The notes under the pieces: generated by a model
Told to the model about the DNA's origin: nothing
The model's database searches: none
Seen by the model: the letters and a program-made list of their open reading frames with translations, nothing else
Origin: an uncultured Pseudomonadota bacterium
GTDB lineage: Bacteria; Pseudomonadota; Gammaproteobacteria; Methylococcales; Methylomonadaceae
DNA length: 64,000 nt
Assembly (NCBI GenBank): GCA_903870545.1
Contig: CAIQDI010000031.1
Span: forward strand, 1 to 64,000
Direction: 5' to 3'
Shown: positions 1 to 64,000 of the stretch, one piece after another
Position numbering within the stretch: the stretch's first letter is position 1
Layout of the letters: each line of letters begins with the position of its first letter
Position numbers and translations under genes: made by a program

Positions 1-2025
1 CGCAATCGTTTGTTGAATTAAATCCGCTAACGGACACGATTCAATCACAAAATCCGCGCCGGCGCGTTCTTCAATTCGGCTTAAATCCAATAATTCGTTA
101 ATCATGGTAATGAGCCAGGTTGATTGCTGATAAATCATGCCAATAATGTCAGGCTGCATGTCGGCTGGAATCATGCCGCTATTCAATAATTCCGAATAAC
201 CGTGAATCGTCGCCAATGGCGTGCGTAATTCATGGGTCGCGTTGGTGAGAAAATCCGATTTAATGCGGTTTGATTCTTCTTCTTTGGTGATGTCGTGCAA
301 GAAATACAATTTGCCCAGCAAATCGCCATTCGGTAAATAAATTTCACGCAAACCACACAACAAATTCACGCGGCGGGGTTTAATTAAATCGATGCGCTGT
401 AACTTGTCCGTGCTTTCTATTGGTGTAAGCGGTTTTTTCGTTTGACTGGATAAATGCGCCCAGAATTTTTCTTCTGGCATCGCCAACAATTCAGGCATCG
501 ACAATCCCGTCATGACATTGATAATGTTATTCGCCAACAAAATTTCGCGCTGCGTATTCACTAATAAATAACCGCTTGGACTGACATCAAACACAATTTG
601 TAATTGTTCGGTACGCTTATTCAACTCAGCGGAGGCAATTTCCCGCGCTCGATTTGCGGATTCCAGTTGTGTTCCCATGTCTAAAATACCGGACGCAGTG
701 GAGTGTAATTCTTGCACAAAAAAATCGTGCTGCGAACTGACACGTCGTCCCGCTGCAATGTCTGCAACAATATTGCTCATCTCTTTTAGTGGTTCTGCCA
801 AGGTCACGCTCATTTTTTTTGATTGCCGATAAAGCATGGTAAAAAAGATGCTGTAAAACACCAACATTCCGGAAATCATCAGCTCGGCAATGGTATTTAA
901 ACGCGCCGATAACGCTACACTGGGTTTGAAAATGGTGTTGGTTGGCACGACAATTAACAATTCCCAACTAGTTGACGGCACGGTTGCCCACGCTAAAATC
1001 ACTTTTTTACTCAGCATAGTATATTGCACGCCGTTGGTGGCTTGTTTGAGTATCGCGGCAATTTCTGGTTTTTTGTTGTACAGGTTGTAATCTTCGCTGC
1101 GAAACGTATCTTCGATTATTGGAACAGAATTATTCGAAGCGGTCATGTTATGAACATTCCAATCGTTCTCACCCAGCGTCGGCAACGCCAAAATGGTACC
1201 ATTTTTATCAATTAAAACACCGTAACCGTTCCACGGAATTTGTAAGGCTTTGACCTCATCGATAATAGTTTTAATCGTAATATCGACACCAATTACGCCT
1301 TCTAAAAAATCGCCGCTATAAACGGGCGCACTACACGATGTCATCCAACCTTGCCCAGCGGGATCGATATAAGCATCCGTCCACACCGTACCACGACTTG
1401 GATTATGCTTTTCATCCGCCTCATAATAAAAATTGTAAGACGGAATGTCTGTTTTCGCGGAATATTGTGAAATCACGTCAAAATACGGATAAATACGATT
1501 TAACGAGTCATAGGTGTTGATATAGGATTGGGCGATGAGCGGAAAGGATTGTTTAACCGCTTTTAGCGCAGGATCCAAGGCAGCACTTGTTAAGGCTTTT
1601 TCTTTTTGTGCCTTACCAATTGGCACAAATCCGCTGTAAAAAACAGCACTCCCGCCGGTGTCTTTCATCGTGTAATACACGCCTTCTTTGCTCATGGCAA
1701 AACGCGCCGGATTATCGCGCAACAATAAATTTTTGCCCGACATGACTTCCGTGGAATAGGCTTGTAAATACATGGTCGCGTGAACAATTGCGTCGAGTTG
1801 ATTGTCAATACCGCTGGCTTCGCGTTTGGCTAAATGTGAGAGTTCTTGTTCAGCCACTTTCACAATTGTTTTGATATTTTCCTTATTAGCAAACTGATTG
1901 CTCAAAAAATAAGTGCCAATTAGTGCGATTTCAACCACCAATAATGGCACAAAAGATGTTTTAAAATAGGAACGCCAAATCCATTGAAACAGCGTAATTT
2001 CAGATGTATTAAGTATTTGTGTCAT
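1..2025 (-). CDS. Sensor histidine kinase, dCache-PAS-HisKA, 3' end outside window
   Basis: Membrane sensor kinase truncated by the left edge; 675 codons are visible with no stop. Seen: an N-terminal membrane segment (about residues 15-42), a long periplasmic part that reads as a double-Cache ligand sensor, a second membrane segment ending in FYSIFFTML (about 295-320), a linker of HAMP type, a PAS domain, then a HisKA box with SDFLTNATHELRTPLA; the phosphoacceptor is His598. The HATPase domain must lie beyond the edge. The ATG at 2025 is the first codon before the hydrophobic segment. It is divergent from the kinase at 2097, with 71 bp between them that must hold both promoters. dCache sensors bind small extracellular ligands such as amino or organic acids; the ligand here is unknown. 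Confidence 0.85.
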   Translation of the reverse strand, partial: MTQILNTSEITLFQWIWRSYFKTSFVPLLVVEIALIGTYFLSNQFANKENIKTIVKVAEQELSHLAKREASGIDNQLDAIVHATMYLQAYSTEVMSGKNLLLRDNPARFAMSKEGVYYTMKDTGGSAVFYSGFVPIGKAQKEKALTSAALDPALKAVKQSFPLIAQSYINTYDSLNRIYPYFDVISQYSAKTDIPSYNFYYEADEKHNPSRGTVWTDAYIDPAGQGWMTSCSAPVYSGDFLEGVIGVDITIKTIIDEVKALQIPWNGYGVLIDKNGTILALPTLGENDWNVHNMTASNNSVPIIEDTFRSEDYNLYNKKPEIAAILKQATNGVQYTMLSKKVILAWATVPSTSWELLIVVPTNTIFKPSVALSARLNTIAELMISGMLVFYSIFFTMLYRQSKKMSVTLAEPLKEMSNIVADIAAGRRVSSQHDFFVQELHSTASGILDMGTQLESANRAREIASAELNKRTEQLQIVFDVSPSGYLLVNTQREILLANNIINVMTGLSMPELLAMPEEKFWAHLSSQTKKPLTPIESTDKLQRIDLIKPRRVNLLCGLREIYLPNGDLLGKLYFLHDITKEEESNRIKSDFLTNATHELRTPLATIHGYSELLNSGMIPADMQPDIIGMIYQQSTWLITMINELLDLSRIEERAGADFVIESCPLADLIQQTIA

Positions 2026-2096
2026 GTGTGAAACTGCATATAAAAAGATTTCCTGCTAGAATAATAACATTCAAATTCTAAAAGCCAAATTTCAAA

Positions 2097-4067
2097 ATGT
2101 CCGACTTGATACCAACTGACAACGACAACTTATTGCTAGAAAATATTCGTTTAAGCAAAGCGTTAGCGGAAGCTGAATTAAATTTTAGTCGGCTCATAGC
2201 CCAATTGAGTGAAGTTGTACTCACAATGAAAGATGGATTTTTTACCTTTCTCAATCCGGCATGGGAAACCATAACGGGCGTTTCCGTCGAACAAAGTTTG
2301 AACACCTCTATGCAAAATTACATTCATTTTGATGATGTGAATAATGTGTGGGAACAACTTTCAACGGCTGATATTTTCCCCGCTGAACGACAAATTGAAT
2401 TTAGAATTATCCATAAAAATAGACAAGTTAGATGGGTGGCATTGACTGCACAACTTAACCAAACTCAAAACGCGAGCATAGAAATTACCGGTACTTTGCG
2501 CGACATTACAGATCATATCGTCACACAACAAGCCTTAACCGCAAGTGAAGAACGTTATGAATTAGTAGCGAGTTCGTTTAATGACGGCATTTGGGATTGG
2601 AATTTATCGAATAACGACGTTTATTTATCCCCACGCTGGAAAGAAATGCTCGGTTACAGTCCCGCCGAATTGCCCAATGCGTTAACGACTTGGACAGATT
2701 TAGTTCACCCCGATGATTTAGAAAGTGCGTTAGAATCGGTGGAAAATTTTTTAAACGGTCACGACACGTTTTACGAAAATATTCATCGGCTAAAACACAA
2801 ACAGGGCGATTGGGTTTGGATATTGGATCGCGGCATTGCAGTTCGTGACAAATCCGGCAAAGCATCACGCATTTATGGCGCACACACCGATGTTACTTCG
2901 CTTCGTAATGTCGAAGAAACTCTGCTCCAGCGGGAACGTGAACTGAACGATATTGTTACAATTAGTCCGGATGGCATTGTCACCTTTACGCCCGAAAAGA
3001 TGGTCAGCTCGGTGAATCCCGCGTTTTTAAGTATGACCGGTTTTAACTGTGACGATTTGTTGTTCATTAGTAAAAACGAATTTGATCAAAAGATGATGAC
3101 TCTGTGTGACGCTGAAAAGCCTTATAAAATCGATATAGAAAATACGGCTCCATTATTGATTCAAATTTCAAAAACAAAAGAAGAGAATTTACCCGCCCAA
3201 GCTAAAACGTCGCAAAATTCTAAATTTAATTTTAGTCACCATCAACCTCGTCATCGTATCTTGCGATTAACACAGTATTATTTGAATAATGCCACGACAG
3301 CCATCATTCTGTATTTTCGAGATGTGACGTTGGAAATTGAAATGGATCGCATGAAAAGTGAGTTTCTATCGGTGGCGGCACACGAATTACGAACGCCCAT
3401 TTCAAGTATTTATGGCTACAGCGAATTACTGATAAATCGTGAATTTGATGACGTAGCTAAACGGGGTATTTTGCAGGCGATTTACGATCAATGCAGCAGT
3501 CTAGTTGTGCTGATTAACGATTTACTGGATTTGGCGAGACTTGAAACTCGTAGTCAGCCCTTTTTTCACTTTGAATTACAGCCATTAACTGCCATTATTG
3601 AAGAAGCGATTAGCAGTTTTAAAATGCACGAAGAGATTCACAAAATCGAGGCACACTATTTTGTTGATGAATCGTCATTGATTTACGCAGATAAAGATCA
3701 AATTAAACGGGCGGTGCTGAACGTATTGAATAATGCGTTTAAGTATTCGCTAAATAGTCAAAACATTATAGTAAACGTTCAACTACGCACGAGTGAGTTG
3801 AGTGAAAAACAAATCGGTGTGACTATTGAAGATAAGGGAATTGGGATGAATCCGGATCAAGTGAGCCGTATTTTTGACCGATTTTGGCGTGCGGATAACG
3901 TTAGTGACATTGTCGGTACAGGATTAGGAATGGCGTTAGTAAAAGAAATTATTGATTTTCATCACGGTGAAATCGAGGTGGAAAGTGTTTTTGGACAAGG
4001 TACGAAAATTGGTTTGTGGTTACCACTGAATAACTCGCAATCGATTGAAAATAAAGAATACAAATAA
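2097..4067 (+). CDS. Cytoplasmic three-PAS sensor histidine kinase
   Basis: 656 aa without a membrane segment, so probably a soluble sensor. Three PAS domains can be placed at about residues 30-140, 150-272 (PAS_3 type, with WDWNLSNNDVYLSPRWKEML) and 285-412. HisKA follows with SEFLSVAAHELRTPISS, phosphoacceptor His429. The HATPase domain has its N box (NVLNNAFKYS), a G1 box (DKGIGM) and a G2 box (GTGLGMALVKEI). The C-terminus is short and has no receiver domain. The REC-only gene starts 9 nt downstream and is the natural phosphorylation partner. Signal unknown; no PAS cofactor residue can be assigned from sequence alone. Confidence 0.9.
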   Translation: MSDLIPTDNDNLLLENIRLSKALAEAELNFSRLIAQLSEVVLTMKDGFFTFLNPAWETITGVSVEQSLNTSMQNYIHFDDVNNVWEQLSTADIFPAERQIEFRIIHKNRQVRWVALTAQLNQTQNASIEITGTLRDITDHIVTQQALTASEERYELVASSFNDGIWDWNLSNNDVYLSPRWKEMLGYSPAELPNALTTWTDLVHPDDLESALESVENFLNGHDTFYENIHRLKHKQGDWVWILDRGIAVRDKSGKASRIYGAHTDVTSLRNVEETLLQRERELNDIVTISPDGIVTFTPEKMVSSVNPAFLSMTGFNCDDLLFISKNEFDQKMMTLCDAEKPYKIDIENTAPLLIQISKTKEENLPAQAKTSQNSKFNFSHHQPRHRILRLTQYYLNNATTAIILYFRDVTLEIEMDRMKSEFLSVAAHELRTPISSIYGYSELLINREFDDVAKRGILQAIYDQCSSLVVLINDLLDLARLETRSQPFFHFELQPLTAIIEEAISSFKMHEEIHKIEAHYFVDESSLIYADKDQIKRAVLNVLNNAFKYSLNSQNIIVNVQLRTSELSEKQIGVTIEDKGIGMNPDQVSRIFDRFWRADNVSDIVGTGLGMALVKEIIDFHHGEIEVESVFGQGTKIGLWLPLNNSQSIENKEYK

Positions 4068-4076
4068 AGGATATAA

Positions 4077-4445
4077 ATGAGAATTTTAATTGTAGATGAC
4101 AATATACAAATGCGTAATTTACTGCGAATTACGTTTAGTACCCACACGGATTATGAATTATTTGAAGCCAAAAATGGTTTGGAAGCGATGGATTTAATTC
4201 GCAAATTTCCACCCGATATTGTGTTTTTAGATATTATGATGCCAGGCGATATTGATGGTTTGGGCGTATGTGAATTTATTAAAAAATCAGAATATAAATC
4301 CTGTTTTGTGGTGTTGCTATCTGCGAAAGGGCAAAAAATGGATATTGAGCTGGGATTAGAAATGGGCGCAGATATGTATTTAACGAAACCATTTAGTCCT
4401 ATCGCATTGCTAGACGTTGTCGAAGATTTGAAAACAAAAAGCTAA
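4077..4445 (+). CDS. Single-domain response regulator (REC only)
   Basis: 122 aa, a stand-alone receiver domain. The acidic pocket is Asp7/Asp8, the phosphoacceptor is Asp52 (in VFLDIMMPG), the switch Ser is in LLSAKG and the conserved Lys104 is in LTKPFSP. No output domain follows, so it acts as a phosphorelay shuttle or by protein contact. It lies 9 nt after the kinase at 2097 and is very probably cotranscribed with it. Its end nearly meets the convergent tadA (2 nt between stops). Confidence 0.9.
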   Translation: MRILIVDDNIQMRNLLRITFSTHTDYELFEAKNGLEAMDLIRKFPPDIVFLDIMMPGDIDGLGVCEFIKKSEYKSCFVVLLSAKGQKMDIELGLEMGADMYLTKPFSPIALLDVVEDLKTKS

Positions 4446-4447
4446 CT

Positions 4448-4936
4448 TTATATTGCTTTGTGGCGGCGTTGACCAAAAAAGTCTTTCAATAATTGCGAAC
4501 ATGTCACGTCTAAAACGCCACCTTGCCACACAATGTGATGATTCAAAAAGGGCGCGTCGGTGAGCCTTAACGCATTACACACTGCGCCCCGTTTTTCATC
4601 GAACGCGCCAAACACCAAGCGTTTCACTCGTGCGTGACTCATCGCACCCATGCACATCACGCACGGTTCCAGCGTCACATAAAGCGTGGTGTCGATTAAC
4701 CGATAATTCTCAAGCACTTTTCCCGCGTGGCGCAACGCCACAATTTCCGCGTGGGCGGTTGCGTCCAGCGTGGTAATCACGCGATTCCAGCCTTCGGCAA
4801 TCACGCGCTCATTTTTAATTAACAACGCGCCCACCGGCACTTCGCCTTCCGCTTCGGCACGTTGCGCTAATCGAATCGCGTAACGCATCCAGCTTTCGTC
4901 AATGTCGTTTTGGTTTTCAGTTAAAATATCGCTCAT
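4448..4936 (-). CDS. tadA: tRNA adenosine(34) deaminase TadA
   Basis: Converts A34 to inosine in the anticodon of tRNA-Arg(ACG); a tRNA-Arg(ACG) gene is in this window at 44216-44292. The zinc/catalytic signature is HAEIVAL plus PCVMCMGA (His and Glu of HAE, two Cys of PCxxC). About 162 aa, normal for the family. I start at the ATG at 4936 (MSDIL) because GTGAGAATAAG lies just upstream; a GTG 12 nt further up is possible. Divergent from hisC with about 25 bp between starts. Confidence 0.92.
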   Translation of the reverse strand: MSDILTENQNDIDESWMRYAIRLAQRAEAEGEVPVGALLIKNERVIAEGWNRVITTLDATAHAEIVALRHAGKVLENYRLIDTTLYVTLEPCVMCMGAMSHARVKRLVFGAFDEKRGAVCNALRLTDAPFLNHHIVWQGGVLDVTCSQLLKDFFGQRRHKAI

Positions 4937-4961
4937 TCTTATTCTCACTTTTAAAAATTCA

Positions 4962-6032
4962 ATGTCAAAATTTACTATTCAAACTCTTTTTCGCCCCGAA
5001 GTTTTAGCGTTATCCGCGTATCACGTCGCCGACGCACACGGTTTTATCAAACTCGATGCCATGGAAAATCCGTATTCTTGGTCGGACGAACTCAAACAAA
5101 CGTGGCTCGCGCATTTAAAAACGTGTTCGTTAAATCGCTATCCTGACCCTGAAGCGCGTGAATTAACAGCGACGTTGAAAAACCTCAATCAATTACCCGA
5201 CGGCATAGATTTGTTATTGGGCAACGGTTCGGACGAAATTATTCAATTATTATTGATGGCTTTGCCGCCGAATTCGCACGTTTTAAGCACCACGCCCAGT
5301 TTTGTGATGTACAAACAAATTAGCGATTGTTTGGGCTTAAATTATCACGGTGTATCGTTACGCGCGGATAATTTAGATTTGGATTTACCTGCCATGTTAG
5401 CGGCAATTGAGCAACATAATCCGGCTATTATTTTTCTGGCGTATCCGAATAATCCAACCGGAAATTTGTTCGACATTGACGCAATCAATCAAATTATCGA
5501 CGCAGCGAATGGTTTGGTTATTATCGACGAAGCCTACGAACCGTTTGCGAATTCTAGTTTTATGAGTCGCGTGAAAAATAACGTTTTAGTGATGCGGACA
5601 GTTTCAAAATTAGGCTTGGCAGGTTTGCGCTTGGGTTACATGGCGGGTGAACGTGCCATTATTGAACAACTGCACAAAATCCGTTTACCTTACAACATCA
5701 ACGTGTTGACGCAATCTAGCGTGCAATTCGCGTTGGAACACAAAGAAATTTTCACTGAACAAACTGCCGCAATTTGTAGCGAACGGGCGTTAATGTTGAC
5801 GGCGTTAAATTCGTTAAACGGCATTGTTGCTTATGAAAGTTTGGCTAATTTTATTTTGTTCAAAACACCCGAAAATCAAGCCACGCGGATTTTTGAAGCG
5901 ATTAAAGCGCGAGGCGTTTTGATTAAAAATGTGCATCCACAAGGCGGATTATTAACCGATTGTTTGCGTGTGACTGTCGGCACGCCTGACGAAAATCAGG
6001 CGTTTTTGCAGGCGTTGAAATTAGCGTTGTAA
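4962..6032 (+). CDS. hisC: Histidinol-phosphate aminotransferase
   Basis: PLP-dependent class I/II aminotransferase of histidine biosynthesis (imidazole acetol phosphate to L-histidinol phosphate). 356 aa, usual length. Recognised from YPNNPTGN, the IDEAYEPF segment and the PLP lysine in VSKLGLAGLRLGY (Lys216). The start chosen is the ATG at 4962 (MSKFTIQ); an in-frame ATG at 4902 would add 20 residues overlapping tadA and lacks family support. It is separated from the other his genes of the window (hisB/hisH near 58-59 kb). The 3' end overlaps convergent lpxB by 12 bp. Confidence 0.92.
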   Translation: MSKFTIQTLFRPEVLALSAYHVADAHGFIKLDAMENPYSWSDELKQTWLAHLKTCSLNRYPDPEARELTATLKNLNQLPDGIDLLLGNGSDEIIQLLLMALPPNSHVLSTTPSFVMYKQISDCLGLNYHGVSLRADNLDLDLPAMLAAIEQHNPAIIFLAYPNNPTGNLFDIDAINQIIDAANGLVIIDEAYEPFANSSFMSRVKNNVLVMRTVSKLGLAGLRLGYMAGERAIIEQLHKIRLPYNINVLTQSSVQFALEHKEIFTEQTAAICSERALMLTALNSLNGIVAYESLANFILFKTPENQATRIFEAIKARGVLIKNVHPQGGLLTDCLRVTVGTPDENQAFLQALKLAL

Positions 6033-7169
6033 CAGTTCCAAAACCAACGCCGCCATGTTTTGAATGCCGCCGCGCTGCCCTAACTTTTCGCGTACGATTT
6101 GTAAATCGGCGCGACAATTTTGGGCAGCTTCGGAATTCGTTAACAAACGGTGAATTTCTGTCGCCAAATTCGCCGCCGTTGCGTCATGTTGAATCAATTC
6201 CGGCACGATGCTTTCACCAAACACAATATTCGGTAAACCAATAAAACGTATGTTCACCAATCGTTTTCCAAGCTGATAGGTCAACGGATTCAAACGATAA
6301 CAAATCACCATCGGAACGCCCAACAACGCAATTTCCAACGTCGCCGTGCCGGAACACGTCATAATCGCGTCGCAACATTGCATCACATCATAAGGCTGAT
6401 TTTTAATCACAGTGACATTGATGTTGGCGTGATTCAAATACGTTTGAATCAACTCATCGGAAATAGAATCGGCTTGCGGCAACACAAATTGGCAATCGGG
6501 AAAATCGAGTTTCAACCGTTCCGCTGCGGCTAACATCACCGGCAACAAACGTTTAATTTCATTGGTGCGACTCCCGGCAACTAAACCGATAATCGGCGCA
6601 TTTTGATTTAACGAGAATTTTTCGAGCGCGTCGGTTTTTGTAAAAGTCGGAATCACTTTATCCACCGACGGATGCCCAACGTAACGCACCGGCACATTTT
6701 CGGCTTCATAATACGCGGTTTCAAACGGAAAAATCACCGCCATCATATCAATCACCGCACCGAATTTTTTCACCCGATTTTTACGCCACGCCCACACTTG
6801 CGGACTGACATAAAACAACACTTTGATGCCATTTCGTTTGGCAAATTTAGCGAGTTGATAATTGAATTCTTTGTAATCGACACAAATCAACAAATCGGGG
6901 CGTTCGTTCAACAACAATTGCTGCATTCGTTTCAACGTGCGGCGGATTTCGGCGTAATGTTTCAACACTTCCACCACGCCAATCACCGCAATTTGGCTGG
7001 AATCGTAACAAAGTGAAATACCGGCTTGCGCCATTTTTACGCCACCCATACCGATACCGATTAAATCGGGTAACTGCGTTTTAAGTTCCAAAAATAAATG
7101 GGCGGCGTGTTGTTCGCCTGAACTTTCACCGGCACTGAAACAAATTTTCAACGGCACGTTAGCAGACAT
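6021..7169 (-). CDS. lpxB: Lipid-A-disaccharide synthase
   Basis: GT19 glycosyltransferase joining UDP-2,3-diacylglucosamine and lipid X at the inner membrane in lipid A synthesis. 382 aa, the usual size. Family marks: the N-terminal AGESSGEQHAAHL, FYVSPQVWAWRKNRVKK and the C-terminal CSGTATLEIALLGVPMVICYR. Unusually it is not next to lpxA/lpxD/fabZ. Its start lies 5 nt after the stop of the HD-GYP regulator gene, so it may be the last gene of the signalling transcription unit. Confidence 0.93.
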   Translation of the reverse strand: MSANVPLKICFSAGESSGEQHAAHLFLELKTQLPDLIGIGMGGVKMAQAGISLCYDSSQIAVIGVVEVLKHYAEIRRTLKRMQQLLLNERPDLLICVDYKEFNYQLAKFAKRNGIKVLFYVSPQVWAWRKNRVKKFGAVIDMMAVIFPFETAYYEAENVPVRYVGHPSVDKVIPTFTKTDALEKFSLNQNAPIIGLVAGSRTNEIKRLLPVMLAAAERLKLDFPDCQFVLPQADSISDELIQTYLNHANINVTVIKNQPYDVMQCCDAIMTCSGTATLEIALLGVPMVICYRLNPLTYQLGKRLVNIRFIGLPNIVFGESIVPELIQHDATAANLATEIHRLLTNSEAAQNCRADLQIVREKLGQRGGIQNMAALVLELLQR

Positions 7170-7174
7170 AAATT

Positions 7175-8236
7175 TTAAAATTGTTGTAAATCGATGCTTT
7201 CGTGGTCTTGGTAAAGCGCGTGAATTTTTAACACGTCATCCCACGCCCGAAAAAAAGCGTTTACACATTCCGGATCAAAATGACTGCCGGTTTGCTGTTT
7301 TAAAAATAGCATGGCATCATCCAGCGACCATGCTTTTTTGTAAGGACGTGTCGAAGTCAGCGCGTCAAAAACATCGGCAACCGCGACAATTCGTGCATAA
7401 AGTGGGATTTTGTCACCCTTTAAACCATCGGGATAACCGCTGCCATCAAATTTCTCATGGTGACGGAGAGCCATGGTTGCAGCGGTGCGAATTAACAAGG
7501 AATCGCTGTCACACAAAATGCTATAACCGTGTATGGCATGCTGTTTCATGACAACAAATTCATCGTCGGTCAACTTACCTTCTTTTAATAAAATGGCATC
7601 AGGCGTGGCAACTTTGCCAATATCGTGCATCGGTGCCGCTTGTAAAATCAATTCTTGTTCCGCGTCGGTTAAATCTAATTTTTGGGCAATTAGACGTGCA
7701 TAATTCGCCATGCGTAATAAATGTTGACCGGTTTCTGGATCACGATGTTCTGCTGCTTTGGAAAGGCGCAACACCATTTCTTTTTCGCGTGCGATTAAAT
7801 CAGCGGTGGCTCGCTTGATTTCAATCGCCAACCACGTTGCGCGATCCACCAGCTCCATTTGACTGTGACGCAAGGCTAACAAGTTTCGGATTCGCGCCAA
7901 AAATTCAATTTTATTAACCGGTTTATTTAAAAAATCATGTGCGCCCAATTCCAGCGCACGATACCGAATATCATCTTCTGTATCGGCAGTTATCATTACC
8001 AATGGAATATCTTTATAGCCGGAAATAGCGCGAAAACACTCGATAAATTGCAGACCATTCATGGATGGCATTTGATAATCGAGTAGCACTAAATCAGGTT
8101 CATTTGTTTGGCACCACTCAACTGCTTTTTTGGGTTGATCAAAACAAATGCTTTCAACATCCTCTATTTTTTTCAGTAAATGACGAAATAACACTAAGTT
8201 TGTGACATTGTCATCAACAATCAAGACACGAGACAT
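7175..8236 (-). CDS. Response regulator with HD-GYP phosphodiesterase output
   Basis: 353 aa. The N-terminal REC has Asp8/Asp9 and phosphoacceptor Asp53 (in LLDYQMPSMNG); Lys in NKPVNK. The C-terminal HD-GYP domain shows HDIGK, the HH of ALRHHEKFDGSGYPDGL and ADVFDALTSTRPYK, all metal and catalytic marks of a c-di-GMP phosphodiesterase (RpfG/PdeR type). It would lower c-di-GMP when phosphorylated, most likely by the hybrid kinase encoded 11 nt upstream in the same unit. A GGDEF cyclase that could oppose it is at 40885-41895. Confidence 0.92.
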   Translation of the reverse strand: MSRVLIVDDNVTNLVLFRHLLKKIEDVESICFDQPKKAVEWCQTNEPDLVLLDYQMPSMNGLQFIECFRAISGYKDIPLVMITADTEDDIRYRALELGAHDFLNKPVNKIEFLARIRNLLALRHSQMELVDRATWLAIEIKRATADLIAREKEMVLRLSKAAEHRDPETGQHLLRMANYARLIAQKLDLTDAEQELILQAAPMHDIGKVATPDAILLKEGKLTDDEFVVMKQHAIHGYSILCDSDSLLIRTAATMALRHHEKFDGSGYPDGLKGDKIPLYARIVAVADVFDALTSTRPYKKAWSLDDAMLFLKQQTGSHFDPECVNAFFRAWDDVLKIHALYQDHESIDLQQF

Positions 8237-8247
8237 AAGTAGAAATC

Positions 8248-11133
8248 CTATTTTTTATTTTCTATAAATACTCTGGTGCGATCCAGTTCGATTTGAACCT
8301 GTGCTGTTAAGGTATCGATCTCTGACCAATTTTTATCTAACAAAGCGGATTCAATTTGTTGAGCTAATTTACCTAAAACCACTGCGCCCACGTTGTAAGC
8401 CGACCCTTTTATTTCATGAGCCACGGCTTTGACATCCATCGTTCTATTATTAACAGCTGTCGCCAATTTTGCTTTTAACGGCATAAGAGAAGTATAAAAA
8501 ATGCTCAATAATTCTTCAATTGCCTCTTTGTCACCATCCAATAAATCAATCAGCCGACTCATTTCAATGGGACAATTTTCCGTCGTAAATTCAACCGAAT
8601 CATTAGTGTGGAAAGTTAAGTCGGTAACAGACTCAGTGCCATTGAGATAGTCTGGCAACCATTTTTTTAAAACATTCGCCAGTACCTTTATGTCCACCGG
8701 CTTTGCCACATAATCGTCCATGCCAGCTTTTAAACAATGTTCTTTGTCGCCTTGAACAGCATTAGCGGTCATAGCGACAATCGGAATTCTTGTTTGATTA
8801 ACCGCTTTAATTTCACGATTACGAATAATCTGTGTAGCTTCAAAACCATCCATAATGGGCATTTGACAATCCATTAGCACCAGCACATAAGATGATTTTT
8901 CTAACGCATTTAACGCTTCTTTGCCATTATTCACGACGTGTACAGCGTACCCCAGTTTTTTCAGTATATACTTCGCCACCTGCTGATTGACCAAATTGTC
9001 TTCCACTAGCAAAATTAGAAGTTCATTTTTTACTACATCATCACCTGTTTCCAATATATCGGATTGTTCCAATAAAGGGTCATTCAATTTTTCAATTTCT
9101 GCTAATTCTTCTGTATGAAAAATAGTCACAATGGCATCAAATAAAGCAGATTTTTTAACCGGTTTCAATAACACCGTATTCGCACCCTGCTCAATCAATT
9201 GCTTTTTAAAATTCAGGTCAAACGTGTCTTGGCATGTAATAATCGGCAATGTTTCAAAGCCTGCTTTTGACCGCACGGCTTGAATCATCGAAAACAGGTC
9301 ATCGGATTTTAATTCCACCAGCATCAACACCTCGTAATCTTGATGAATCGATTTTGCTTCATCCAGCAAATACAACATTTCATCGACATTGTCAGTGGTG
9401 TTAATTAAAACGCCCCACGAACTTAAATAACTCAAATAAAAATCATGATTCCCCGTATTCTCACCTACCACTAGAATACGTTTTCCATACGATTGCTCAA
9501 CGGGGAAAATGGGATCCTGGCGAAAAATTTTTAAAGGAAACTCTATCCAAAATATGGTGCCTTCACCCGCTTTACTTTCTAATCCAATGTTTCCACCCAT
9601 TAGTTCAATCAAGTGTTTAGAAATCGATAAGCCTAAACCTGTGCCGCCATATTTTCGGGTAGTAGAACTGTCAGCTTGTGAAAATGGTTGGAATAAATGC
9701 TGTTGTGCTTCAGGCGAAATACCAATACCATCATCACTGACTTCTAAGCGTATCGAGACTGCATCATCGGTTTTATTCAGCAAAATAGCACGCGCAATCA
9801 CTGCGCCTTTCGAGGTAAATTTAACCGCGTTACTTAAAAAATTAAGTAAAATCTGACGCAATCGCATAGGATCACCAATCAGCCGTTCAGGAATTTGGGG
9901 GTCAATAAACGTGATGAGGGACAATGATTTTTCGTAAGCCTTTGGCGCAACAATGTTAGCGCAGCCTTCGACAACGTTTTCGATTGAAAAATCAATCGAT
10001 TCAATGTGAAGTTGTCCAGCTTCAATTTTAGAAAAATCTAAAATATCATTGATAATGGTCAGCAACAAATGGGAAGACGATTTAATAATGTGCGCGAATT
10101 CGATTTGTTGATCCTGAAGCGGCGTGTCTAATAATAAATCGACCATGCCAATAATACCGTTCATTGGCGTACGAATTTCATGACTCATGGTCGAAAGAAA
10201 ATCAGACTTAATGCGTAACGCTTGTTCGGCTGCTTCTTTTGCGTCGATAAGGGTTTGTGCGATAATTTTTTGCGAAGTGCTATCGTGAAAACACGCTACC
10301 GAACCAATAAGTTCGCCATTATCTAACAACGGCGCACCGACCATGCTGACTGGTACAAGAGTTCCATCTTTATGAAAAAAAACCTCATCATCCGAACGAT
10401 AAGTATTTTTCTCACGCATACTTAATGCAATCGGACAATCTTCAAGTGCTAACGGCGAACCATCGGCACTATGATGGTGAATAATCGGGTGAATCGCTTT
10501 GCCATTAACTTCTTCAAACTTCCACCCCAACATACGTTCCGCTTCGGCATTAAAATAAGTCAGATTTCCGTCACCATCCAAGGTGTAAACGCCATCGCCC
10601 AAATTGTTGAGAATCGTTCTTTGCCATTTTTCAGCTTTTCGGGTCAGATTTTCGATTTCTTTTTGTGCGGTAATATCCGTCCGAATACAAACGTAATGAT
10701 CGATATAACCCTCTTCGCTTAAAAAGGGAACAATTGTCGATTTCACCCAATACAATTTGCCATTTTTGGTTTTATTTTGAACTTCGCCTTGCCAGGTTTC
10801 GCCTTTGCTCAGAGCCTGCCATATTTGTACAAAAAATTCACGCGGATGATATTCCGCGCTAAGAATATGATTGCCACTCAGTAATTCTTCAGAGCTGTAG
10901 CCACTTATGTCACAAAACTTTTGGTTAATGTAAGTGATTTTTCCTGACTTTCCTGCAATACAAACGATAGCATGTTGATCGAGAGCCACTTGTTGCTGCG
11001 TCAATTCACGATGCGAAATTTGGAGTAATAACGCCGATTCATTATAACGCTGCGTTTTTTTTAAAATAATACTGATGAGCAGTAAAAAAGTCGAAATACT
11101 TAACCCAATGTAATACCAATTATCCATATTCAT
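8248..11133 (-). CDS. Hybrid sensor kinase: PAS-PAS-HisKA-HATPase-REC-REC-HPt
   Basis: 961 aa, membrane anchored by one N-terminal helix (about residues 8-24), then two PAS/PAC domains (about 50-155 and 170-290). HisKA carries MSHEIRTPMNGIIGM with His318; the HATPase has the GTGLGLSISKHLIELMGG box. A first receiver-like domain (about 550-680) has lost its acidic pair (VVGEN) and its phosphoacceptor (LMLVELKSDD), so it is degenerate. The second receiver is intact (LVEDNLVNQQ, LMDCQMPIMDG, VAKPV). A C-terminal HPt has AHEIKGSAYNVGA. The phosphorelay probably ends on the HD-GYP regulator 11 nt downstream. Confidence 0.92.
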   Translation of the reverse strand: MNMDNWYYIGLSISTFLLLISIILKKTQRYNESALLLQISHRELTQQQVALDQHAIVCIAGKSGKITYINQKFCDISGYSSEELLSGNHILSAEYHPREFFVQIWQALSKGETWQGEVQNKTKNGKLYWVKSTIVPFLSEEGYIDHYVCIRTDITAQKEIENLTRKAEKWQRTILNNLGDGVYTLDGDGNLTYFNAEAERMLGWKFEEVNGKAIHPIIHHHSADGSPLALEDCPIALSMREKNTYRSDDEVFFHKDGTLVPVSMVGAPLLDNGELIGSVACFHDSTSQKIIAQTLIDAKEAAEQALRIKSDFLSTMSHEIRTPMNGIIGMVDLLLDTPLQDQQIEFAHIIKSSSHLLLTIINDILDFSKIEAGQLHIESIDFSIENVVEGCANIVAPKAYEKSLSLITFIDPQIPERLIGDPMRLRQILLNFLSNAVKFTSKGAVIARAILLNKTDDAVSIRLEVSDDGIGISPEAQQHLFQPFSQADSSTTRKYGGTGLGLSISKHLIELMGGNIGLESKAGEGTIFWIEFPLKIFRQDPIFPVEQSYGKRILVVGENTGNHDFYLSYLSSWGVLINTTDNVDEMLYLLDEAKSIHQDYEVLMLVELKSDDLFSMIQAVRSKAGFETLPIITCQDTFDLNFKKQLIEQGANTVLLKPVKKSALFDAIVTIFHTEELAEIEKLNDPLLEQSDILETGDDVVKNELLILLVEDNLVNQQVAKYILKKLGYAVHVVNNGKEALNALEKSSYVLVLMDCQMPIMDGFEATQIIRNREIKAVNQTRIPIVAMTANAVQGDKEHCLKAGMDDYVAKPVDIKVLANVLKKWLPDYLNGTESVTDLTFHTNDSVEFTTENCPIEMSRLIDLLDGDKEAIEELLSIFYTSLMPLKAKLATAVNNRTMDVKAVAHEIKGSAYNVGAVVLGKLAQQIESALLDKNWSEIDTLTAQVQIELDRTRVFIENKK

Positions 11134-11162
11134 GATGTAAGTTAATTTTTATGGTGCAACGA

Positions 11163-11762
11163 TTACTTCTTAACAATCGCATTCCACGCCGCCAACCACG
11201 CTTGCGACTGATACAATTCGCTGCGTTTTTCAAGCGTGCCGTTAAGCATCAAAGTTAATGTGGCGTTAATAATGCCGAAAAAATAACTGTAAATTAGCAT
11301 CGGCGCAAGGCTACGAATTTCACCGTTGTTAATGCCTAATTGAATCATTTTCAACATTTTATTGACGGCGGGAGTTTGCAAAAAGGGTTTTTCATCTGGC
11401 AAAAATTCAGCTGCGTTAACCAAAAATAAAAATCGTAAGGCTTCAGGAGCTTCTTCAGTCAATTTAAAAAGCAAATTCACCAAACTGTGTAATTGTTCAG
11501 CGGCTTTTTTATTGCGGCGACGAATTTCATCAATAGATACGCTTAAACTATCCAAAATGCTGTTGTATAACGTGGCGGCAAGTTGTTGTTTACTGTCAAA
11601 ATGTGTGTAAATTTCTTGCGTTTGTGACAATTGAGCAGCGCAAGCAATCTCGCTCAACGACGTATTAAAATAACCTTTCGTGACAAATAAACTCAACGCA
11701 CAACGTAGAATTTCGTTTTGCGTCTCGTTTTTCTGTTGAATCAAAGTTTTTGTTTGTTCCAT
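11163..11762 (-). CDS. TetR family transcriptional regulator
   Basis: 199 aa. The N-terminal helix-turn-helix of TetR type is visible (ILRCALSLFVTKGYFNTSLSEIACAAQLSQTQ split across residues 18-49, followed by IYTHFDSKQQLAA). The C-terminal ligand part is alpha-helical and not assignable. It lies 6 nt downstream of pgsA and 29 nt upstream of the hybrid kinase gene, all on the same strand, so it may be read as part of a pgsA-tetR unit. Target genes and ligand unknown. Confidence 0.85.
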   Translation of the reverse strand: MEQTKTLIQQKNETQNEILRCALSLFVTKGYFNTSLSEIACAAQLSQTQEIYTHFDSKQQLAATLYNSILDSLSVSIDEIRRRNKKAAEQLHSLVNLLFKLTEEAPEALRFLFLVNAAEFLPDEKPFLQTPAVNKMLKMIQLGINNGEIRSLAPMLIYSYFFGIINATLTLMLNGTLEKRSELYQSQAWLAAWNAIVKK

Positions 11763-11768
11763 ATTTTT

Positions 11769-12350
11769 CTAACCTTCCGTTGGAGGTGATTGTGAGTTAA
11801 TGGCGGCAAAAGCCGCGTGTAAATATTGAATCATTGACCATAACGTTAACACGGCGGCGATATAAAGTAAGCCGTAACCTAATTCCATAACGGGTAAACC
11901 GAATAAATCATCGTGATAAAGAAAGAAGCCAATAGCGAGCATTTGTGCGCTGGTTTTCCATTTTCCTAATGAAGACACTTGAACATGAGCGCGTTTGCCG
12001 ATTTCTGCCATCCATTCACGCAATGAGGCAATAGTGATTTCACGTCCGATAATAATCGCCGCCGGAATCGCTAAATAAGGGCTGTTGATTTGTTGAACCA
12101 ATAAAACCAAGACCACGGCGACCATCAATTTGTCCGCGACCGGATCTAAAAATGCGCCGAATTGCGTTTCAAGTTTCATTTTCCGTGCTAAGTAACCGTC
12201 TAACCAATCGGTAAAGCCCGCTAGCAAAAAAATCAACGTACACGCGATATTCGCATTTTCCCACGGCAAATAAAAAACTATCGTCAATAGGGGAATTAAC
12301 GCGATGCGTAACAGAGTTAAATACGTTGGGATATTCAATGCTAATGCCAT
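11769..12350 (-). CDS. pgsA: CDP-diacylglycerol-glycerol-3-phosphate 3-phosphatidyltransferase
   Basis: Makes phosphatidylglycerol phosphate, the committed step to phosphatidylglycerol and cardiolipin, in the inner membrane. 193 aa, typical. The CDP-alcohol phosphotransferase signature DGYLAR..(G)..D..AD is clear in DWLDGYLARKMKLETQFGAF followed by LDPVADKL. Several hydrophobic segments flank it (start LTLLRIALIPLLTIVFYL). The start is the ATG at 12350; the N-terminal LNIPTYLTLLRI matches the family start. Confidence 0.92.
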   Translation of the reverse strand: MALALNIPTYLTLLRIALIPLLTIVFYLPWENANIACTLIFLLAGFTDWLDGYLARKMKLETQFGAFLDPVADKLMVAVVLVLLVQQINSPYLAIPAAIIIGREITIASLREWMAEIGKRAHVQVSSLGKWKTSAQMLAIGFFLYHDDLFGLPVMELGYGLLYIAAVLTLWSMIQYLHAAFAAINSQSPPTEG

Positions 12351-12409
12351 GTTGAATTGCGTGTGCGGTTTGAGAATGACGCTATCATAACATTGTTAAT
12401 GCTAAATTA

Positions 12410-13048
12410 TTATGCAATTAAAAGCGGCAAAATTGCTTCAAAAACGGCATTAAAACTTTCTTTTGTGAGGCGTTTTGTATTCACGTTATAACGGCTGGTG
12501 TGATAGGAATTCACTAAAAAATGTCCGTTTGGTAGTTCGTGTTTGACGTTGTGAGCGAATTTCGCGTGGGATAATTTCAACCCATAGGCTTTCAAAACCG
12601 CCTGATGTGCGATTAAACCGAGCGTCAAAATCACCGAATTTTCGGGCAACGTTTGTAATTCTGCCGCGAGAAATGAATTGCAAACGTTGATTTCGTCGCC
12701 AGTCGGTTTGTTTTGTGGCGGCAAACACTTTACCGCGTTGGTAATGCGGGCATTTTTCAAAATCAAACCGTCGTTTAACGATTCCGAAGTCGGGCGATTA
12801 CTAAAACCAAATTCATGTAAGGCTTCATACAGAAAAAGTCCCGCATAATCACCCGTGAAAGGTCGTCCCGTCGCATTGGCACCGTGCATTCCTGGGGCTA
12901 ATCCGACAATTACTAATTTCGCATTTTCGTCACCGAATGGCGCGACAGGTTTGCAATGATACGTCGGATTTTTTTCTTTCACGTCGCGCAAAAACGCCGC
13001 AAGACGCGGACATTTTTGGCAATTCACATCAAAATAATCTGCGTGCAT
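12410..13048 (-). CDS. Uracil-DNA glycosylase, family 5 (UDGb type)
   Basis: 212 aa base-excision repair enzyme that removes uracil (and related bases) from DNA. Family marks: GLAPGMHGANATGRPFTGDY (motif 1 plus the following loop) and the C-terminal substrate loop VNSYHTSRYNVNTKRLT, where family members usually have YHPSxxN. An N-terminal Cys pair (NCQKCP) may be part of an Fe-S or zinc site. Its start codon directly follows the cysJ stop, so it is probably cotranscribed with cysJ. Confidence 0.85.
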   Translation of the reverse strand: MHADYFDVNCQKCPRLAAFLRDVKEKNPTYHCKPVAPFGDENAKLVIVGLAPGMHGANATGRPFTGDYAGLFLYEALHEFGFSNRPTSESLNDGLILKNARITNAVKCLPPQNKPTGDEINVCNSFLAAELQTLPENSVILTLGLIAHQAVLKAYGLKLSHAKFAHNVKHELPNGHFLVNSYHTSRYNVNTKRLTKESFNAVFEAILPLLIA

Positions 13049-14746
13049 TTAGTACACGTCACGCACATAACGTTTGTCTTTTTTCAGCTGATTAACGTAA
13101 TCAATGGCTTGTTGTTCAGACTTGTTGCCGTACGTCGCAATCACGTCGTGTAAGGCTTTGTCCACGTCTTTTGCCATGCGATACGCATCACCACAAACGA
13201 AGAAATAGCCGCCTTGTTCGAGCCATTCAAATAATTCTGCGCCGTGTTCACGCATTTTATCTTGAACATAAATTTTTTCTTCTTGGTCACGCGAAAACGC
13301 TAAATCCAAACGGTTTAACAAACCGCTGTTGCCCATTTGTTCTAATTCGTCGCGGTAAATAAAATCAGTTTCTGCGTTGCGGTCGCCGAAAAATAACCAG
13401 TTTTTACCTTTCGCGCCACGAGTTTCACGTTCTTGTAAAAATGCACGGAATGGCGCAATCCCAGTTCCAGGCCCAACCATAATAATTGGCAAATCGTTGT
13501 TTTCGGGAACACGAAACACTTTATTCGGTGTAAAGAAGCAACGAATTTCTGTCCTGTCATCGGTCAAATCCGCGAGGAACGTTGAGCAAACGCCTTTGTG
13601 TGAACGTTCAAACCCGTCGTAACGCACGCTCGCCACAGTCAAATGCACGGTTTCAGGATTCGCTTTGCCACTCGACGAAATGGAATAGGCGCGATGTTGT
13701 AGTGGTTTTAATAACGCGACAAATTCAGCTGCTGAAAATTCAGCCGTTGGATTTTGTAACAATAAATCTAACGTATCACGCCCCCACAAATAATCGTTTA
13801 ACGCTTCTTTGTCATTTGCTAAAAGCAGTCCGTTTAATTCTTGATTCCCCGAACGGGTGGCGATTTCTTGCAACAATTCTTTGCTAGGCAATTTGATTTC
13901 AAACTGTGTGCGTAAAGCGTTTTCTAAATCCGCACCTTCACAGTGAATCGCTTTCAAAATATCAGCAACCAAATTTGGGCAATTTGTCGGTACAACACAA
14001 AGCGCGTCGCCCGCTTCATAACTCAAGCCCGAACCCGCGATTGAAATTTCATAATGGCGTGTTTCTTTCGAGGAATTTTCAGCCGTCAATAAACGATTCA
14101 CGAGCAATTTCGCAGGGAATGGATTTTTACGGTTGAATAGTGATTTTTCGTCGTCTTCAGAAATAATTGCGATAGTTACGTCGCTACCTGCCAACGCGGG
14201 AATCACAGAGTGCATCCATTCTTCAGCGGATTCTTCAAATTCTACGTCGCAATCGACGCGGGTTTGCAAACGAGTTGCGCCCAATTCGGCTAAACGATTG
14301 TCCCAATCAATTCCTGCTTGGCAGAATAAATCGTAACTGGTGTCGCCAAGTGAAAGAACGGCATATTTAAGGTTTTTCGTGTTCGCCATTGAATCCGCTT
14401 GAACCGCAGACCACAACATTTGCGCGTTGTCAGGCATTTCGCCTTCGCCGTAAGTGCTGGTGACGATGAGCAAGGTTTCCATTTTTGTCAGTGCATCAGC
14501 ATCTATTTCATCCATGCTTTTGATAACTGGATTTAAACCGTGTGCTTTAGCAACTTTGACGGCATCACGCGCCACCGATTCGGCTGTGCCAGTTTGTGAA
14601 CCGTACAAAATATGAATTGTACGAGCGGTTTGCGCGTTTGAGCTGTTTTGCACAAGTTGTGAATGCAAGCCCGCGAAAAATCCGCCGAGCCATGCACGTT
14701 GGTTGTCGCTGTAAGGTGCGTCGTTTAGAAGTTGGTGTGTTTTCAT
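13049..14746 (-). CDS. cysJ: Sulfite reductase [NADPH] flavoprotein alpha-component
   Basis: 565 aa diflavin reductase passing electrons from NADPH via FAD and FMN to the CysI haemoprotein in assimilatory sulfate reduction. The flavodoxin part has IHILYGSQTGTAESVARDA and STYGEGEMPDNA; the FAD/NADP part has HRAYSISSS, VGPGTGIAPFRAFLQER and the family C-terminus RYVRDVY. Slightly short of the E. coli protein (599 aa) because of a shorter N-terminus and connecting domain. cysI and cysG are not in the window. Start ATG at 14746. Confidence 0.93.
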   Translation of the reverse strand: MKTHQLLNDAPYSDNQRAWLGGFFAGLHSQLVQNSSNAQTARTIHILYGSQTGTAESVARDAVKVAKAHGLNPVIKSMDEIDADALTKMETLLIVTSTYGEGEMPDNAQMLWSAVQADSMANTKNLKYAVLSLGDTSYDLFCQAGIDWDNRLAELGATRLQTRVDCDVEFEESAEEWMHSVIPALAGSDVTIAIISEDDEKSLFNRKNPFPAKLLVNRLLTAENSSKETRHYEISIAGSGLSYEAGDALCVVPTNCPNLVADILKAIHCEGADLENALRTQFEIKLPSKELLQEIATRSGNQELNGLLLANDKEALNDYLWGRDTLDLLLQNPTAEFSAAEFVALLKPLQHRAYSISSSGKANPETVHLTVASVRYDGFERSHKGVCSTFLADLTDDRTEIRCFFTPNKVFRVPENNDLPIIMVGPGTGIAPFRAFLQERETRGAKGKNWLFFGDRNAETDFIYRDELEQMGNSGLLNRLDLAFSRDQEEKIYVQDKMREHGAELFEWLEQGGYFFVCGDAYRMAKDVDKALHDVIATYGNKSEQQAIDYVNQLKKDKRYVRDVY

Positions 14747-14767
14747 GTGATTGTTATAGTTTATAAA

Positions 14768-15136
14768 TTAACACGTTGAAGTATTTTTGTTAGTGTCTTG
14801 CAACATCCCGAAATTTCTTTCAAATTCACTGGAATCCCGCTGTGACAATCGCCCTAATTTTTTGATAACAAGCCGATTATCAATCGTAAAAAGTTTCATA
14901 CGGATTAAACAAGAAACAGGCAACCCCGCTGCTGTTAAATCCGTAATCTCTGTATCAAGTAGCCATGTTGAACTTTTTGCACTGGTTATCATCGCCATAA
15001 CAGATTGACCTACGCTCACGTTAAAGTTTCTATCGGATATAACTAAGGCAGGACGTGTTTTAGTTGCCTGCTTATCTGTGAAAGGGAATGGCACTTTTAC
15101 AACGTCAAAGCGTTCAAAGGTCACGGAATGCCTCAT
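14768..15136 (-). CDS. MazF/PemK-type toxin
   Basis: 122 aa. The N-terminal strand FDVVKVPFPFTDKQATKTRP, followed by ALVIS, is the hallmark of the PemK/MazF/CcdB fold, whose MazF-type members are ribosome-independent RNA interferases. I start at the ATG at 15136; longer upstream reading would run through the antitoxin gene. The start overlaps the 3' end of the antitoxin gene by 23 nt in another frame, the classic coupled antitoxin-toxin order. Together with the Mrr-like nuclease it forms a three-gene defence-like run downstream of gltB. Toxicity is inferred from the family, not shown. Confidence 0.8.
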   Translation of the reverse strand: MRHSVTFERFDVVKVPFPFTDKQATKTRPALVISDRNFNVSVGQSVMAMITSAKSSTWLLDTEITDLTAAGLPVSCLIRMKLFTIDNRLVIKKLGRLSQRDSSEFERNFGMLQDTNKNTSTC

Positions 15137-15332
15137 TATCTTCGGTGCCGTTCCATTCTTCTGCCAATGAATCGCTAACACTCGACAAATAGAGATCATC
15201 TTCCGTAACGAAATTTCTCGCAAATTTTTGGTAATTCTCAACCCATTTCGCAATTAACATTGTAGGACTACTTTGTTCGATTTGTGCGATGTGGTTAATT
15301 TGCTGTTCTAATTCAAGTGGTAGCGTAATCAT
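15114..15332 (-). CDS. Antitoxin of the MazF/PemK-type pair
   Basis: 72 aa from the ATG at 15332 (a TTG 12 nt upstream is possible; neither has a good Shine-Dalgarno sequence). The N-terminus LPLELEQQINHIAQIEQSSP resembles the ribbon-helix-helix DNA-binding region of small antitoxins, followed by an acidic C-terminal tail (EDDLYLSSVSDSLAEEWNGT) suited to blocking the toxin active site. The 3' end overlaps the toxin start. Probably autoregulatory. Assigned mainly from position, size and fold-like pattern. Confidence 0.7.
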   Translation of the reverse strand: MITLPLELEQQINHIAQIEQSSPTMLIAKWVENYQKFARNFVTEDDLYLSSVSDSLAEEWNGTEDNEAFRDL

Positions 15333-15347
15333 AGGGAGATTCAATTA

Positions 15348-16205
15348 TTATTCAGTTTCTACAAGTCCCAATTCTTCAGCAAAATCGGGCAATTCCGAAT
15401 AATGCAAAAGAAAAACGCCCGTAGCATTAGCCAATTTTTTAGCCGAAGCCGTGAATGTCGAATTAGTTACCACAGCGGCAACGTGCGCTTGCTCAAAAGC
15501 CTTTCCTGCAATGATTTCTTGAACTGCACTATTTCCAACTGGTTGCGAGTATTTTTTAACCTGAAAAACAGCTTTCACATTTTCGTAAGTCGCAATAACG
15601 TCAATGCCTTGGTCGCCGCTTGCTTGCGTGACGCGAGCTGTCCAACCACTTTGATTCAAAAGGTCGGCGCATTGATGTTCAAAATCTATCGGGCTAACGT
15701 CATCTAAATTTTTAACTTTCGGGGGCGTGTTGTTTTCGTAAGCAAAAATTAAATCTACAACAATTTTCCAAGCTAAATCTTCTTTGTTATAAGGAATATC
15801 AATTTTTGTTTTGATAGTTTTATCAAAAAAATAATTAAGTTCTTTTATAAAAGCTGACACATCTTCGTTGCCATAATCATCAACACGAACAAGCTGCTTT
15901 TTCTTTAACAACAACTTATCTAAATATGGTTTAACCAGAGGTGGTATTTTTGCTGAAATCTTTTCAGTGAGAACAACATCATCTTTCTTTGCTTGTTCAT
16001 GGGCAACAATACGGGCTTCAGCCGTAGCATCCCCAGATTCAAATCTAGCTTTTTCTTTAGCTAAATCAGCAGCGATTAAAAGCTCCCCTCGCTTACTCTT
16101 ATTTTCTGCTCCACTAAAGCGTGCAAGTTCAGCATCTAGCTCTCTTTCAATAAGAAGAATTTGAGCTTTAAGCTCAGTTTGAATTCGGGAAATTTCATTG
16201 CTCAT
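15348..16205 (-). CDS. Mrr-like restriction endonuclease domain protein
   Basis: 285 aa. The N-terminal half (1-130) is charged and helical, likely coiled coil. The C-terminal half is an Mrr_cat-type PD-(D/E)xK nuclease: Glu176 in DFEHQCADLL, GDQGIDVIATYE with Asp202, and the QxK core in FQVKKYSQPVG (Gln216, Lys218), then a helix with AAVVTNSTFT. Mrr-type enzymes cut modified DNA. Start ATG overlaps the gltB stop (ATGA), so translation is coupled to a core metabolic gene. The antitoxin gene follows 15 nt downstream. Whether the three genes act together is inference. Confidence 0.82.
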   Translation of the reverse strand: MSNEISRIQTELKAQILLIERELDAELARFSGAENKSKRGELLIAADLAKEKARFESGDATAEARIVAHEQAKKDDVVLTEKISAKIPPLVKPYLDKLLLKKKQLVRVDDYGNEDVSAFIKELNYFFDKTIKTKIDIPYNKEDLAWKIVVDLIFAYENNTPPKVKNLDDVSPIDFEHQCADLLNQSGWTARVTQASGDQGIDVIATYENVKAVFQVKKYSQPVGNSAVQEIIAGKAFEQAHVAAVVTNSTFTASAKKLANATGVFLLHYSELPDFAEELGLVETE

Positions 16206-19200
16206 AATGCGCCCAAACCATCTTGAGCCAATTCCAGCCCAACCAAACTCGCCAAATGTTTTTCAACAGGCGTAATGTTTGCCAGTGCCGCGCGATTTGC
16301 GTGATTTTGTTCAATAATCCAAACCGTTGAACCCATCGAGTTAATACTTTGCACTGAGCGATTCGTTAACGCCATTTTGTAATCATTCAGCCGTTTATTT
16401 GCCAGCAACGCCGCAATTTCGTCAGCGTTATAACTGCTGTAGGCTTCACGAGTGGTTTTAACCAACGCATCTTGCAATTTGCGCGGACGTTCCAAAATCA
16501 GTTTTTTCGCCGCTTTTTCAATGTGAGCTGGCGTGCGTTGTGATTCTGGCGCGGTTTTGAGCATTTCAGTTGCGACAATTTGCGCTTTATCAAACACCGC
16601 AAAACTGTTGATCAAATCGAATGCTAACGCGCTGTCAATTTCGCCAAACGCAGGAATCGCACCATTAAACAACGGTTGCGCGGATTGATAGGCTTTTTTG
16701 ACTTGCGCGATTTGCGTTTGCGCCAATTCGACCGCCAATTCTTCAATCATTTCTTTGGCATCCATCGACGCTTTTAAATAGCTCGCCGTTTGGGTTTTGT
16801 ACAACCACGACGGCGTTGCAAATTTGAAATGTTGACGTTCGTTCGCCCAATTCGCCAATAGATTTCGCGCTTTGCTTGAATTCGCATAATCGGCGTGTTG
16901 TTCCAACAAATGCAGCACAATTTGTTCATGCGCTTTTGCGGTGTCGCTGGCTTCGGTCAAATCGCGTAATTCAACAGACGTTTTATCGTATAACGCCGCA
17001 AGTTTATTTTCGGGGTCATATTGATAAGCGTTGCCGCCTGACATTCCGTTGCAGAAACCTTTGCCAAATCCGCCAATATTTAATATCGCGCCATTGGTCA
17101 TATATTCGCAACCAAAATCGCCCACGCCTTCGACAACTGCCGTCGCGCCTGAATTTCGCACTGCAAAACGGTCGCCTGCTTCGCCATTGATAAATGATTT
17201 TCCGCCCGTCGCGCCAAACAAAGCAAAGTTGCCGATTAAGACATTATTGCCTTGCGTTTTGATGCCGCCACCTGGTGATTCAACGACTAACACGCCGCCG
17301 CTCATCGACTTGCCCACGCCGTCGTTCGCCGTACCTAAATGATGTAAAACCATTCCGTCATTCATAAACGCGGCGTAACTTTGACCCGCCGAACCGTGTG
17401 TGCGAATCGCGATAGTTTCGGGAGCTAGATAACGTCGTCCGTTTGAATGCGTGTAAATAAAGGGCGCGTCGCCTTTGAACTCGTAATTTAAAATACGTTC
17501 AATATCAATCGCCACCTGACCGCCAACGGTTTTGTCGTTGTTATTCAGTTTGAAATTGTCGCCATCAATAACCAATTGTTCAGCGTCGCCATTTTCTAAA
17601 AATGCTTTGACGCGCTCAAGAATCACGTCGTCAATTTTAAAATTCGCTTCCAAATAAATCGGTTTTTCGATTTTAATTTCTTCAACTTGGCGCAACATTT
17701 TGGTCAAATTCAACTGCCCAATCATGCAAGAATGGTCGATTAAATGGAGCAAATCGGTTTTGCCACGAATGTCACGCAAATTTTTATAACCCAGCGACGC
17801 GAGCAATTCCCGAACTTCGTGCGCGACGTTCATAAAATACTGCGCCAAAACACGCGGGTCGCCTTTGAATTCTTCGTGCGCGGTGGTCAAACCTGCGGGA
17901 CATTTGATATTGCAATTTTTCGCCATTACGCAACGCAACATCATCAACGCCGTCGTGCCGAACTCGAACGAATCCGCGCCTAAAATCGCTGATTTCACCA
18001 CGTCCAAACCGCTTTGATGTGCGCCAGAAGCACGCAAAATCACTTTATCGCGCAAACCATTTAACGACAACGCTTGATGCACTTCGGCGATGCCAATTTC
18101 AGGCGAACGTCCCGCGTGTTTCAAACTCGTTACGGCTGCCGCGCCCGTGCCGCCTGTGTTTCCCGCGACGTTAATAACATCTGCGCCCGCTTTTGCCACG
18201 CCGACCGCAATTGTGCCAATGCCTTCTGACGAAACCAATTTCACGCCCACTTTTACACGCGCCGCTTTGGCATCGTGAATCAACTGCCCTAAATCCTCAA
18301 TTGAATAAGTATCGTGATGCGGCGGCGGGCTGACGAGTTCGACTTTCGGTGTGCCGCCGCGCAATGCCGCGATTTCCACCGACACTTTCATCGCGGGCAA
18401 TTGTCCGCCTTCACCAGGTTTTGCACCTTGCGCGATTTTAATTTCGATTTCTTCAATCGTGGGGTCGGCTAAATAACCTGTCCACACGCCAAAACGTCCA
18501 GAGGCAAATTGTTTGATTTTGCTAGAACGAATGCTGTTAAAACGGCTGGAATGTTCGCCGCCTTCGCCCGAATTGCTGGATGCGCCGACGATGTTAGTGC
18601 CTTGGGCAACCGCTTCGTGCGCTTCCGCCAATAACGCGCCGTGACTCATTGCACCTGACGCTAACGTTTTCGTGATTTCATGCGCGGGCTGAACATCGAC
18701 CAATGGAATCGACGAATTTGCAGTTTTAATTGTATTTAAATAATTGCACAACAAACTGCCCGCTGGCACGTTCGCGACCATCAAAGAATCCGTGACCACG
18801 CACAACGAACAAGAGACTAAATGAAAATCTTGCACAAAACGTTTTTGCAAATGAGTCGCCAACGATGCCAGCCGATTTTGCGTATTATTTTCAGTAAAGA
18901 CGATTTTGAACGCGCCATCGGTTTTCGCCACCGACAAACCACGAATCACATAATTGACATTGCCGCGCAGATTTTGTTTGCCCAAAATTTTGTCGAAATC
19001 GTCAACACTTTCTGCACGCGAAATATCCGCCGGAAAATCCATTACATCGCGCAACGCCGCTGGTCGTGCGTCTCGTTCTTCGTAGAGATTTTTCGCAAAA
19101 CTACGATATGCAGGCGTAATTCCCGCGTTATCAATTTGTTCAGGCGTGCGTTTTTCGTAACCCAAATCTAAATAGGCTAAATCGCTGGCTTCGGGCGATT

Positions 19201-21673
19201 TTTCGACGTACAAAATCGCTTCGTCGGTCATGTGAATATATTCACGCACCGCCGTGTTGCCGTAAGAATGCCCCGCGCCATCTTGACGTTCTTTAAATAA
19301 TCCTAAAAAGGGAATGTCTTTTTCAGTTTCGACGGTCAATGATTTATGATGCCATTCGGTCGCGCTCGCGGCAATATCGCTGTAACGTACACCGCCAACT
19401 GACGAATGAATGTTGGGAAAATACGGGCTGAGTTTCGGTTCGTCGGTGTCTAAATAATTCGACTCAAAAAATTCGCCACCAATATAACTTTCAGCGGTAC
19501 ACAAACCGAATTTGCCCATCGTTTTCATGAGCGATTTTTCGGTGCCTTTCGAGAATTTATCGAGAGCTTTTTGTTGGTCAGAACCTGAATAAAGAGCAAT
19601 CGCACGATTGTGAACGCTCAACGAACAAATCGCCGACGCGCCAAATCCTAAAATTGTTGCTACATCGTGCGGGCTAGCGGCTTGTCCGGTTTCTGAAATC
19701 AATGACGAATTAAAGCGCAAACCTTGTTGAACCAAACGTTGATTTGCCGCCGCAATCATCAATAATGCCGGAATTGCCGCTTGCGTTTTGCTAATCGCCA
19801 CGTCGCTCAAAATAATGATGCCGATATTATTTTGCGCCGCTTGTTCAACTTGGTCGCAAACTTCATTGATTGCCGTGGTTAAAGCGTGTTCATTGGCTTC
19901 AGTATTTTCAAAATTCGGTGTGTATAACGCATTTAATGTTGCGGTTGAAACAGCGGTTTGACGACGAATTTGCTCTAATTGCGTGCGCTGCAAAATCGGA
20001 CTTTCCATAACAAGCTGTTTGCTGTTTGCTGAAAAAGTCGGTTTCGCACCTAACGCCACGCGCAATGTCATGCCATCACTTTCACGAATCGAATCAAGCG
20101 GCGGATTGGTCACTTGAGCAAAACGCTGACTGAAATAACGCGACATTCCACCTTCCGAACCACAAAGCGCGTTCGGCGCAAGCCCGTAACCCATCGCTGA
20201 AATACGTTCCATGCCCGTCGCTAAAATTGGATCGAGCAAGAAACGGAAACTTTCTTGGTTCAACGAATACGCGGTAAAACGTTGGTCAACATTCAACTCG
20301 TGATCGTTGTTGAGTTCGCTCAATTCAACTTTTGGCAAATCAGACAAATGCACGCAACGTTGCGCTAATAATTCGGTGTAATTTTTTTCTTTCGCTAAAC
20401 GCGCCAAAACTTGATGCGAATCGTAGGCTTCGCCAGTGCTGTGGTCGAAATACAGCATTCCGCCCGCTTCAATTCTTCCACGTTTTAAAACGTCTTGCGG
20501 GGGAAAATCAATTTGACCCGCCTCCGACATGACGGCTAAATAATCCGTCGTTTCAACCGAACGCAACGGGCGCAAACCCAAACGGTCTAAACGCGCACCG
20601 ACACGAATGCCGTCATTGAAAATCAACGCCGCTGGACCATCATTTTTTTCTTCGTACAAACTAAAGTATTCGAGCATCGCGCGAACGTCGGGCGATAACG
20701 TCGTATCGTTTTCCCACGCAGGCGGCATCATCGCTAGAATCGCTTCCACGATATTCAAATTATCTTCGTTAATGCGACGATTCAACGTTTGGTCTAAACG
20801 GCTCGAATCGGATTGTCCTTTTGGAAAACAAACCGATTTATTGTGTTGACGGGCAATCGCATTTTCGCTGAGACGATTTTTTTTGTCAGTATTCAATTCA
20901 CCGTTATGCGCCATGTAGCGGAACGGTTGCGCCATCATCGTGGCAGGCGCGGTATTCGTTGAAAAGCGCGTATGAAAAAATAACGTGCTGATTTCGTGGT
21001 CGGTGTCGTACAAATCTTTAAAATATGGAATCACTTCGCCGGAATTCAAACGCCCTTTATAAACTTGTGTGCGTGAACTCATCGACAACGGATAAAATCC
21101 CGCCAATTCCGGACGGGTAAAACCTTCCACTTCAATCGTCACCAATGCTTTTTGAACGTGTTTTTCAAATTCATCGTGCGTGGCATTTTGTAAATGGGCA
21201 GGACGACCGAAAATGAATTGTTCAATTGGCAATTGGGCTTTGACCGCCGCAGGATTGATGACAAAAACGTTATTATCAACAGGAATGACACGACGCGCGA
21301 TAATCGGCAAATCGAATTCTTTAAAATAACGCTCCACTAATTCATTTGCCGCCGAATCATAATGTGCGTGATCTGCTGGGAAAAAGAAATTTGCTACGCC
21401 AAATCGCGCTAACTCTAAATCCGCATTGCCGGTGACTTTGCGGAAAAATTTTAATGACAAATCGATATTCACCCCCGCGCCATCGCCCACACCTTCTGCA
21501 CTCATGCCGCCACGATGCGGAATCGTACACAAGGCTTCGTGCGATTTAACGAGTAAATCATGGGTTTGAAGACTGCGTTTGTGGGTAATAAAACCAACAC
21601 CGCAATTGTCTTTCGACTGGTCAGCGTCATAAAGCAACGGTTGTAAATTGCTCGATTCAGATTGTATCGTCAT
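16202..21673 (-). CDS. gltB: Glutamate synthase large subunit, with long C-terminal extension
   Basis: Makes two glutamates from glutamine and 2-oxoglutarate. The N-terminal Ntn amidotransferase has its nucleophile Cys24 in KDNCGVGFITH after a short propeptide; the FMN/2-oxoglutarate domain and the [3Fe-4S] cysteines (CVMAKNCNIKCPAG) are present, followed by the GXGXG beta-helix. At 1823 aa it is about 300 residues longer than E. coli GltB; roughly the last 200 residues, after NWANERQHFKFATPSWLYK, are an extra helical region I cannot assign. I use the ATG at 21673 because AAAAGG lies 8 nt upstream; an ATG at 21700 adds nine residues. No gltD is in the window. Confidence 0.9.
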   Translation of the reverse strand: MTIQSESSNLQPLLYDADQSKDNCGVGFITHKRSLQTHDLLVKSHEALCTIPHRGGMSAEGVGDGAGVNIDLSLKFFRKVTGNADLELARFGVANFFFPADHAHYDSAANELVERYFKEFDLPIIARRVIPVDNNVFVINPAAVKAQLPIEQFIFGRPAHLQNATHDEFEKHVQKALVTIEVEGFTRPELAGFYPLSMSSRTQVYKGRLNSGEVIPYFKDLYDTDHEISTLFFHTRFSTNTAPATMMAQPFRYMAHNGELNTDKKNRLSENAIARQHNKSVCFPKGQSDSSRLDQTLNRRINEDNLNIVEAILAMMPPAWENDTTLSPDVRAMLEYFSLYEEKNDGPAALIFNDGIRVGARLDRLGLRPLRSVETTDYLAVMSEAGQIDFPPQDVLKRGRIEAGGMLYFDHSTGEAYDSHQVLARLAKEKNYTELLAQRCVHLSDLPKVELSELNNDHELNVDQRFTAYSLNQESFRFLLDPILATGMERISAMGYGLAPNALCGSEGGMSRYFSQRFAQVTNPPLDSIRESDGMTLRVALGAKPTFSANSKQLVMESPILQRTQLEQIRRQTAVSTATLNALYTPNFENTEANEHALTTAINEVCDQVEQAAQNNIGIIILSDVAISKTQAAIPALLMIAAANQRLVQQGLRFNSSLISETGQAASPHDVATILGFGASAICSLSVHNRAIALYSGSDQQKALDKFSKGTEKSLMKTMGKFGLCTAESYIGGEFFESNYLDTDEPKLSPYFPNIHSSVGGVRYSDIAASATEWHHKSLTVETEKDIPFLGLFKERQDGAGHSYGNTAVREYIHMTDEAILYVEKSPEASDLAYLDLGYEKRTPEQIDNAGITPAYRSFAKNLYEERDARPAALRDVMDFPADISRAESVDDFDKILGKQNLRGNVNYVIRGLSVAKTDGAFKIVFTENNTQNRLASLATHLQKRFVQDFHLVSCSLCVVTDSLMVANVPAGSLLCNYLNTIKTANSSIPLVDVQPAHEITKTLASGAMSHGALLAEAHEAVAQGTNIVGASSNSGEGGEHSSRFNSIRSSKIKQFASGRFGVWTGYLADPTIEEIEIKIAQGAKPGEGGQLPAMKVSVEIAALRGGTPKVELVSPPPHHDTYSIEDLGQLIHDAKAARVKVGVKLVSSEGIGTIAVGVAKAGADVINVAGNTGGTGAAAVTSLKHAGRSPEIGIAEVHQALSLNGLRDKVILRASGAHQSGLDVVKSAILGADSFEFGTTALMMLRCVMAKNCNIKCPAGLTTAHEEFKGDPRVLAQYFMNVAHEVRELLASLGYKNLRDIRGKTDLLHLIDHSCMIGQLNLTKMLRQVEEIKIEKPIYLEANFKIDDVILERVKAFLENGDAEQLVIDGDNFKLNNNDKTVGGQVAIDIERILNYEFKGDAPFIYTHSNGRRYLAPETIAIRTHGSAGQSYAAFMNDGMVLHHLGTANDGVGKSMSGGVLVVESPGGGIKTQGNNVLIGNFALFGATGGKSFINGEAGDRFAVRNSGATAVVEGVGDFGCEYMTNGAILNIGGFGKGFCNGMSGGNAYQYDPENKLAALYDKTSVELRDLTEASDTAKAHEQIVLHLLEQHADYANSSKARNLLANWANERQHFKFATPSWLYKTQTASYLKASMDAKEMIEELAVELAQTQIAQVKKAYQSAQPLFNGAIPAFGEIDSALAFDLINSFAVFDKAQIVATEMLKTAPESQRTPAHIEKAAKKLILERPRKLQDALVKTTREAYSSYNADEIAALLANKRLNDYKMALTNRSVQSINSMGSTVWIIEQNHANRAALANITPVEKHLASLVGLELAQDGLGAL

Positions 21674-21835
21674 GTTGTAAGCCTTTTTTCTTTTCTTCAT
21701 TACTTTTTAAGTAATGGCTAAGGTTTTGTTTTTAGTTAATGTGGTGAAAATGAAAATATTCCGTGTTCACTTAATATCCGGTATAGATTAAGCCATATTC
21801 AATTTTTGTCAGCAATTTTTGTGCAAAAAAGCGTG

Positions 21836-22363
21836 TTACCACCACTCTTTTGCTTTGGTTAAATAACCCGCAGGATTCACTGGCACGCCGTCAAACGTTA
21901 AGATTTCGCCCAATTCACTCATCGCTTTGTGATACACCTTGCGTTTAAAGTACACAACATCTTTGAGCGGCTCCCAATAATCTACCCATCGCCAGCCGTC
22001 AAATTCGGGATTCACACAATGATCAAAACACACACTGGAATCCGATGTAACTAGCCGTAAAATAAACCAAATCTGTTTTTGTCCAATGCACAGCGGCAAC
22101 GAATGTTTACGAACATATCGGTCGGGCAATTGATACCGTAACCAATAACGAGTTCGCCCTAAAAGCTGAACGTGGTGGCGTTGTAAGCCGGTTTCTTCCC
22201 ATAGTTCTCGATACATCGCGGTTTCTGGATCTTCATTTGGATTGATACCACCTTGCGGAAATTGCCACGAATTTACACCTACTCGTTTTGCCCAAAACAC
22301 GCGACCCTCGTTGTTACAAAGGATGATGCCCACATTGGGTCGGTATCCTTTTGAGTCTATCAT
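21836..22363 (-). CDS. rppH: RNA pyrophosphohydrolase RppH
   Basis: Removes pyrophosphate from the 5' end of triphosphorylated mRNA to trigger decay. 175 aa, as usual. Nudix box [20 protein letters not shown] followed by TGL; N-terminus [17 protein letters not shown] is the family start. The C-terminus [16 protein letters not shown] also matches. Monocistronic here; divergent from the HAD gene with 161 bp between starts. Confidence 0.93.
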
Positions 22364-22524
22364 GTTAAAAACCTGTTTGTTTGCGACCTGCCCGCTGTTT
22401 GAAATGGTGCTTAATGTTAGAATAACAGCGCGGTCGGGTTTTCAATAATCGCAACATTGTTCCACAAAAAAATGCGAGATACCAGAGTACCGCTTTCTTT
22501 TAACTACTTTTACGGCAACAACGA

Positions 22525-23181
22525 ATGACTTTAGCGATTTTTGATTTAGACAACACGCTTATTGCGGATGATAGCGATTATTTGTGGGGACAATTTTTAG
22601 TCGATCAGGGCATTGTCGATAAAACGATTTACGCCCAAATTAACGCGCAATTTTACGAAGATTATCAGCAAGGAACGCTCGACATGGTGGCGTTTTTGCG
22701 TTTTGCGTTGAAACCGTTAACCGAGCATTCACTCGACCAGTTGCACGTTTGGCGCGAACAGTTTATGGCTGAAATTATCACGCCCGTTTTGTTAAACGCG
22801 GCGCAAGAATTGGTTGATAAACATCGAGCGCAAGGCGACACGCTGTTGGTGATTACCGCCACGAATCGTTTTATTACCGCGCCGATTGTGGCGTTGTACG
22901 GCATTGATAACCTGATTGCGACCACGCCAGAATTAGTCAACGAACGTTATACCGGCGAAATTGTTGGCGTGCCGTGTTTTCAAGAAGGCAAAGTCACGTT
23001 GTTAAAAGACTGGCTCGAAAAAACAGGTGAAACACTGCAAGGCAGTTATTTTTACAGCGATTCTCACAATGATTTACCGTTGTTGCGGTTGGTCGATTAT
23101 CCCGTCGCGGTGGATGCGGATGAAAAATTACGCGCCGTCGCCGTCGCGCAAGGTTGGAAAATGATAAGTTTACGCAGTTGA
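22525..23181 (+). CDS. HAD-superfamily phosphatase, SerB/HAD-IB type
   Basis: 218 aa. Motif I is FDLDNTLIADDSD (nucleophile Asp7, acid/base Asp9); a helical cap follows; motif II Thr lies in LLVITATNR; motif III Lys in CFQEGKVTLLKDWL; motif IV is YFYSDSHNDLPLL. The HAD-IB family includes phosphoserine phosphatase and histidinol phosphatase-like enzymes; in proteobacteria close relatives next to rppH are often annotated as histidinol-phosphatase, which would complement hisC and the single-domain hisB here. That assignment is inference. A degenerate copy of its 3' end lies 360 bp downstream. Confidence 0.85.
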   Translation: MTLAIFDLDNTLIADDSDYLWGQFLVDQGIVDKTIYAQINAQFYEDYQQGTLDMVAFLRFALKPLTEHSLDQLHVWREQFMAEIITPVLLNAAQELVDKHRAQGDTLLVITATNRFITAPIVALYGIDNLIATTPELVNERYTGEIVGVPCFQEGKVTLLKDWLEKTGETLQGSYFYSDSHNDLPLLRLVDYPVAVDADEKLRAVAVAQGWKMISLRS

Positions 23182-23312
23182 TTTGGATTTGCTTAACGAT
23201 AGAAAAATCTAAGGCAAAATCAAAAGCAAAATCCTAGATAGAATATAAAAGAAAGAAAAAAAAGCCTAAAGCCAATTCGTGCGCGGTTTGTGGCGATTTT
23301 CAATTCCTTGTG

Positions 23313-23360
23313 GTTAGGGATTTCTTCCTCGTAGTTAGGAGACTTCTCCTAATAGTTAGG
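23313..23360 (+). repeat. Three imperfect 21-bp-period repeats with an internal inverted repeat
   Basis: GTTAGG recurs at 23313, 23334 and 23355, exactly 21 bp apart, each followed by a pyrimidine/purine-mixed TTCTTCC-like tract. The middle unit forms a perfect 8-bp inverted repeat, TTAGGAGA-CT-TCTCCTAA (23335-23352). It could be an operator or a decayed small hairpin. Only three units are seen. Confidence 0.65.
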
Positions 23361-23540
23361 AAACAAAGTTTTTTTATTGAGTAACGAATATCTATTTTTT
23401 TAGATAGAACTTACCAAAATAGTTACTCAATTTTCAGTAACAGTGATTAACGACAGAAAACGCGAAGTCATCACCGAACAAATTGGCGCGGACATTATCC
23501 AAATGCCCGCTCAAACTCCCGCCGAATAAACACCAAATCC

Positions 23541-23594
23541 GAGAAATTACACGCCATCGCGCAAAGCTCGAAAATCATGAGTTTGCGCGGTTGA
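23541..23594 (+). pseudogene. Relic of a duplicated HAD phosphatase 3' end
   Basis: Reads EKLHAIAQSSKIMSLRG then stop, against EKLRAVAVAQGWKMISLRS then stop at the end of the HAD gene (23122-23181). Codon for codon, 44 of 54 bases match after a 6-nt gap. The upstream part of the copy is gone or unrecognisable. This suggests a past tandem duplication followed by decay, or replacement of the rest by incoming DNA. Confidence 0.7.
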
Positions 23595-23625
23595 TTGGTT
23601 TGATTACGAAAATACAAAATCACAG

Positions 23626-24426
23626 TTAGCCACGAACTAATCGAACTTTGTAACGGAATCCTTTGTCTTTAAAATCACTGCCTTTTATTTTAAAGTCGAT
23701 TACTTTTGCCGCCCATGTATTGAAGTCATAAAGCGTGGATGACCAAAAGTATTCACTATTATCAAAAAAAACATTCACAGCGAAAGTATTTGAAACAATG
23801 TTCAATTCGTTAATAGTTGGGACGCGCCAATCGTTGTGATTTCCGTAACTGAAAGTTGTTGGAATTTCCATTGCATCATTCCAATTAACTTTTTCAGCAA
23901 TTCCTTCAATAGCTCCATTTTCCCATCGTTGACCATAAGCAAATCGCAACCACATCAAACCCGTTTCGGTGTCAGTTGCAACGCCATCTTGAACAATGAA
24001 CTTGCCAATTTTATTCGACGAAATAACGGGCGCAGGTTTTGGCGGAATGATAATTTTCGGTTCGGGTTTTAGAATTGGCGCGGGTTCGGGCGTGATAATT
24101 TTTTGCGCTAACGGCGATTGAATCACGTCCAACGCTAACGCCCACGATTCCACCGCCCAAAATGCAAACTCTTTTTGCGTGCCAAAATTATTGTGTAACC
24201 GTTGCGCCAAAATATCCAAATGTATCGACAACGGCGTGTGCGTTTTTTGCATTAAAGCCGCGACAATGTGGTTGTCTAAAGCCAACATCAACAAATTGGT
24301 TTCACGGGTATTTTTTGGCGCGAGGTCTTTTAACATTCCTCGACAACGACGCGGATTTTCAATAATCGAACGCCCGTATTTTTCGAGCATAAACCGTAAT
24401 TGTTGGCGCGGATGTTCGTCTAACAT
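23626..24426 (-). CDS. DUF1566 protein with helical N-terminal domain, paralogue 1
   Basis: 266 aa. The N-terminal domain (1-115) is helical with YGRSIIENPRRCRGMLKDLA; a Pro-rich linker (PEPAPILKPEPKIIIPPKPAP) follows, then a DUF1566 C-type-lectin-like domain from GKFIVQDGVATDTETGLMW to the end. The sister gene at 27953-28774 has the same architecture. It is the last gene of the TerY-P run, 1 codon after DUF2442, with a strong GGAGG ribosome site. Its C-terminal tail is rich in Lys/Asp with AAA and ATA codons and does not show the NNY pattern of the sister. Probably the ligand- or partner-binding component of the module; exact role unknown. Confidence 0.75.
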   Translation of the reverse strand: MLDEHPRQQLRFMLEKYGRSIIENPRRCRGMLKDLAPKNTRETNLLMLALDNHIVAALMQKTHTPLSIHLDILAQRLHNNFGTQKEFAFWAVESWALALDVIQSPLAQKIITPEPAPILKPEPKIIIPPKPAPVISSNKIGKFIVQDGVATDTETGLMWLRFAYGQRWENGAIEGIAEKVNWNDAMEIPTTFSYGNHNDWRVPTINELNIVSNTFAVNVFFDNSEYFWSSTLYDFNTWAAKVIDFKIKGSDFKDKGFRYKVRLVRG

Positions 24427-24645
24427 TTAACCTCCATATCGGTACAGCGTTTTGGGTTCTATATCAACGGAACCATTTTTGAATTCTAAACAACCCCATT
24501 CCTCATCAATTCGCGCGGTGTTTAAAGCCTCAATAGCAACATGTGAACCAATCAACGCTTTTAAATCCGTTTCTTTGACCTCGCCATTTTCAAAAAACAA
24601 CTTGAATCGATAACCGTCTTGTTGCTCAAAATTCTTCAATTTCAT
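24427..24645 (-). CDS. DUF2442 family small protein
   Basis: 72 aa. Reads MKLKNFEQQDGYRFKLFFEN then GEVKETDLKALIG, the DUF2442 pattern of a short beta-rich protein describing 'expression of ... output to Asp-Leu' strands. It follows the DUF4160 gene by 3 nt. DUF2442 and DUF4160 proteins are commonly encoded side by side and are suspected toxin-antitoxin-like pairs, without proof I know of. Its placement between the PP2C gene and a DUF1566 gene makes it part of the same transcription unit. Confidence 0.75.
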   Translation of the reverse strand: MKLKNFEQQDGYRFKLFFENGEVKETDLKALIGSHVAIEALNTARIDEEWGCLEFKNGSVDIEPKTLYRYGG

Positions 24646-24648
24646 GAT

Positions 24649-24903
24649 TTATTCCAACGGTTCAAGACGGTGAAAATTTTGCGTATTCCACATTTCAATC
24701 AATTCGTCTTGATGAATTTCAGCCCATTCGCGTACTAATTGCCGACATTTTTTAGGCAATGAACCATCGATGATATTTAAATTCGTCAATTCCATTACGG
24801 CTTCGTGTTCACCGTATTTTATGTGGATATGTTGCGGCGGATGCTCATTATCAATCAAATACATTCGGATAATGATTCCGTAAAATCTACAAATTTCTGG
24901 CAT
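24649..24903 (-). CDS. DUF4160 family small protein
   Basis: 84 aa from the ATG at 24903, fixed by AGGAG 8 nt upstream that lies across the end of the PP2C gene. The signature is the MPEICRFYGIIIRMY start followed by EHPPQHIHIKYGEHEAV, with the His-rich PPHxHxxYG-like core of DUF4160. Paired with DUF2442 immediately downstream. Function unknown; a toxin-like role is suspected for the pair because of gene order and size. Confidence 0.75.
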   Translation of the reverse strand: MPEICRFYGIIIRMYLIDNEHPPQHIHIKYGEHEAVMELTNLNIIDGSLPKKCRQLVREWAEIHQDELIEMWNTQNFHRLEPLE

Positions 24904-24914
24904 TAACAAAACTC

Positions 24915-25706
24915 CTATTTCGCATAAATCACCGCCAAACTAATATCGTCGCCGCTGCCACTTTGCGAGGCTTCATTTAACCAATCGGCTAATTCTGCTT
25001 TCACAAAATTCGCGCCGTCGGTTTCAATAAAACCGTGAATATCGCCCAACGCTTGATAAAAACCTTCGGCGTGTTTGAACGAATTTTTATAACCGTCGCT
25101 GACTAAAAAAATCGCTTTCGGCGGTTCGATAATCGGTAAAAAGGCTTCTCGAAAATCTTGCCACGGGTGTTTGCCGCATAACGACGTGGTGTCGTTTCCC
25201 AACAAACGCTCATCGTGTGGAATCGGCATGGCAGGCGTGCCGTCGGCTTGAATGACCACAATATCACCGTCGCCAATTTGCCAATACAACACGCAATTTT
25301 CTAACACGCACGCGACTAAAAGCGTCGTGCCGAACAGCAAATAACGGTTTCCAGTCGCGGCTTCGGTTCGTAAACAATCTTCAATTCGCAAATAATCGTT
25401 AATGTACGCATCGACTTTTCGTTGCCAACAACGGTGAATCGCTTTCGGAATGCCTTCGGATAACGTTCGCAATTGTGGCAACGACAAATTCGGTGCATTG
25501 AAAACTTGCTGCACAATTTCAATCGCGGCTTCCACCGCAAACTTTGCGCCCAAATCGCTGCGCGTACAACGTGCGCTGCCGTGACCATCTGCGACCGCGA
25601 CCACCAACGGATGTTGTGCGCTGGCGACGGCATCTTGATTCGGCAAACCGTTTCGGTGATGGCTTGCGCCGCGCACACTTTCAGTTAAAACGCGCCATGT
25701 CACCAT
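24915..25706 (-). CDS. PP2C-type Ser/Thr phosphatase of a TerY-P module
   Basis: 263 aa. PP2C metal-binding marks are visible: VAVADGHGSARCTRSDLGA (Asp40, Gly41), FLVSDGYKNSF and the C-terminal SGSGDDISLAVIY. It dephosphorylates phospho-Ser/Thr proteins, probably targets of the kinase at 26583-27905. Its ATG lies inside the last codons of the vWA gene (overlap 7 nt), so the two are translationally coupled. Kinase + vWA + PP2C in this order is the TerY-P triad described in comparative genomics of tellurium-resistance-like stress systems. Confidence 0.9.
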   Translation of the reverse strand: MVTWRVLTESVRGASHHRNGLPNQDAVASAQHPLVVAVADGHGSARCTRSDLGAKFAVEAAIEIVQQVFNAPNLSLPQLRTLSEGIPKAIHRCWQRKVDAYINDYLRIEDCLRTEAATGNRYLLFGTTLLVACVLENCVLYWQIGDGDIVVIQADGTPAMPIPHDERLLGNDTTSLCGKHPWQDFREAFLPIIEPPKAIFLVSDGYKNSFKHAEGFYQALGDIHGFIETDGANFVKAELADWLNEASQSGSGDDISLAVIYAK

Positions 25707-26404
25707 ACGTCCGCCGCTGAATTCGGATCGACGGTTGGAACGGGCGGAATTGGCACATTGTTATCGCTGATGCTGTCTGTCACTTGGCTCGGTGGCGCAG
25801 AAGCCGCTTGTAAAACTGCCGTCGAAACCCAACGAATATAATTCACCAACTGTTCCGCGTTGTGCGCGTGCAACGGTTGCAATTCTTTGTTGCCGATAAA
25901 TTGCTGCAACACTTCCATATCGGCATCTTCACCAATCGCAATGCCAATCCGCACCGCTTTTTTTCCCCACGGCAACGCCATCAATTCTTTCAAACCACTT
26001 TCAAAATCGTCGGTCGGTTGACCGTCCGAAATCAACACCAACACAGGCGGCAAACCACGTTCCGTCATCGGTGGCATTTTCAATTGGTCTGCGACTAAAC
26101 GAAACGCCGCGCCCATATCGGTCATGCCATCAACCTGTAAATCTTGCCATTTGAAATCCTCAACGGGCGTGGCGTTAGCAACGTGCCATTTTGCGCCGTT
26201 TGAAAATTTAACCGCTCGCACCAACACTTCGGCATTCACATTGTCAGCGGCGACGTTTTGCATCGCGGGAATCGCTTCACGAATCGCGTGATTTAAACCT
26301 TGAATTTTGTTGCCTTCCATCGAATACGAACAATCTGCAATCCAAATAAAATGCAGTGGACGTGTCGCTAATTCTCCACCTGGACGTTTTTTTAAAGCTA
26401 CCAT
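25700..26404 (-). CDS. TerY-like von Willebrand factor A protein
   Basis: 234 aa. A full MIDAS is present: DCSYSM (Asp24, Ser26, Ser28), Thr in DGMTDMGAAF, and Asp in LISDGQPTDDFES. The C-terminus (about 195-234) is Pro/Ser-rich and probably disordered. TerY-like vWA proteins pair with PP2C and a kinase in TerY-P triads and likely serve as metal-dependent scaffolds. The 5' flank to the kinase gene is 178 bp and holds a pair of REP-like hairpins, so the vWA-PP2C-DUF part could have its own promoter. Confidence 0.88.
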   Translation of the reverse strand: MVALKKRPGGELATRPLHFIWIADCSYSMEGNKIQGLNHAIREAIPAMQNVAADNVNAEVLVRAVKFSNGAKWHVANATPVEDFKWQDLQVDGMTDMGAAFRLVADQLKMPPMTERGLPPVLVLISDGQPTDDFESGLKELMALPWGKKAVRIGIAIGEDADMEVLQQFIGNKELQPLHAHNAEQLVNYIRWVSTAVLQAASAPPSQVTDSISDNNVPIPPVPTVDPNSAADVW

Positions 26405-26472
26405 TTTCGTTTTTTCCTGTTGTTAATTTGTTAGCGAATGTTACGCAGTTGTCATGACAATCGATATATTTC

Positions 26473-26557
26473 TGTAGGGGTTCACTGCGTGAACCCGCAT
26501 AAATGCGACTCTTGATGATAGCTTTGTGCATTGCGGGCGTACGCAGTACGCCCCTAC
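26473..26557. repeat. Pair of inverted REP-like hairpins (BIME-like)
   Basis: Two copies of a GTAG-headed hairpin in opposite orientation, 26473-26497 and 26533-26557. The first has stem GGGTTCAC / GTGAACCC around loop TGC; the second, read on the minus strand, has stem GGGCGTAC / GTACGCCC around the same loop. Both have the GTAGGGG head and a GC tail. The same element occurs twice within the transposase gene at 36999-37595. The stem bases differ but stay paired, so the hairpin itself is conserved. Confidence 0.85.
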
Positions 26558-26582
26558 GAAAGTTTTTGCGTAACATCAGTGA

Positions 26583-27905
26583 TTAAATGCGGATTTCAGC
26601 TTGCGCTTGTCCGAAATTGATGGTGATTCCCGTTGCTAAGGTCACGCTTTTACCTTGTTCGACGGTTTTCAAAACGCCGTTATCGGTAAATGTCCACGCC
26701 TCAGCGGTGAGATTTTTCAAACCCCAAATGTTGGGATTGGTCGGGTGTTGCACCACTTGCGCGACGGCGGGCGTAATATCGTTTTTTCGCGCGGGGTACA
26801 AATGATACGGATACAACTCGGCTTTGTTGTTCAACATCACCGTTAATTCTTGTCCCGTGCTTTGTTTAATGCGAATGCGCGGCGGCAAAACCAACGTTTT
26901 TTGACAACTCCAACACGGTTTTAACTGTCCGTTCGCTTTCAATTCGTCTTCGTCATAAAAATTCTCCGCGCCACACCCGCAATCGACAATCGTATCTTTT
27001 AAACGTAACAACTGCCGCCGCCATTCACTTTCACGGATTCTCGAATGCACGTCCGACAAACCCGCCGTGAACGATTGCGTAAATAAATCGCGGATAAATT
27101 TCGGGTAAATCGCCCAATAAATAAGCGCGTTGTCTTGATAATTTTTAACGGGATAATTGCTTTTATCGTTCGGGTCAAAAATAAACAGCGGCTCAAAACC
27201 GTACAATTTATTCATCGCAGGCAAATCAAAACATTTCATGTCCGCTTCTTTTTTACCTTCCAACGGATGATGCAACATCAACATATAAAACAGCAGCACC
27301 GCCAACGAAAACAAATCACTGTCGCTATTCGGATTATTTTCGCGGCGCACAATTTCAGGCGACATAAAACGCGGCGTTCCGACCACACCCGTATTTTGCG
27401 AACCGTTCACCGTCACATTGTCGTTGTCGCAAATCAAAATATCGCCCGTGTTCGGGTCGATAAAAAAGTTCCCAAACGAAATATCCCGATAACACAGCCC
27501 TTTCGCGTGCAAAAGCTGAAAACTGTCCGCAAGTTGAATCGTCGCAATCAGCAATTGCCGAAAACTCGGCTCAATGCGGCGTTTCATTAAATCTGAAATG
27601 TTTTTGTAATTGCTTTGCCGAATCGACATCGCATAACCAAACCCCGCGTTTTCAGTCGATGACGCTAAATGCAACGGGAATAAAAAGTTGGTATTCGGCG
27701 CACCGACGGCGAGTAATTCTTGAAGCGCGGCGCGTTGTTCCGCCGTGGCTTGTTGCGAGTAGTACCATTTCAACGCCATCGATTGTCCTTCGGATTCGGC
27801 GCGATACACTTCGCCTTGTCCGCCCGAACCTAAAAATTCTTTGACGACACACGTTTTGCCATTGTCGAGTTGAATGGCTTGATTGAGCTTGAGTAATTGG
27901 TTCAT
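26583..27905 (-). CDS. Ser/Thr protein kinase with zinc ribbon, TerY-P module
   Basis: 440 aa. Kinase domain 1-290: glycine loop LGSGGQGEVYR, Lys46 in ALKWY, catalytic loop YRDISFGN (Asp141, Asn146; His of HRD replaced by Tyr), DFG replaced by DND (Asp160), and SPE for APE. A Cys4 zinc ribbon follows (Cys309, 311, 331, 334 in CGCG...CWSC). The last 90 residues are beta-rich with NPNIWGLKNLT and ITINFGQAQAEI, reminiscent of an FHA-type domain. Kinase plus zinc ribbon with vWA and PP2C neighbours fits the TerY-P triad. Likely phosphorylates module partners; substrate unknown. Confidence 0.88.
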   Translation of the reverse strand: MNQLLKLNQAIQLDNGKTCVVKEFLGSGGQGEVYRAESEGQSMALKWYYSQQATAEQRAALQELLAVGAPNTNFLFPLHLASSTENAGFGYAMSIRQSNYKNISDLMKRRIEPSFRQLLIATIQLADSFQLLHAKGLCYRDISFGNFFIDPNTGDILICDNDNVTVNGSQNTGVVGTPRFMSPEIVRRENNPNSDSDLFSLAVLLFYMLMLHHPLEGKKEADMKCFDLPAMNKLYGFEPLFIFDPNDKSNYPVKNYQDNALIYWAIYPKFIRDLFTQSFTAGLSDVHSRIRESEWRRQLLRLKDTIVDCGCGAENFYDEDELKANGQLKPCWSCQKTLVLPPRIRIKQSTGQELTVMLNNKAELYPYHLYPARKNDITPAVAQVVQHPTNPNIWGLKNLTAEAWTFTDNGVLKTVEQGKSVTLATGITINFGQAQAEIRI

Positions 27906-27952
27906 AAATTTAGTCTGTAAAAGTTAAAAACAAAAGGTAAAAAACACTGTCG

Positions 27953-28774
27953 CTACCTAACCAACCGAACAAAATTGCTAAAGTACTTAAGGCTGACGTA
28001 CGAACCGCCGTCGTAGAAGTAGACACTCCACGCATTGAAACTAAAGTAAGCATCAGGCGAGGAAGACCAAAACCATCTTTCATTTTTAGGAAAAACATCC
28101 GCATCAATGTAATTGCCACTCGTGCCTTTGACTTTATCGATTAACGTTTTTAGCTCGTCAATGTTCGGAACGCGCCAATCTTTATAACCTTCGTAACCTT
28201 GTCGATTGAACTTTTGAGGGATTTTCATTGCATCATTCCAATTTACTTTTTCAGCATTTCCCGCAACAGTTCCATTTTCCCATCGTTGCCCATGAGCAAA
28301 TCGCAACCACATCAAACCCGTTTCGGTGTCAGTGGCAACGCCGTCTTGAACGATGAATTTGCCGATTTGTTGTGGTGATGATGTTGAAACGATTGGCGCA
28401 GGTTTTGGCGGAATAATAATTTTTGGTTCTGGTTCGGGCGTGATAATTTTTTGCGCTGACGGTTGTTGAATTACGTCCAACGCTAACGCCCAAGATTCAA
28501 TCGCCCAAACCGCGAAATCTTTTTGAATGCCGACATTGTTATGTAATCGTTGCGCCAAAATATCCAAGTGCATCAAAATCGGCGTGTGCGTTTTTTGCGT
28601 TAATTCGGCGACGAGTTTTTGGTCTAACGCCAACATGAGCAAATTGGTTTCGCGTTGATGTTTGGGCGCGAGGTCTTTTAACATTCCACGACAACGGCGC
28701 GGGTCGTCAATAATGGAACGCCCGTAATTTTCGATGATAAAACGTAATTGGTGGCGCGGGTGATTGTCTAGCAT
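27953..28774 (-). CDS. DUF1566 protein, paralogue 2, with NNY-rich variable-looking tail
   Basis: 273 aa with the same plan as the gene at 23626-24426: helical N-terminus (YGRSIIDDPRRCRGMLKDLA), Pro-rich linker, DUF1566 domain. The C-terminal 34 codons after FWSSSPDAY are striking: outside AW, K and VRLVR almost every codon ends in C or T (TAC, TTC, GAC, GGC, AGC, GTC, CTT, TTT), each reachable from AAC or AAT by changing A. This is how variable regions of diversity-generating retroelement targets look, and the C-type-lectin-like DUF1566 fold hosts such regions. First gene of the TerY-P run, 47 nt before the kinase. Binding role inferred. Confidence 0.75.
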   Translation of the reverse strand: MLDNHPRHQLRFIIENYGRSIIDDPRRCRGMLKDLAPKHQRETNLLMLALDQKLVAELTQKTHTPILMHLDILAQRLHNNVGIQKDFAVWAIESWALALDVIQQPSAQKIITPEPEPKIIIPPKPAPIVSTSSPQQIGKFIVQDGVATDTETGLMWLRFAHGQRWENGTVAGNAEKVNWNDAMKIPQKFNRQGYEGYKDWRVPNIDELKTLIDKVKGTSGNYIDADVFPKNERWFWSSSPDAYFSFNAWSVYFYDGGSYVSLKYFSNFVRLVR

Positions 28775-28884
28775 TCGATTATTGAAAGTGGATTGAGGAA
28801 ACCGTCACAGTATAGAACATGGCTGCGACAGGTTGTGTCATTTCGCCAAAATAGAACTAAATTGCGTAATTTTCATCAAAAATG

Positions 28885-28912
28885 TTGCGAAAAATGAATC
28901 AGTTGATATAAT
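28885..28912 (+). promoter_or_regulatory. Sigma-70 type promoter of tRNA-Val
   Basis: -35 TTGCGA (28885-28890), 16-bp spacer, -10 TATAAT (28907-28912). The predicted start is about 20 nt before the tRNA. It is the only clear promoter in the 163-bp gap after the TerY-P run and may also serve thrS by read-through. Confidence 0.65.
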
Positions 28913-28937
28913 TCGCGGACTGAAATTAAAGAATTTC

Positions 28938-29014
28938 AGGCGCGTAGCTCAGTTGGTTAGAGCACCACCTTGACATGGTGGGGGTCGGTGGTTCGAGTCC
29001 ACTCGTGCCTACCA
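28938..29014 (+). tRNA. tRNA-Val(GAC)
   Basis: 77 nt cloverleaf with encoded CCA. Acceptor AGGCGCG/CGTGCCT (one G-T pair), D arm GCTCAGTTGGTTAGAGC, anticodon stem CCACC/GGTGG with loop TTGACAT (anticodon GAC), T arm GGTGGTTCGAGTCCACT. Confidence 0.95.
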
Positions 29015-29021
29015 AACAAAT

Positions 29022-29049
29022 AAAGCACTGCTAGTCAGTGCTTTTTTTT
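29022..29049 (+). terminator. Rho-independent terminator after tRNA-Val
   Basis: Stem AAAGCACTG / CAGTGCTTT with loop CTAGT followed by a run of T. It ends the tRNA transcript just before thrS, or acts as an attenuator if thrS is read from the tRNA promoter. Confidence 0.85.
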
Positions 29050-29074
29050 ATTGTGCAACATAATGGTTTCAATA

Positions 29075-30982
29075 ATGCTAGTTATCACGCTCCCAGATGG
29101 TTCTCAACGCAATTACGACGCGCCACTCAGTGTGCTTGAAGTCGCCCAATCTATTGGTGCTGGACTTGCAAAAGCTACGCTTGCCGCGAAACTCAACGGT
29201 CAACTTGTTGATGCCAGCACACTTATCGAATACGATGCTGAATTGCAAATTATCACCGCCAAAGACGACGAAGGTTTAGACGTTATTCGTCATTCCACCG
29301 CGCATTTACTCGCGCAAGCGGTCAAACAATTATTTCCTGACGCGCAAGTCACCATCGGGCCCGTAATTGAAAACGGTTTTTTCTACGATTTTGCTTATTC
29401 ACGCGCGTTTACGCCCGATGATTTAATCACGATTGAAGCGAAAATGGAGCAATTAGTTGCTGAAAATCTGCCTTTGACACGTTCGGTTTTATCACGCGAC
29501 GCAGCGGTTGATTTTTTCAAAAACCAAGGCGAAGCCTACAAAGCTGAAATCATTGAATCCATTCCTGCTGACCAAGATTTATCGCTGTATCAACAAGGTA
29601 ATTTCACCGATTTATGTCGTGGTCCGCACGTTCCCAGCACGGGAAAATTAGGTGCGTTCAAATTGATGAAAATCGCCGGCGCATACTGGCGTGGCGATGC
29701 AAAAAATGAAATGTTGCAACGCATTTACGGCACCGCGTGGCGCGATAAAAAAGAATTACAAGCGTATTTGACCCGTTTGGAAGAAGCTGAAAAACGTGAT
29801 CATCGCAAATTGGCGAAAACGTTAGACTTTTTTCACATTCAAGAAGAAGCACCTGGAATGGTGTTTTGGCATGAAAAAGGCTGGGTAATTTATCAACAAG
29901 TCGAACAATATATTCGTAGCAAATTGCGTGTAAACGGTTACGGTGAAGTGAAAACGCCCCAAATGGTGGATCGTTCGTTGTGGGAAAAATCAGGGCATTG
30001 GGATAAATTCGGTGCGATGATTTTCACCTCGCACTCCGAAAATCGCGATTACGCCATCAAGCCGATGAATTGCCCGTGTCACGTTCAAATTTTCAACCAA
30101 GGCATGAAAAGTCACCGCGATTTACCGATTCGGTTGGCAGAGTTTGGTTCGTGCCATCGCAATGAACCGTCTGGTACGCTACACGGTTTGATGCGGGTTA
30201 GAAATTTCGTGCAAGATGACGCACATATTTTTTGTACGGAATCACAAATTCAAGACGAAGTCGCGACGTTTATCGAGTTGCTGTTTGATGTTTATAAAGA
30301 TTTTGGGTTTGAAGAAGTCATTATTAAACTGTCAACGCGCCCTGAAAATCGAGTCGGTAGCGAAGAAGTTTGGGACAAAGCCGAAGCTGCGTTAGAACTC
30401 GCATTAAATGCAAAAAATTTAGCGTGGGAATTACAGCCAGGTGAAGGCGCATTTTATGGCCCGAAAATCGAATTTTCGTTAAAAGATTGCATTGGTCGCG
30501 TGTGGCAATGCGGCACGATTCAAGTCGATTTTTCGATGCCAGAACGTTTAGGTGCCAGTTTTGTTGCGGAAGACGGTTCACGGCAAGTGCCGGTAATGTT
30601 GCATCGCGCCATTTTAGGTTCTCTGGAACGCTTTATTGGAATTCTGATTGAACAACACGCCGGAACACTGCCGACATGGCTTGCGCCTGTGCAGGTAATG
30701 GTGATGGTAATCGCCGATCGCCATGCCGATTATGCCCACAAAGTATTTAAAACGCTGGAATCTCAAGGTATTCGCGTAAAAATAGACTTGAGAAATGAAA
30801 AAATCGGGTTTAAAATTCGAGAGCATTCAATACAACGTGTGCCGTATCTCGTCATTATCGGTGACAAAGAATTAGAAGAACAAAGCATGACGATACGCAC
30901 TCAGAAGGGTGAAGATTTAGGTAGTTTGTCGATGGAAAACTTTAGCGCACAACTCGCGCAAGTCATCGAAAACAAAGAATAA
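29075..30982 (+). CDS. thrS: Threonyl-tRNA synthetase
   Basis: Class II synthetase, 635 aa. N-terminal TGS domain ([19 protein letters not shown]), editing domain with [14 protein letters not shown], catalytic core motifs including [16 protein letters not shown] and [20 protein letters not shown], and a C-terminal anticodon-binding domain. The conserved start of the family is the ATG at 29075; upstream in-frame starts (ATG 29063, TTG 29051) add residues not found in relatives. No Shine-Dalgarno sequence precedes it, and it lies only 25 nt after a strong terminator hairpin, which suggests control through the leader. Confidence 0.93.
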
Positions 30983-31002
30983 TTAACGTGGAGGATTAAG
31001 GT

Positions 31003-31527
31003 ATCGCTGCGAAAAAAGATGAAACACGCTTAAACGACATGATTACCGCTAGACGGGTCAGAGTCACAGGGGCAGAAGGCGAGTCATTGGGGATTATCCC
31101 GTTGGACGAAGCTAAAAAAATCGCGTACGACGCGGATTTAGACTTAGTCGAAATCTCACCGAATGCGGATCCGCCAGTTTGTAAGATTATGAACTACGGC
31201 AAATTTCAGTTTGAACAAAGTAAAAAACTGGCTGTTGCGAAGAAAAATCAAAAGCAAATCCAGATTAAAGAAATCAAATTCCGTCCTGGAACGGACGAAG
31301 GCGATTATCAAGTCAAACTGAAAAATCTGATTAAATTCCTGACGGAAGGCGATAAAACCAAAATTACGTTGCGTTATCGCGGACGTGAAATGGCGCACAA
31401 AGAATTGGGAATGGACGTGTTGAAACGCATCGAAAAAGATTTGGAAGAGTTGGCGATTGTCGAGCAGTTTCCGAAAATGGAAGGGCGACAAATGGTGATG
31501 GTTCTCTCTCCTAAAAAGAAAAAATAG
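31003..31527 (+). CDS. infC: Translation initiation factor IF-3, AUC start
   Basis: 174 aa. The family N-terminus [20 protein letters not shown] is encoded upstream of the first ATG (31039) and reads back to a stop at 30997-30999, leaving ATC at 31003 as the start; GGAGG (30990-30994) sits about 8 nt before it. A non-AUG start (AUU in E. coli) is the known basis of IF-3 autoregulation, so AUC here is expected in kind. The body is canonical ([21 protein letters not shown]-like segment, [14 protein letters not shown]). Part of thrS-infC-rpmI-rplT. Confidence 0.9.
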
Positions 31528-31532
31528 TCGTA

Positions 31533-31561
31533 AAAATCACACAGGACGTGTGATTTTAGTT
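31533..31561 (+). terminator. Hairpin between infC and rpmI
   Basis: 10-bp perfect stem AAAATCACAC / GTGTGATTTT with loop AGGAC, followed by AGTTTTGTTT. It lies in the 107-bp infC-rpmI gap. It may be a partial terminator or a processing/attenuation site governing the L35-L20 genes, which in E. coli are controlled by L20 binding in this leader. Confidence 0.6.
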
Positions 31562-31634
31562 TTGTTTGGGCCACGCATTTTGCCTAATCGAACTATTCTT
31601 AGGGACACTTTTAACTTTATTTGGAGCTAAACAA

Positions 31635-31832
31635 ATGCCAAAAATTAAAACTAATCGCGGTGCTGCGAAACGCTTCAAGCGTACGGGCAACGGCGGTATT
31701 AAGTGTGGTCATTCACACCGTCGTCATATTCTGACGAAAAAATCAACCAAAAGAAAAAGACAATTGCGCTCGCCAAACTCGGTACATCCTTCGGATATCC
31801 GCATGGTAAATCGCATGATTCCTTATCTATAA
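31635..31832 (+). CDS. rpmI: 50S ribosomal protein L35
   Basis: 65 aa, starting [20 protein letters not shown], the family start, with TTGGAGC as ribosome site. Very basic, with [15 protein letters not shown] and the C-terminus VNRMIPYL. In the usual order infC-rpmI-rplT. Confidence 0.96.
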
Positions 31833-31856
31833 CCCTCACATTTAAGGAAATAAATC

Positions 31857-32222
31857 ATGCCTAGAGTAAAACGTGGTGTTACAGCCAGAGCCAGACACAA
31901 AAAAGTTCTTAAACAAGCAAAAGGTTATTACGGCGCAAGAAGCCGCGTTTACCGCGTTGCGAAACAAGCGGTAATCAAAGCAGGTCAGTATGCGTACCGC
32001 GATCGTAAACAAAGAAAACGTCAATTCCGTGCGTTATGGATTGTCCGTATCAACGCGGCTTCGCGGATGTTCGGCATTTCCTACAGCCGTTTAATCAACG
32101 GTTTAACCAAAGCGAACGTGAAAATCGATCGTAAAGTGTTAGCCGATATTGCGGTTCGTGATATTGACGCATTCGGTAAAATCGCTGAAATCGCGAAAGC
32201 AAACATGAGTGCGCTTTCGTAA
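31857..32222 (+). CDS. rplT: 50S ribosomal protein L20
   Basis: 121 aa. Starts [20 protein letters not shown]; contains [19 protein letters not shown] and [20 protein letters not shown]. It binds 23S rRNA early in assembly and in relatives represses its own operon. AAGGAAAT lies before the start. The genes pheST-ihfA, which normally follow, are instead about 31 kb away. Confidence 0.96.
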
Positions 32223-32246
32223 CATTGCGATTCCCGTTTTAACCTT

Positions 32247-32286
32247 AAAAATCTGCCTGATTTGAATAAAGTCGGCAGATTTTTTT
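32247..32286 (+). terminator. Rho-independent terminator after rplT
   Basis: Stem AAATCTGCC / GGCAGATTT with a 16-nt loop and a T run. It closes the thrS-infC-rpmI-rplT unit, consistent with pheST not following here. Confidence 0.85.
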
Positions 32287-32421
32287 GTGCCTGAAGAATT
32301 CTAAAATGGCGTTTGATTTGTTGATATAAAATGTACGCTAAATGATGCAGGTTTTAAAAGAAAAGTCATGATGTTATTATTAACGCAGTCTATAAGCGGC
32401 TGTGAACGAGTTCCAACGATG

Positions 32422-32446
32422 AAAGCTGTTTTTTTACAGCTTTTTG
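32422..32446 (+). terminator. Hairpin in the metK leader
   Basis: Stem AAAGCTGT / ACAGCTTT around six T, followed by TT. It lies 34 bp before metK. It may be a terminator or the expression platform of a leader, but I cannot match the preceding 130 bases to a known SAM- or SAH-binding riboswitch. Confidence 0.5.
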
Positions 32447-32479
32447 CATTTAATTTTAATTTTTCAATAAGGTGATAGC

Positions 32480-33640
32480 GTGAGTAAAGATTTCATTTTT
32501 ACATCTGAATCTGTATCAGAAGGGCATCCAGATAAAGTGGCGGATCAAATTTCAGACGCGGTTTTAGATGCGATTTTAGCGCAAGATCCTAAAGCGCGTG
32601 TGGCGTGTGAAACGTTAGTCAAAACCGGCATGGTCATTTTAGCGGGTGAAATTACAACAAATGCCTGGGTTGATACGGAAGCGTTGGTGCGTAAAGTCGT
32701 GTGCGAAATTGGTTATGACAATGGCGAAGTAGGTTTTGATGGCAACAGTTGTGCGGTGTTAAATGCGATTGGCAAACAATCAGCGGATATTGCGATGGGC
32801 GTTGATGAAGATGCAAGCCATGAACAAGGCGCGGGCGATCAAGGTTTGATGTTTGGTTATGCCAGCAATGAAACCGACGTTTTTATGCCAGCGCCGATTA
32901 CTTACGCGCATTTGTTAGTGAAACGCCAAGCCGAATTGCGTAAAAATAAAACGTTGGCGTGGTTGCGTCCAGACGCAAAAAGTCAGATTACGTTCCGTTA
33001 TGAAAATAACAAACCGGTTGCGATTGATGCAGTAGTTTTATCGACGCAACATTCACCTGAAATCAGCGCGAAAGATTTACACGATGCGGTGATGGACAAC
33101 ATTATTTTGCACGTTTTGCCGAAAGAATGGTTGCACAAAGACACCAAGTATTTCATCAATCCCACCGGTCAATTCATTATCGGCGGACCTGTGGGCGATT
33201 GCGGTTTAACCGGTCGTAAAATTATCGTGGATACTTACGGTGGTATGGCGCGTCACGGTGGCGGGGCATTTTCAGGAAAAGACCCCTCAAAAGTAGATCG
33301 TTCAGCGGCTTACATGGCGCGTTATGTGGCGAAAAATATCGTGGCGGCAGGTTTGGCTGATCGTTGTGAAATTCAAGTTTCGTATGCGATTGGCGTGGCA
33401 GAACCGACTTCGATTAGCGTTGAAACGTTTGGCACGGGCAAATTAGAAGAAAGTCGTTTAATTGCGATTGTCCGTGACGTGTTCGATATGCGTCCAAAAG
33501 GGTTAATCGCGCAATTAGATTTATTAAAACCGATTTACCAAACGACAGCAGCTTACGGGCATTTTGGTCGAACGGAAGACAGTTTTAGTTGGGAAAAAAC
33601 CGACAAAGTTGACGAATTGAAAGCAGCAGCAGGTTTATAA
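32480..33640 (+). CDS. metK: S-adenosylmethionine synthetase
   Basis: 386 aa, makes S-adenosylmethionine from methionine and ATP. Family marks: [20 protein letters not shown], the [12 protein letters not shown] loop and [16 protein letters not shown]. Starts with GTG at 32480 behind AAGGTGATA. It is followed by ahcY, so SAM production and SAH breakdown are physically paired, upstream of the C1 cofactor genes. Confidence 0.95.
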
Positions 33641-33649
33641 AATCAAATA

Positions 33650-33708
33650 TTCGGAGTACAAACCAAAGGTTTGTACTCCGAAATTTTTATGCACAAACCC
33701 AGGTTTGT
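33650..33708 (+). repeat. Two consecutive hairpins between metK and ahcY
   Basis: First: a perfect 15-bp stem TTCGGAGTACAAACC / GGTTTGTACTCCGAA with loop AAA (33650-33682), followed by ATTTTT. Second: ACAAACC / GGTTTGT with a 2-nt centre (33693-33708), ending 20 nt before the ahcY start. The inner ACAAACC...GGTTTGT core is shared. The first could terminate or attenuate; the second could cover the ahcY ribosome site. A mobile palindromic repeat is an alternative. Confidence 0.7.
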
Positions 33709-33728
33709 ACACCATGACAGGACACAAA

Positions 33729-35021
33729 ATGAGTTTTTCAGATTATAAAGTTGCCGATATTTCGTTAGCAGCGTTTGGACGTAAAGAAATCAATATTGCC
33801 GAAACCGAAATGCCTGGATTGATGGCGTTACGCGAAGAATTTGGCGCGTCACAACCGCTGAAAGGCGCACGCATTGCGGGTTGTTTGCACATGACAATTC
33901 AAACTGCCGTGTTAATCGAAACCTTAACGGCTTTGGGCGCATCGGTTCGATGGTCGTCTTGCAATATCTTTTCAACGCAAGACCACGCGGCAGCGGCAAT
34001 TGCCATTTCTGGCGTGCCTGTTTTTGCATGGAAAGGCGAAACCGAAGCCGAAGCGGAATGGTGCATTGAGCAAACCATTATCGGCACAGACGGCTGGCGC
34101 CCGAATATGATTTTGGATGATGGCGGCGATTTAACTACCATGATGCACACAAAATTCCCAGAATTGATGGCGGACGTAAAAGGTTTGTCGGAAGAAACTA
34201 CGACGGGCGTGTTGCGTCTTTATGAAATGGTGAATAAAGGTACGTTGAAAGTCCCCGCGTTCAACGTGAATGATTCCGTCACAAAATCAAAATTCGACAA
34301 TTTGTACGGTTGCCGCGAATCATTAGTTGACGGTATCAAACGCGCCACTGACGTGATGATTGCCGGTAAAATCGCCGTCGTTTGTGGTTATGGCGACGTG
34401 GGCAAAGGGTGCGCTCAATCGTTACGCGGTTTAGGTGCGACGGTTTTGATTACTGAAATCGACCCGATTTGTGCGTTACAAGCGGCAATGGAAGGTTATC
34501 GCGTCGTCACAATGGAAGACGCTGCGCCATTAGCAAATATTTTTGTAACCGCAACAGGCAACTTCAATATCATTCGTCATGAACACATGACAGCGATGCG
34601 TGATCAAGCGATTGTCTGCAACATCGGACATTTCGACGCGGAAATCGATATTGCGTCGTTGCGTCAATACACTTGGGAAAACATCAAACCGCAAGTCGAT
34701 CACGTCATTTTCCCAGACGGCAAACGCTTGATTATTCTGGCAGAAGGTCGTTTGGTGAATTTAGGCTGTGCGACCGGTCATCCAAGTTTCGTGATGTCCA
34801 ACTCGTTCTGTAATCAAGTGTTGGCACAAATTGAACTCTGGAATAATTCGAGTTTCTTTGAAAATAAAGTCTACATTTTGCCGAAAAAATTGGACGAAAA
34901 AGTGGCACGAGCGCATTTGGCGCAATTGGGTGTGAAATTGACAACGTTAACGGCAGAACAAGCGGCTTACATCAGCGTTCCCGTTGAAGGCCCTTATAAA
35001 GCTGATCATTATCGTTATTAA
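33729..35021 (+). CDS. ahcY: Adenosylhomocysteinase
   Basis: 430 aa NAD-dependent enzyme splitting S-adenosylhomocysteine to homocysteine and adenosine. Marks: [30 protein letters not shown], the NAD site [20 protein letters not shown] and the C-terminus [11 protein letters not shown] start at the ATG at 33729 ([12 protein letters not shown]), which has AGGA upstream; ATG 33714 and TTG 33705 are also in frame. The second hairpin of the metK-ahcY gap reaches almost to the ribosome site. Confidence 0.94.
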
Positions 35022-35083
35022 GCTGTAAAATTTAGTTCCCGCGTCTTTCGGGGCGTGGGGATGTTAACGATATTGGAAACTCA

Positions 35084-35620
35084 ATGACAACTCCCCGATT
35101 AGCCTGGGCGATGACCGGATCAGGACACTACATTACCGAATGCGTTGAATTTTTATTAACGCTTGAAAACGTCGATTTATACGTTAGTCAAGCCGGCGAA
35201 GAAGTCTTAAAAATGTACGGCATTTCACTCAGCGATTTGCGCGAAAAAATGCCTGTTTATCGCGACAAAACCGCTTCCTGTCCGCCCGTTGGACATTTCT
35301 ACAAAGGCTATTACCACACGTTTGTTCTTGCACCCGCGACTTCCAACACGATTGCAAAATGCGTGTTAGGAATTGCCGATTCTCTCGTCACCAATTTATA
35401 CTCACAAGCTGGAAAATGTCGCGTTCCCAGCATCGTTTATCCGTGCGACATTGCACCCGAAATGGAAACCACCGCTCCGAGTGGAAAAGTGATGGTTTAT
35501 CCCCGAAAAATTGATTTAGACGGCACAGAAAAAATCCGCCAATTTGAATACACCACGGTGGTCGAAAGCGTTGACGCGCTAATTTCAACGGTTCAACAAC
35601 GTTTAAAATCGCTGTCATGA
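35084..35620 (+). CDS. HFCD-family flavoprotein, probable dihydromethanopterin reductase-like
   Basis: 178 aa. The flavoprotein/decarboxylase fold is indicated by the start RLAWAMTGSGHYITECVEFL and the FMN-contact segment FVLAPATSNTIAKCVLGIAD. The closest group I recognise is the archaeal-type flavoprotein (AfpA / DmrB-like) found in the C1 cofactor gene sets of methylotrophs, where it is thought to reduce dihydromethanopterin or act as an electron carrier. Its TGA overlaps the next ATG by 4 nt. The substrate is inferred from context. Confidence 0.75.
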   Translation: MTTPRLAWAMTGSGHYITECVEFLLTLENVDLYVSQAGEEVLKMYGISLSDLREKMPVYRDKTASCPPVGHFYKGYYHTFVLAPATSNTIAKCVLGIADSLVTNLYSQAGKCRVPSIVYPCDIAPEMETTAPSGKVMVYPRKIDLDGTEKIRQFEYTTVVESVDALISTVQQRLKSLS

Positions 35621-37002
35621 CAGAACATATTTTATTTTTAACGGGTTCGCTCGCTGAAAAACAGCTGCGAAGTATTTTGGAAAAAATGCAGCCCGAATTT
35701 ACTTACACCGTGCATCAATTAGGGCTGAAAGTCGCGGCGTTAATGACGGCGGACATGATTGAACGGCGGCTAACCGATACATTTGGCGCAACAAAAATCA
35801 TCGTTCCTGGTCGGTGTCGTGGCGATATAATCGCGCTTTCTGAAAAATTGGGTATTCCTGTCGAACGTGGCACGGAAGAAGTAAAAGATTTGCCGTTGTT
35901 GTTTGGTAAGAAAATTCAGATTGCGAATTTAGACAATTACAGCGTGAAAATTTTTGCTGAAATCACCGACGCGCCCAATTTAACGGTGCCTGAAATTTTA
36001 AATCGAGCCGCCTATTATCGGAAAAATGGCGCGGATGTGATTGATTTGGGCTGTTTGCCGAGTACGCCGTTTCCGCACATGGAAGACGCGATTGCCACCT
36101 TAAAACAAGCGGGATTTTTGGTGAGTTTGGATTCGCTCGACACGACGGATTTATTGCGAGGCGGTAAAGCGGGCGCGGATTATTTGTTGAGTTTGCACGA
36201 AAGCACGTTGTGGATTGCGGACGAAGTGAATGCCACGCCGATTATTATTCCCGAAACGCACACCGATTTAGACTCGCTCGACCGTGCGATTAAAATTATG
36301 CAGGCGAAAAATCGTCCGTTTGTCGTGGATCCGATTTTAGACCCGATTCATTTTGGTTTTACCGCGTCGATTGTGCGTTATCACAAAGTCCGTCAAAATC
36401 ATCCGAACGTAGAAATGATGCTCGGTGTGGGCAATATCACCGAATTAACGCACGCCGACACGGCGGGCATGAATGCGTTATTGATGGGCATTTGTTCGGA
36501 GTTAAACATCAATCATATTTTAGCGACCGAAGTCAGCAATCATGCGGCGCGAGCGATTAAAGAAGCGGATTTGGCGCGACGGATTATGTTTGCCGCCAAA
36601 GAACACGATACGTTGCCGAAACATATCCATTCGGGTTTGATGGCGTTGCACGAACCGGCAGCGTTTCCGTATTCGTTGGACGAAATTCAAGAACTGGCGG
36701 CGCAAATTAAAGATCCGAGTTATCGCATTCAAATCAGTGAAAACGCCGTGCATATTTTTAACCGCGACGGCTTTCACAGCGCGACCGATCCGTTTGAATT
36801 ATTCCCAAAATTGGGCGTTGAAAACGATGGCGGTCATGCGTTTTATTTGGGGGTGGAATTGGCACGAGCTGAAATCGCCCAAAAATTAGGCAAACGTTTT
36901 AATCAAGACCAATCATTGGATTGGGGTTGCGCGGTGGATTCAACAGAATCTGAAATCGATTTACACACGTTTAAACCTGCTGGAACTACATTAAAAAAAT
37001 GA
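35617..37002 (+). CDS. Dihydropteroate synthase-like protein (DUF6513 + DHPS-like)
   Basis: 461 aa. An N-terminal domain (1-105, ILFLTGSLAEKQLRSILEKM) of DUF6513 type precedes a DHPS-like TIM barrel with AAYYRKNGADVIDLGCLPST and VSLDSLDTTDLLRGGKAGAD. This is the dihydropteroate-synthase-related family of methanogens and methylotrophs, linked to methanopterin synthesis. The 4-nt overlaps at both ends imply coupled translation with the flavoprotein and with the transposase that follows. Confidence 0.8.
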   Translation: MTEHILFLTGSLAEKQLRSILEKMQPEFTYTVHQLGLKVAALMTADMIERRLTDTFGATKIIVPGRCRGDIIALSEKLGIPVERGTEEVKDLPLLFGKKIQIANLDNYSVKIFAEITDAPNLTVPEILNRAAYYRKNGADVIDLGCLPSTPFPHMEDAIATLKQAGFLVSLDSLDTTDLLRGGKAGADYLLSLHESTLWIADEVNATPIIIPETHTDLDSLDRAIKIMQAKNRPFVVDPILDPIHFGFTASIVRYHKVRQNHPNVEMMLGVGNITELTHADTAGMNALLMGICSELNINHILATEVSNHAARAIKEADLARRIMFAAKEHDTLPKHIHSGLMALHEPAAFPYSLDEIQELAAQIKDPSYRIQISENAVHIFNRDGFHSATDPFELFPKLGVENDGGHAFYLGVELARAEIAQKLGKRFNQDQSLDWGCAVDSTESEIDLHTFKPAGTTLKK

Positions 37003-37595
37003 ATACGTTACCGCAACGCCGTTCGATACGTTTACGCCATTATGATTATTCACAAACGGGTTTCTATTTCGTTACGATTTGTACGCACGAAAAACAGGCA
37101 TTATTGGGTGAAATTATCGCTGGGAAAATGCGTTTAAACCGTGCGGGAATCATTGCACAATCGGAATGGCATAAAACGGGGTTGATGCGTGAGAAAATTA
37201 TTTTGCATGATTTTGTGGTGATGCCAAATCATGTTCATGGGATTATCGAGATTGTGAATTCAAACGACACAACTTCCGCGAATTATCAAAATGTAGGGGC
37301 GCACTGCGTGCGCCCGCATAACGACAACATTCACGACAACAATAATTCCATCTATTATCCAAATTCCGTTATTGGCGGGCGCACGCAGTGCGCCCCTACG
37401 TTGGGTTTTGTGATTCGAGGTTATAAAGCGGCCGTCACAAAACAAATCAATTTGCTGCGGGGTGTCACAGGTCAAAAAATCTGGCAACGTAATTATCATG
37501 AACACGTTATTCGCAACGAAGCCTCTTACCTAAAAATTGCCGAATATGTTCAAACCAATCCGTTAAAATGGCACGACGACCGTTACCACTTCTAA
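36999..37595 (+). CDS. REP-associated tyrosine transposase (RAYT, Y1 family)
   Basis: 198 aa. Start RRSIRLRHYDYSQTGFYFVT, the HUH-like MPNHVHGIIEI motif, the helix with catalytic Tyr candidate in GFVIRGYKAAVTKQINLLRG, and the C-terminal KIWQRNYHEHVIRNE then YVQTNPLKWHDDR. RAYTs act on REP hairpins headed by GTAG. An in-frame segment of about 36 residues (from NVGAHCVRPHNDN to GGRTQCAPTLG) is encoded by an inverted pair of such hairpins, so the gene carries its own probable substrate. Its start overlaps the DUF6513 gene by 4 nt. No frameshift is seen. Confidence 0.9.
   Translation: MNTLPQRRSIRLRHYDYSQTGFYFVTICTHEKQALLGEIIAGKMRLNRAGIIAQSEWHKTGLMREKIILHDFVVMPNHVHGIIEIVNSNDTTSANYQNVGAHCVRPHNDNIHDNNNSIYYPNSVIGGRTQCAPTLGFVIRGYKAAVTKQINLLRGVTGQKIWQRNYHEHVIRNEASYLKIAEYVQTNPLKWHDDRYHF
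37293..37399. repeat. Inverted pair of REP-like hairpins inside the RAYT gene
   Basis: Copies at 37293-37317 (plus) and 37375-37399 (minus), 25 nt each: GTAGGGG head, stem GGGCGCAC / GTGCGCCC, loop TGC, GC tail. The two are exact reverse complements over this length. The same element with different but still paired stem bases is at 26473-26557. Confidence 0.88.
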
Positions 37596-37605
37596 CTTTA
37601 TTATC

Positions 37606-38151
37606 ATGATTCAAGAACTTATTGTTACCACGAAAAATGCGGCTGGCATCCCACATCTCGCGCCAATGGGTGTTCACGTTCACGGCGACGAAATCCACAT
37701 TTTGCCATTTCGACCGTCAACCACGTTGGCGAATTTACTCGAAACCAAAATCGCCGTTTTAAATTATTGCGACGACGTGCGAATTTTCGCGGGATGTTTA
37801 ACGGGACGGCGCGATTGGACTTTAAACGGTTTGGTTTTGGACGGCGCGTTGGCGCACAGCGAAGTTGAATTAGTGCGAATTGAAGACGACGACACGCGCC
37901 CGACTTTGATTTGTAAAGTTTTAAAAACCGTCAATCACGCGCCATTCAGGGGATTTAATCGCGCTCAATTCGCCGTTTTGGAAGCAGCGATTTTAGTCAG
38001 TCGGTTGAAAATGTTGTCGTTAGAAAAAATCGACAGTGAAATTGCCTATTTAAAAATTGGTTTGGACAAAACTGCTGGTGAACGTGAATTAGAAGCGTGG
38101 AATTGGTTAATGGACGCGATTGAAACGTTCAAAAAGGAGAATTTACAATGA
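37606..38151 (+). CDS. DUF447 family flavin-reductase-like protein
   Basis: 181 aa. Starts MIQELIVTTKNAAGIPHLAP then MGVHVHGDEIHILPFRPS; the split-barrel FMN-binding pattern of DUF447 is followed by NYCDDVRIFAGCLTG. The family is found with methanopterin/methanofuran synthesis genes in methanogens and methylotrophs; its reaction is not established. It overlaps mfnB by 4 nt, so it belongs to the C1 cofactor operon despite the transposase upstream. Confidence 0.8.
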   Translation: MIQELIVTTKNAAGIPHLAPMGVHVHGDEIHILPFRPSTTLANLLETKIAVLNYCDDVRIFAGCLTGRRDWTLNGLVLDGALAHSEVELVRIEDDDTRPTLICKVLKTVNHAPFRGFNRAQFAVLEAAILVSRLKMLSLEKIDSEIAYLKIGLDKTAGERELEAWNWLMDAIETFKKENLQ

Positions 38152-38828
38152 CCAGAATGTTAGCCAGTGTTAAAAATTTAGTCGAAGCGGAATTCGTTTT
38201 AAACGCTAACGTCGATATTATCGATTTGAAACAACCCGAATTTGGCGCGTTGGGCGCGTTGCCCGTCGAATTAGTCGCAGAAATTGTCGCAAAAATCAAC
38301 GGTCGTTGTCCCATCAGCGCAACGGTGGGTGATTTGCCGATGGATGCGGATTTGATTTTTAACGCTGTTTCAAACATGGCAAAAACAGGCGTGGATTTTG
38401 TCAAAATCGGATTTTTTCCCGAAGGCGATTGGTTTTCGATTGTGCAGAAATTGGCAAATTTAACAGAAAAAACACGTTTGATTGCGGTGTTATTTGCTGA
38501 TGAAAAGCCTGATTTTTCGATTATTCCAGAATTGAAAAAGGCGAATTTTGCCGGCGTGATGCTCGACACGATGCACAAAAAAAACGGTTCATTGACGCAA
38601 GTCATGTCGCCCGAAACGATTGCCGAATTTGTCGAACTTGCTAAAAAAGAAGCGTTAATTTGTGGTTTAGCGGGTTCGTTGCGGTTAGAAAATATCGCGG
38701 AATTATTGCCGTTTGACGCGGATTATTTGGGCTTTCGTGGTGCGTTATGCAATCAGCATAATCGCGTGGGGGAATTAGATTTGAACGCGCTGCAAAGGAT
38801 TTACAGCGCAGTTCGGGCAACGATTTAA
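38148..38828 (+). CDS. mfnB: (5-formylfuran-3-yl)methyl phosphate synthase
   Basis: 226 aa TIM-barrel enzyme that makes the furan precursor of methanofuran from two glyceraldehyde 3-phosphate. Family marks: ARMLASVKNLVEAE-like start (MLASVKNLVEAEFV), VDIIDLKQPEFGALGALP with the Schiff-base region, FVKIGFFPEGDW and GLAGSLRLENIAEL. It is last of the C1 cofactor run and overlaps the convergent aminotransferase gene by 4 bp. Confidence 0.88.
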   Translation: MTRMLASVKNLVEAEFVLNANVDIIDLKQPEFGALGALPVELVAEIVAKINGRCPISATVGDLPMDADLIFNAVSNMAKTGVDFVKIGFFPEGDWFSIVQKLANLTEKTRLIAVLFADEKPDFSIIPELKKANFAGVMLDTMHKKNGSLTQVMSPETIAEFVELAKKEALICGLAGSLRLENIAELLPFDADYLGFRGALCNQHNRVGELDLNALQRIYSAVRATI

Positions 38829-39919
38829 GCCAATACGCCGCGAATTACGTCACAAATTTCGTGAATTTCATCATCGGTCAAAAACGGACAAATCGGCAAT
38901 GAAAAACACCGCGCCGCCACAGATTCCGTAACTGGCAACGTCATTCCCGCGCATTCTTCTTTGAACGCATTTTGCTGATGCAACGGCACGGGATAATACA
39001 CCGCGCAGCCAATTTGTTGGGCTTGCAATGCCGCCATCACGTCGTCGCGTCGGTCGCAAAGCAACGTGTATTGATGATAAACGTGTTCGCCGCAACCATC
39101 TTCCAACGGCGTTTCGAGTGGCAAACCTGCCAACAATTCCGAATACAAATGCGCGACACGACGACGACCTTCGTTGTATTTATCGATGTGTTTGAGTTTG
39201 GCGCGTAAAACCACCGCCTGAATTTCGTCCAAACGGCTGTTGTAACCAATCACGTCGTGATAATACCGCACGTCCGAACCGTGATTGCGAAGTTGGCGAA
39301 TTTTTGCCGCCGTTTCGTCGCAATTTGTCGTCGTTAAACCACCATCACCAAACGCGCCTAAATTTTTACTTGGGAAAAAACTGAATCCCGAAGCGTGACC
39401 AATTGCGCCCGTTTGTTTGCCGTTAATTTTCGCGCCAAACGATTGGCAACAATCTTCAATCAGTTTCAAATTATGCTGTTCGCACAACGCTAAAATTGCC
39501 GTCATATCCGCTGGTTGCCCAAATAAATGCACTGGCATAATCGCTTTGGTTTTCGGTGTAATCGCGGCGGCAATCGCTTTCGGGCAAATGTTAAACGTGC
39601 GCGGATCAATATCGACAAACACCGGAATCGCGCCGACATATTTAATCGCTTCGGCGGTCGCAATAAAGGTAAACGGCGTGGTAATCACTTCGTCACCCGC
39701 GCCAATGCCTTCCGCGATTAACGCCAAATGCAATGCGTCCGTGCCAGAAGCCACGCCAATCGCGTGTTTTACGCCAAGATATTCGGCGGCTTCACGTTCA
39801 AAGGCTTGCACATTCGGCCCTAAAATAAAGCTGCAATTTTCGATTGTTTCTGCAATGCCACGTTCAACTTCGTCTTTAATTTCCGCATATTGGGCTTTGA
39901 GATTAACCATTTGAATCAT
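38825..39919 (-). CDS. DegT/DnrJ/EryC1/StrS sugar aminotransferase
   Basis: 364 aa PLP enzyme acting on a keto-sugar nucleotide. The PLP lysine is in SFFPSKNLGAFGDGG; other marks are GVASGTDALHLALIAEGIG and the N-terminal MVNLKAQYAEIK. With the Gfo/Idh oxidoreductase 4 nt upstream it forms an oxidise-then-transaminate pair. Candidates are WbpB/WbpE-type UDP-sugar acid synthesis, or GnnA/GnnB, which makes the 3-amino UDP-GlcNAc used for amide-linked lipid A. Without the partner genes I cannot choose. Confidence 0.85.
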   Translation of the reverse strand: MIQMVNLKAQYAEIKDEVERGIAETIENCSFILGPNVQAFEREAAEYLGVKHAIGVASGTDALHLALIAEGIGAGDEVITTPFTFIATAEAIKYVGAIPVFVDIDPRTFNICPKAIAAAITPKTKAIMPVHLFGQPADMTAILALCEQHNLKLIEDCCQSFGAKINGKQTGAIGHASGFSFFPSKNLGAFGDGGLTTTNCDETAAKIRQLRNHGSDVRYYHDVIGYNSRLDEIQAVVLRAKLKHIDKYNEGRRRVAHLYSELLAGLPLETPLEDGCGEHVYHQYTLLCDRRDDVMAALQAQQIGCAVYYPVPLHQQNAFKEECAGMTLPVTESVAARCFSLPICPFLTDDEIHEICDVIRGVLA

Positions 39920-40860
39920 AATTGTGTTTCCGTGTGAATAAGTTGTGTAATTTGAATAGCGGTTGCTAACGCTAAACGCGCCGCTTCGCCAGTCACCAAC
40001 GGTTGTTCGCCCGTTTGAATGCAGCTCACAAACTGTTGAATTTCAGCGAGCAGCGCGTCGCTGGTTTCAAATGTCGCTTCTTCGCTAATAATTTCTGGCA
40101 CGCCGGGAAACATTTCTTTTTCACCGGTGCGGTATTTTTGCAAAATGCGATTTTGAAAATCAACGGAAGCGTAAGAACTTGGGCGAAACAAACGCATTTT
40201 GCGTTCGAGTTTCATGCTGATTCGGCTGGCGGTGACATTCGCGACACAACCATTTTTGAACGTCAAACGCGCGTTGGCAATGTCCGTGCCTTTGGTTAAA
40301 ACCGCCGTGCCGCTTGCGTCGATGCGTTCAATGTCTGAATCGACCAACGCCAAAATAATATCAATATCGTGAATCATCAAATCTAAAACCACGCTGACAT
40401 CGTTGGCGCGAGGATTGAACGGCGACAAACGATGCGATTCAATAAACAACGGTTTTTCGTCTTTATCCAACGCCAAAACCGCCGGATTGAACCGTTCTAA
40501 ATGCCCAACTTGCAAAATCAAATTTTTCGCTTTCGCCATGGCAATCAATTCGTCCGCTTGTTCAACGGTCGTGGTAATGGGTTTTTCAATTAGAACGTGT
40601 GAACCCGCATTTAAAAAATCTTTCGCTACTTGGTAATGTAACGTCGTTGGAACCACAATACTCACCGCATCGACGTTGCCCAAAAGTGGCGCGTAATCTG
40701 TTAAGGCTTGTGCGCCGTGTTTTTCTGCAATGGTTTGAGCGGTTTCGGCATTTATATCCACCACTGCGATGAGTTCACAATCCGGTAAATTCGCATATTT
40801 TTCAGCGTGAAATTTACCTAAATATCCCGTGCCAATCACCGCGCATTTTAATTTTTGCAT
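39916..40860 (-). CDS. Gfo/Idh/MocA NAD(P)-dependent sugar oxidoreductase
   Basis: 314 aa. Rossmann start CAVIGTGYLGKFHAEKYANL; the family lysine is in LIEKPITTTVEQAD; LMIHDIDIIL is in the substrate domain. It probably oxidises the 3-OH of a UDP-sugar, giving the substrate of the aminotransferase with which it overlaps by 4 nt. GnnA-like or WbpB-like function is possible. Confidence 0.85.
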   Translation of the reverse strand: MQKLKCAVIGTGYLGKFHAEKYANLPDCELIAVVDINAETAQTIAEKHGAQALTDYAPLLGNVDAVSIVVPTTLHYQVAKDFLNAGSHVLIEKPITTTVEQADELIAMAKAKNLILQVGHLERFNPAVLALDKDEKPLFIESHRLSPFNPRANDVSVVLDLMIHDIDIILALVDSDIERIDASGTAVLTKGTDIANARLTFKNGCVANVTASRISMKLERKMRLFRPSSYASVDFQNRILQKYRTGEKEMFPGVPEIISEEATFETSDALLAEIQQFVSCIQTGEQPLVTGEAARLALATAIQITQLIHTETQL

Positions 40861-40884
40861 TTGAAAATCCTGTAAATTATTAAC

Positions 40885-41895
40885 TTAAAAAAGCTCGGCT
40901 TCGTCAATATTTTCACCTTCGCCCGCCGTTAACTCCGGTGTTAATTCGTAAACCACCACTTGATTTCGACCGTGTTCTTTGGCGTAATAAAGTGCTTTAT
41001 CTGCCCGATCTAAAATTTTGCTTGGCATTGCCGCTGGAGAGATATGTGTTAAACCTGTGCTAACTGTGATGTTACCTACGACAGGAAGGAGATGCTTTTC
41101 AACGGCTTCACGAAAACGATCAAAAATAGCAAATGCCTTTTCTTGTGTGACAAAATTCAATATCACCACAAATTCTTCGCCACCAAACCGAAACAGAAAA
41201 TCGTTATAACGGAACTTTTTTCCTAAAAGTAAACTGAAAGTAAGTAATACTTCGTCACCGTATAGATGCCCAAAATTGTCGTTCACTCGTTTGAAATAAT
41301 CAATGTCTAAAATCGCCAGCCACGAGCTTTTTTCAGTCACTTTGTCAAAAATTGGATGGTCAGCATAATGCTGACAAACTTGCATCAATTTGGAATCCAG
41401 AGATTGACGATTCGGTAAATTGGTCAACACATCACGCTCTTTTGCGTCGTGTAGAATGACTAAATTTTGATAAATTTCGCGTAAACTTTGCAAAATTTCT
41501 AGCGCGTCGGCATCTAATTTCCCTTCGATGAGCATCGCCCGATCTGGGCCATTGCCCCCTTTCACCGTTAAAATTACCCACGAATAAAATCCCTGATTAT
41601 CAATTTCACTAGTAGAAATGCCGACAATAAGATCAGCTCGACTAACATTTTCGTTATTTTCAATGTCATATTCTTTAGTGAAATTTAACGGAAAGCGACG
41701 AATTAAACGTTCATCCACACAGACATTATTAGAAATTTTTCGTTTATGGTTATAAATTTCATAACCACTTGCGTTGTTGACGTGTGGATATTCTGTCAGA
41801 ATTTCCAAAAATTTATGTGTGAGTGATTGATAATCTTGCTGCGCGGATAAGCGAAACATCCACGAAAAAATTTGGCTGGCGTTTAAAATGCTCAT
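40885..41895 (-). CDS. Diguanylate cyclase (GGDEF) with GAF-like N-terminus
   Basis: 336 aa. The active-site loop is GGEEF in RFGGEEFVVIL; the inhibitory I-site RxxD is present five residues upstream (RYND). The N-terminal 165 residues have no membrane segment and look GAF-like, with no assignable ligand. It makes c-di-GMP, subject to product inhibition, and could oppose the HD-GYP protein at 7175-8236. It stands alone, 24 nt upstream of the oxidoreductase gene. Confidence 0.9.
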   Translation of the reverse strand: MSILNASQIFSWMFRLSAQQDYQSLTHKFLEILTEYPHVNNASGYEIYNHKRKISNNVCVDERLIRRFPLNFTKEYDIENNENVSRADLIVGISTSEIDNQGFYSWVILTVKGGNGPDRAMLIEGKLDADALEILQSLREIYQNLVILHDAKERDVLTNLPNRQSLDSKLMQVCQHYADHPIFDKVTEKSSWLAILDIDYFKRVNDNFGHLYGDEVLLTFSLLLGKKFRYNDFLFRFGGEEFVVILNFVTQEKAFAIFDRFREAVEKHLLPVVGNITVSTGLTHISPAAMPSKILDRADKALYYAKEHGRNQVVVYELTPELTAGEGENIDEAELF

Positions 41896-41949
41896 GATTT
41901 TCTATTCAAAAAACGTTGTAAATTGGCGTTATTGTAGCAGTTATCACGA

Positions 41950-42645
41950 TTATTTCGCGTAAATCCATGCCGTGTTAGATGAATCGGAACAATGTTTGCC
42001 CAGTAAATGGGCGAATTCAGCACGAGTAATTTCTTCGGCACCCAAACTGACTAAATGTTCGCTGTGAACTTGGCAATCAATCAACTGAAAATTCCATATT
42101 TTCAATTGCTGGACACAATGTGCGAAGGCGATTTTTGAAGCATCAGAAACGGTGTGAAACATCGATTCGCCAAAAAATACGTTTCCCAATGCGATACCGT
42201 ATAAACCGCCGACTAATTCGCCGTTGTGCCACGCTTCGACAGAATGCGCGATGCCTTCACGATGTAATTGCGAATAAGCGCGTTGAATATCGTCACTAAT
42301 CCACGTTCCTTCGGCATCCGCACGCAATGCGGCACATTTTGAAATGACGGCATCAAACGCGCCATTAAACGTCACGTCGAATTTATTTTGGCGCAACGTT
42401 TTGGCGAGACTTTTTGAAATTTGTAATTTTTCGGGAAATAAAACCAAACGCGGATTCGGCGACCACCATAAAATCGGTTCGTCGCCGCTAAACCACGGAA
42501 ATGCGCCGTGTCGATACGCATTGATTAAACGTTCACTCGACAAACACCCGCCCACCGCTAACAAACCATTCGGTTCGCGCCACGCATTTCGTAACGGTGG
42601 AAATGGTTGGAGTGGATTGGTTGAATCGAGACGCGGCAGCTTCAT
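41950..42645 (-). CDS. aat: Leucyl/phenylalanyl-tRNA-protein transferase
   Basis: 231 aa. Transfers Leu or Phe to N-terminal Lys/Arg, marking proteins for ClpAP. Marks: GLLAVGGCLSSERLINAYRH, GAFPWFSGDEPILWWSPNPR and GGLYGIALGNVFFGESMFH. It follows trxB by 6 nt, so both are probably cotranscribed. Confidence 0.94.
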   Translation of the reverse strand: MKLPRLDSTNPLQPFPPLRNAWREPNGLLAVGGCLSSERLINAYRHGAFPWFSGDEPILWWSPNPRLVLFPEKLQISKSLAKTLRQNKFDVTFNGAFDAVISKCAALRADAEGTWISDDIQRAYSQLHREGIAHSVEAWHNGELVGGLYGIALGNVFFGESMFHTVSDASKIAFAHCVQQLKIWNFQLIDCQVHSEHLVSLGAEEITRAEFAHLLGKHCSDSSNTAWIYAK

Positions 42646-42651
42646 TTTTGA

Positions 42652-43692
<1,041 letters not shown>

Positions 43693-43722
43693 TTAGCTAA
43701 CACAATAAAAAAGGAGAACGCA

Positions 43723-44067
43723 ATGAGTAACGATTACGACGATGTGCGCCACAATTTAATTACCATGCTGGAAGAACTAGATGAGCGTTTGACCACGATT
43801 ACGCAAGAAGTTCGTCACACAGATGAAGTGGTTGAAAAAGATTCCGAAGAACAAGCGACGCAAAATGAAAATAATGAAGTGCAGGATTATTTGGGTAATT
43901 CCGCGCGAGTAGAAATTGCGGCGATTAAGCAGGCGATTATTCGAATTGATCGAGGTGATTACGATATTTGCCAAACGTGCGGTGAAGCGATTAACCCCGA
44001 ACGTTTAAAGATTTTGCCGTATTTGGCACAGTGCATTAAATGTGCAAGTTTAGCTGAAAAAATCTGA
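43723..44067 (+). CDS. DksA/TraR-type C4 zinc-finger protein
   Basis: 114 aa from the ATG at 43723, which has AAGGAG 7 nt before it; longer readings would start inside the promoter. The N-terminal helices (HNLITMLEELDERLTTITQE) precede a C4 finger CQTCGE...CIKCA. Short DksA-like proteins bind the secondary channel of RNA polymerase; the coiled-coil tip Asp-x-x-Asp-Ala of true DksA is not evident, so I do not call it dksA. A -10 box TATAAT is at 43677-43682. Confidence 0.85.
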   Translation: MSNDYDDVRHNLITMLEELDERLTTITQEVRHTDEVVEKDSEEQATQNENNEVQDYLGNSARVEIAAIKQAIIRIDRGDYDICQTCGEAINPERLKILPYLAQCIKCASLAEKI

Positions 44068-44085
44068 ATATTCGCAGACCATAAA

Positions 44086-44116
44086 AAAGCCCTGTAACAA
44101 AATGTTACAGGGCTTT
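44086..44116. terminator. Bidirectional terminator between the DksA-like gene and tRNA-Asn
   Basis: Perfect 13-bp stem AAAGCCCTGTAAC / GTTACAGGGCTTT with loop AAAAT. A-rich and T-rich flanks on both sides let it serve the DksA-like gene (plus) and the tRNA pair (minus). Confidence 0.88.
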
Positions 44117-44124
44117 AATTTTAT

Positions 44125-44200
44125 TGGCTCCCCCGGACGGATTCGAACCGCCGACCCAATGATTAACAGTCATTTGCTCTACCGGCTGAGCTACAGGGGA
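44125..44200 (-). tRNA. tRNA-Asn(GTT)
   Basis: 76 nt with encoded CCA. Read on the minus strand: acceptor TCCCCTG/CGGGGGA, D arm GCTCAGCCGGTAGAGC, anticodon loop with GTT in GACTGTTAATC, T arm with GGTTCGAATCC. Confidence 0.95.
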
Positions 44201-44215
44201 ATAAACTTTTGTATT

Positions 44216-44292
44216 TGGTGCGCTTGGAGAGATTCGAACTCCCGACCGATCGGTTCGTAGCCGATTACTCTATCCAGCTGAGCTACAAGCGC
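44216..44292 (-). tRNA. tRNA-Arg(ACG)
   Basis: 77 nt with encoded CCA. Acceptor GCGCTTG/CAAGCGC, anticodon loop CTACGAA (anticodon ACG, the TadA substrate), T arm GAGTTCGAATCTC. It lies 15 nt upstream of tRNA-Asn in transcription order; both are likely in one transcript. Confidence 0.95.
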
Positions 44293-44413
44293 GTGGTTAA
44301 GCCGTTATTATTATTTTTAATCGAATTTTTGTCAAACGTTAATTTAAAATTTTTAACTTTTAGTTGCCGCCACTAAAGACAAATAAAAATGAAATCAAAT
44401 AATTATGAAAAAA

Positions 44414-44698
44414 TCACTCGATTACTTTCGGCACTAAATACAAGCCATTTTCGGTTTGTGGTGCGATGATTTGAAAATAATCACGTTGATTGGTTTCCGA
44501 CACGTTATCGGCTCGCAATCGTTGCACTTGATCCATCGGATGCGCCATTGGCTTGATACCAGTCGTGTCTAACTCAGACATTTGCGTCATCAATGTCAAA
44601 ATACCATTCAAATCATTAGCGTAAGCAGCGACGTTCTCTTCTTCAATACCCAATCGTGCTAAATGCGCTATTTTTTTTACTTCTATTGCTGATAACAT
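44414..44698 (-). CDS. gatC: Asp-tRNA(Asn)/Glu-tRNA(Gln) amidotransferase subunit C
   Basis: 94 aa. Family pattern VKKIAHLARLGIEEENVAAY, then MSELDTTGIKPMAHP and the C-terminal ENGLYLVPKVIE. It stabilises GatA in the GatCAB complex that makes Gln-tRNA(Gln) and/or Asn-tRNA(Asn). gatA and gatB are not next to it; the sequence on its downstream side (44293-44413) has no gene. Divergent from mreB. Confidence 0.92.
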   Translation of the reverse strand: MLSAIEVKKIAHLARLGIEEENVAAYANDLNGILTLMTQMSELDTTGIKPMAHPMDQVQRLRADNVSETNQRDYFQIIAPQTENGLYLVPKVIE

Positions 44699-44823
44699 TT
44701 CCTCTAACTCCCACTAAAAAAATTTTGAATTTTGTATTATCATACTACCTAAACTTTAACACTTGCTCAACTACACGCTTGATTGCTAAAGTAACCCAAT
44801 TTTATCGCCCATAAAGGATATAG

Positions 44824-45873
<1,050 letters not shown>

Positions 45874-45907
45874 TTCCGCATTCCTTTCACGTTCACAGGC
45901 TTTTTTT

Positions 45908-46780
45908 ATCAAACTCTTATTTGCAACGGGTTCTTCAATTAACGTACGTTTGCTGATTGCAATCATTGCAGCGGTTGCGTTATTGATTACCGAATATCGT
46001 AGTGAACGTTTAATGCCGTTACGCGCCACTTTGTCTGTTTTTACCGATCCGCTGAAATACTTGGTTGATTTACCGGTGAGCTTATTTGAAAACGCCTCGG
46101 AAACCTTAACCAGTTACGACACACTGAAAACTGAAAATACCACGTTGCGTGAACAGCAATTGGTCAACAAAACGCAATTACTCAAATTCGAGTCGCTCGA
46201 AAAAGAAAATATCCGTCTCCGCGCGTTATTAGAAAATTCGTTCAAACTGGGCGAGCAAGTGTTAATTGCCGAATTGCTGTCAATTAACCTCGCGCCTTAC
46301 GAACACATGATGGTGGTGAATAAAGGCACTCGTTTTGGTGTTCACCCACGCCAACCGGTTATGGATGAAAATGGTGTCGTTGGACAAGTCTTTCGAGCGT
46401 TGCCGTTGAGTTCTGAAATCATGTTAATCACCGATCCGAATCACGCCATTCCAGTGCAAGTGAATCGAAATGGTTTGTTAACGATTGCGGTCGGTAGCGG
46501 CATTTCTAATCAGCTTAATTTACCGTATCTACCGAATAACGCCGATATTCAAGCAGGCGATTTGCTGATTACGTCAGGTTTGGGGGGTACCTTTCCAGCG
46601 GGTTATCCAGTTGGCGTGGTCGATGATTTTCCGCAAACCTCGAATAAATCGATTACGCATATTACCGCTACACCGAAAGCGTTGCTCGATCGCAATCGTG
46701 AATTATTGATTGTGTGGAGTAATAGCACGCCGGTTTCGTTGACTACGCCTGCGATTAAAACGCCAGACCCTCATGAATAA
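45908..46780 (+). CDS. mreC: Rod shape-determining protein MreC, start codon uncertain
   Basis: About 290 aa: one N-terminal membrane helix (LLIAIIAAVALLI), a coiled coil with TLREQQLVNKTQLLKFESLE, and two beta domains with MVVNKGTRFGVHPRQPVMDE and LITSGLGGTFPAGYPVGVV. The conserved MreC N-terminus (K-L-L-F-A-T-G-S-S-I-N-V-R) is encoded from 45908, where the codon is ATC; the frame is open to a stop at 45866-45868 with no ATG, GTG or TTG before TTG 45950. I begin at the ATC; starting at TTG 45950 would drop the conserved segment. Confidence 0.85.
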   Translation: MKLLFATGSSINVRLLIAIIAAVALLITEYRSERLMPLRATLSVFTDPLKYLVDLPVSLFENASETLTSYDTLKTENTTLREQQLVNKTQLLKFESLEKENIRLRALLENSFKLGEQVLIAELLSINLAPYEHMMVVNKGTRFGVHPRQPVMDENGVVGQVFRALPLSSEIMLITDPNHAIPVQVNRNGLLTIAVGSGISNQLNLPYLPNNADIQAGDLLITSGLGGTFPAGYPVGVVDDFPQTSNKSITHITATPKALLDRNRELLIVWSNSTPVSLTTPAIKTPDPHE

Positions 46781-47243
46781 AGATCACAACAGCGTTCGCA
46801 TTTTCGTGACGTTAATTATTGCCATGTGTTTACGCATTCTGCCATTACCTGAAAGTTTAGCGTTATTAAATCCTGATTGGACGTTGTTGGTGTTGATGTA
46901 TTGGAGCGTGGCAATTCCTGAACGTGTCGGCATCAGTTATGCGTGGGGATTTGGTATTTTAACGGACGTATTAACCGGGCGATTATTTGGACAATACGCG
47001 CTGGCGTATTCACTGATTATTTATTTGTGTTTAATTTGGCATCGGCGTTTACGGCAATTTCCACTTACTCAGCAAAGCGCATTTGTGTTCGGTTGTCTGC
47101 TGATTTCCCAATTGTTGTTATTTTGGTTTGAAAATCTACGATCACCGGCGACGTTACACGGCATATTTTGGTTGCCTGTTTTGAGTGGCACCGCGAGTTG
47201 GTTTGTTGTTTATCGCATTATGCGTTTGGTTCAACGCTTTTAA
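46773..47243 (+). CDS. mreD: Rod shape-determining protein MreD
   Basis: 156 aa, nearly all membrane helices, with the family features LPLPESLALLNPDWTLLVLM and the middle helices GILTDVLTGRLFGQYAL. It overlaps mreC by 8 nt. Works with MreC in the elongasome. Confidence 0.92.
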   Translation: MNKDHNSVRIFVTLIIAMCLRILPLPESLALLNPDWTLLVLMYWSVAIPERVGISYAWGFGILTDVLTGRLFGQYALAYSLIIYLCLIWHRRLRQFPLTQQSAFVFGCLLISQLLLFWFENLRSPATLHGIFWLPVLSGTASWFVVYRIMRLVQRF

Positions 47244-47246
47244 TCC

Positions 47247-49091
47247 ATGCCGCGTCTTTACACACTCAAAGATAATTCAGTCGAAAATCAGGTTTTTGTT
47301 AATCGAATTATTGCCGCCTTTTGCATTGTGGTCTTGTTGACGATTGGGCTAGTGGTGCGATTGGTTTATTTGCAAATCGTCGGTCACGAACATTACGCCA
47401 CGTTAGCGAAAGAAAATAGCGTTAAAATTCAACCGCTCGTACCGACACGCGGCATGATTTATGACCGCAACGGCAAAATTCTCGCTGAAAATACTCAATC
47501 GTTTAGCCTCGAACTCATTCCCGAACAAATCAGCGATTTAGACACCACCTTGACGCAATTGCAGCAACTGTTAAACATTCCTAACGAAAAAATTGAGCAA
47601 TTTCAAAAACAGCGTAAACGCCAAAAACGGTTTATTAGCACACCGTTGTTGCTCAGTATGACTGACGAAGAAATTGCAAAATTCGCCGTCGTGCGTCCGT
47701 ATTTTACCGGTGTTGATATTCAATCCCGCCTCGTGCGTCATTATCCGTACACCGATTTAGCCGCGCACGTTGTCGGTTATGTCAGTCGAATTAACGAAGC
47801 CGAAATGAAAACGCTACCGCTGTCAGAATATCGCGGTTCGAGCCACGTTGGAAAATTGGGCATCGAAAGTTATTACGAAACCCAATTGCACGGCAAAACC
47901 GGTTACGCTGAAATCGAAACGAATGTGCAATCTCGCGCCATCAATACGTTTAATACCGTGCCGCCTGTCGCAGGGGCGAATTTGTATTTGACGCTTGATA
48001 TTGATTTGCAAAAAACCGCTTACGACGGATTGGAAGGTTATAACGGCGCGGTGGTGGCGTTGGATGTGCAAACTGGCGGCGTGTTGGCGTTTGCGAGTCG
48101 TCCGGGATTTGATCCGAATCCGTTTGTGGTCGGCATTGATTATGAGGCTTATCAAGCGTTGCAATCGTCTGAAAATCAGCCACTTTATAATCGAGCGTTA
48201 CGCGGTTTATATCCGCCTGGCTCAACCATGAAACCATTTGTCGCGTTGGCGGGTTTGGAATATAACGCCATTGGTTTTGAACAAAAACATTTTTGTCCCG
48301 GTTATTATCAATTGCCGAATGTGCCGCATAAATACCGCGATTGGAAACACGGCGGTCACGGTTCCGTTAGTATGAGCGACGCAATTACCGAATCGTGCGA
48401 CGTGTATTTTTACAGTCTTGCGTCGGTGTTAGGCATCGATAATATGCACCGTTTTTTACAGCAATTTGGCTTTGGTGAAAAATCGGGCATTGATTTAGTC
48501 GGCGAAAAAACAGGTTTATTGCCGTCACGCGAATGGAAGCAGCAGCAAAAAAATCAAGCGTGGTATCCCGGTGAAACCCTGATTACGGGCATTGGACAAG
48601 GTTATTTGCAAGTTACGCCGGTGCAATTAGCGCGAGCGACCGCGACGTTGGCAAATGGCGGAAAAGTGGTTACACCGTTTTTAGTCGATAAAATAGTGAC
48701 GGCAACGGAAACGCAATCGGGTTCTGAAACCCACGGTAAAATTATTCCGTTGAAAGCCATCAATGTGCAGCACATTACCGACGCAATGGTGAATGTGGTG
48801 CATGATGCACACGGCACCGCAAAAAATATCGGCAAACACATTACTTATCACATCGCCGGTAAAACAGGGACGGCGCAGGTTTTTAACATCAAACAAGAAG
48901 CGAAATATAACGAAAACGCCATTGATTTTAAATTACGCGACCACGCGCTTTTTATCGCGTTTGCGCCCGCTGAAAATCCCAAAATTGCCGTCGCCGTTGT
49001 CGTTGAAAATGGCGGACACGGTGGTTCAGTTGCCGCGCCAATTGCCGGAAGAGTGATTGAACAATACTTGGAGAGTCTCAATGCAAAATGA
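47247..49091 (+). CDS. mrdA: Penicillin-binding protein 2
   Basis: 614 aa class B transpeptidase for side-wall peptidoglycan. One N-terminal membrane helix (AAFCIVVLLTIGLVVRLVYL), pedestal domain with TRGMIYDRNGKILAENTQ, and the transpeptidase domain with nucleophile Ser in PPGSTMKPFV, the second motif as ESCDVYFY (SCD instead of SxN, as in PBP2), and AGKTGTAQ. Cys lies beside the second motif as in other PBP2 proteins. It overlaps rodA by 11 nt. Confidence 0.95.
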   Translation: MPRLYTLKDNSVENQVFVNRIIAAFCIVVLLTIGLVVRLVYLQIVGHEHYATLAKENSVKIQPLVPTRGMIYDRNGKILAENTQSFSLELIPEQISDLDTTLTQLQQLLNIPNEKIEQFQKQRKRQKRFISTPLLLSMTDEEIAKFAVVRPYFTGVDIQSRLVRHYPYTDLAAHVVGYVSRINEAEMKTLPLSEYRGSSHVGKLGIESYYETQLHGKTGYAEIETNVQSRAINTFNTVPPVAGANLYLTLDIDLQKTAYDGLEGYNGAVVALDVQTGGVLAFASRPGFDPNPFVVGIDYEAYQALQSSENQPLYNRALRGLYPPGSTMKPFVALAGLEYNAIGFEQKHFCPGYYQLPNVPHKYRDWKHGGHGSVSMSDAITESCDVYFYSLASVLGIDNMHRFLQQFGFGEKSGIDLVGEKTGLLPSREWKQQQKNQAWYPGETLITGIGQGYLQVTPVQLARATATLANGGKVVTPFLVDKIVTATETQSGSETHGKIIPLKAINVQHITDAMVNVVHDAHGTAKNIGKHITYHIAGKTGTAQVFNIKQEAKYNENAIDFKLRDHALFIAFAPAENPKIAVAVVVENGGHGGSVAAPIAGRVIEQYLESLNAK

Positions 49092-50211
49092 AACGCGCCA
49101 CGAACAATTTGAACGGCATTCTTTTTTTGGTAATTTCTTACGCAAACTGCACGTTGATATTCCGTTATTTGTGACATTAGTGCTGATTTCAATTTTGAGT
49201 TTCGTCATTCTTTACAGCGCGGGCGGGCAAGATTTGGACGTGTTGATTCGGCAAGCGACGCGCGTCGGTTTGGCGTTTGGATTGATGATTTTATTGGCAC
49301 ACGTCGAACCGTATCAATTCAAACGCTGGTCGGTAATTTTGTTCAGTTTGGGCATTGTGTTGTTGTTGGCGGTGTTGATTTTGGGCGAAATTGGCAAAGG
49401 CGCACAACGCTGGTTGGAATTGGGCGCGTTTCGTTTTCAACCATCTGAAATGATTAAAATTACCACGCCGATGATGATTGCGTGGTATTTAGCCGAATAC
49501 TCGTTGCCGCCGAAACCGAAACAACTATTGATTGCCAGTGTGTTGATTGCGTTGCCGACGTTGCTGATTGCGAAACAACCCGATTTAGGCACGGCGTTAT
49601 TGGTCGCGAGTTCGGGCGCGGCAGTCTTATTTTTTTCGGGTTTATCGTGGTGGTTTATTATTGGCATTGGTTCGTTATTAACCGCACTCACGCCAATTTT
49701 GTGGCATTTTATGCACGATTACCAACGCGCTCGCGTACTGACTTTTCTAAATCCTGAAGCCGATCCGTTGGGGCGTGGTTATCACATTATTCAATCGAAA
49801 ATCGCGATTGGTTCGGGCGGCGTTTACGGAAAAGGCTGGCTCGGAAGCACCCAATCGGAATTGGATTTTTTGCCAGAAAGTTCGACCGATTTTATTTTTG
49901 CGGTCTTCGCCGAAGAGTTTGGTTTATTCGGCTGCGTCTGTTTGTTGGTGTTGTATTTGCTGATTATCAGTCGCTGTTTATTTATCGCGTCGCAAGCCAA
50001 CGACACTTACAGCCGTTTATTGGCGGGCAGTTTGGCGTTCACCTTTTTTGTGTATGTGTTTGTGAATATCGGCATGGTGATTGGCGTGTTGCCCGTCGTC
50101 GGCGTGCCATTGCCACTGGTGAGTTACGGCGGCACGTCGATTGTGACATTGTGCGCGGGTTTCGGCATTTTGATGTCGATTCACACCCACAAAAAATTAT
50201 TACCGCATTAG
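49081..50211 (+). CDS. rodA: Rod shape-determining protein RodA (SEDS glycosyltransferase)
   Basis: 376 aa polytopic SEDS polymerase paired with PBP2. Marks: LGEIGKGAQRWLELGAFRFQ, PSEMIKI, KQPDLGTALL, and QSKIAIGSGGVYGKGWLGST with the catalytic region VPLPLVSYGGTS. I start at the ATG at 49081, within the mrdA end (AATGCAAAATG), since a longer reading would lie deeper inside mrdA. Confidence 0.94.
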   Translation: MQNETRHEQFERHSFFGNFLRKLHVDIPLFVTLVLISILSFVILYSAGGQDLDVLIRQATRVGLAFGLMILLAHVEPYQFKRWSVILFSLGIVLLLAVLILGEIGKGAQRWLELGAFRFQPSEMIKITTPMMIAWYLAEYSLPPKPKQLLIASVLIALPTLLIAKQPDLGTALLVASSGAAVLFFSGLSWWFIIGIGSLLTALTPILWHFMHDYQRARVLTFLNPEADPLGRGYHIIQSKIAIGSGGVYGKGWLGSTQSELDFLPESSTDFIFAVFAEEFGLFGCVCLLVLYLLIISRCLFIASQANDTYSRLLAGSLAFTFFVYVFVNIGMVIGVLPVVGVPLPLVSYGGTSIVTLCAGFGILMSIHTHKKLLPH

Positions 50212-50294
50212 ATTCCAGCGTTCGCTGAAAATGAACGCAATCAAAAACAACGTTACAATGTGCCTTTCTGGCAGTCCTCATTCAAAATTAAATT

Positions 50295-51752
50295 ATGAAA
50301 TATCACGACCTGCGCGACTTTATTGCTCAACTTGAAAAACAAGGCGAACTCAAACGCACGCTTTATCAAGCTGACCCGCATTTAGAAATTACTGAAATTT
50401 GTGATCGCACGCTAAAAGCGCAAGGACAAGCTCTGCTTTTTGAACGTCCGAAAGGTTATAACGTGCCGTTGCTGGGGAATTTATTTGGTACGCCGCACCG
50501 TGTCGCGATGGGAATGGGCGCGGATTCTGTGACAGAATTGCGCGAAATTGGCAAATTGCTCGCGTATTTGAAAGAACCCGAACCGCCAAAAGGATTCCGC
50601 GACGCGCTGGACAAACTTCCCGTGTTGAAACAAGTGCTGAATATGTCGCCCAAAATGGTGAAAAATCCCGCGTGCCAAGAAAATGTGTTGCGCGGTGACG
50701 AAATCGATTTGGGGCGTTATCCGATTCAACATTGTTGGCCCGACGATGTGGCACCGCTGATTACTTGGGCGTTGGTGATTACAAAAGGCCCGAACAAAGA
50801 ACGGCAAAATATGGGCGTTTATCGTCAGCAAGTTTTAGGCAAAAATAAAACGATTATGCGCTGGCTCGCGCATCGCGGTGGCGCGTTGGATTTCAAAGAA
50901 TGGCAAGCGGTGCATCCGAATGAACCGTTTCCCGTGACCGTGGTTTTGGGCGCAGACCCTGCTACGATTTTAGCGGCGGTGACACCGATTCCCGATTCGC
51001 TTTCCGAGTTTGCATTTGCCGGTTTATTACGCGGCAGCAAAACCGAATTAGCGAATTGTTTGAGTAATAATTTACAAGTTCCCGCCAGCGCGGAAATCGT
51101 TTTAGAAGGCTTTATTTATCCGAATGAAATGGCTCCTGAAGGCCCTTTTGGTGATCACACCGGTTATTACAACGAAGTCAGCGAATTTCCTGTTTTTACG
51201 ATTGAAACCATTACCGAACGTAATAATCCAATTTATCACAGCACTTATACCGGTCGTCCGCCCGATGAACCGGCAATTTTGGGCGTGGCATTGAATGAAG
51301 TTTTTATCCCCATTTTGCAAAAACAATTCCCTGAAATTGTCGATTTCTATCTGCCGCCCGAAGGCTGTTCGTATCGGATGGCGGTGATCAGCATGAAAAA
51401 ACAATATGCCGGTCACGCCAAGCGAGTGATGCTCGGAACGTGGTCATATTTGCGGCAATTCATGTACACGAAATTTGTGATTGTGGTCGATGACGATATT
51501 AACGTGCGCGATTGGCAAGATGTGATTTGGGCGATTACCACGCGAATGGATCCGGCGCGAGATTTGACGATTTTGGAAAATACGCCGATTGATTATTTAG
51601 ATTTTGCGTCACCAGTTTCGGGGCTAGGTTCTAAAGTCGGTTTCGATGCGACGAATAAATGGGCAGGTGAAACCAATCGGGAATGGGGTAAAACGATTAC
51701 CATGTCGCCCGATATTATTCAGCGCGTGAATGATATTTGGGGGAAATTGTAG
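50295..51752 (+). CDS. ubiD: 3-octaprenyl-4-hydroxybenzoate carboxy-lyase UbiD
   Basis: 485 aa prenylated-FMN-dependent decarboxylase of ubiquinone synthesis. Marks: [39 protein letters not shown] and the acidic active-site region TMDPARD-like [14 protein letters not shown]. It needs prFMN from UbiX, which is not in the window. It lies 83 nt after rodA and ends at a terminator. Confidence 0.94.
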
Positions 51753-51773
51753 ATTTGGATTTAGTTTTTTAGA

Positions 51774-51816
51774 CGTAAAAAAAACCGCCCTTCGCGTGAG
51801 CTAGGGGCGGTTTTTT
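51774..51816. terminator. Bidirectional terminator between ubiD and the RTX gene
   Basis: Stem AAAACCGCCC / GGGCGGTTTT (51781-51790 and 51805-51814), loop of 14 nt; A tract before and T tract after. It serves ubiD on the plus strand and can also terminate the convergent RTX-protein transcript. Confidence 0.85.
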
Positions 51817-51862
51817 AGTTTTAAGGGAGTTTGAAATTAACTCGCTTTTGCAAAATTACAAC

Positions 51863-54800
51863 TTAGACAAACAAGAAGTCAGCCGCAACAACAGCTGCAG
51901 ATGATGTACCTGCAAGTTGAATCATTAAATCAGTTGCTGCTAACGCCGGAGTTCCATCATTTACGATGAGAATATGAGTATAACCAGCTGCAGCCAAACC
52001 AGTACCTGAAAGAGTTAAATCATAAACTTGCGGTACGGTGGTACTTGATGCCGTCATAGCACTACTTGCATTGGCAGCAGTAATCGCCGCGTCAAGAGCA
52101 GAAAAATTGGCGATATTTGCTGCTAAAGTTAAAGAATGTACAACCGCTGTCGATCCTGCAACAAAATCAGTACTAGTTAGTAAAGCTACCGAAATTTTAT
52201 CCGACGTTGTAGTGAAATTACTAATTTTGTCACCAGTAGCAGTAGTGTCTGTAGCAACGCTAGCAGGAGAATCCGCAGAAACTAGGTATTTAAACGTATC
52301 GATACCTGCACTAGCGGTAATTACGTCAGAACCCGCATTACCAGTGATAGAACCACCACCAACCGCTGCGGTAATTGTATCAACACCAGAACCACCAGTT
52401 ATATTAGTTACGCCAGCTCCTGTACCTGTCAATGTTGTAGTACTTGAAGCAGTGGATGCGTTGATACTCATCGTACCGGTGTTTGTTGTGATTAAACTCA
52501 GGTTAATTGTTGCAGTTGTGGTGGTTGCGTGTGTGGTAAACGTGGTTGTTCCAGCGTTAGTTGTAGCTGAACTAGCAGCCCATGAAGGTGTTCCAGTTAC
52601 CAACGTAGCAGTTGCTGTTGAACCAGTTGGGACAACCAAAACATCCACGCCTGTATCACCAAAACCAGTGATTGTTGCAATTGTCGCAGCACCTAATGTA
52701 ATTGTATCAACACCTGTACTAGCAGCAGCAATCGCAACGCCGTCTGTATCGGTAATTTTGAGTGAGTTCACAGTCGCACCCGTAGGCATCGTAATACTAT
52801 CAGTAATACCTGTACCACCCACTACGGTTGCAGTTAAAGCAACCGCCGCTGCAAAAATAATGTTATCAACACCCGAACCACCCGTAATACTTTGTGCGCC
52901 AATGCCGACTGAACCTGCATAATTGGTGATACCCGAGGCAGCCGATAAATCTACGTTGAGCGTTCCTGTATTGGTCAAAGCCGTTGCTGTAACCGTGGCG
53001 GTTGTTGTGCCAGTTGCCGCAGTAATCGTGGCGGTTCCTGCAACGGTACTTGTTCCGACTGTCCACACAGGTGTTGTGCCGTTTAACGTTGAGGTTAACG
53101 TTGTACCAGTAGGTACATTTATAACGTCTGCACCGTTACCCAAACCTGTGACTGAGGCAGTAGTTCCTGAGGTTAATAAGGTAATTGTATCAGCGGCCGA
53201 GCTACCCGCTGTGATAGCAATACCGTCTGAATCAACAATCGTCACGGCGTTGACGAGAGCCGCTGCCGGTAACACCAGCGTGTCGGCACCTGTTCCACCA
53301 TTCACAGTGACATTGGTTAACGCAGTGGTTATGAAGGTAAGCGCGTCCACACCTGTTCCGCCGGTGACAGACATTAAAGCACTGTTGATAGTTAACGCAT
53401 TGGTGAAATTACCTAATACAACAACATCCGCGCCACCACCACCAATAACCGTTGTCGTGGCAACCGTTGCGGCGGTACTAAAAGTAAGCGTTTCAATGCC
53501 TGCCGTTCCGTTAATCGTGATGCCGTCAGTGTCAGAAATAGTTGCAACGTTTGTCGTCGTACCGACAAAAGTGAGAATATCTTGACCGGCTCCACCTACG
53601 ACAGTTGCTGCGGTTATAGCGGCTGCAAAGGTAATAGTATCAATACCCGCACCACCATTAACGCTATCACCCGAAGCAAGAGCGAAAGTATCAGCACCGC
53701 CACCACCCGTAATTGTGTCGTTAGCACTACCACCTGTGACGCTAGCAGTACCGAACGAAGCCAATGCTGTGGATAAATCCAAAGCACTTGTGGCTGCACT
53801 CGACATTGTTATATTCAAAACTCCTGCTGCGGAATAAACACCGCTAATTGAATCCGCGCCATTACCGAAATCAAGAATCGTATCCGTTGCGGTATCCGCT
53901 GCTGTAATGACAAAGGTATCAGCCTCGGTTCCGCCTGTAACGGTATCCGCACCCAAACCACCTGTAATGGTATCTGCACCAGAGCCGCCGAGGATTGCGT
54001 CGCCAACGATAGAACCCGTAATGCTATCCGCTCCGGCAGAACCAGTAATGGATACGCTCGTTGCGCCCGTTGCAGTAATCGTGAAGCCTTCGGTTTGAGC
54101 GGTTAAATCAACTGCCAACCCAGCGGCACCATTGATTGTGATTAACTCAACGCCAGAAAGATTTGTGTTCACGTCGGACGCAGTGGCAAAAGCAGTAGTA
54201 ATTGCGAGTGTATCCGTACCGTCGCCGCCAATAATCGTATCCGCAACATCGGTAAAAGTAATAATATCGTTACCAGCTCCCCCGTCAATGCTGTCATTAC
54301 CTGTGCCACCGGTAATGGTATCGGCACCTGAACCACCCAGAATCGTATCATTGCCAGTGCTTCCATCAATCGAATCTGCCGCTAAACTACCCGTAATCGA
54401 ATCAGCTCCCGTGCTTCCAGTAATTGTCACCGCCGATTTACCCGCCGTAATCACAGTCGCTGTCGTGGGTGCAGTAACGATTCCAGATGTTTCGATGCCG
54501 CTGTTTGTAGCGGTGCCGCCCGTTAAAGTGACATAGCCTTTCGTGTCCAGCAGCCATGATTTTACGTCACTATTTAACACAGCAACTTGCGCCTGCGTGA
54601 GTGTTTCTAGCTGTGTGCTGGCGGTTAACACGTTTAACTGTGCAGTAGTAATAGCAGGAACAGCGGTCGAAGTGGTTAACTGTGGAATCATTCCTGTTGT
54701 TGCTAAACCTTTAAATGTCGCTGGTTTCATTGCCTCAATTTGCGATGCCGTTAAAGCGGCTGTTTGGGCTTGAGTTAACCCCCCAATTTGAATTGTCGTC

Positions 54801-56344
54801 GCGGTTAAAAACGGCACTTGATCGCCAGTTAATGCAGCAATATCAGCGGCAACAAAACCGCGCAAATCTAAACCTTTAATGACTTTAGGGTCTAGCGCAG
54901 CAATAGCGGCTGTTGTTAAAGCGGTTGCTTGTGCGGAACCTAATTTAGCCACTTGTGCAGCTGTTAATGCCGCCGCCTGATCTGCACCTAAAGCTGGTAA
55001 TTGACCCAATGTGGTGGTGGTCAATACAGCAATTTGAGCGGTAGTCATTGCTGCAATTTGGTCGGCTGACATCGCTGCAAAAGCGGCGGCAGCAAGCGAA
55101 GGAATTGCTGTCGCAGTAATGGCTTTCAACGTGGCAGGCTGTAATGCAACAACATTATCCGATACCAAACTATTCACCTGTGTTGCCGTCAGCACTTTAG
55201 CTTGTGCCGGTGTCAACGCTGCCGCTTGCTCCGCAGTCAACACCGCAACTTGAGTAGAATCTAAACCCAGAACATTTTTTGCCGTTAATCCAGAAATTGA
55301 AGCGGGATCAATCGCCGCTACGGCGGCAATAGTGAGCGCGTGTACCTGCCCCGAAGTTAATGCTGTCATGGCTTGCGGGGTTAATAATGCTGCACCATCC
55401 GCATCAATAGCCGCGATGGATGTGGTGCTTAAAAAAGCAAATTGAGTCGGTTTCAACGCCGCAAGTTGTCCGTCGCCGGTTAAATCAGAAAGCGTTAAGC
55501 CCGCCATATTTATTTTATTAAAACCCGCAATCGCTTTGACATCTAATGCCGCAATATCTTCTGCGGTTAACGCGGCAAGTTTTGCCGAGGTCAACGCGCC
55601 AATTTGTCCCGCCGTAATAGCCGGAGCTTGTTCTGGCGTAATAGCGGCTAATTGATCCACCGTTAACGCACCAAAAGTTTTGGCGGGAAGGGCGGCAAGA
55701 AAAGAGTTGTCTAAAATCGCCAGAATATCGGTAGGCAATAACGGCAACGCCTTAGACGGGAAACTTAACGCTTGTGCGGTGCTTAATGCCGGTACTTGAT
55801 CCGCTGTTAAACCAACAATTTGCGTGGAGGTAATGGATGCAATTTGCGCGGCGGTTAAGGCGGTGATTTGGGTTGGTGTTAAATATCCAACATGCTCGAC
55901 ATCTAACAAAGTGATTTTCAACCCCCCTAACCCACCGGGTAATTTTGCAGTGCCTGTAGATAACGCACCTAAATGATCACTATCTACAGCCGCTAATTGG
56001 GTTTTGGTAAACGAAGCGACTTGCGCCGAAGTCAACGCCGCCATTTGCTCGAGCGTTAAGCCATTAACTTGATCGGTTGTTAAGGGCGTAATCGGTAAAC
56101 TCGGAATCACCTTCACGCTAATACCAGTCAACGCGCCAGGATCGATAGCTTTGAATTGTGGGGTGAGATAACCGATGGTTTTTACGGTCAAAACAGCTAA
56201 TTGTTCCGCTGTTAAACCCGCCGCTTGTGTTTTGGTCAATTTAGCAAAATCGGCGGTGGTAAATTTAAGAAACAACGCCGGCGTGACTTCGGCAATATCC
56301 GTGGTGGCTGCAAATACAAATTTGGTTGTGGTGACAGTTGCCAT
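51863..56344 (-). CDS. Giant RTX-type secreted protein with octapeptide-repeat N-terminus
   Basis: 1493 aa, Thr/Ala/Gly-rich, no cysteine seen, strongly acidic in the repeats. Residues 20-600 are dozens of 8-residue units of consensus L-T-x-x-Q-[VIA]-x-[AGS] (for example LTAEQAAALTPAQAKV). Residues 640-700, 765-835 and 870-905 hold RTX nonapeptides (GGSGADTITGGTGND) that bind calcium after export. Residues 905-1330 are Thr-rich beta repeats. The C-terminal 160 residues end in DLMIQLAGTSSAAVVAADFL then FV, as in type I secretion signals. No secretion genes adjoin it. Starts at an ATG with GAGGATT before it. Surface-layer, adhesin or matrix roles are possible; I cannot choose. Confidence 0.85.
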   Translation of the reverse strand: MATVTTTKFVFAATTDIAEVTPALFLKFTTADFAKLTKTQAAGLTAEQLAVLTVKTIGYLTPQFKAIDPGALTGISVKVIPSLPITPLTTDQVNGLTLEQMAALTSAQVASFTKTQLAAVDSDHLGALSTGTAKLPGGLGGLKITLLDVEHVGYLTPTQITALTAAQIASITSTQIVGLTADQVPALSTAQALSFPSKALPLLPTDILAILDNSFLAALPAKTFGALTVDQLAAITPEQAPAITAGQIGALTSAKLAALTAEDIAALDVKAIAGFNKINMAGLTLSDLTGDGQLAALKPTQFAFLSTTSIAAIDADGAALLTPQAMTALTSGQVHALTIAAVAAIDPASISGLTAKNVLGLDSTQVAVLTAEQAAALTPAQAKVLTATQVNSLVSDNVVALQPATLKAITATAIPSLAAAAFAAMSADQIAAMTTAQIAVLTTTTLGQLPALGADQAAALTAAQVAKLGSAQATALTTAAIAALDPKVIKGLDLRGFVAADIAALTGDQVPFLTATTIQIGGLTQAQTAALTASQIEAMKPATFKGLATTGMIPQLTTSTAVPAITTAQLNVLTASTQLETLTQAQVAVLNSDVKSWLLDTKGYVTLTGGTATNSGIETSGIVTAPTTATVITAGKSAVTITGSTGADSITGSLAADSIDGSTGNDTILGGSGADTITGGTGNDSIDGGAGNDIITFTDVADTIIGGDGTDTLAITTAFATASDVNTNLSGVELITINGAAGLAVDLTAQTEGFTITATGATSVSITGSAGADSITGSIVGDAILGGSGADTITGGLGADTVTGGTEADTFVITAADTATDTILDFGNGADSISGVYSAAGVLNITMSSAATSALDLSTALASFGTASVTGGSANDTITGGGGADTFALASGDSVNGGAGIDTITFAAAITAATVVGGAGQDILTFVGTTTNVATISDTDGITINGTAGIETLTFSTAATVATTTVIGGGGADVVVLGNFTNALTINSALMSVTGGTGVDALTFITTALTNVTVNGGTGADTLVLPAAALVNAVTIVDSDGIAITAGSSAADTITLLTSGTTASVTGLGNGADVINVPTGTTLTSTLNGTTPVWTVGTSTVAGTATITAATGTTTATVTATALTNTGTLNVDLSAASGITNYAGSVGIGAQSITGGSGVDNIIFAAAVALTATVVGGTGITDSITMPTGATVNSLKITDTDGVAIAAASTGVDTITLGAATIATITGFGDTGVDVLVVPTGSTATATLVTGTPSWAASSATTNAGTTTFTTHATTTTATINLSLITTNTGTMSINASTASSTTTLTGTGAGVTNITGGSGVDTITAAVGGGSITGNAGSDVITASAGIDTFKYLVSADSPASVATDTTATGDKISNFTTTSDKISVALLTSTDFVAGSTAVVHSLTLAANIANFSALDAAITAANASSAMTASSTTVPQVYDLTLSGTGLAAAGYTHILIVNDGTPALAATDLMIQLAGTSSAAVVAADFLFV

Positions 56345-56486
56345 TTTTAAATCCTCGATAGTAATGAAAATATAATTGTATAAATTTTAACGTTAACCCG
56401 TTAATCGGTACAAAAATGCAAATCTTTTGCCTACAGCTCGAAATACTACTCTACTACACAAAAAAAGTTAAACCGATTATGCCCGC

Positions 56487-57401
56487 CTAACCTTCTCGCG
56501 TCCAAGGAATAGACACTCGTGGTTCTAACCATTGTTGTAAAAAATCTAAAAAACAGCGTACTTTTGCGGAAAGATATTTGCGATGTGGGTAAACAGCGTG
56601 AATATCGAGCGGCGGCAACGCATAATTTGCTAAAACGGTTTTTAGTTTACCCTTTTCAATATCGCGGCGCACCACATAAGACGCTAAAACCACTAAACCT
56701 AAACCGTTCAACGCCGCGACTCGATTGGCTTCGGCAACGTTTGATTGCATTCTTCCTGACACATGAATCGTCGTATAACCGGCATCCGTTTTGAATTTCC
56801 ATTTATCCTGCGGCACACTCGCCCAATTAACCAAACAACTGTGATTCACTAAATCTTCCGGTGTTTGCGGCACACCATATTTTTCTAAATAATCAGGCGA
56901 ACCACACACAATCATCGACGAACTGGCTAATTTTCGTGCCACCATGCTGGTGTCGTCTAAATCACCCAAATAAATCGCAATATCAATGCCTTCATCAATT
57001 AAATCCGTGTGACTACTTTGCAAAATCATTTCGACGTTTAAGTCGGGATAAATTTTTAAAAACTCCGCCACCGCGCGGGTGATATGTGTGGCACCAATCA
57101 CCGGTGGCGCACTGATTTTTAACGTGCCGCGCGGTTCATTTTGCAAATGCGTAATGGCGGATTCCATATCCTGAATGTCGAGCAGCACTTGCGAACAGCG
57201 TTCCAAATACGCCAAACCCAAGTCGGTTAAACTCAAACTGCGCGTGGTGCGATTAAATAAGCGCGTTCGCAAATCTGCTTCAAGGTTCATGATGTGTTTG
57301 GTCGCCATGGCACGGGAAATGCCCAATTCGCGTGCGCCGCCGACAAAACTGCCGGCTTTGGCGACGCGCTCAAATACTTTCATGCTGGTTAATTTGTCCA
57401 T
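56487..57401 (-). CDS. LysR family transcriptional regulator
   Basis: 304 aa. HTH in MKVFERVAKAGSFVGGAREL then GISRAMATKHIMNLEADLRT; effector domain from KISAPPVIGATHITRAVAEFL. Closest in style to the AaeR/DsdC-like group of LysR proteins with an unknown inducer. It lies 7 nt downstream of mepA on the same strand, so it may belong to the hisB-hisH-mepA transcript rather than being monocistronic. Confidence 0.9.
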   Translation of the reverse strand: MDKLTSMKVFERVAKAGSFVGGARELGISRAMATKHIMNLEADLRTRLFNRTTRSLSLTDLGLAYLERCSQVLLDIQDMESAITHLQNEPRGTLKISAPPVIGATHITRAVAEFLKIYPDLNVEMILQSSHTDLIDEGIDIAIYLGDLDDTSMVARKLASSSMIVCGSPDYLEKYGVPQTPEDLVNHSCLVNWASVPQDKWKFKTDAGYTTIHVSGRMQSNVAEANRVAALNGLGLVVLASYVVRRDIEKGKLKTVLANYALPPLDIHAVYPHRKYLSAKVRCFLDFLQQWLEPRVSIPWTREG

Positions 57402-57408
57402 TTTTCTC

Positions 57409-58242
57409 TTAATTTTTTAGTAATTGCCGACATAATTCAGGCACGGCAGGCGGTTCGGCCGAAACGGATTCTTTTCCTTTAACCGGATGCGTGGCTTCAA
57501 ATGAAAACCACCACGCCAAATCGTCGCCACAGCCATCACCCGACGGCAACGGCTCTTGATGTTCGCAATGTGGATTATCTTTCGGGCAACTTAAACGCAC
57601 ATGAAAATGGTCATCGTGTTTCCACCACGGGCGAATTTTACGCAACGCCGCCCGTTGATTGGGTTGCGCGTGTTTGCAAAGTTCACGTTTGATAATGGGA
57701 TTCACGAAAATGCGTTCCACGTCGGGCAATTGCGCGGCAGATAATAAAACCTGTTCGTGCGCCGTCGTCCAGCGTTTCAGTTCGATTTTTTCAGAACTTG
57801 CCAGCATCGATGGTGCGCTTAATGTTTCGCGTTCGTGGTCGGTCAACGTATTCGCGGTAGACAACGAAAACCAAATATCCACATCCAGCCCATTTTGATG
57901 ACTGCGATGCCCGCTCGGGGTGCGTCCGCCGTAACGTTGTCCCAAATCACCAATCAATAAATTGCTGGCGTGTTCAGTCGCCACAGTTTGCCCCAGGTCT
58001 TGAATAAATTGAATCAGATTCGGATGACCATAAATCCGTTCGCGCGACAAACGCATCACTTGATAACCCGTGCCGTCAATCGGTAACGCCACCGCGCCAC
58101 TCAAACAGCCATTTGTGTAGGTTCCGATACTTTGCGCGGTGTCGTAATTGGGTGAAATGCGACTGTCTGGTGCGTGCGTGGTCGCGCTACTATTTCCGAT
58201 ACACACCAGAATTAAACAAAATGAAAGGCTAATTTTAAACAT
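57409..58242 (-). CDS. mepA: Penicillin-insensitive murein endopeptidase MepA
   Basis: 277 aa LAS metallopeptidase cutting D-Ala-meso-DAP cross-links in the periplasm. N-terminal signal peptide (FKISLSFCLILVCIGNSSAT). Zinc ligands are His and Asp of GHRSHQNGLDVDIWF and His of HDDHFHVRLSCP, as in E. coli MepA. Several Cys fit the family disulfides. I use the ATG at 58242 rather than TTG 58254. 12 nt after hisH. Confidence 0.92.
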   Translation of the reverse strand: MFKISLSFCLILVCIGNSSATTHAPDSRISPNYDTAQSIGTYTNGCLSGAVALPIDGTGYQVMRLSRERIYGHPNLIQFIQDLGQTVATEHASNLLIGDLGQRYGGRTPSGHRSHQNGLDVDIWFSLSTANTLTDHERETLSAPSMLASSEKIELKRWTTAHEQVLLSAAQLPDVERIFVNPIIKRELCKHAQPNQRAALRKIRPWWKHDDHFHVRLSCPKDNPHCEHQEPLPSGDGCGDDLAWWFSFEATHPVKGKESVSAEPPAVPELCRQLLKN

Positions 58243-58254
58243 AACGTCGAACAA

Positions 58255-58893
58255 TTAAGCTCCATTCCAATTTAAAAAATTCGCTAATAATTGCAGCCCG
58301 ACAGTTTGGCTTTTTTCAGGGTGAAATTGCACCGCAAACACGTTATTTTCCATCAATGCACAGGCAAACGCCTTCGGATAATCACTCGTTCCCGCAATCA
58401 ATGATTCGTTTTGCACGGCAGCATAATAACTGTGAACAAAATAAAAGCGGCTTTCGTCGGGAATGTCGCGCCACAACGGATGCGCGTGTTGTTTCACTTG
58501 ATTCCAACCCATGTGTGGGACTTTTAAAATATTGCCGCTTTCATCGTGCAACGGGTCGGCGAATTTCAAAACGTGACCGTCTAAAATTTCCAAGCAATCG
58601 GTGTGTCCATTTTCTTGGCTATCCATCAACAACGCCTGCATACCCAAACAAATTCCTAGCAATGGTTTAGTTTCCGCGACGTATTTAATTACATCGACCA
58701 AGTTCAACTCGTGCAACGCTTTCATGCAATCTCGCATCGCGCCAACACCGGGGAAAACTACGCGGTCAGCCGTCAAAATCGTTGCCGCATTCGACGTGAC
58801 CACAACTTCAACATCGGGCGCGGCGTGTTGCAACGCTTTTGAAATAGAATGTAAATTGCCCATGCCGTAATCAATCACCGCAACCGTAGACAT
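58255..58893 (-). CDS. hisH: Imidazole glycerol phosphate synthase subunit HisH
   Basis: 212 aa class I glutamine amidotransferase supplying ammonia to HisF. Nucleophile Cys in LLGICLGMQALL, and the His/Glu pair in VQFHPEKSQ. N-terminus VAVIDYGMGNLHSISKALQH. Its ATG overlaps the hisB stop (TAATG). hisA and hisF do not follow; mepA does. Confidence 0.95.
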   Translation of the reverse strand: MSTVAVIDYGMGNLHSISKALQHAAPDVEVVVTSNAATILTADRVVFPGVGAMRDCMKALHELNLVDVIKYVAETKPLLGICLGMQALLMDSQENGHTDCLEILDGHVLKFADPLHDESGNILKVPHMGWNQVKQHAHPLWRDIPDESRFYFVHSYYAAVQNESLIAGTSDYPKAFACALMENNVFAVQFHPEKSQTVGLQLLANFLNWNGA

Positions 58894-59486
58894 TACAAAA
58901 CTCCTTTGGTTGACGGCATAATGCCGCTCATTCGTTCGTCCAAAGTTATGGCATTTCGCACCGCACGACCAAAAGCCTTGAAAACCGTTTCCGCAATGTG
59001 ATGGGCGTTGCCACCTTTCAAATTATCAATATGCAATGTGACACCGGCGTGATTGACGAAACCTTGAAAGAATTCACGCAACAAATCGACATCAAAATGA
59101 CCGATAAACGCGCGATTAAATGTCACTTCATAATACAAACTCGGGCGACCTGAAAAATCAATCACTACGCGCGACAGCGATTCATCGAGCGGAACGTAAG
59201 CGTGACCGTAACGCGAAATGCCTTTTTTATCGCCCAACGCTTTGGCAAATGCTTGACCCAGCGTAATGCCGACATCTTCCACAGTGTGATGCGCGTCAAT
59301 ATCTAAATCGCCTTTGGCATCGACGCTGAGGTCAATCATGCCGTGTCGGGCAATTTGATCCAGCATGTGATTCAAAAACGGAATGCCCGTTTGAAAATTC
59401 GATTTTCCGGTGCCGTCTAAATTGACAGTAATGGTAATTTGCGTTTCGAGCGTGTTGCGTTCTACGGTGGCAATGCGTGCGTTCAT
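58893..59486 (-). CDS. hisB: Imidazoleglycerol-phosphate dehydratase
   Basis: 197 aa single-domain HisB (no fused phosphatase). Manganese-binding His motifs: [38 protein letters not shown], and [16 protein letters not shown]-like ([18 protein letters not shown]). I start at the ATG at 59486 ([12 protein letters not shown]); an in-frame upstream reading runs into a hairpin. A separate histidinol phosphatase is needed; the HAD gene at 22525 is a candidate. Confidence 0.94.
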
Positions 59487-59524
59487 GATTTGTTTTGAAT
59501 TTGAAGGTTGGCTAAAACGAAAAT

Positions 59525-59556
59525 GCGATAACACCGTTTGAAAAGCGTGTTATCGC
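59525..59556 (-). terminator. Hairpin between the MerR gene and hisB
   Basis: 10-bp stem GCGATAACAC / GTGTTATCGC with a 12-nt loop, followed on the minus strand by ATTTTCGTTTTAG. Probable terminator of the pheST-ihfA-merR unit; the T run is imperfect. Confidence 0.65.
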
Positions 59557-59587
59557 TGCTGTTTTTTTGAATTTCAAGATGATGAAG

Positions 59588-59941
59588 TTAATTCAGTAAT
59601 TCTAAAATAGCTTCTAATTCTGTCACCATTTGGTGAATCAGTTGTTTGGTGCGCGTGGTGTCATTTTTTGCATCGTCACTGGACAAATGTGCCTTCGCGC
59701 CGCCAATGGTATAACCTTGCTCATAAAGCAAAGCGCGAATTTGCCGAATAATTAACACATCGTGGCGTTGATAATAACGTCGATTGCCACGCCGTTTAAC
59801 CGGGTTAATCTCGGTAAATTCTTGTTCCCAATAGCGCAAAACGTGCGGTTTTACGCCACACAATTCACTGACCTCACCAATGCTAAAATAGCATTTTGCC
59901 GGAATAACAGGCAATTCGTTGTTGTTACTCGGCTCCAGCAT
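59588..59941 (-). CDS. MerR family transcriptional regulator
   Basis: 117 aa. [23 protein letters not shown] followed by [20 protein letters not shown]; then a short dimerisation helix. No metal-binding Cys tail. This is the short MerR-type gene commonly found next to ihfA. Its start overlaps the end of ihfA by 17 nt. Targets unknown. Confidence 0.9.
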
Positions 59942-60221
59942 ACGCTTCTACTCGTGCTTTAAGTTTCTGACCCGATCTAAACGTCACCACGCGGCGGGCT
60001 GTAATCGGAATTTCTTTGCCTGTTTTTGGATTACGTCCAGGGCGACCTGTTTTGTCACGCAATTCAAATTTACCAAAACCAGAAAGTTTGACTTGTTCGC
60101 CGTGATCTAAAGAATGTTTAATTTCTTCAAAGAAAAGATCCACCATGTCTTTGGCTTCGCGTTTATTCAAACCTAATACGTTAAATAAATTTTCTGCGAA
60201 ATCTGCTTTTGTTAATGCCAT
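59925..60221 (-). CDS. ihfA: Integration host factor subunit alpha
   Basis: 98 aa DNA-bending HU/IHF protein. Marks: [40 protein letters not shown] and [20 protein letters not shown]. It lies 2 nt after pheT, the conserved pheST-ihfA order. Confidence 0.96.
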
Positions 60222-60223
60222 AT

Positions 60224-62599
60224 TTAGTCTCTTAATTTTGCGCCCGTTTTCTGGGTCAGGGTGTCTAGGAACGTGCTAACTATAGCATCAATTTCAATAT
60301 CTGTAAGCGTTTGTGCTTGATTTTGCAGCACTAAACTCAAAGCTACACTTTTAAAACCGTCTTCTACACCTTTGCCACGATACACATCAAAAATGACAGC
60401 GTCTTGTAAAAGTGGTTCAGAACACGATTGAATCGCGGCAATTATATCGCCTGCTGTAGTTTCTTCTTTAACCAATAACGCTAAATCGCGGCGCACCGAA
60501 GGGAATTTTGACAACGATTTGAAGCTAGAATGTTGTTTTTGCAACAGCAAGTCTTGAGCCAATTCAAACAAAAATACCGGCGTTTCAAAACCTAATTGTT
60601 GTTCTAACGTTGGATGCAACATCCCCAGCCAGCCAACGAGTTCGCCGTTCTCATTGAGAATTTTCGCACTTTGACCTGGGTGCAAAGTTTCGTTTAAATC
60701 TGAAACATATTGCACGGTGCAACCCGTCAACGCAAACATCGCTTCGACATCGGCTTTCACGTCGTAAAAATCAACGGCGCGTTCTGTTTCGCCCCATTGT
60801 TCAGCCGCAACATTGCCCAACGCCAAACCGGCGAGCATTTTTTCTTGTAACGTTTCGCCGTCTTTTTGCACGAAGCGCAAACCCGACTCAAATAAACGTA
60901 CGCGCGTTTGTTGACGATTCGTATTGTGCAACGCTGCCGTTAATAATCCGCCCCACAACGTGGTTCGCATCACCGCTAAATCGGCAGAAATGGGGTTTTT
61001 CAGACGAATAAATTCCGCACTGGGCGCAATCGTTTTTTGCAAATTTTCATCGACAAAACTGTAAGTAATCGCTTCTTGATAACCGCAATCCACCAATAAA
61101 TCTTTGACGCGATCTAAATCTAAAACCGTTTCGGTGGCTTGATTTAACGATGAACGCACCAAAATTTGGTTGTTCGGCAAATTGTTATAGCCGTGAATTC
61201 GCGCGATTTCTTCAATCAAATCCGCTTCAATCGCAATATCAAAACGAAAACTGGGCGGCGTAACTAACCAGCCGTCAGGTTGTGCAACGACTTTCATGCC
61301 CAAACTTTCCAAAATTCCGCAAACGTTTTCAGGCGCAAATGACATGCCTAAAATTTTGGTTAATTTGGTTTCACGAAAACTAATCGGCTCACGTTTTGGC
61401 AATTCAGAAGTCGTCGTCACGTCGGTAATATCGCCCGCTTGTCCGCCACAAATTTCTAAAATCAATTGTGACGCGCGTTCAATGGCGCGATTTTGCAATT
61501 CAAAATCTACACCGCGTTCAAAACGGTGTGAGGAATCGGTGTGTAAACCGAATTGACGCGCTTTGCCGGCAATCGAAAGTGGCGCGAAAAACGCACATTC
61601 TAAAAATACGCTGGTTGTATCTTCGTGAACCGCCGAATAACTTCCACCCATCACGCCTGCAAACGCTAACGCGCTTTCGTCGTCCGAAATCACCAAACAT
61701 TTTTCGTCAAACGTCATCGTTTGCGCGTTTAATAATTCTAACGTTTCGCCATTGACAGCATAACGAACGGTGATGCCACCGCTTAATTTCGCCGCATCGA
61801 AAACGTGCAACGGTTGACCCAATTCGAGCAACACATAATTCGTCACATCGACCAACGGACTGAGTGAGCGCAAACCCGAACGGCGCAAACGTTCCGCCAT
61901 CCAAAGTGGCGTTTCAGCTTGATTATTTACGCCCGAAATGACGCGACCTAAATAACGTGGACACGCCGCCGTTGCTTCAACGGAAACGGATAATTTTGCC
62001 AAATGGGTAATTGCAACGGGTTCAAACGCGGGAATATTTAACGGCATTTTATTTAATACCGCGACTTCTCGCGCCACGCCTTCCACGCTCAAACAATCGG
62101 CGCGATTGGGTGTTAAATCGACTTCGATACTGTGGTCGTTGAGTTGTAAATACGCCCGAATATCGGTGCCGATGGGCGCGTCAGCAGGCAATTCCATTAA
62201 ACCTTCGGCTTCGGCAACTAAACCTAATTCTTTTGCCGAGCAAAGCATTCCGAACGATTCAACGCCGCGTAATTTTGATGGTTTGATTTTGAAATCGCCA
62301 GGCAAAATTGCGCCACATAATGCCGCTGGAATTTTCAAACCGACGCGCACATTGGCTGCGCCGCAGACAATTTGTAAAAGTTCAGCTTCGCCCACATTCA
62401 CGCGGCAAACGTTTAATTTGTCTGCGTCGGGATGTTTTTCCATTTCGACAACTTCACCGACCACCACGCCGCTAAATTCTGCCGCGACGGATTCAACCGC
62501 ATCGACTTCCAAACCTGCCATTGTGATTTGCGCGACGAGTTCTTCCGTGCTGAGTGCGGGATTGACGTAGGTTCTTAACCAAGTTTCACTGATTTTCAT
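60224..62599 (-). CDS. pheT: Phenylalanyl-tRNA synthetase beta subunit
   Basis: 791 aa. N-terminal [20 protein letters not shown], tRNA-binding (EMAP-like) domain with [17 protein letters not shown]3/B4 editing region, B5 domain and the C-terminal FDX-ACB anticodon-binding domain ([20 protein letters not shown]). Forms the alpha2-beta2 enzyme with PheS, 18 nt upstream. Confidence 0.96.
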
Positions 62600-62617
62600 A
62601 CGCTTAACGTCCTGATC

Positions 62618-63640
<1,023 letters not shown>

Positions 63641-63762
63641 TTAATTTTCAGGTTGATTTTAAAAGTTGTAATTATATCATGTAGCTGCAAAGTATTTTTT
63701 AAAGTCACAAAGTAATTAGCGTTAATTCCCCGATGAATTTTGAAAACGTGAAACACTCAAAA

Positions 63763-63787
63763 AAAAACCCGTCAAAAACGGGCTTTT
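63763..63787 (-). terminator. Rho-independent terminator of the gene at the right edge
   Basis: Stem CCCGT / ACGGG (63768-63772 and 63778-63782) extended by A-T pairs, loop CAAAA; on the minus strand a run of T follows. It lies 20 bp past the stop of the partial gene 63807-64000. Confidence 0.75.
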
Positions 63788-63806
63788 TAGAGAATTAGAA
63801 ACGTTT

Positions 63807-64000
63807 TTATTTTTTTAATGCTGTTTGAACTATTTTCAATAAATCCTGACCGGTTTTAATTGCCAATTCTACCAACGATTTACTCAAATCAAACAGATAC
63901 GCCACCACTTCGGCGGGAGTCATGCCTTTAAATTGACGCGCTAAAAACGGTGCAAGTAACAAACCTAACGCCAAACCAATCACCGTCACACCTGAAAAAG
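63807..64000 (-). CDS. Partial small membrane-associated protein, 5' end outside window
   Basis: The open frame continues past the right edge; the visible part ends with VVAYLFDLSKSLVELAIKTG and a Lys-rich tail. The N-terminal side has a hydrophobic helix (VIGLALGLLLAPFLARQF). A GTG at 63989 is in frame, but the true start is probably outside. I do not recognise the family; the helix-then-amphipathic layout recalls small YtxH-like membrane proteins, without firm support. Confidence 0.55.
   Translation of the reverse strand, partial: FSGVTVIGLALGLLLAPFLARQFKGMTPAEVVAYLFDLSKSLVELAIKTGQDLLKIVQTALKK

Follow-up and report, generated by a model that had tools for sequence, protein, structure and literature searches.

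The variable tail of an Lcl_C protein in a Methylomonadaceae genome as a probable remote target of a diversity-generating retroelement

The window analysed here, a stretch of 64,000 nucleotides from the genome of an uncultured member of the Methylomonadaceae (G000; 2.68 Mb in 39 contigs, 98.3% complete), carries a gene whose 3′ end is, judging from its sequence, very probably a variable region (VR) of a diversity-generating retroelement (DGR). It is also highly probable that the gene is a remote target, served in trans by a cassette of the kind present in a congener, G014. The VR had been proposed in a preliminary description of the window, and the proposal is upheld by the congener's template, which predicts the variable and the fixed bases, by nine further tails in the same genome and by syntenic genes whose differences are adenine-specific. 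That description had left action in trans and ancestral activity side by side; the data appear to favour the former. The features are listed in Table 1.

Table 1. Positions of the target gene, its neighbours and the cassette of the congener G014
Feature	Location	Position	Strand	Details and basis
Target gene	Window	27953..28774	minus	273 aa; ORF call and Pfam
Variable region (VR)	Window	27957..28072	minus	116 nt, residues F235 to V272; differs from the G014 template mostly at its adenines
Post-VR motif GACAGTGTTTTTTACCTTTTGTTTTT	Window	27926..27951	minus	VR versus template (TR) 3′ ends
Ser/Thr protein kinase, C-terminal Cys-rich stretch	Window	26583..27905	minus	PF00069, E = 1e-22
von Willebrand factor A (VWA) protein	Window	25700..26404	minus	PF00092, E = 3e-6
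PP2C-type phosphatase	Window	24915..25706	minus	PF13672, E = 7e-41
Paralogue 1	Window	23626..24426	minus	N-terminal region and Lcl_C domain as in target, 70% identical
Caspase-PKD-Lcl_C target with VR	G014 contig L080	3869-6223	cassette strand
Avd-like protein	G014 contig L080	3451-3822	cassette strand	PHROG, NF033474
Template	G014 contig L080	3211-3326	cassette strand
Reverse transcriptase (RT)	G014 contig L080	1655-3124	cassette strand	RVT_1; IGNLTSQ and YVDD motifs
Second Lcl_C target with VR	G014 contig L080	1158-1679	cassette strand

The domain at the 3′ end of the target gene is Lcl_C (PF07603, E = 4.5e-28 in a Pfam profile search), formerly DUF1566, the VR host that had been named earlier. 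The protein consists of an N-terminal region (residues 1 to ~105), a proline-rich linker and the Lcl_C domain (residues 146-273). No Pfam family matches the N-terminal region, whose helical character is seen solely in a low-confidence structure model (AlphaFold, mean pLDDT 40). A PDB sequence search with the Lcl_C domain gave no relative below E = 0.1, and the C-type lectin fold ascribed to the domain is taken solely from the literature. The target gene heads an operon-like run of kinase, VWA and PP2C genes, in which the kinase gene comes next after a gap of 47 nt and the start of the phosphatase gene overlaps the end of the VWA gene. As the protein has no obvious signal peptide and its gene heads this run, a cytoplasmic sensor feeding phospho-signalling is plausible. 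The PADLOC matches of the kinase are to defence kinases (best PD-T4-6, E = 4e-21) but reflect general kinase similarity.

The abundance of NNC and NNT codons on which the preliminary description was built is real, with 82% of the 34 tail codons tested ending in C or T. Among 34-codon windows in the large ORFs of the window (mean 52%), 0.3% attain this level, so the codon bias on its own is just moderately unusual and could have arisen by chance; Lcl_C tails, moreover, vary in general. One might then consider a binding surface that evolves fast under ordinary positive selection or has an NNY codon bias, but this is refuted by the template match and must be regarded as very improbable, as the changes fall mainly on template adenines, the VRs of G014 match their template at every non-adenine base, and the non-VR Lcl_C paralogues of G000 have no such framework. 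With regard to extent, the VR proper starts at the FWSSSP codons, and the segment 28073-28110, which had been included in the tail, belongs to the ordinary part of the domain. Variation is already present at residue D241 (GAT from AAT).

A template inferred by eye, with the variable codons set to AAC or AAT, was searched for in 18 genomes of the genus, and the best match (96%) was located outside any target gene on a 6.5-kb contig of G014, a lake MAG. By its sequence this contig carries a complete DGR, with all components on one strand. Its Avd-like protein matches the PHROG family 'Avd protein of DGR' (E = 2e-18) and NF033474 (E = 1e-10, below the NF033474 cutoff), and its RT has 8ub7 as best PDB sequence match (E = 4e-36). 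The mismatches of the two G014 VRs to their own template lie at template adenines (16/16 and 17/17), with none elsewhere. There is also an inverted repeat of ~129 nt (92%) near both ends of this contig (L080 1-127 and 6229-6357), present again on another G014 contig (L128 3207-3333) and possibly representing mobile-element ends.

When compared with the G014 template, the window tail is changed at 24 of 41 adenines and at 6 of 75 other bases (Fisher p = 6e-9), so that 24 of its 30 mismatches are on template adenines; 17 of the 19 AAY template codons are rewritten in the VR. The consensus of the own-genome VRs gives 25/42 adenines against 4/74 other bases (p = 2e-10), a test which is partly circular with that consensus serving as template, unlike those made with the G014 template. 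The non-adenine mismatches at positions 47, 48 and 54 recur in other tails of the genome and therefore look like template differences between the two species. The codon TCG, previously regarded as not fitting the pattern, encodes S258 and is TCA in the G014 template, i.e., an A-to-G change; A, G, T and C all occur among VRs at this template adenine, and several VRs of G000 keep TCA. The adenines of the template codons AAG (K263) and AGT (S245) are kept in 26-27 of 27 VRs although adenines nearby vary, an indication that the proteins are selected for function.

A search of the whole genome with the window tail identified nine more genes with the same tail (contigs C2, C4, C10, C13, C24 [two], C32 [two] and C37) and one degenerate gene (C3). 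Common to all is the tail frame FWSSSPxAxxSxxAWxVxFxxGxSxxxxKxxxxxVRLVR, with almost identical framework codons and with x mostly NNC or NNT; the C2 tail carries a short insertion. Against the G014 template, the nine VRs have changes at 172 of 369 adenines and 46 of 675 other bases (p = 2e-50), and VR changes are similarly concentrated on adenines in the close relatives G010 and G005. The consensus of the VRs, a putative template sequence for the species itself, is TTTTGGTCTTCTTCGCCTAATGCTAACAATAGTAACAATGCGTGGAATGTC... Gene conversion among Lcl_C paralogues, spreading a common 3′ end with no part played by a DGR, would account for a framework shared almost unchanged by loci that are only ~48% identical (ungapped) in the 60 nt upstream. 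However, it does not limit differences to the adenines of a separate, non-coding template of another species, as the comparison of the nine VRs requires; it is refuted as sole cause and is given hardly any credence here.

In total there are 27 Lcl_C matches in G000, and comparison of these genes confirmed that the remainder, including paralogue 1, for which this had already been stated, do not have the VR pattern. Judged by eye, most of the other targets begin with a hydrophobic stretch resembling a signal peptide; several possess PKD domains and one a caspase domain. The VR paralogue of C37 (L081 149-763) has an altered N-terminus and sits on an 8.5-kb contig that may be plasmid or element DNA, with ParA-like, serine-recombinase-like and Fic-like frames (named by eye) on it as well. 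This contig was considered as a site where a cassette had been cut off and was rejected, as the start of a response-regulator-like frame (by eye) lies beyond the VR gene.

The window locus is syntenic with contig C33 of G010, the flanks being up to 95% identical, and the VR gene differs from its counterpart there at 30 of 42 adenine sites and 5 of 74 others; its orthology is less clean than could be wished, with two tandem genes at the G010 locus. Two other syntenic pairs of the two genomes differ at 28/42 adenine and 1/74 non-adenine sites and at 23/42 and 8/74, respectively. Unrelated VRs within a single genome differ to the same degree (mean identity at adenine sites 0.46), so in at least one of the two lineages the adenine positions have been rewritten after the split. 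Within G000, the young paralogues on C4 and C13 are 94% identical over the last 200 nt upstream, and their VRs differ at 22/42 adenines versus 1/74 other bases. A genome with neither RT nor template, and with variable residues as conserved as the framework, had been named in the preliminary description as what would speak against a DGR. RT and template are indeed missing from the assembly, but the residues are not so conserved, since the syntenic genes of the near relative differ at 23-30 of 42 adenine sites and 1-8 of 74 others. The G010 relative of the window target (L177 5116-6231) has, between its N-terminal region and the Lcl_C domain, an apparent transmembrane helix that is missing from the window protein. 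On C33 of G010 (L201, ~1100-1215), a pabB-like frame (by eye) appears to change frame and continue into a 3′ end resembling a VR, with IRLVRS, a stop codon and then the post-VR motif, perhaps the remnant of a lost target gene.

Right after most VRs lies a motif of the general form GACAGTGTTTTT-N-CCTTTTGTTT. In the window its GACAGTG is at 27945-27951 (minus strand), and the G014 template has GAGAGTG at this place. A second cassette, with template, RT and Lcl_C target, was identified in G019, which belongs to another genus of the family (L068 [C100] 341-3597). Over the stretch compared here, template adenines account for 15 of 20 mismatches, and the same switch from GAGAGTG (template) to GACAGTG (VR) occurs, so that GAGAGTG stands in the templates of two genera. 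Between template and RT the G019 cassette has a transposase-like ORF of 177 aa (named by eye). A pattern search of four genomes allowing up to three mismatches gave six matches in G000, all directly after VRs; the window copy, which has one extra base, is not among the six. The motif was not found after the 12 non-VR Lcl_C hits checked, nor after paralogue 1, nor after four VR genes (C3, C10, C32b and C37), the last three of which have VRs with 2-5 non-adenine changes and the first of which is degenerate. Motif strength and framework drift are strongly correlated in the genome (rho -0.80, n = 9) but weakly across the genus (rho -0.37, p = 0.055), so that the link is at most suggestive. No fold better than shuffles was obtained in the four sequences examined for a hairpin. 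GACAGTG is likely a homing (IMH-type) site.

The favoured explanation would thus have the window tail as the VR of a remote DGR target. A single Avd/template/RT cassette of the G014 kind would reverse-transcribe its template RNA, introducing random substitutions at adenines, and the resulting cDNA would replace the 3′ end of Lcl_C genes possessing a matching framework and a GACAGTG-type homing site after the stop codon, approximately ten scattered genes of G000 being such targets. The varied face of the lectin-like domain may bind changing ligands, with signalling potentially running through the kinase operon.

No RT or template had been seen in the window, and a search of the genome for both had been proposed. 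The whole assembly likewise has no RT (PF00078/RVT_1 profile and G014 RT as queries), no template and no convincing Avd (G014 Avd as query); RT and template were found instead in the congener G014. RT, Avd and template were also not found in G010 and G005, both VR-rich, the three assemblies being 95-98% complete. Viral contigs contained neither relatives of the RT nor the exact inferred-template core. The RT on contig C494 of another congener, G007, was considered as belonging to a partner cassette and set aside, as it adjoins an Avd gene and a phage tail-type target and so looks like part of a separate phage DGR. That DGR (L194, 1-9000; 35-2832) has a tail-type target, Avd and a 323-aa RT beside phage-like structural genes.

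In our judgement the cassette is probably still present in the species, be it unassembled, unbinned or extrachromosomal. The short G014 cassette contig with its inverted repeats counts for a cassette that is unassembled or elsewhere, as do contigs C40 and C84 of G010, which end inside VRs, as expected if reads disagree there. The VRs could also be fossils, the DGR having rewritten the genes before the cassette was recently lost here and, in separate events, in G010 and G005; the DGR origin would be the same, and present activity alone sets this reading apart from the favoured explanation. Three VR-rich assemblies with no RT, Avd or template would agree with such loss, and the motif-less VRs and degenerate C3 gene described above are as expected for decaying targets. 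However, four VRs (two on C24, C13 and C32a) have no non-adenine change from their own consensus at scored sites, the G010 orthologues, fully different at adenine sites, imply that homing took place in one or both lineages once they had separated, and three separate losses would be a less parsimonious account than failure to assemble the cassettes. The G014 contig with its repeats and the G010 contig ends also speak against it, and loss is judged a real but lesser prospect. Rather unlikely, though worth setting out, is a mobile or extrachromosomal cassette that comes and goes in the genus, the chromosomes keeping about ten homing-ready targets marked by the T-rich GACAGTG motif, so that a transient RT would re-diversify the whole surface and signalling repertoire at once.

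G000 encodes a methane/ammonia monooxygenase subunit A (PF02461, E = 3e-129), which points to a gammaproteobacterial methanotroph. A limited literature search turned up no paper dealing with DGRs in methanotrophic bacteria, a negative that carries little weight. The present case shows how the target network of a DGR can be made out even where no RT is annotated, whereas RT-first surveys would miss it; by one survey's own account, remote targets escape its method (PMC8144416). A testable candidate homing motif by which VR genes can be picked out is a further outcome, and in methane-oxidising bacteria the diversified lectin-like tails are now connected with caspase, PKD and kinase/VWA/PP2C proteins. 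Should the cassette be extrachromosomal, the view of how DGRs are maintained would change.

Remote or trans targets, DUF1566 targets and templates with multiple targets are already known for DGRs; what is unusual in G000 is the gap between targets and machinery. Among the Pfam domains of DGR targets, DUF1566 is reported to be the commonest, and single templates with many VRs are known, but in these surveys VRs were found together with RT and template (PMC4159848, PMC6642488), neither of which was found in G000. The logic of TR, VR, RT and Avd is that of Bordetella phage BPP-1, where a required cis element lies directly downstream of the VR, in a position corresponding to the post-VR motif. A GC-rich hairpin/cruciform containing a GRNA loop forms the BPP-1 element (PMC3240598), whereas the motif here is T-rich with no stable predicted fold. 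In Thiohalocapsa PB-PSB1, nine DGR loci share one genome and diversification has been proven from metagenomic data, in contrast to the one cassette type described here, seen in a congener and known from assembled sequence alone. Like G000, it has targets distant from an RT and VRs matching the template of another locus at all non-adenine sites, and VWA and kinase domains are among its targets (PMC10907252). In cyanobacteria, the remote (DGR-external) variable proteins are lectin-domain paralogues dispersed over the genome, as in G000, with kinases and caspase-like peptidases among the targets. There, however, a DGR cassette is in the same genome, and the kinase is fused to the target instead of being encoded by a separate neighbouring gene (PMC7517822). 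DGR-diversified lectin domains have been linked to conflict systems with VWA, kinase and caspase domains (PMC7159879, PMC10907252, PMC7517822).
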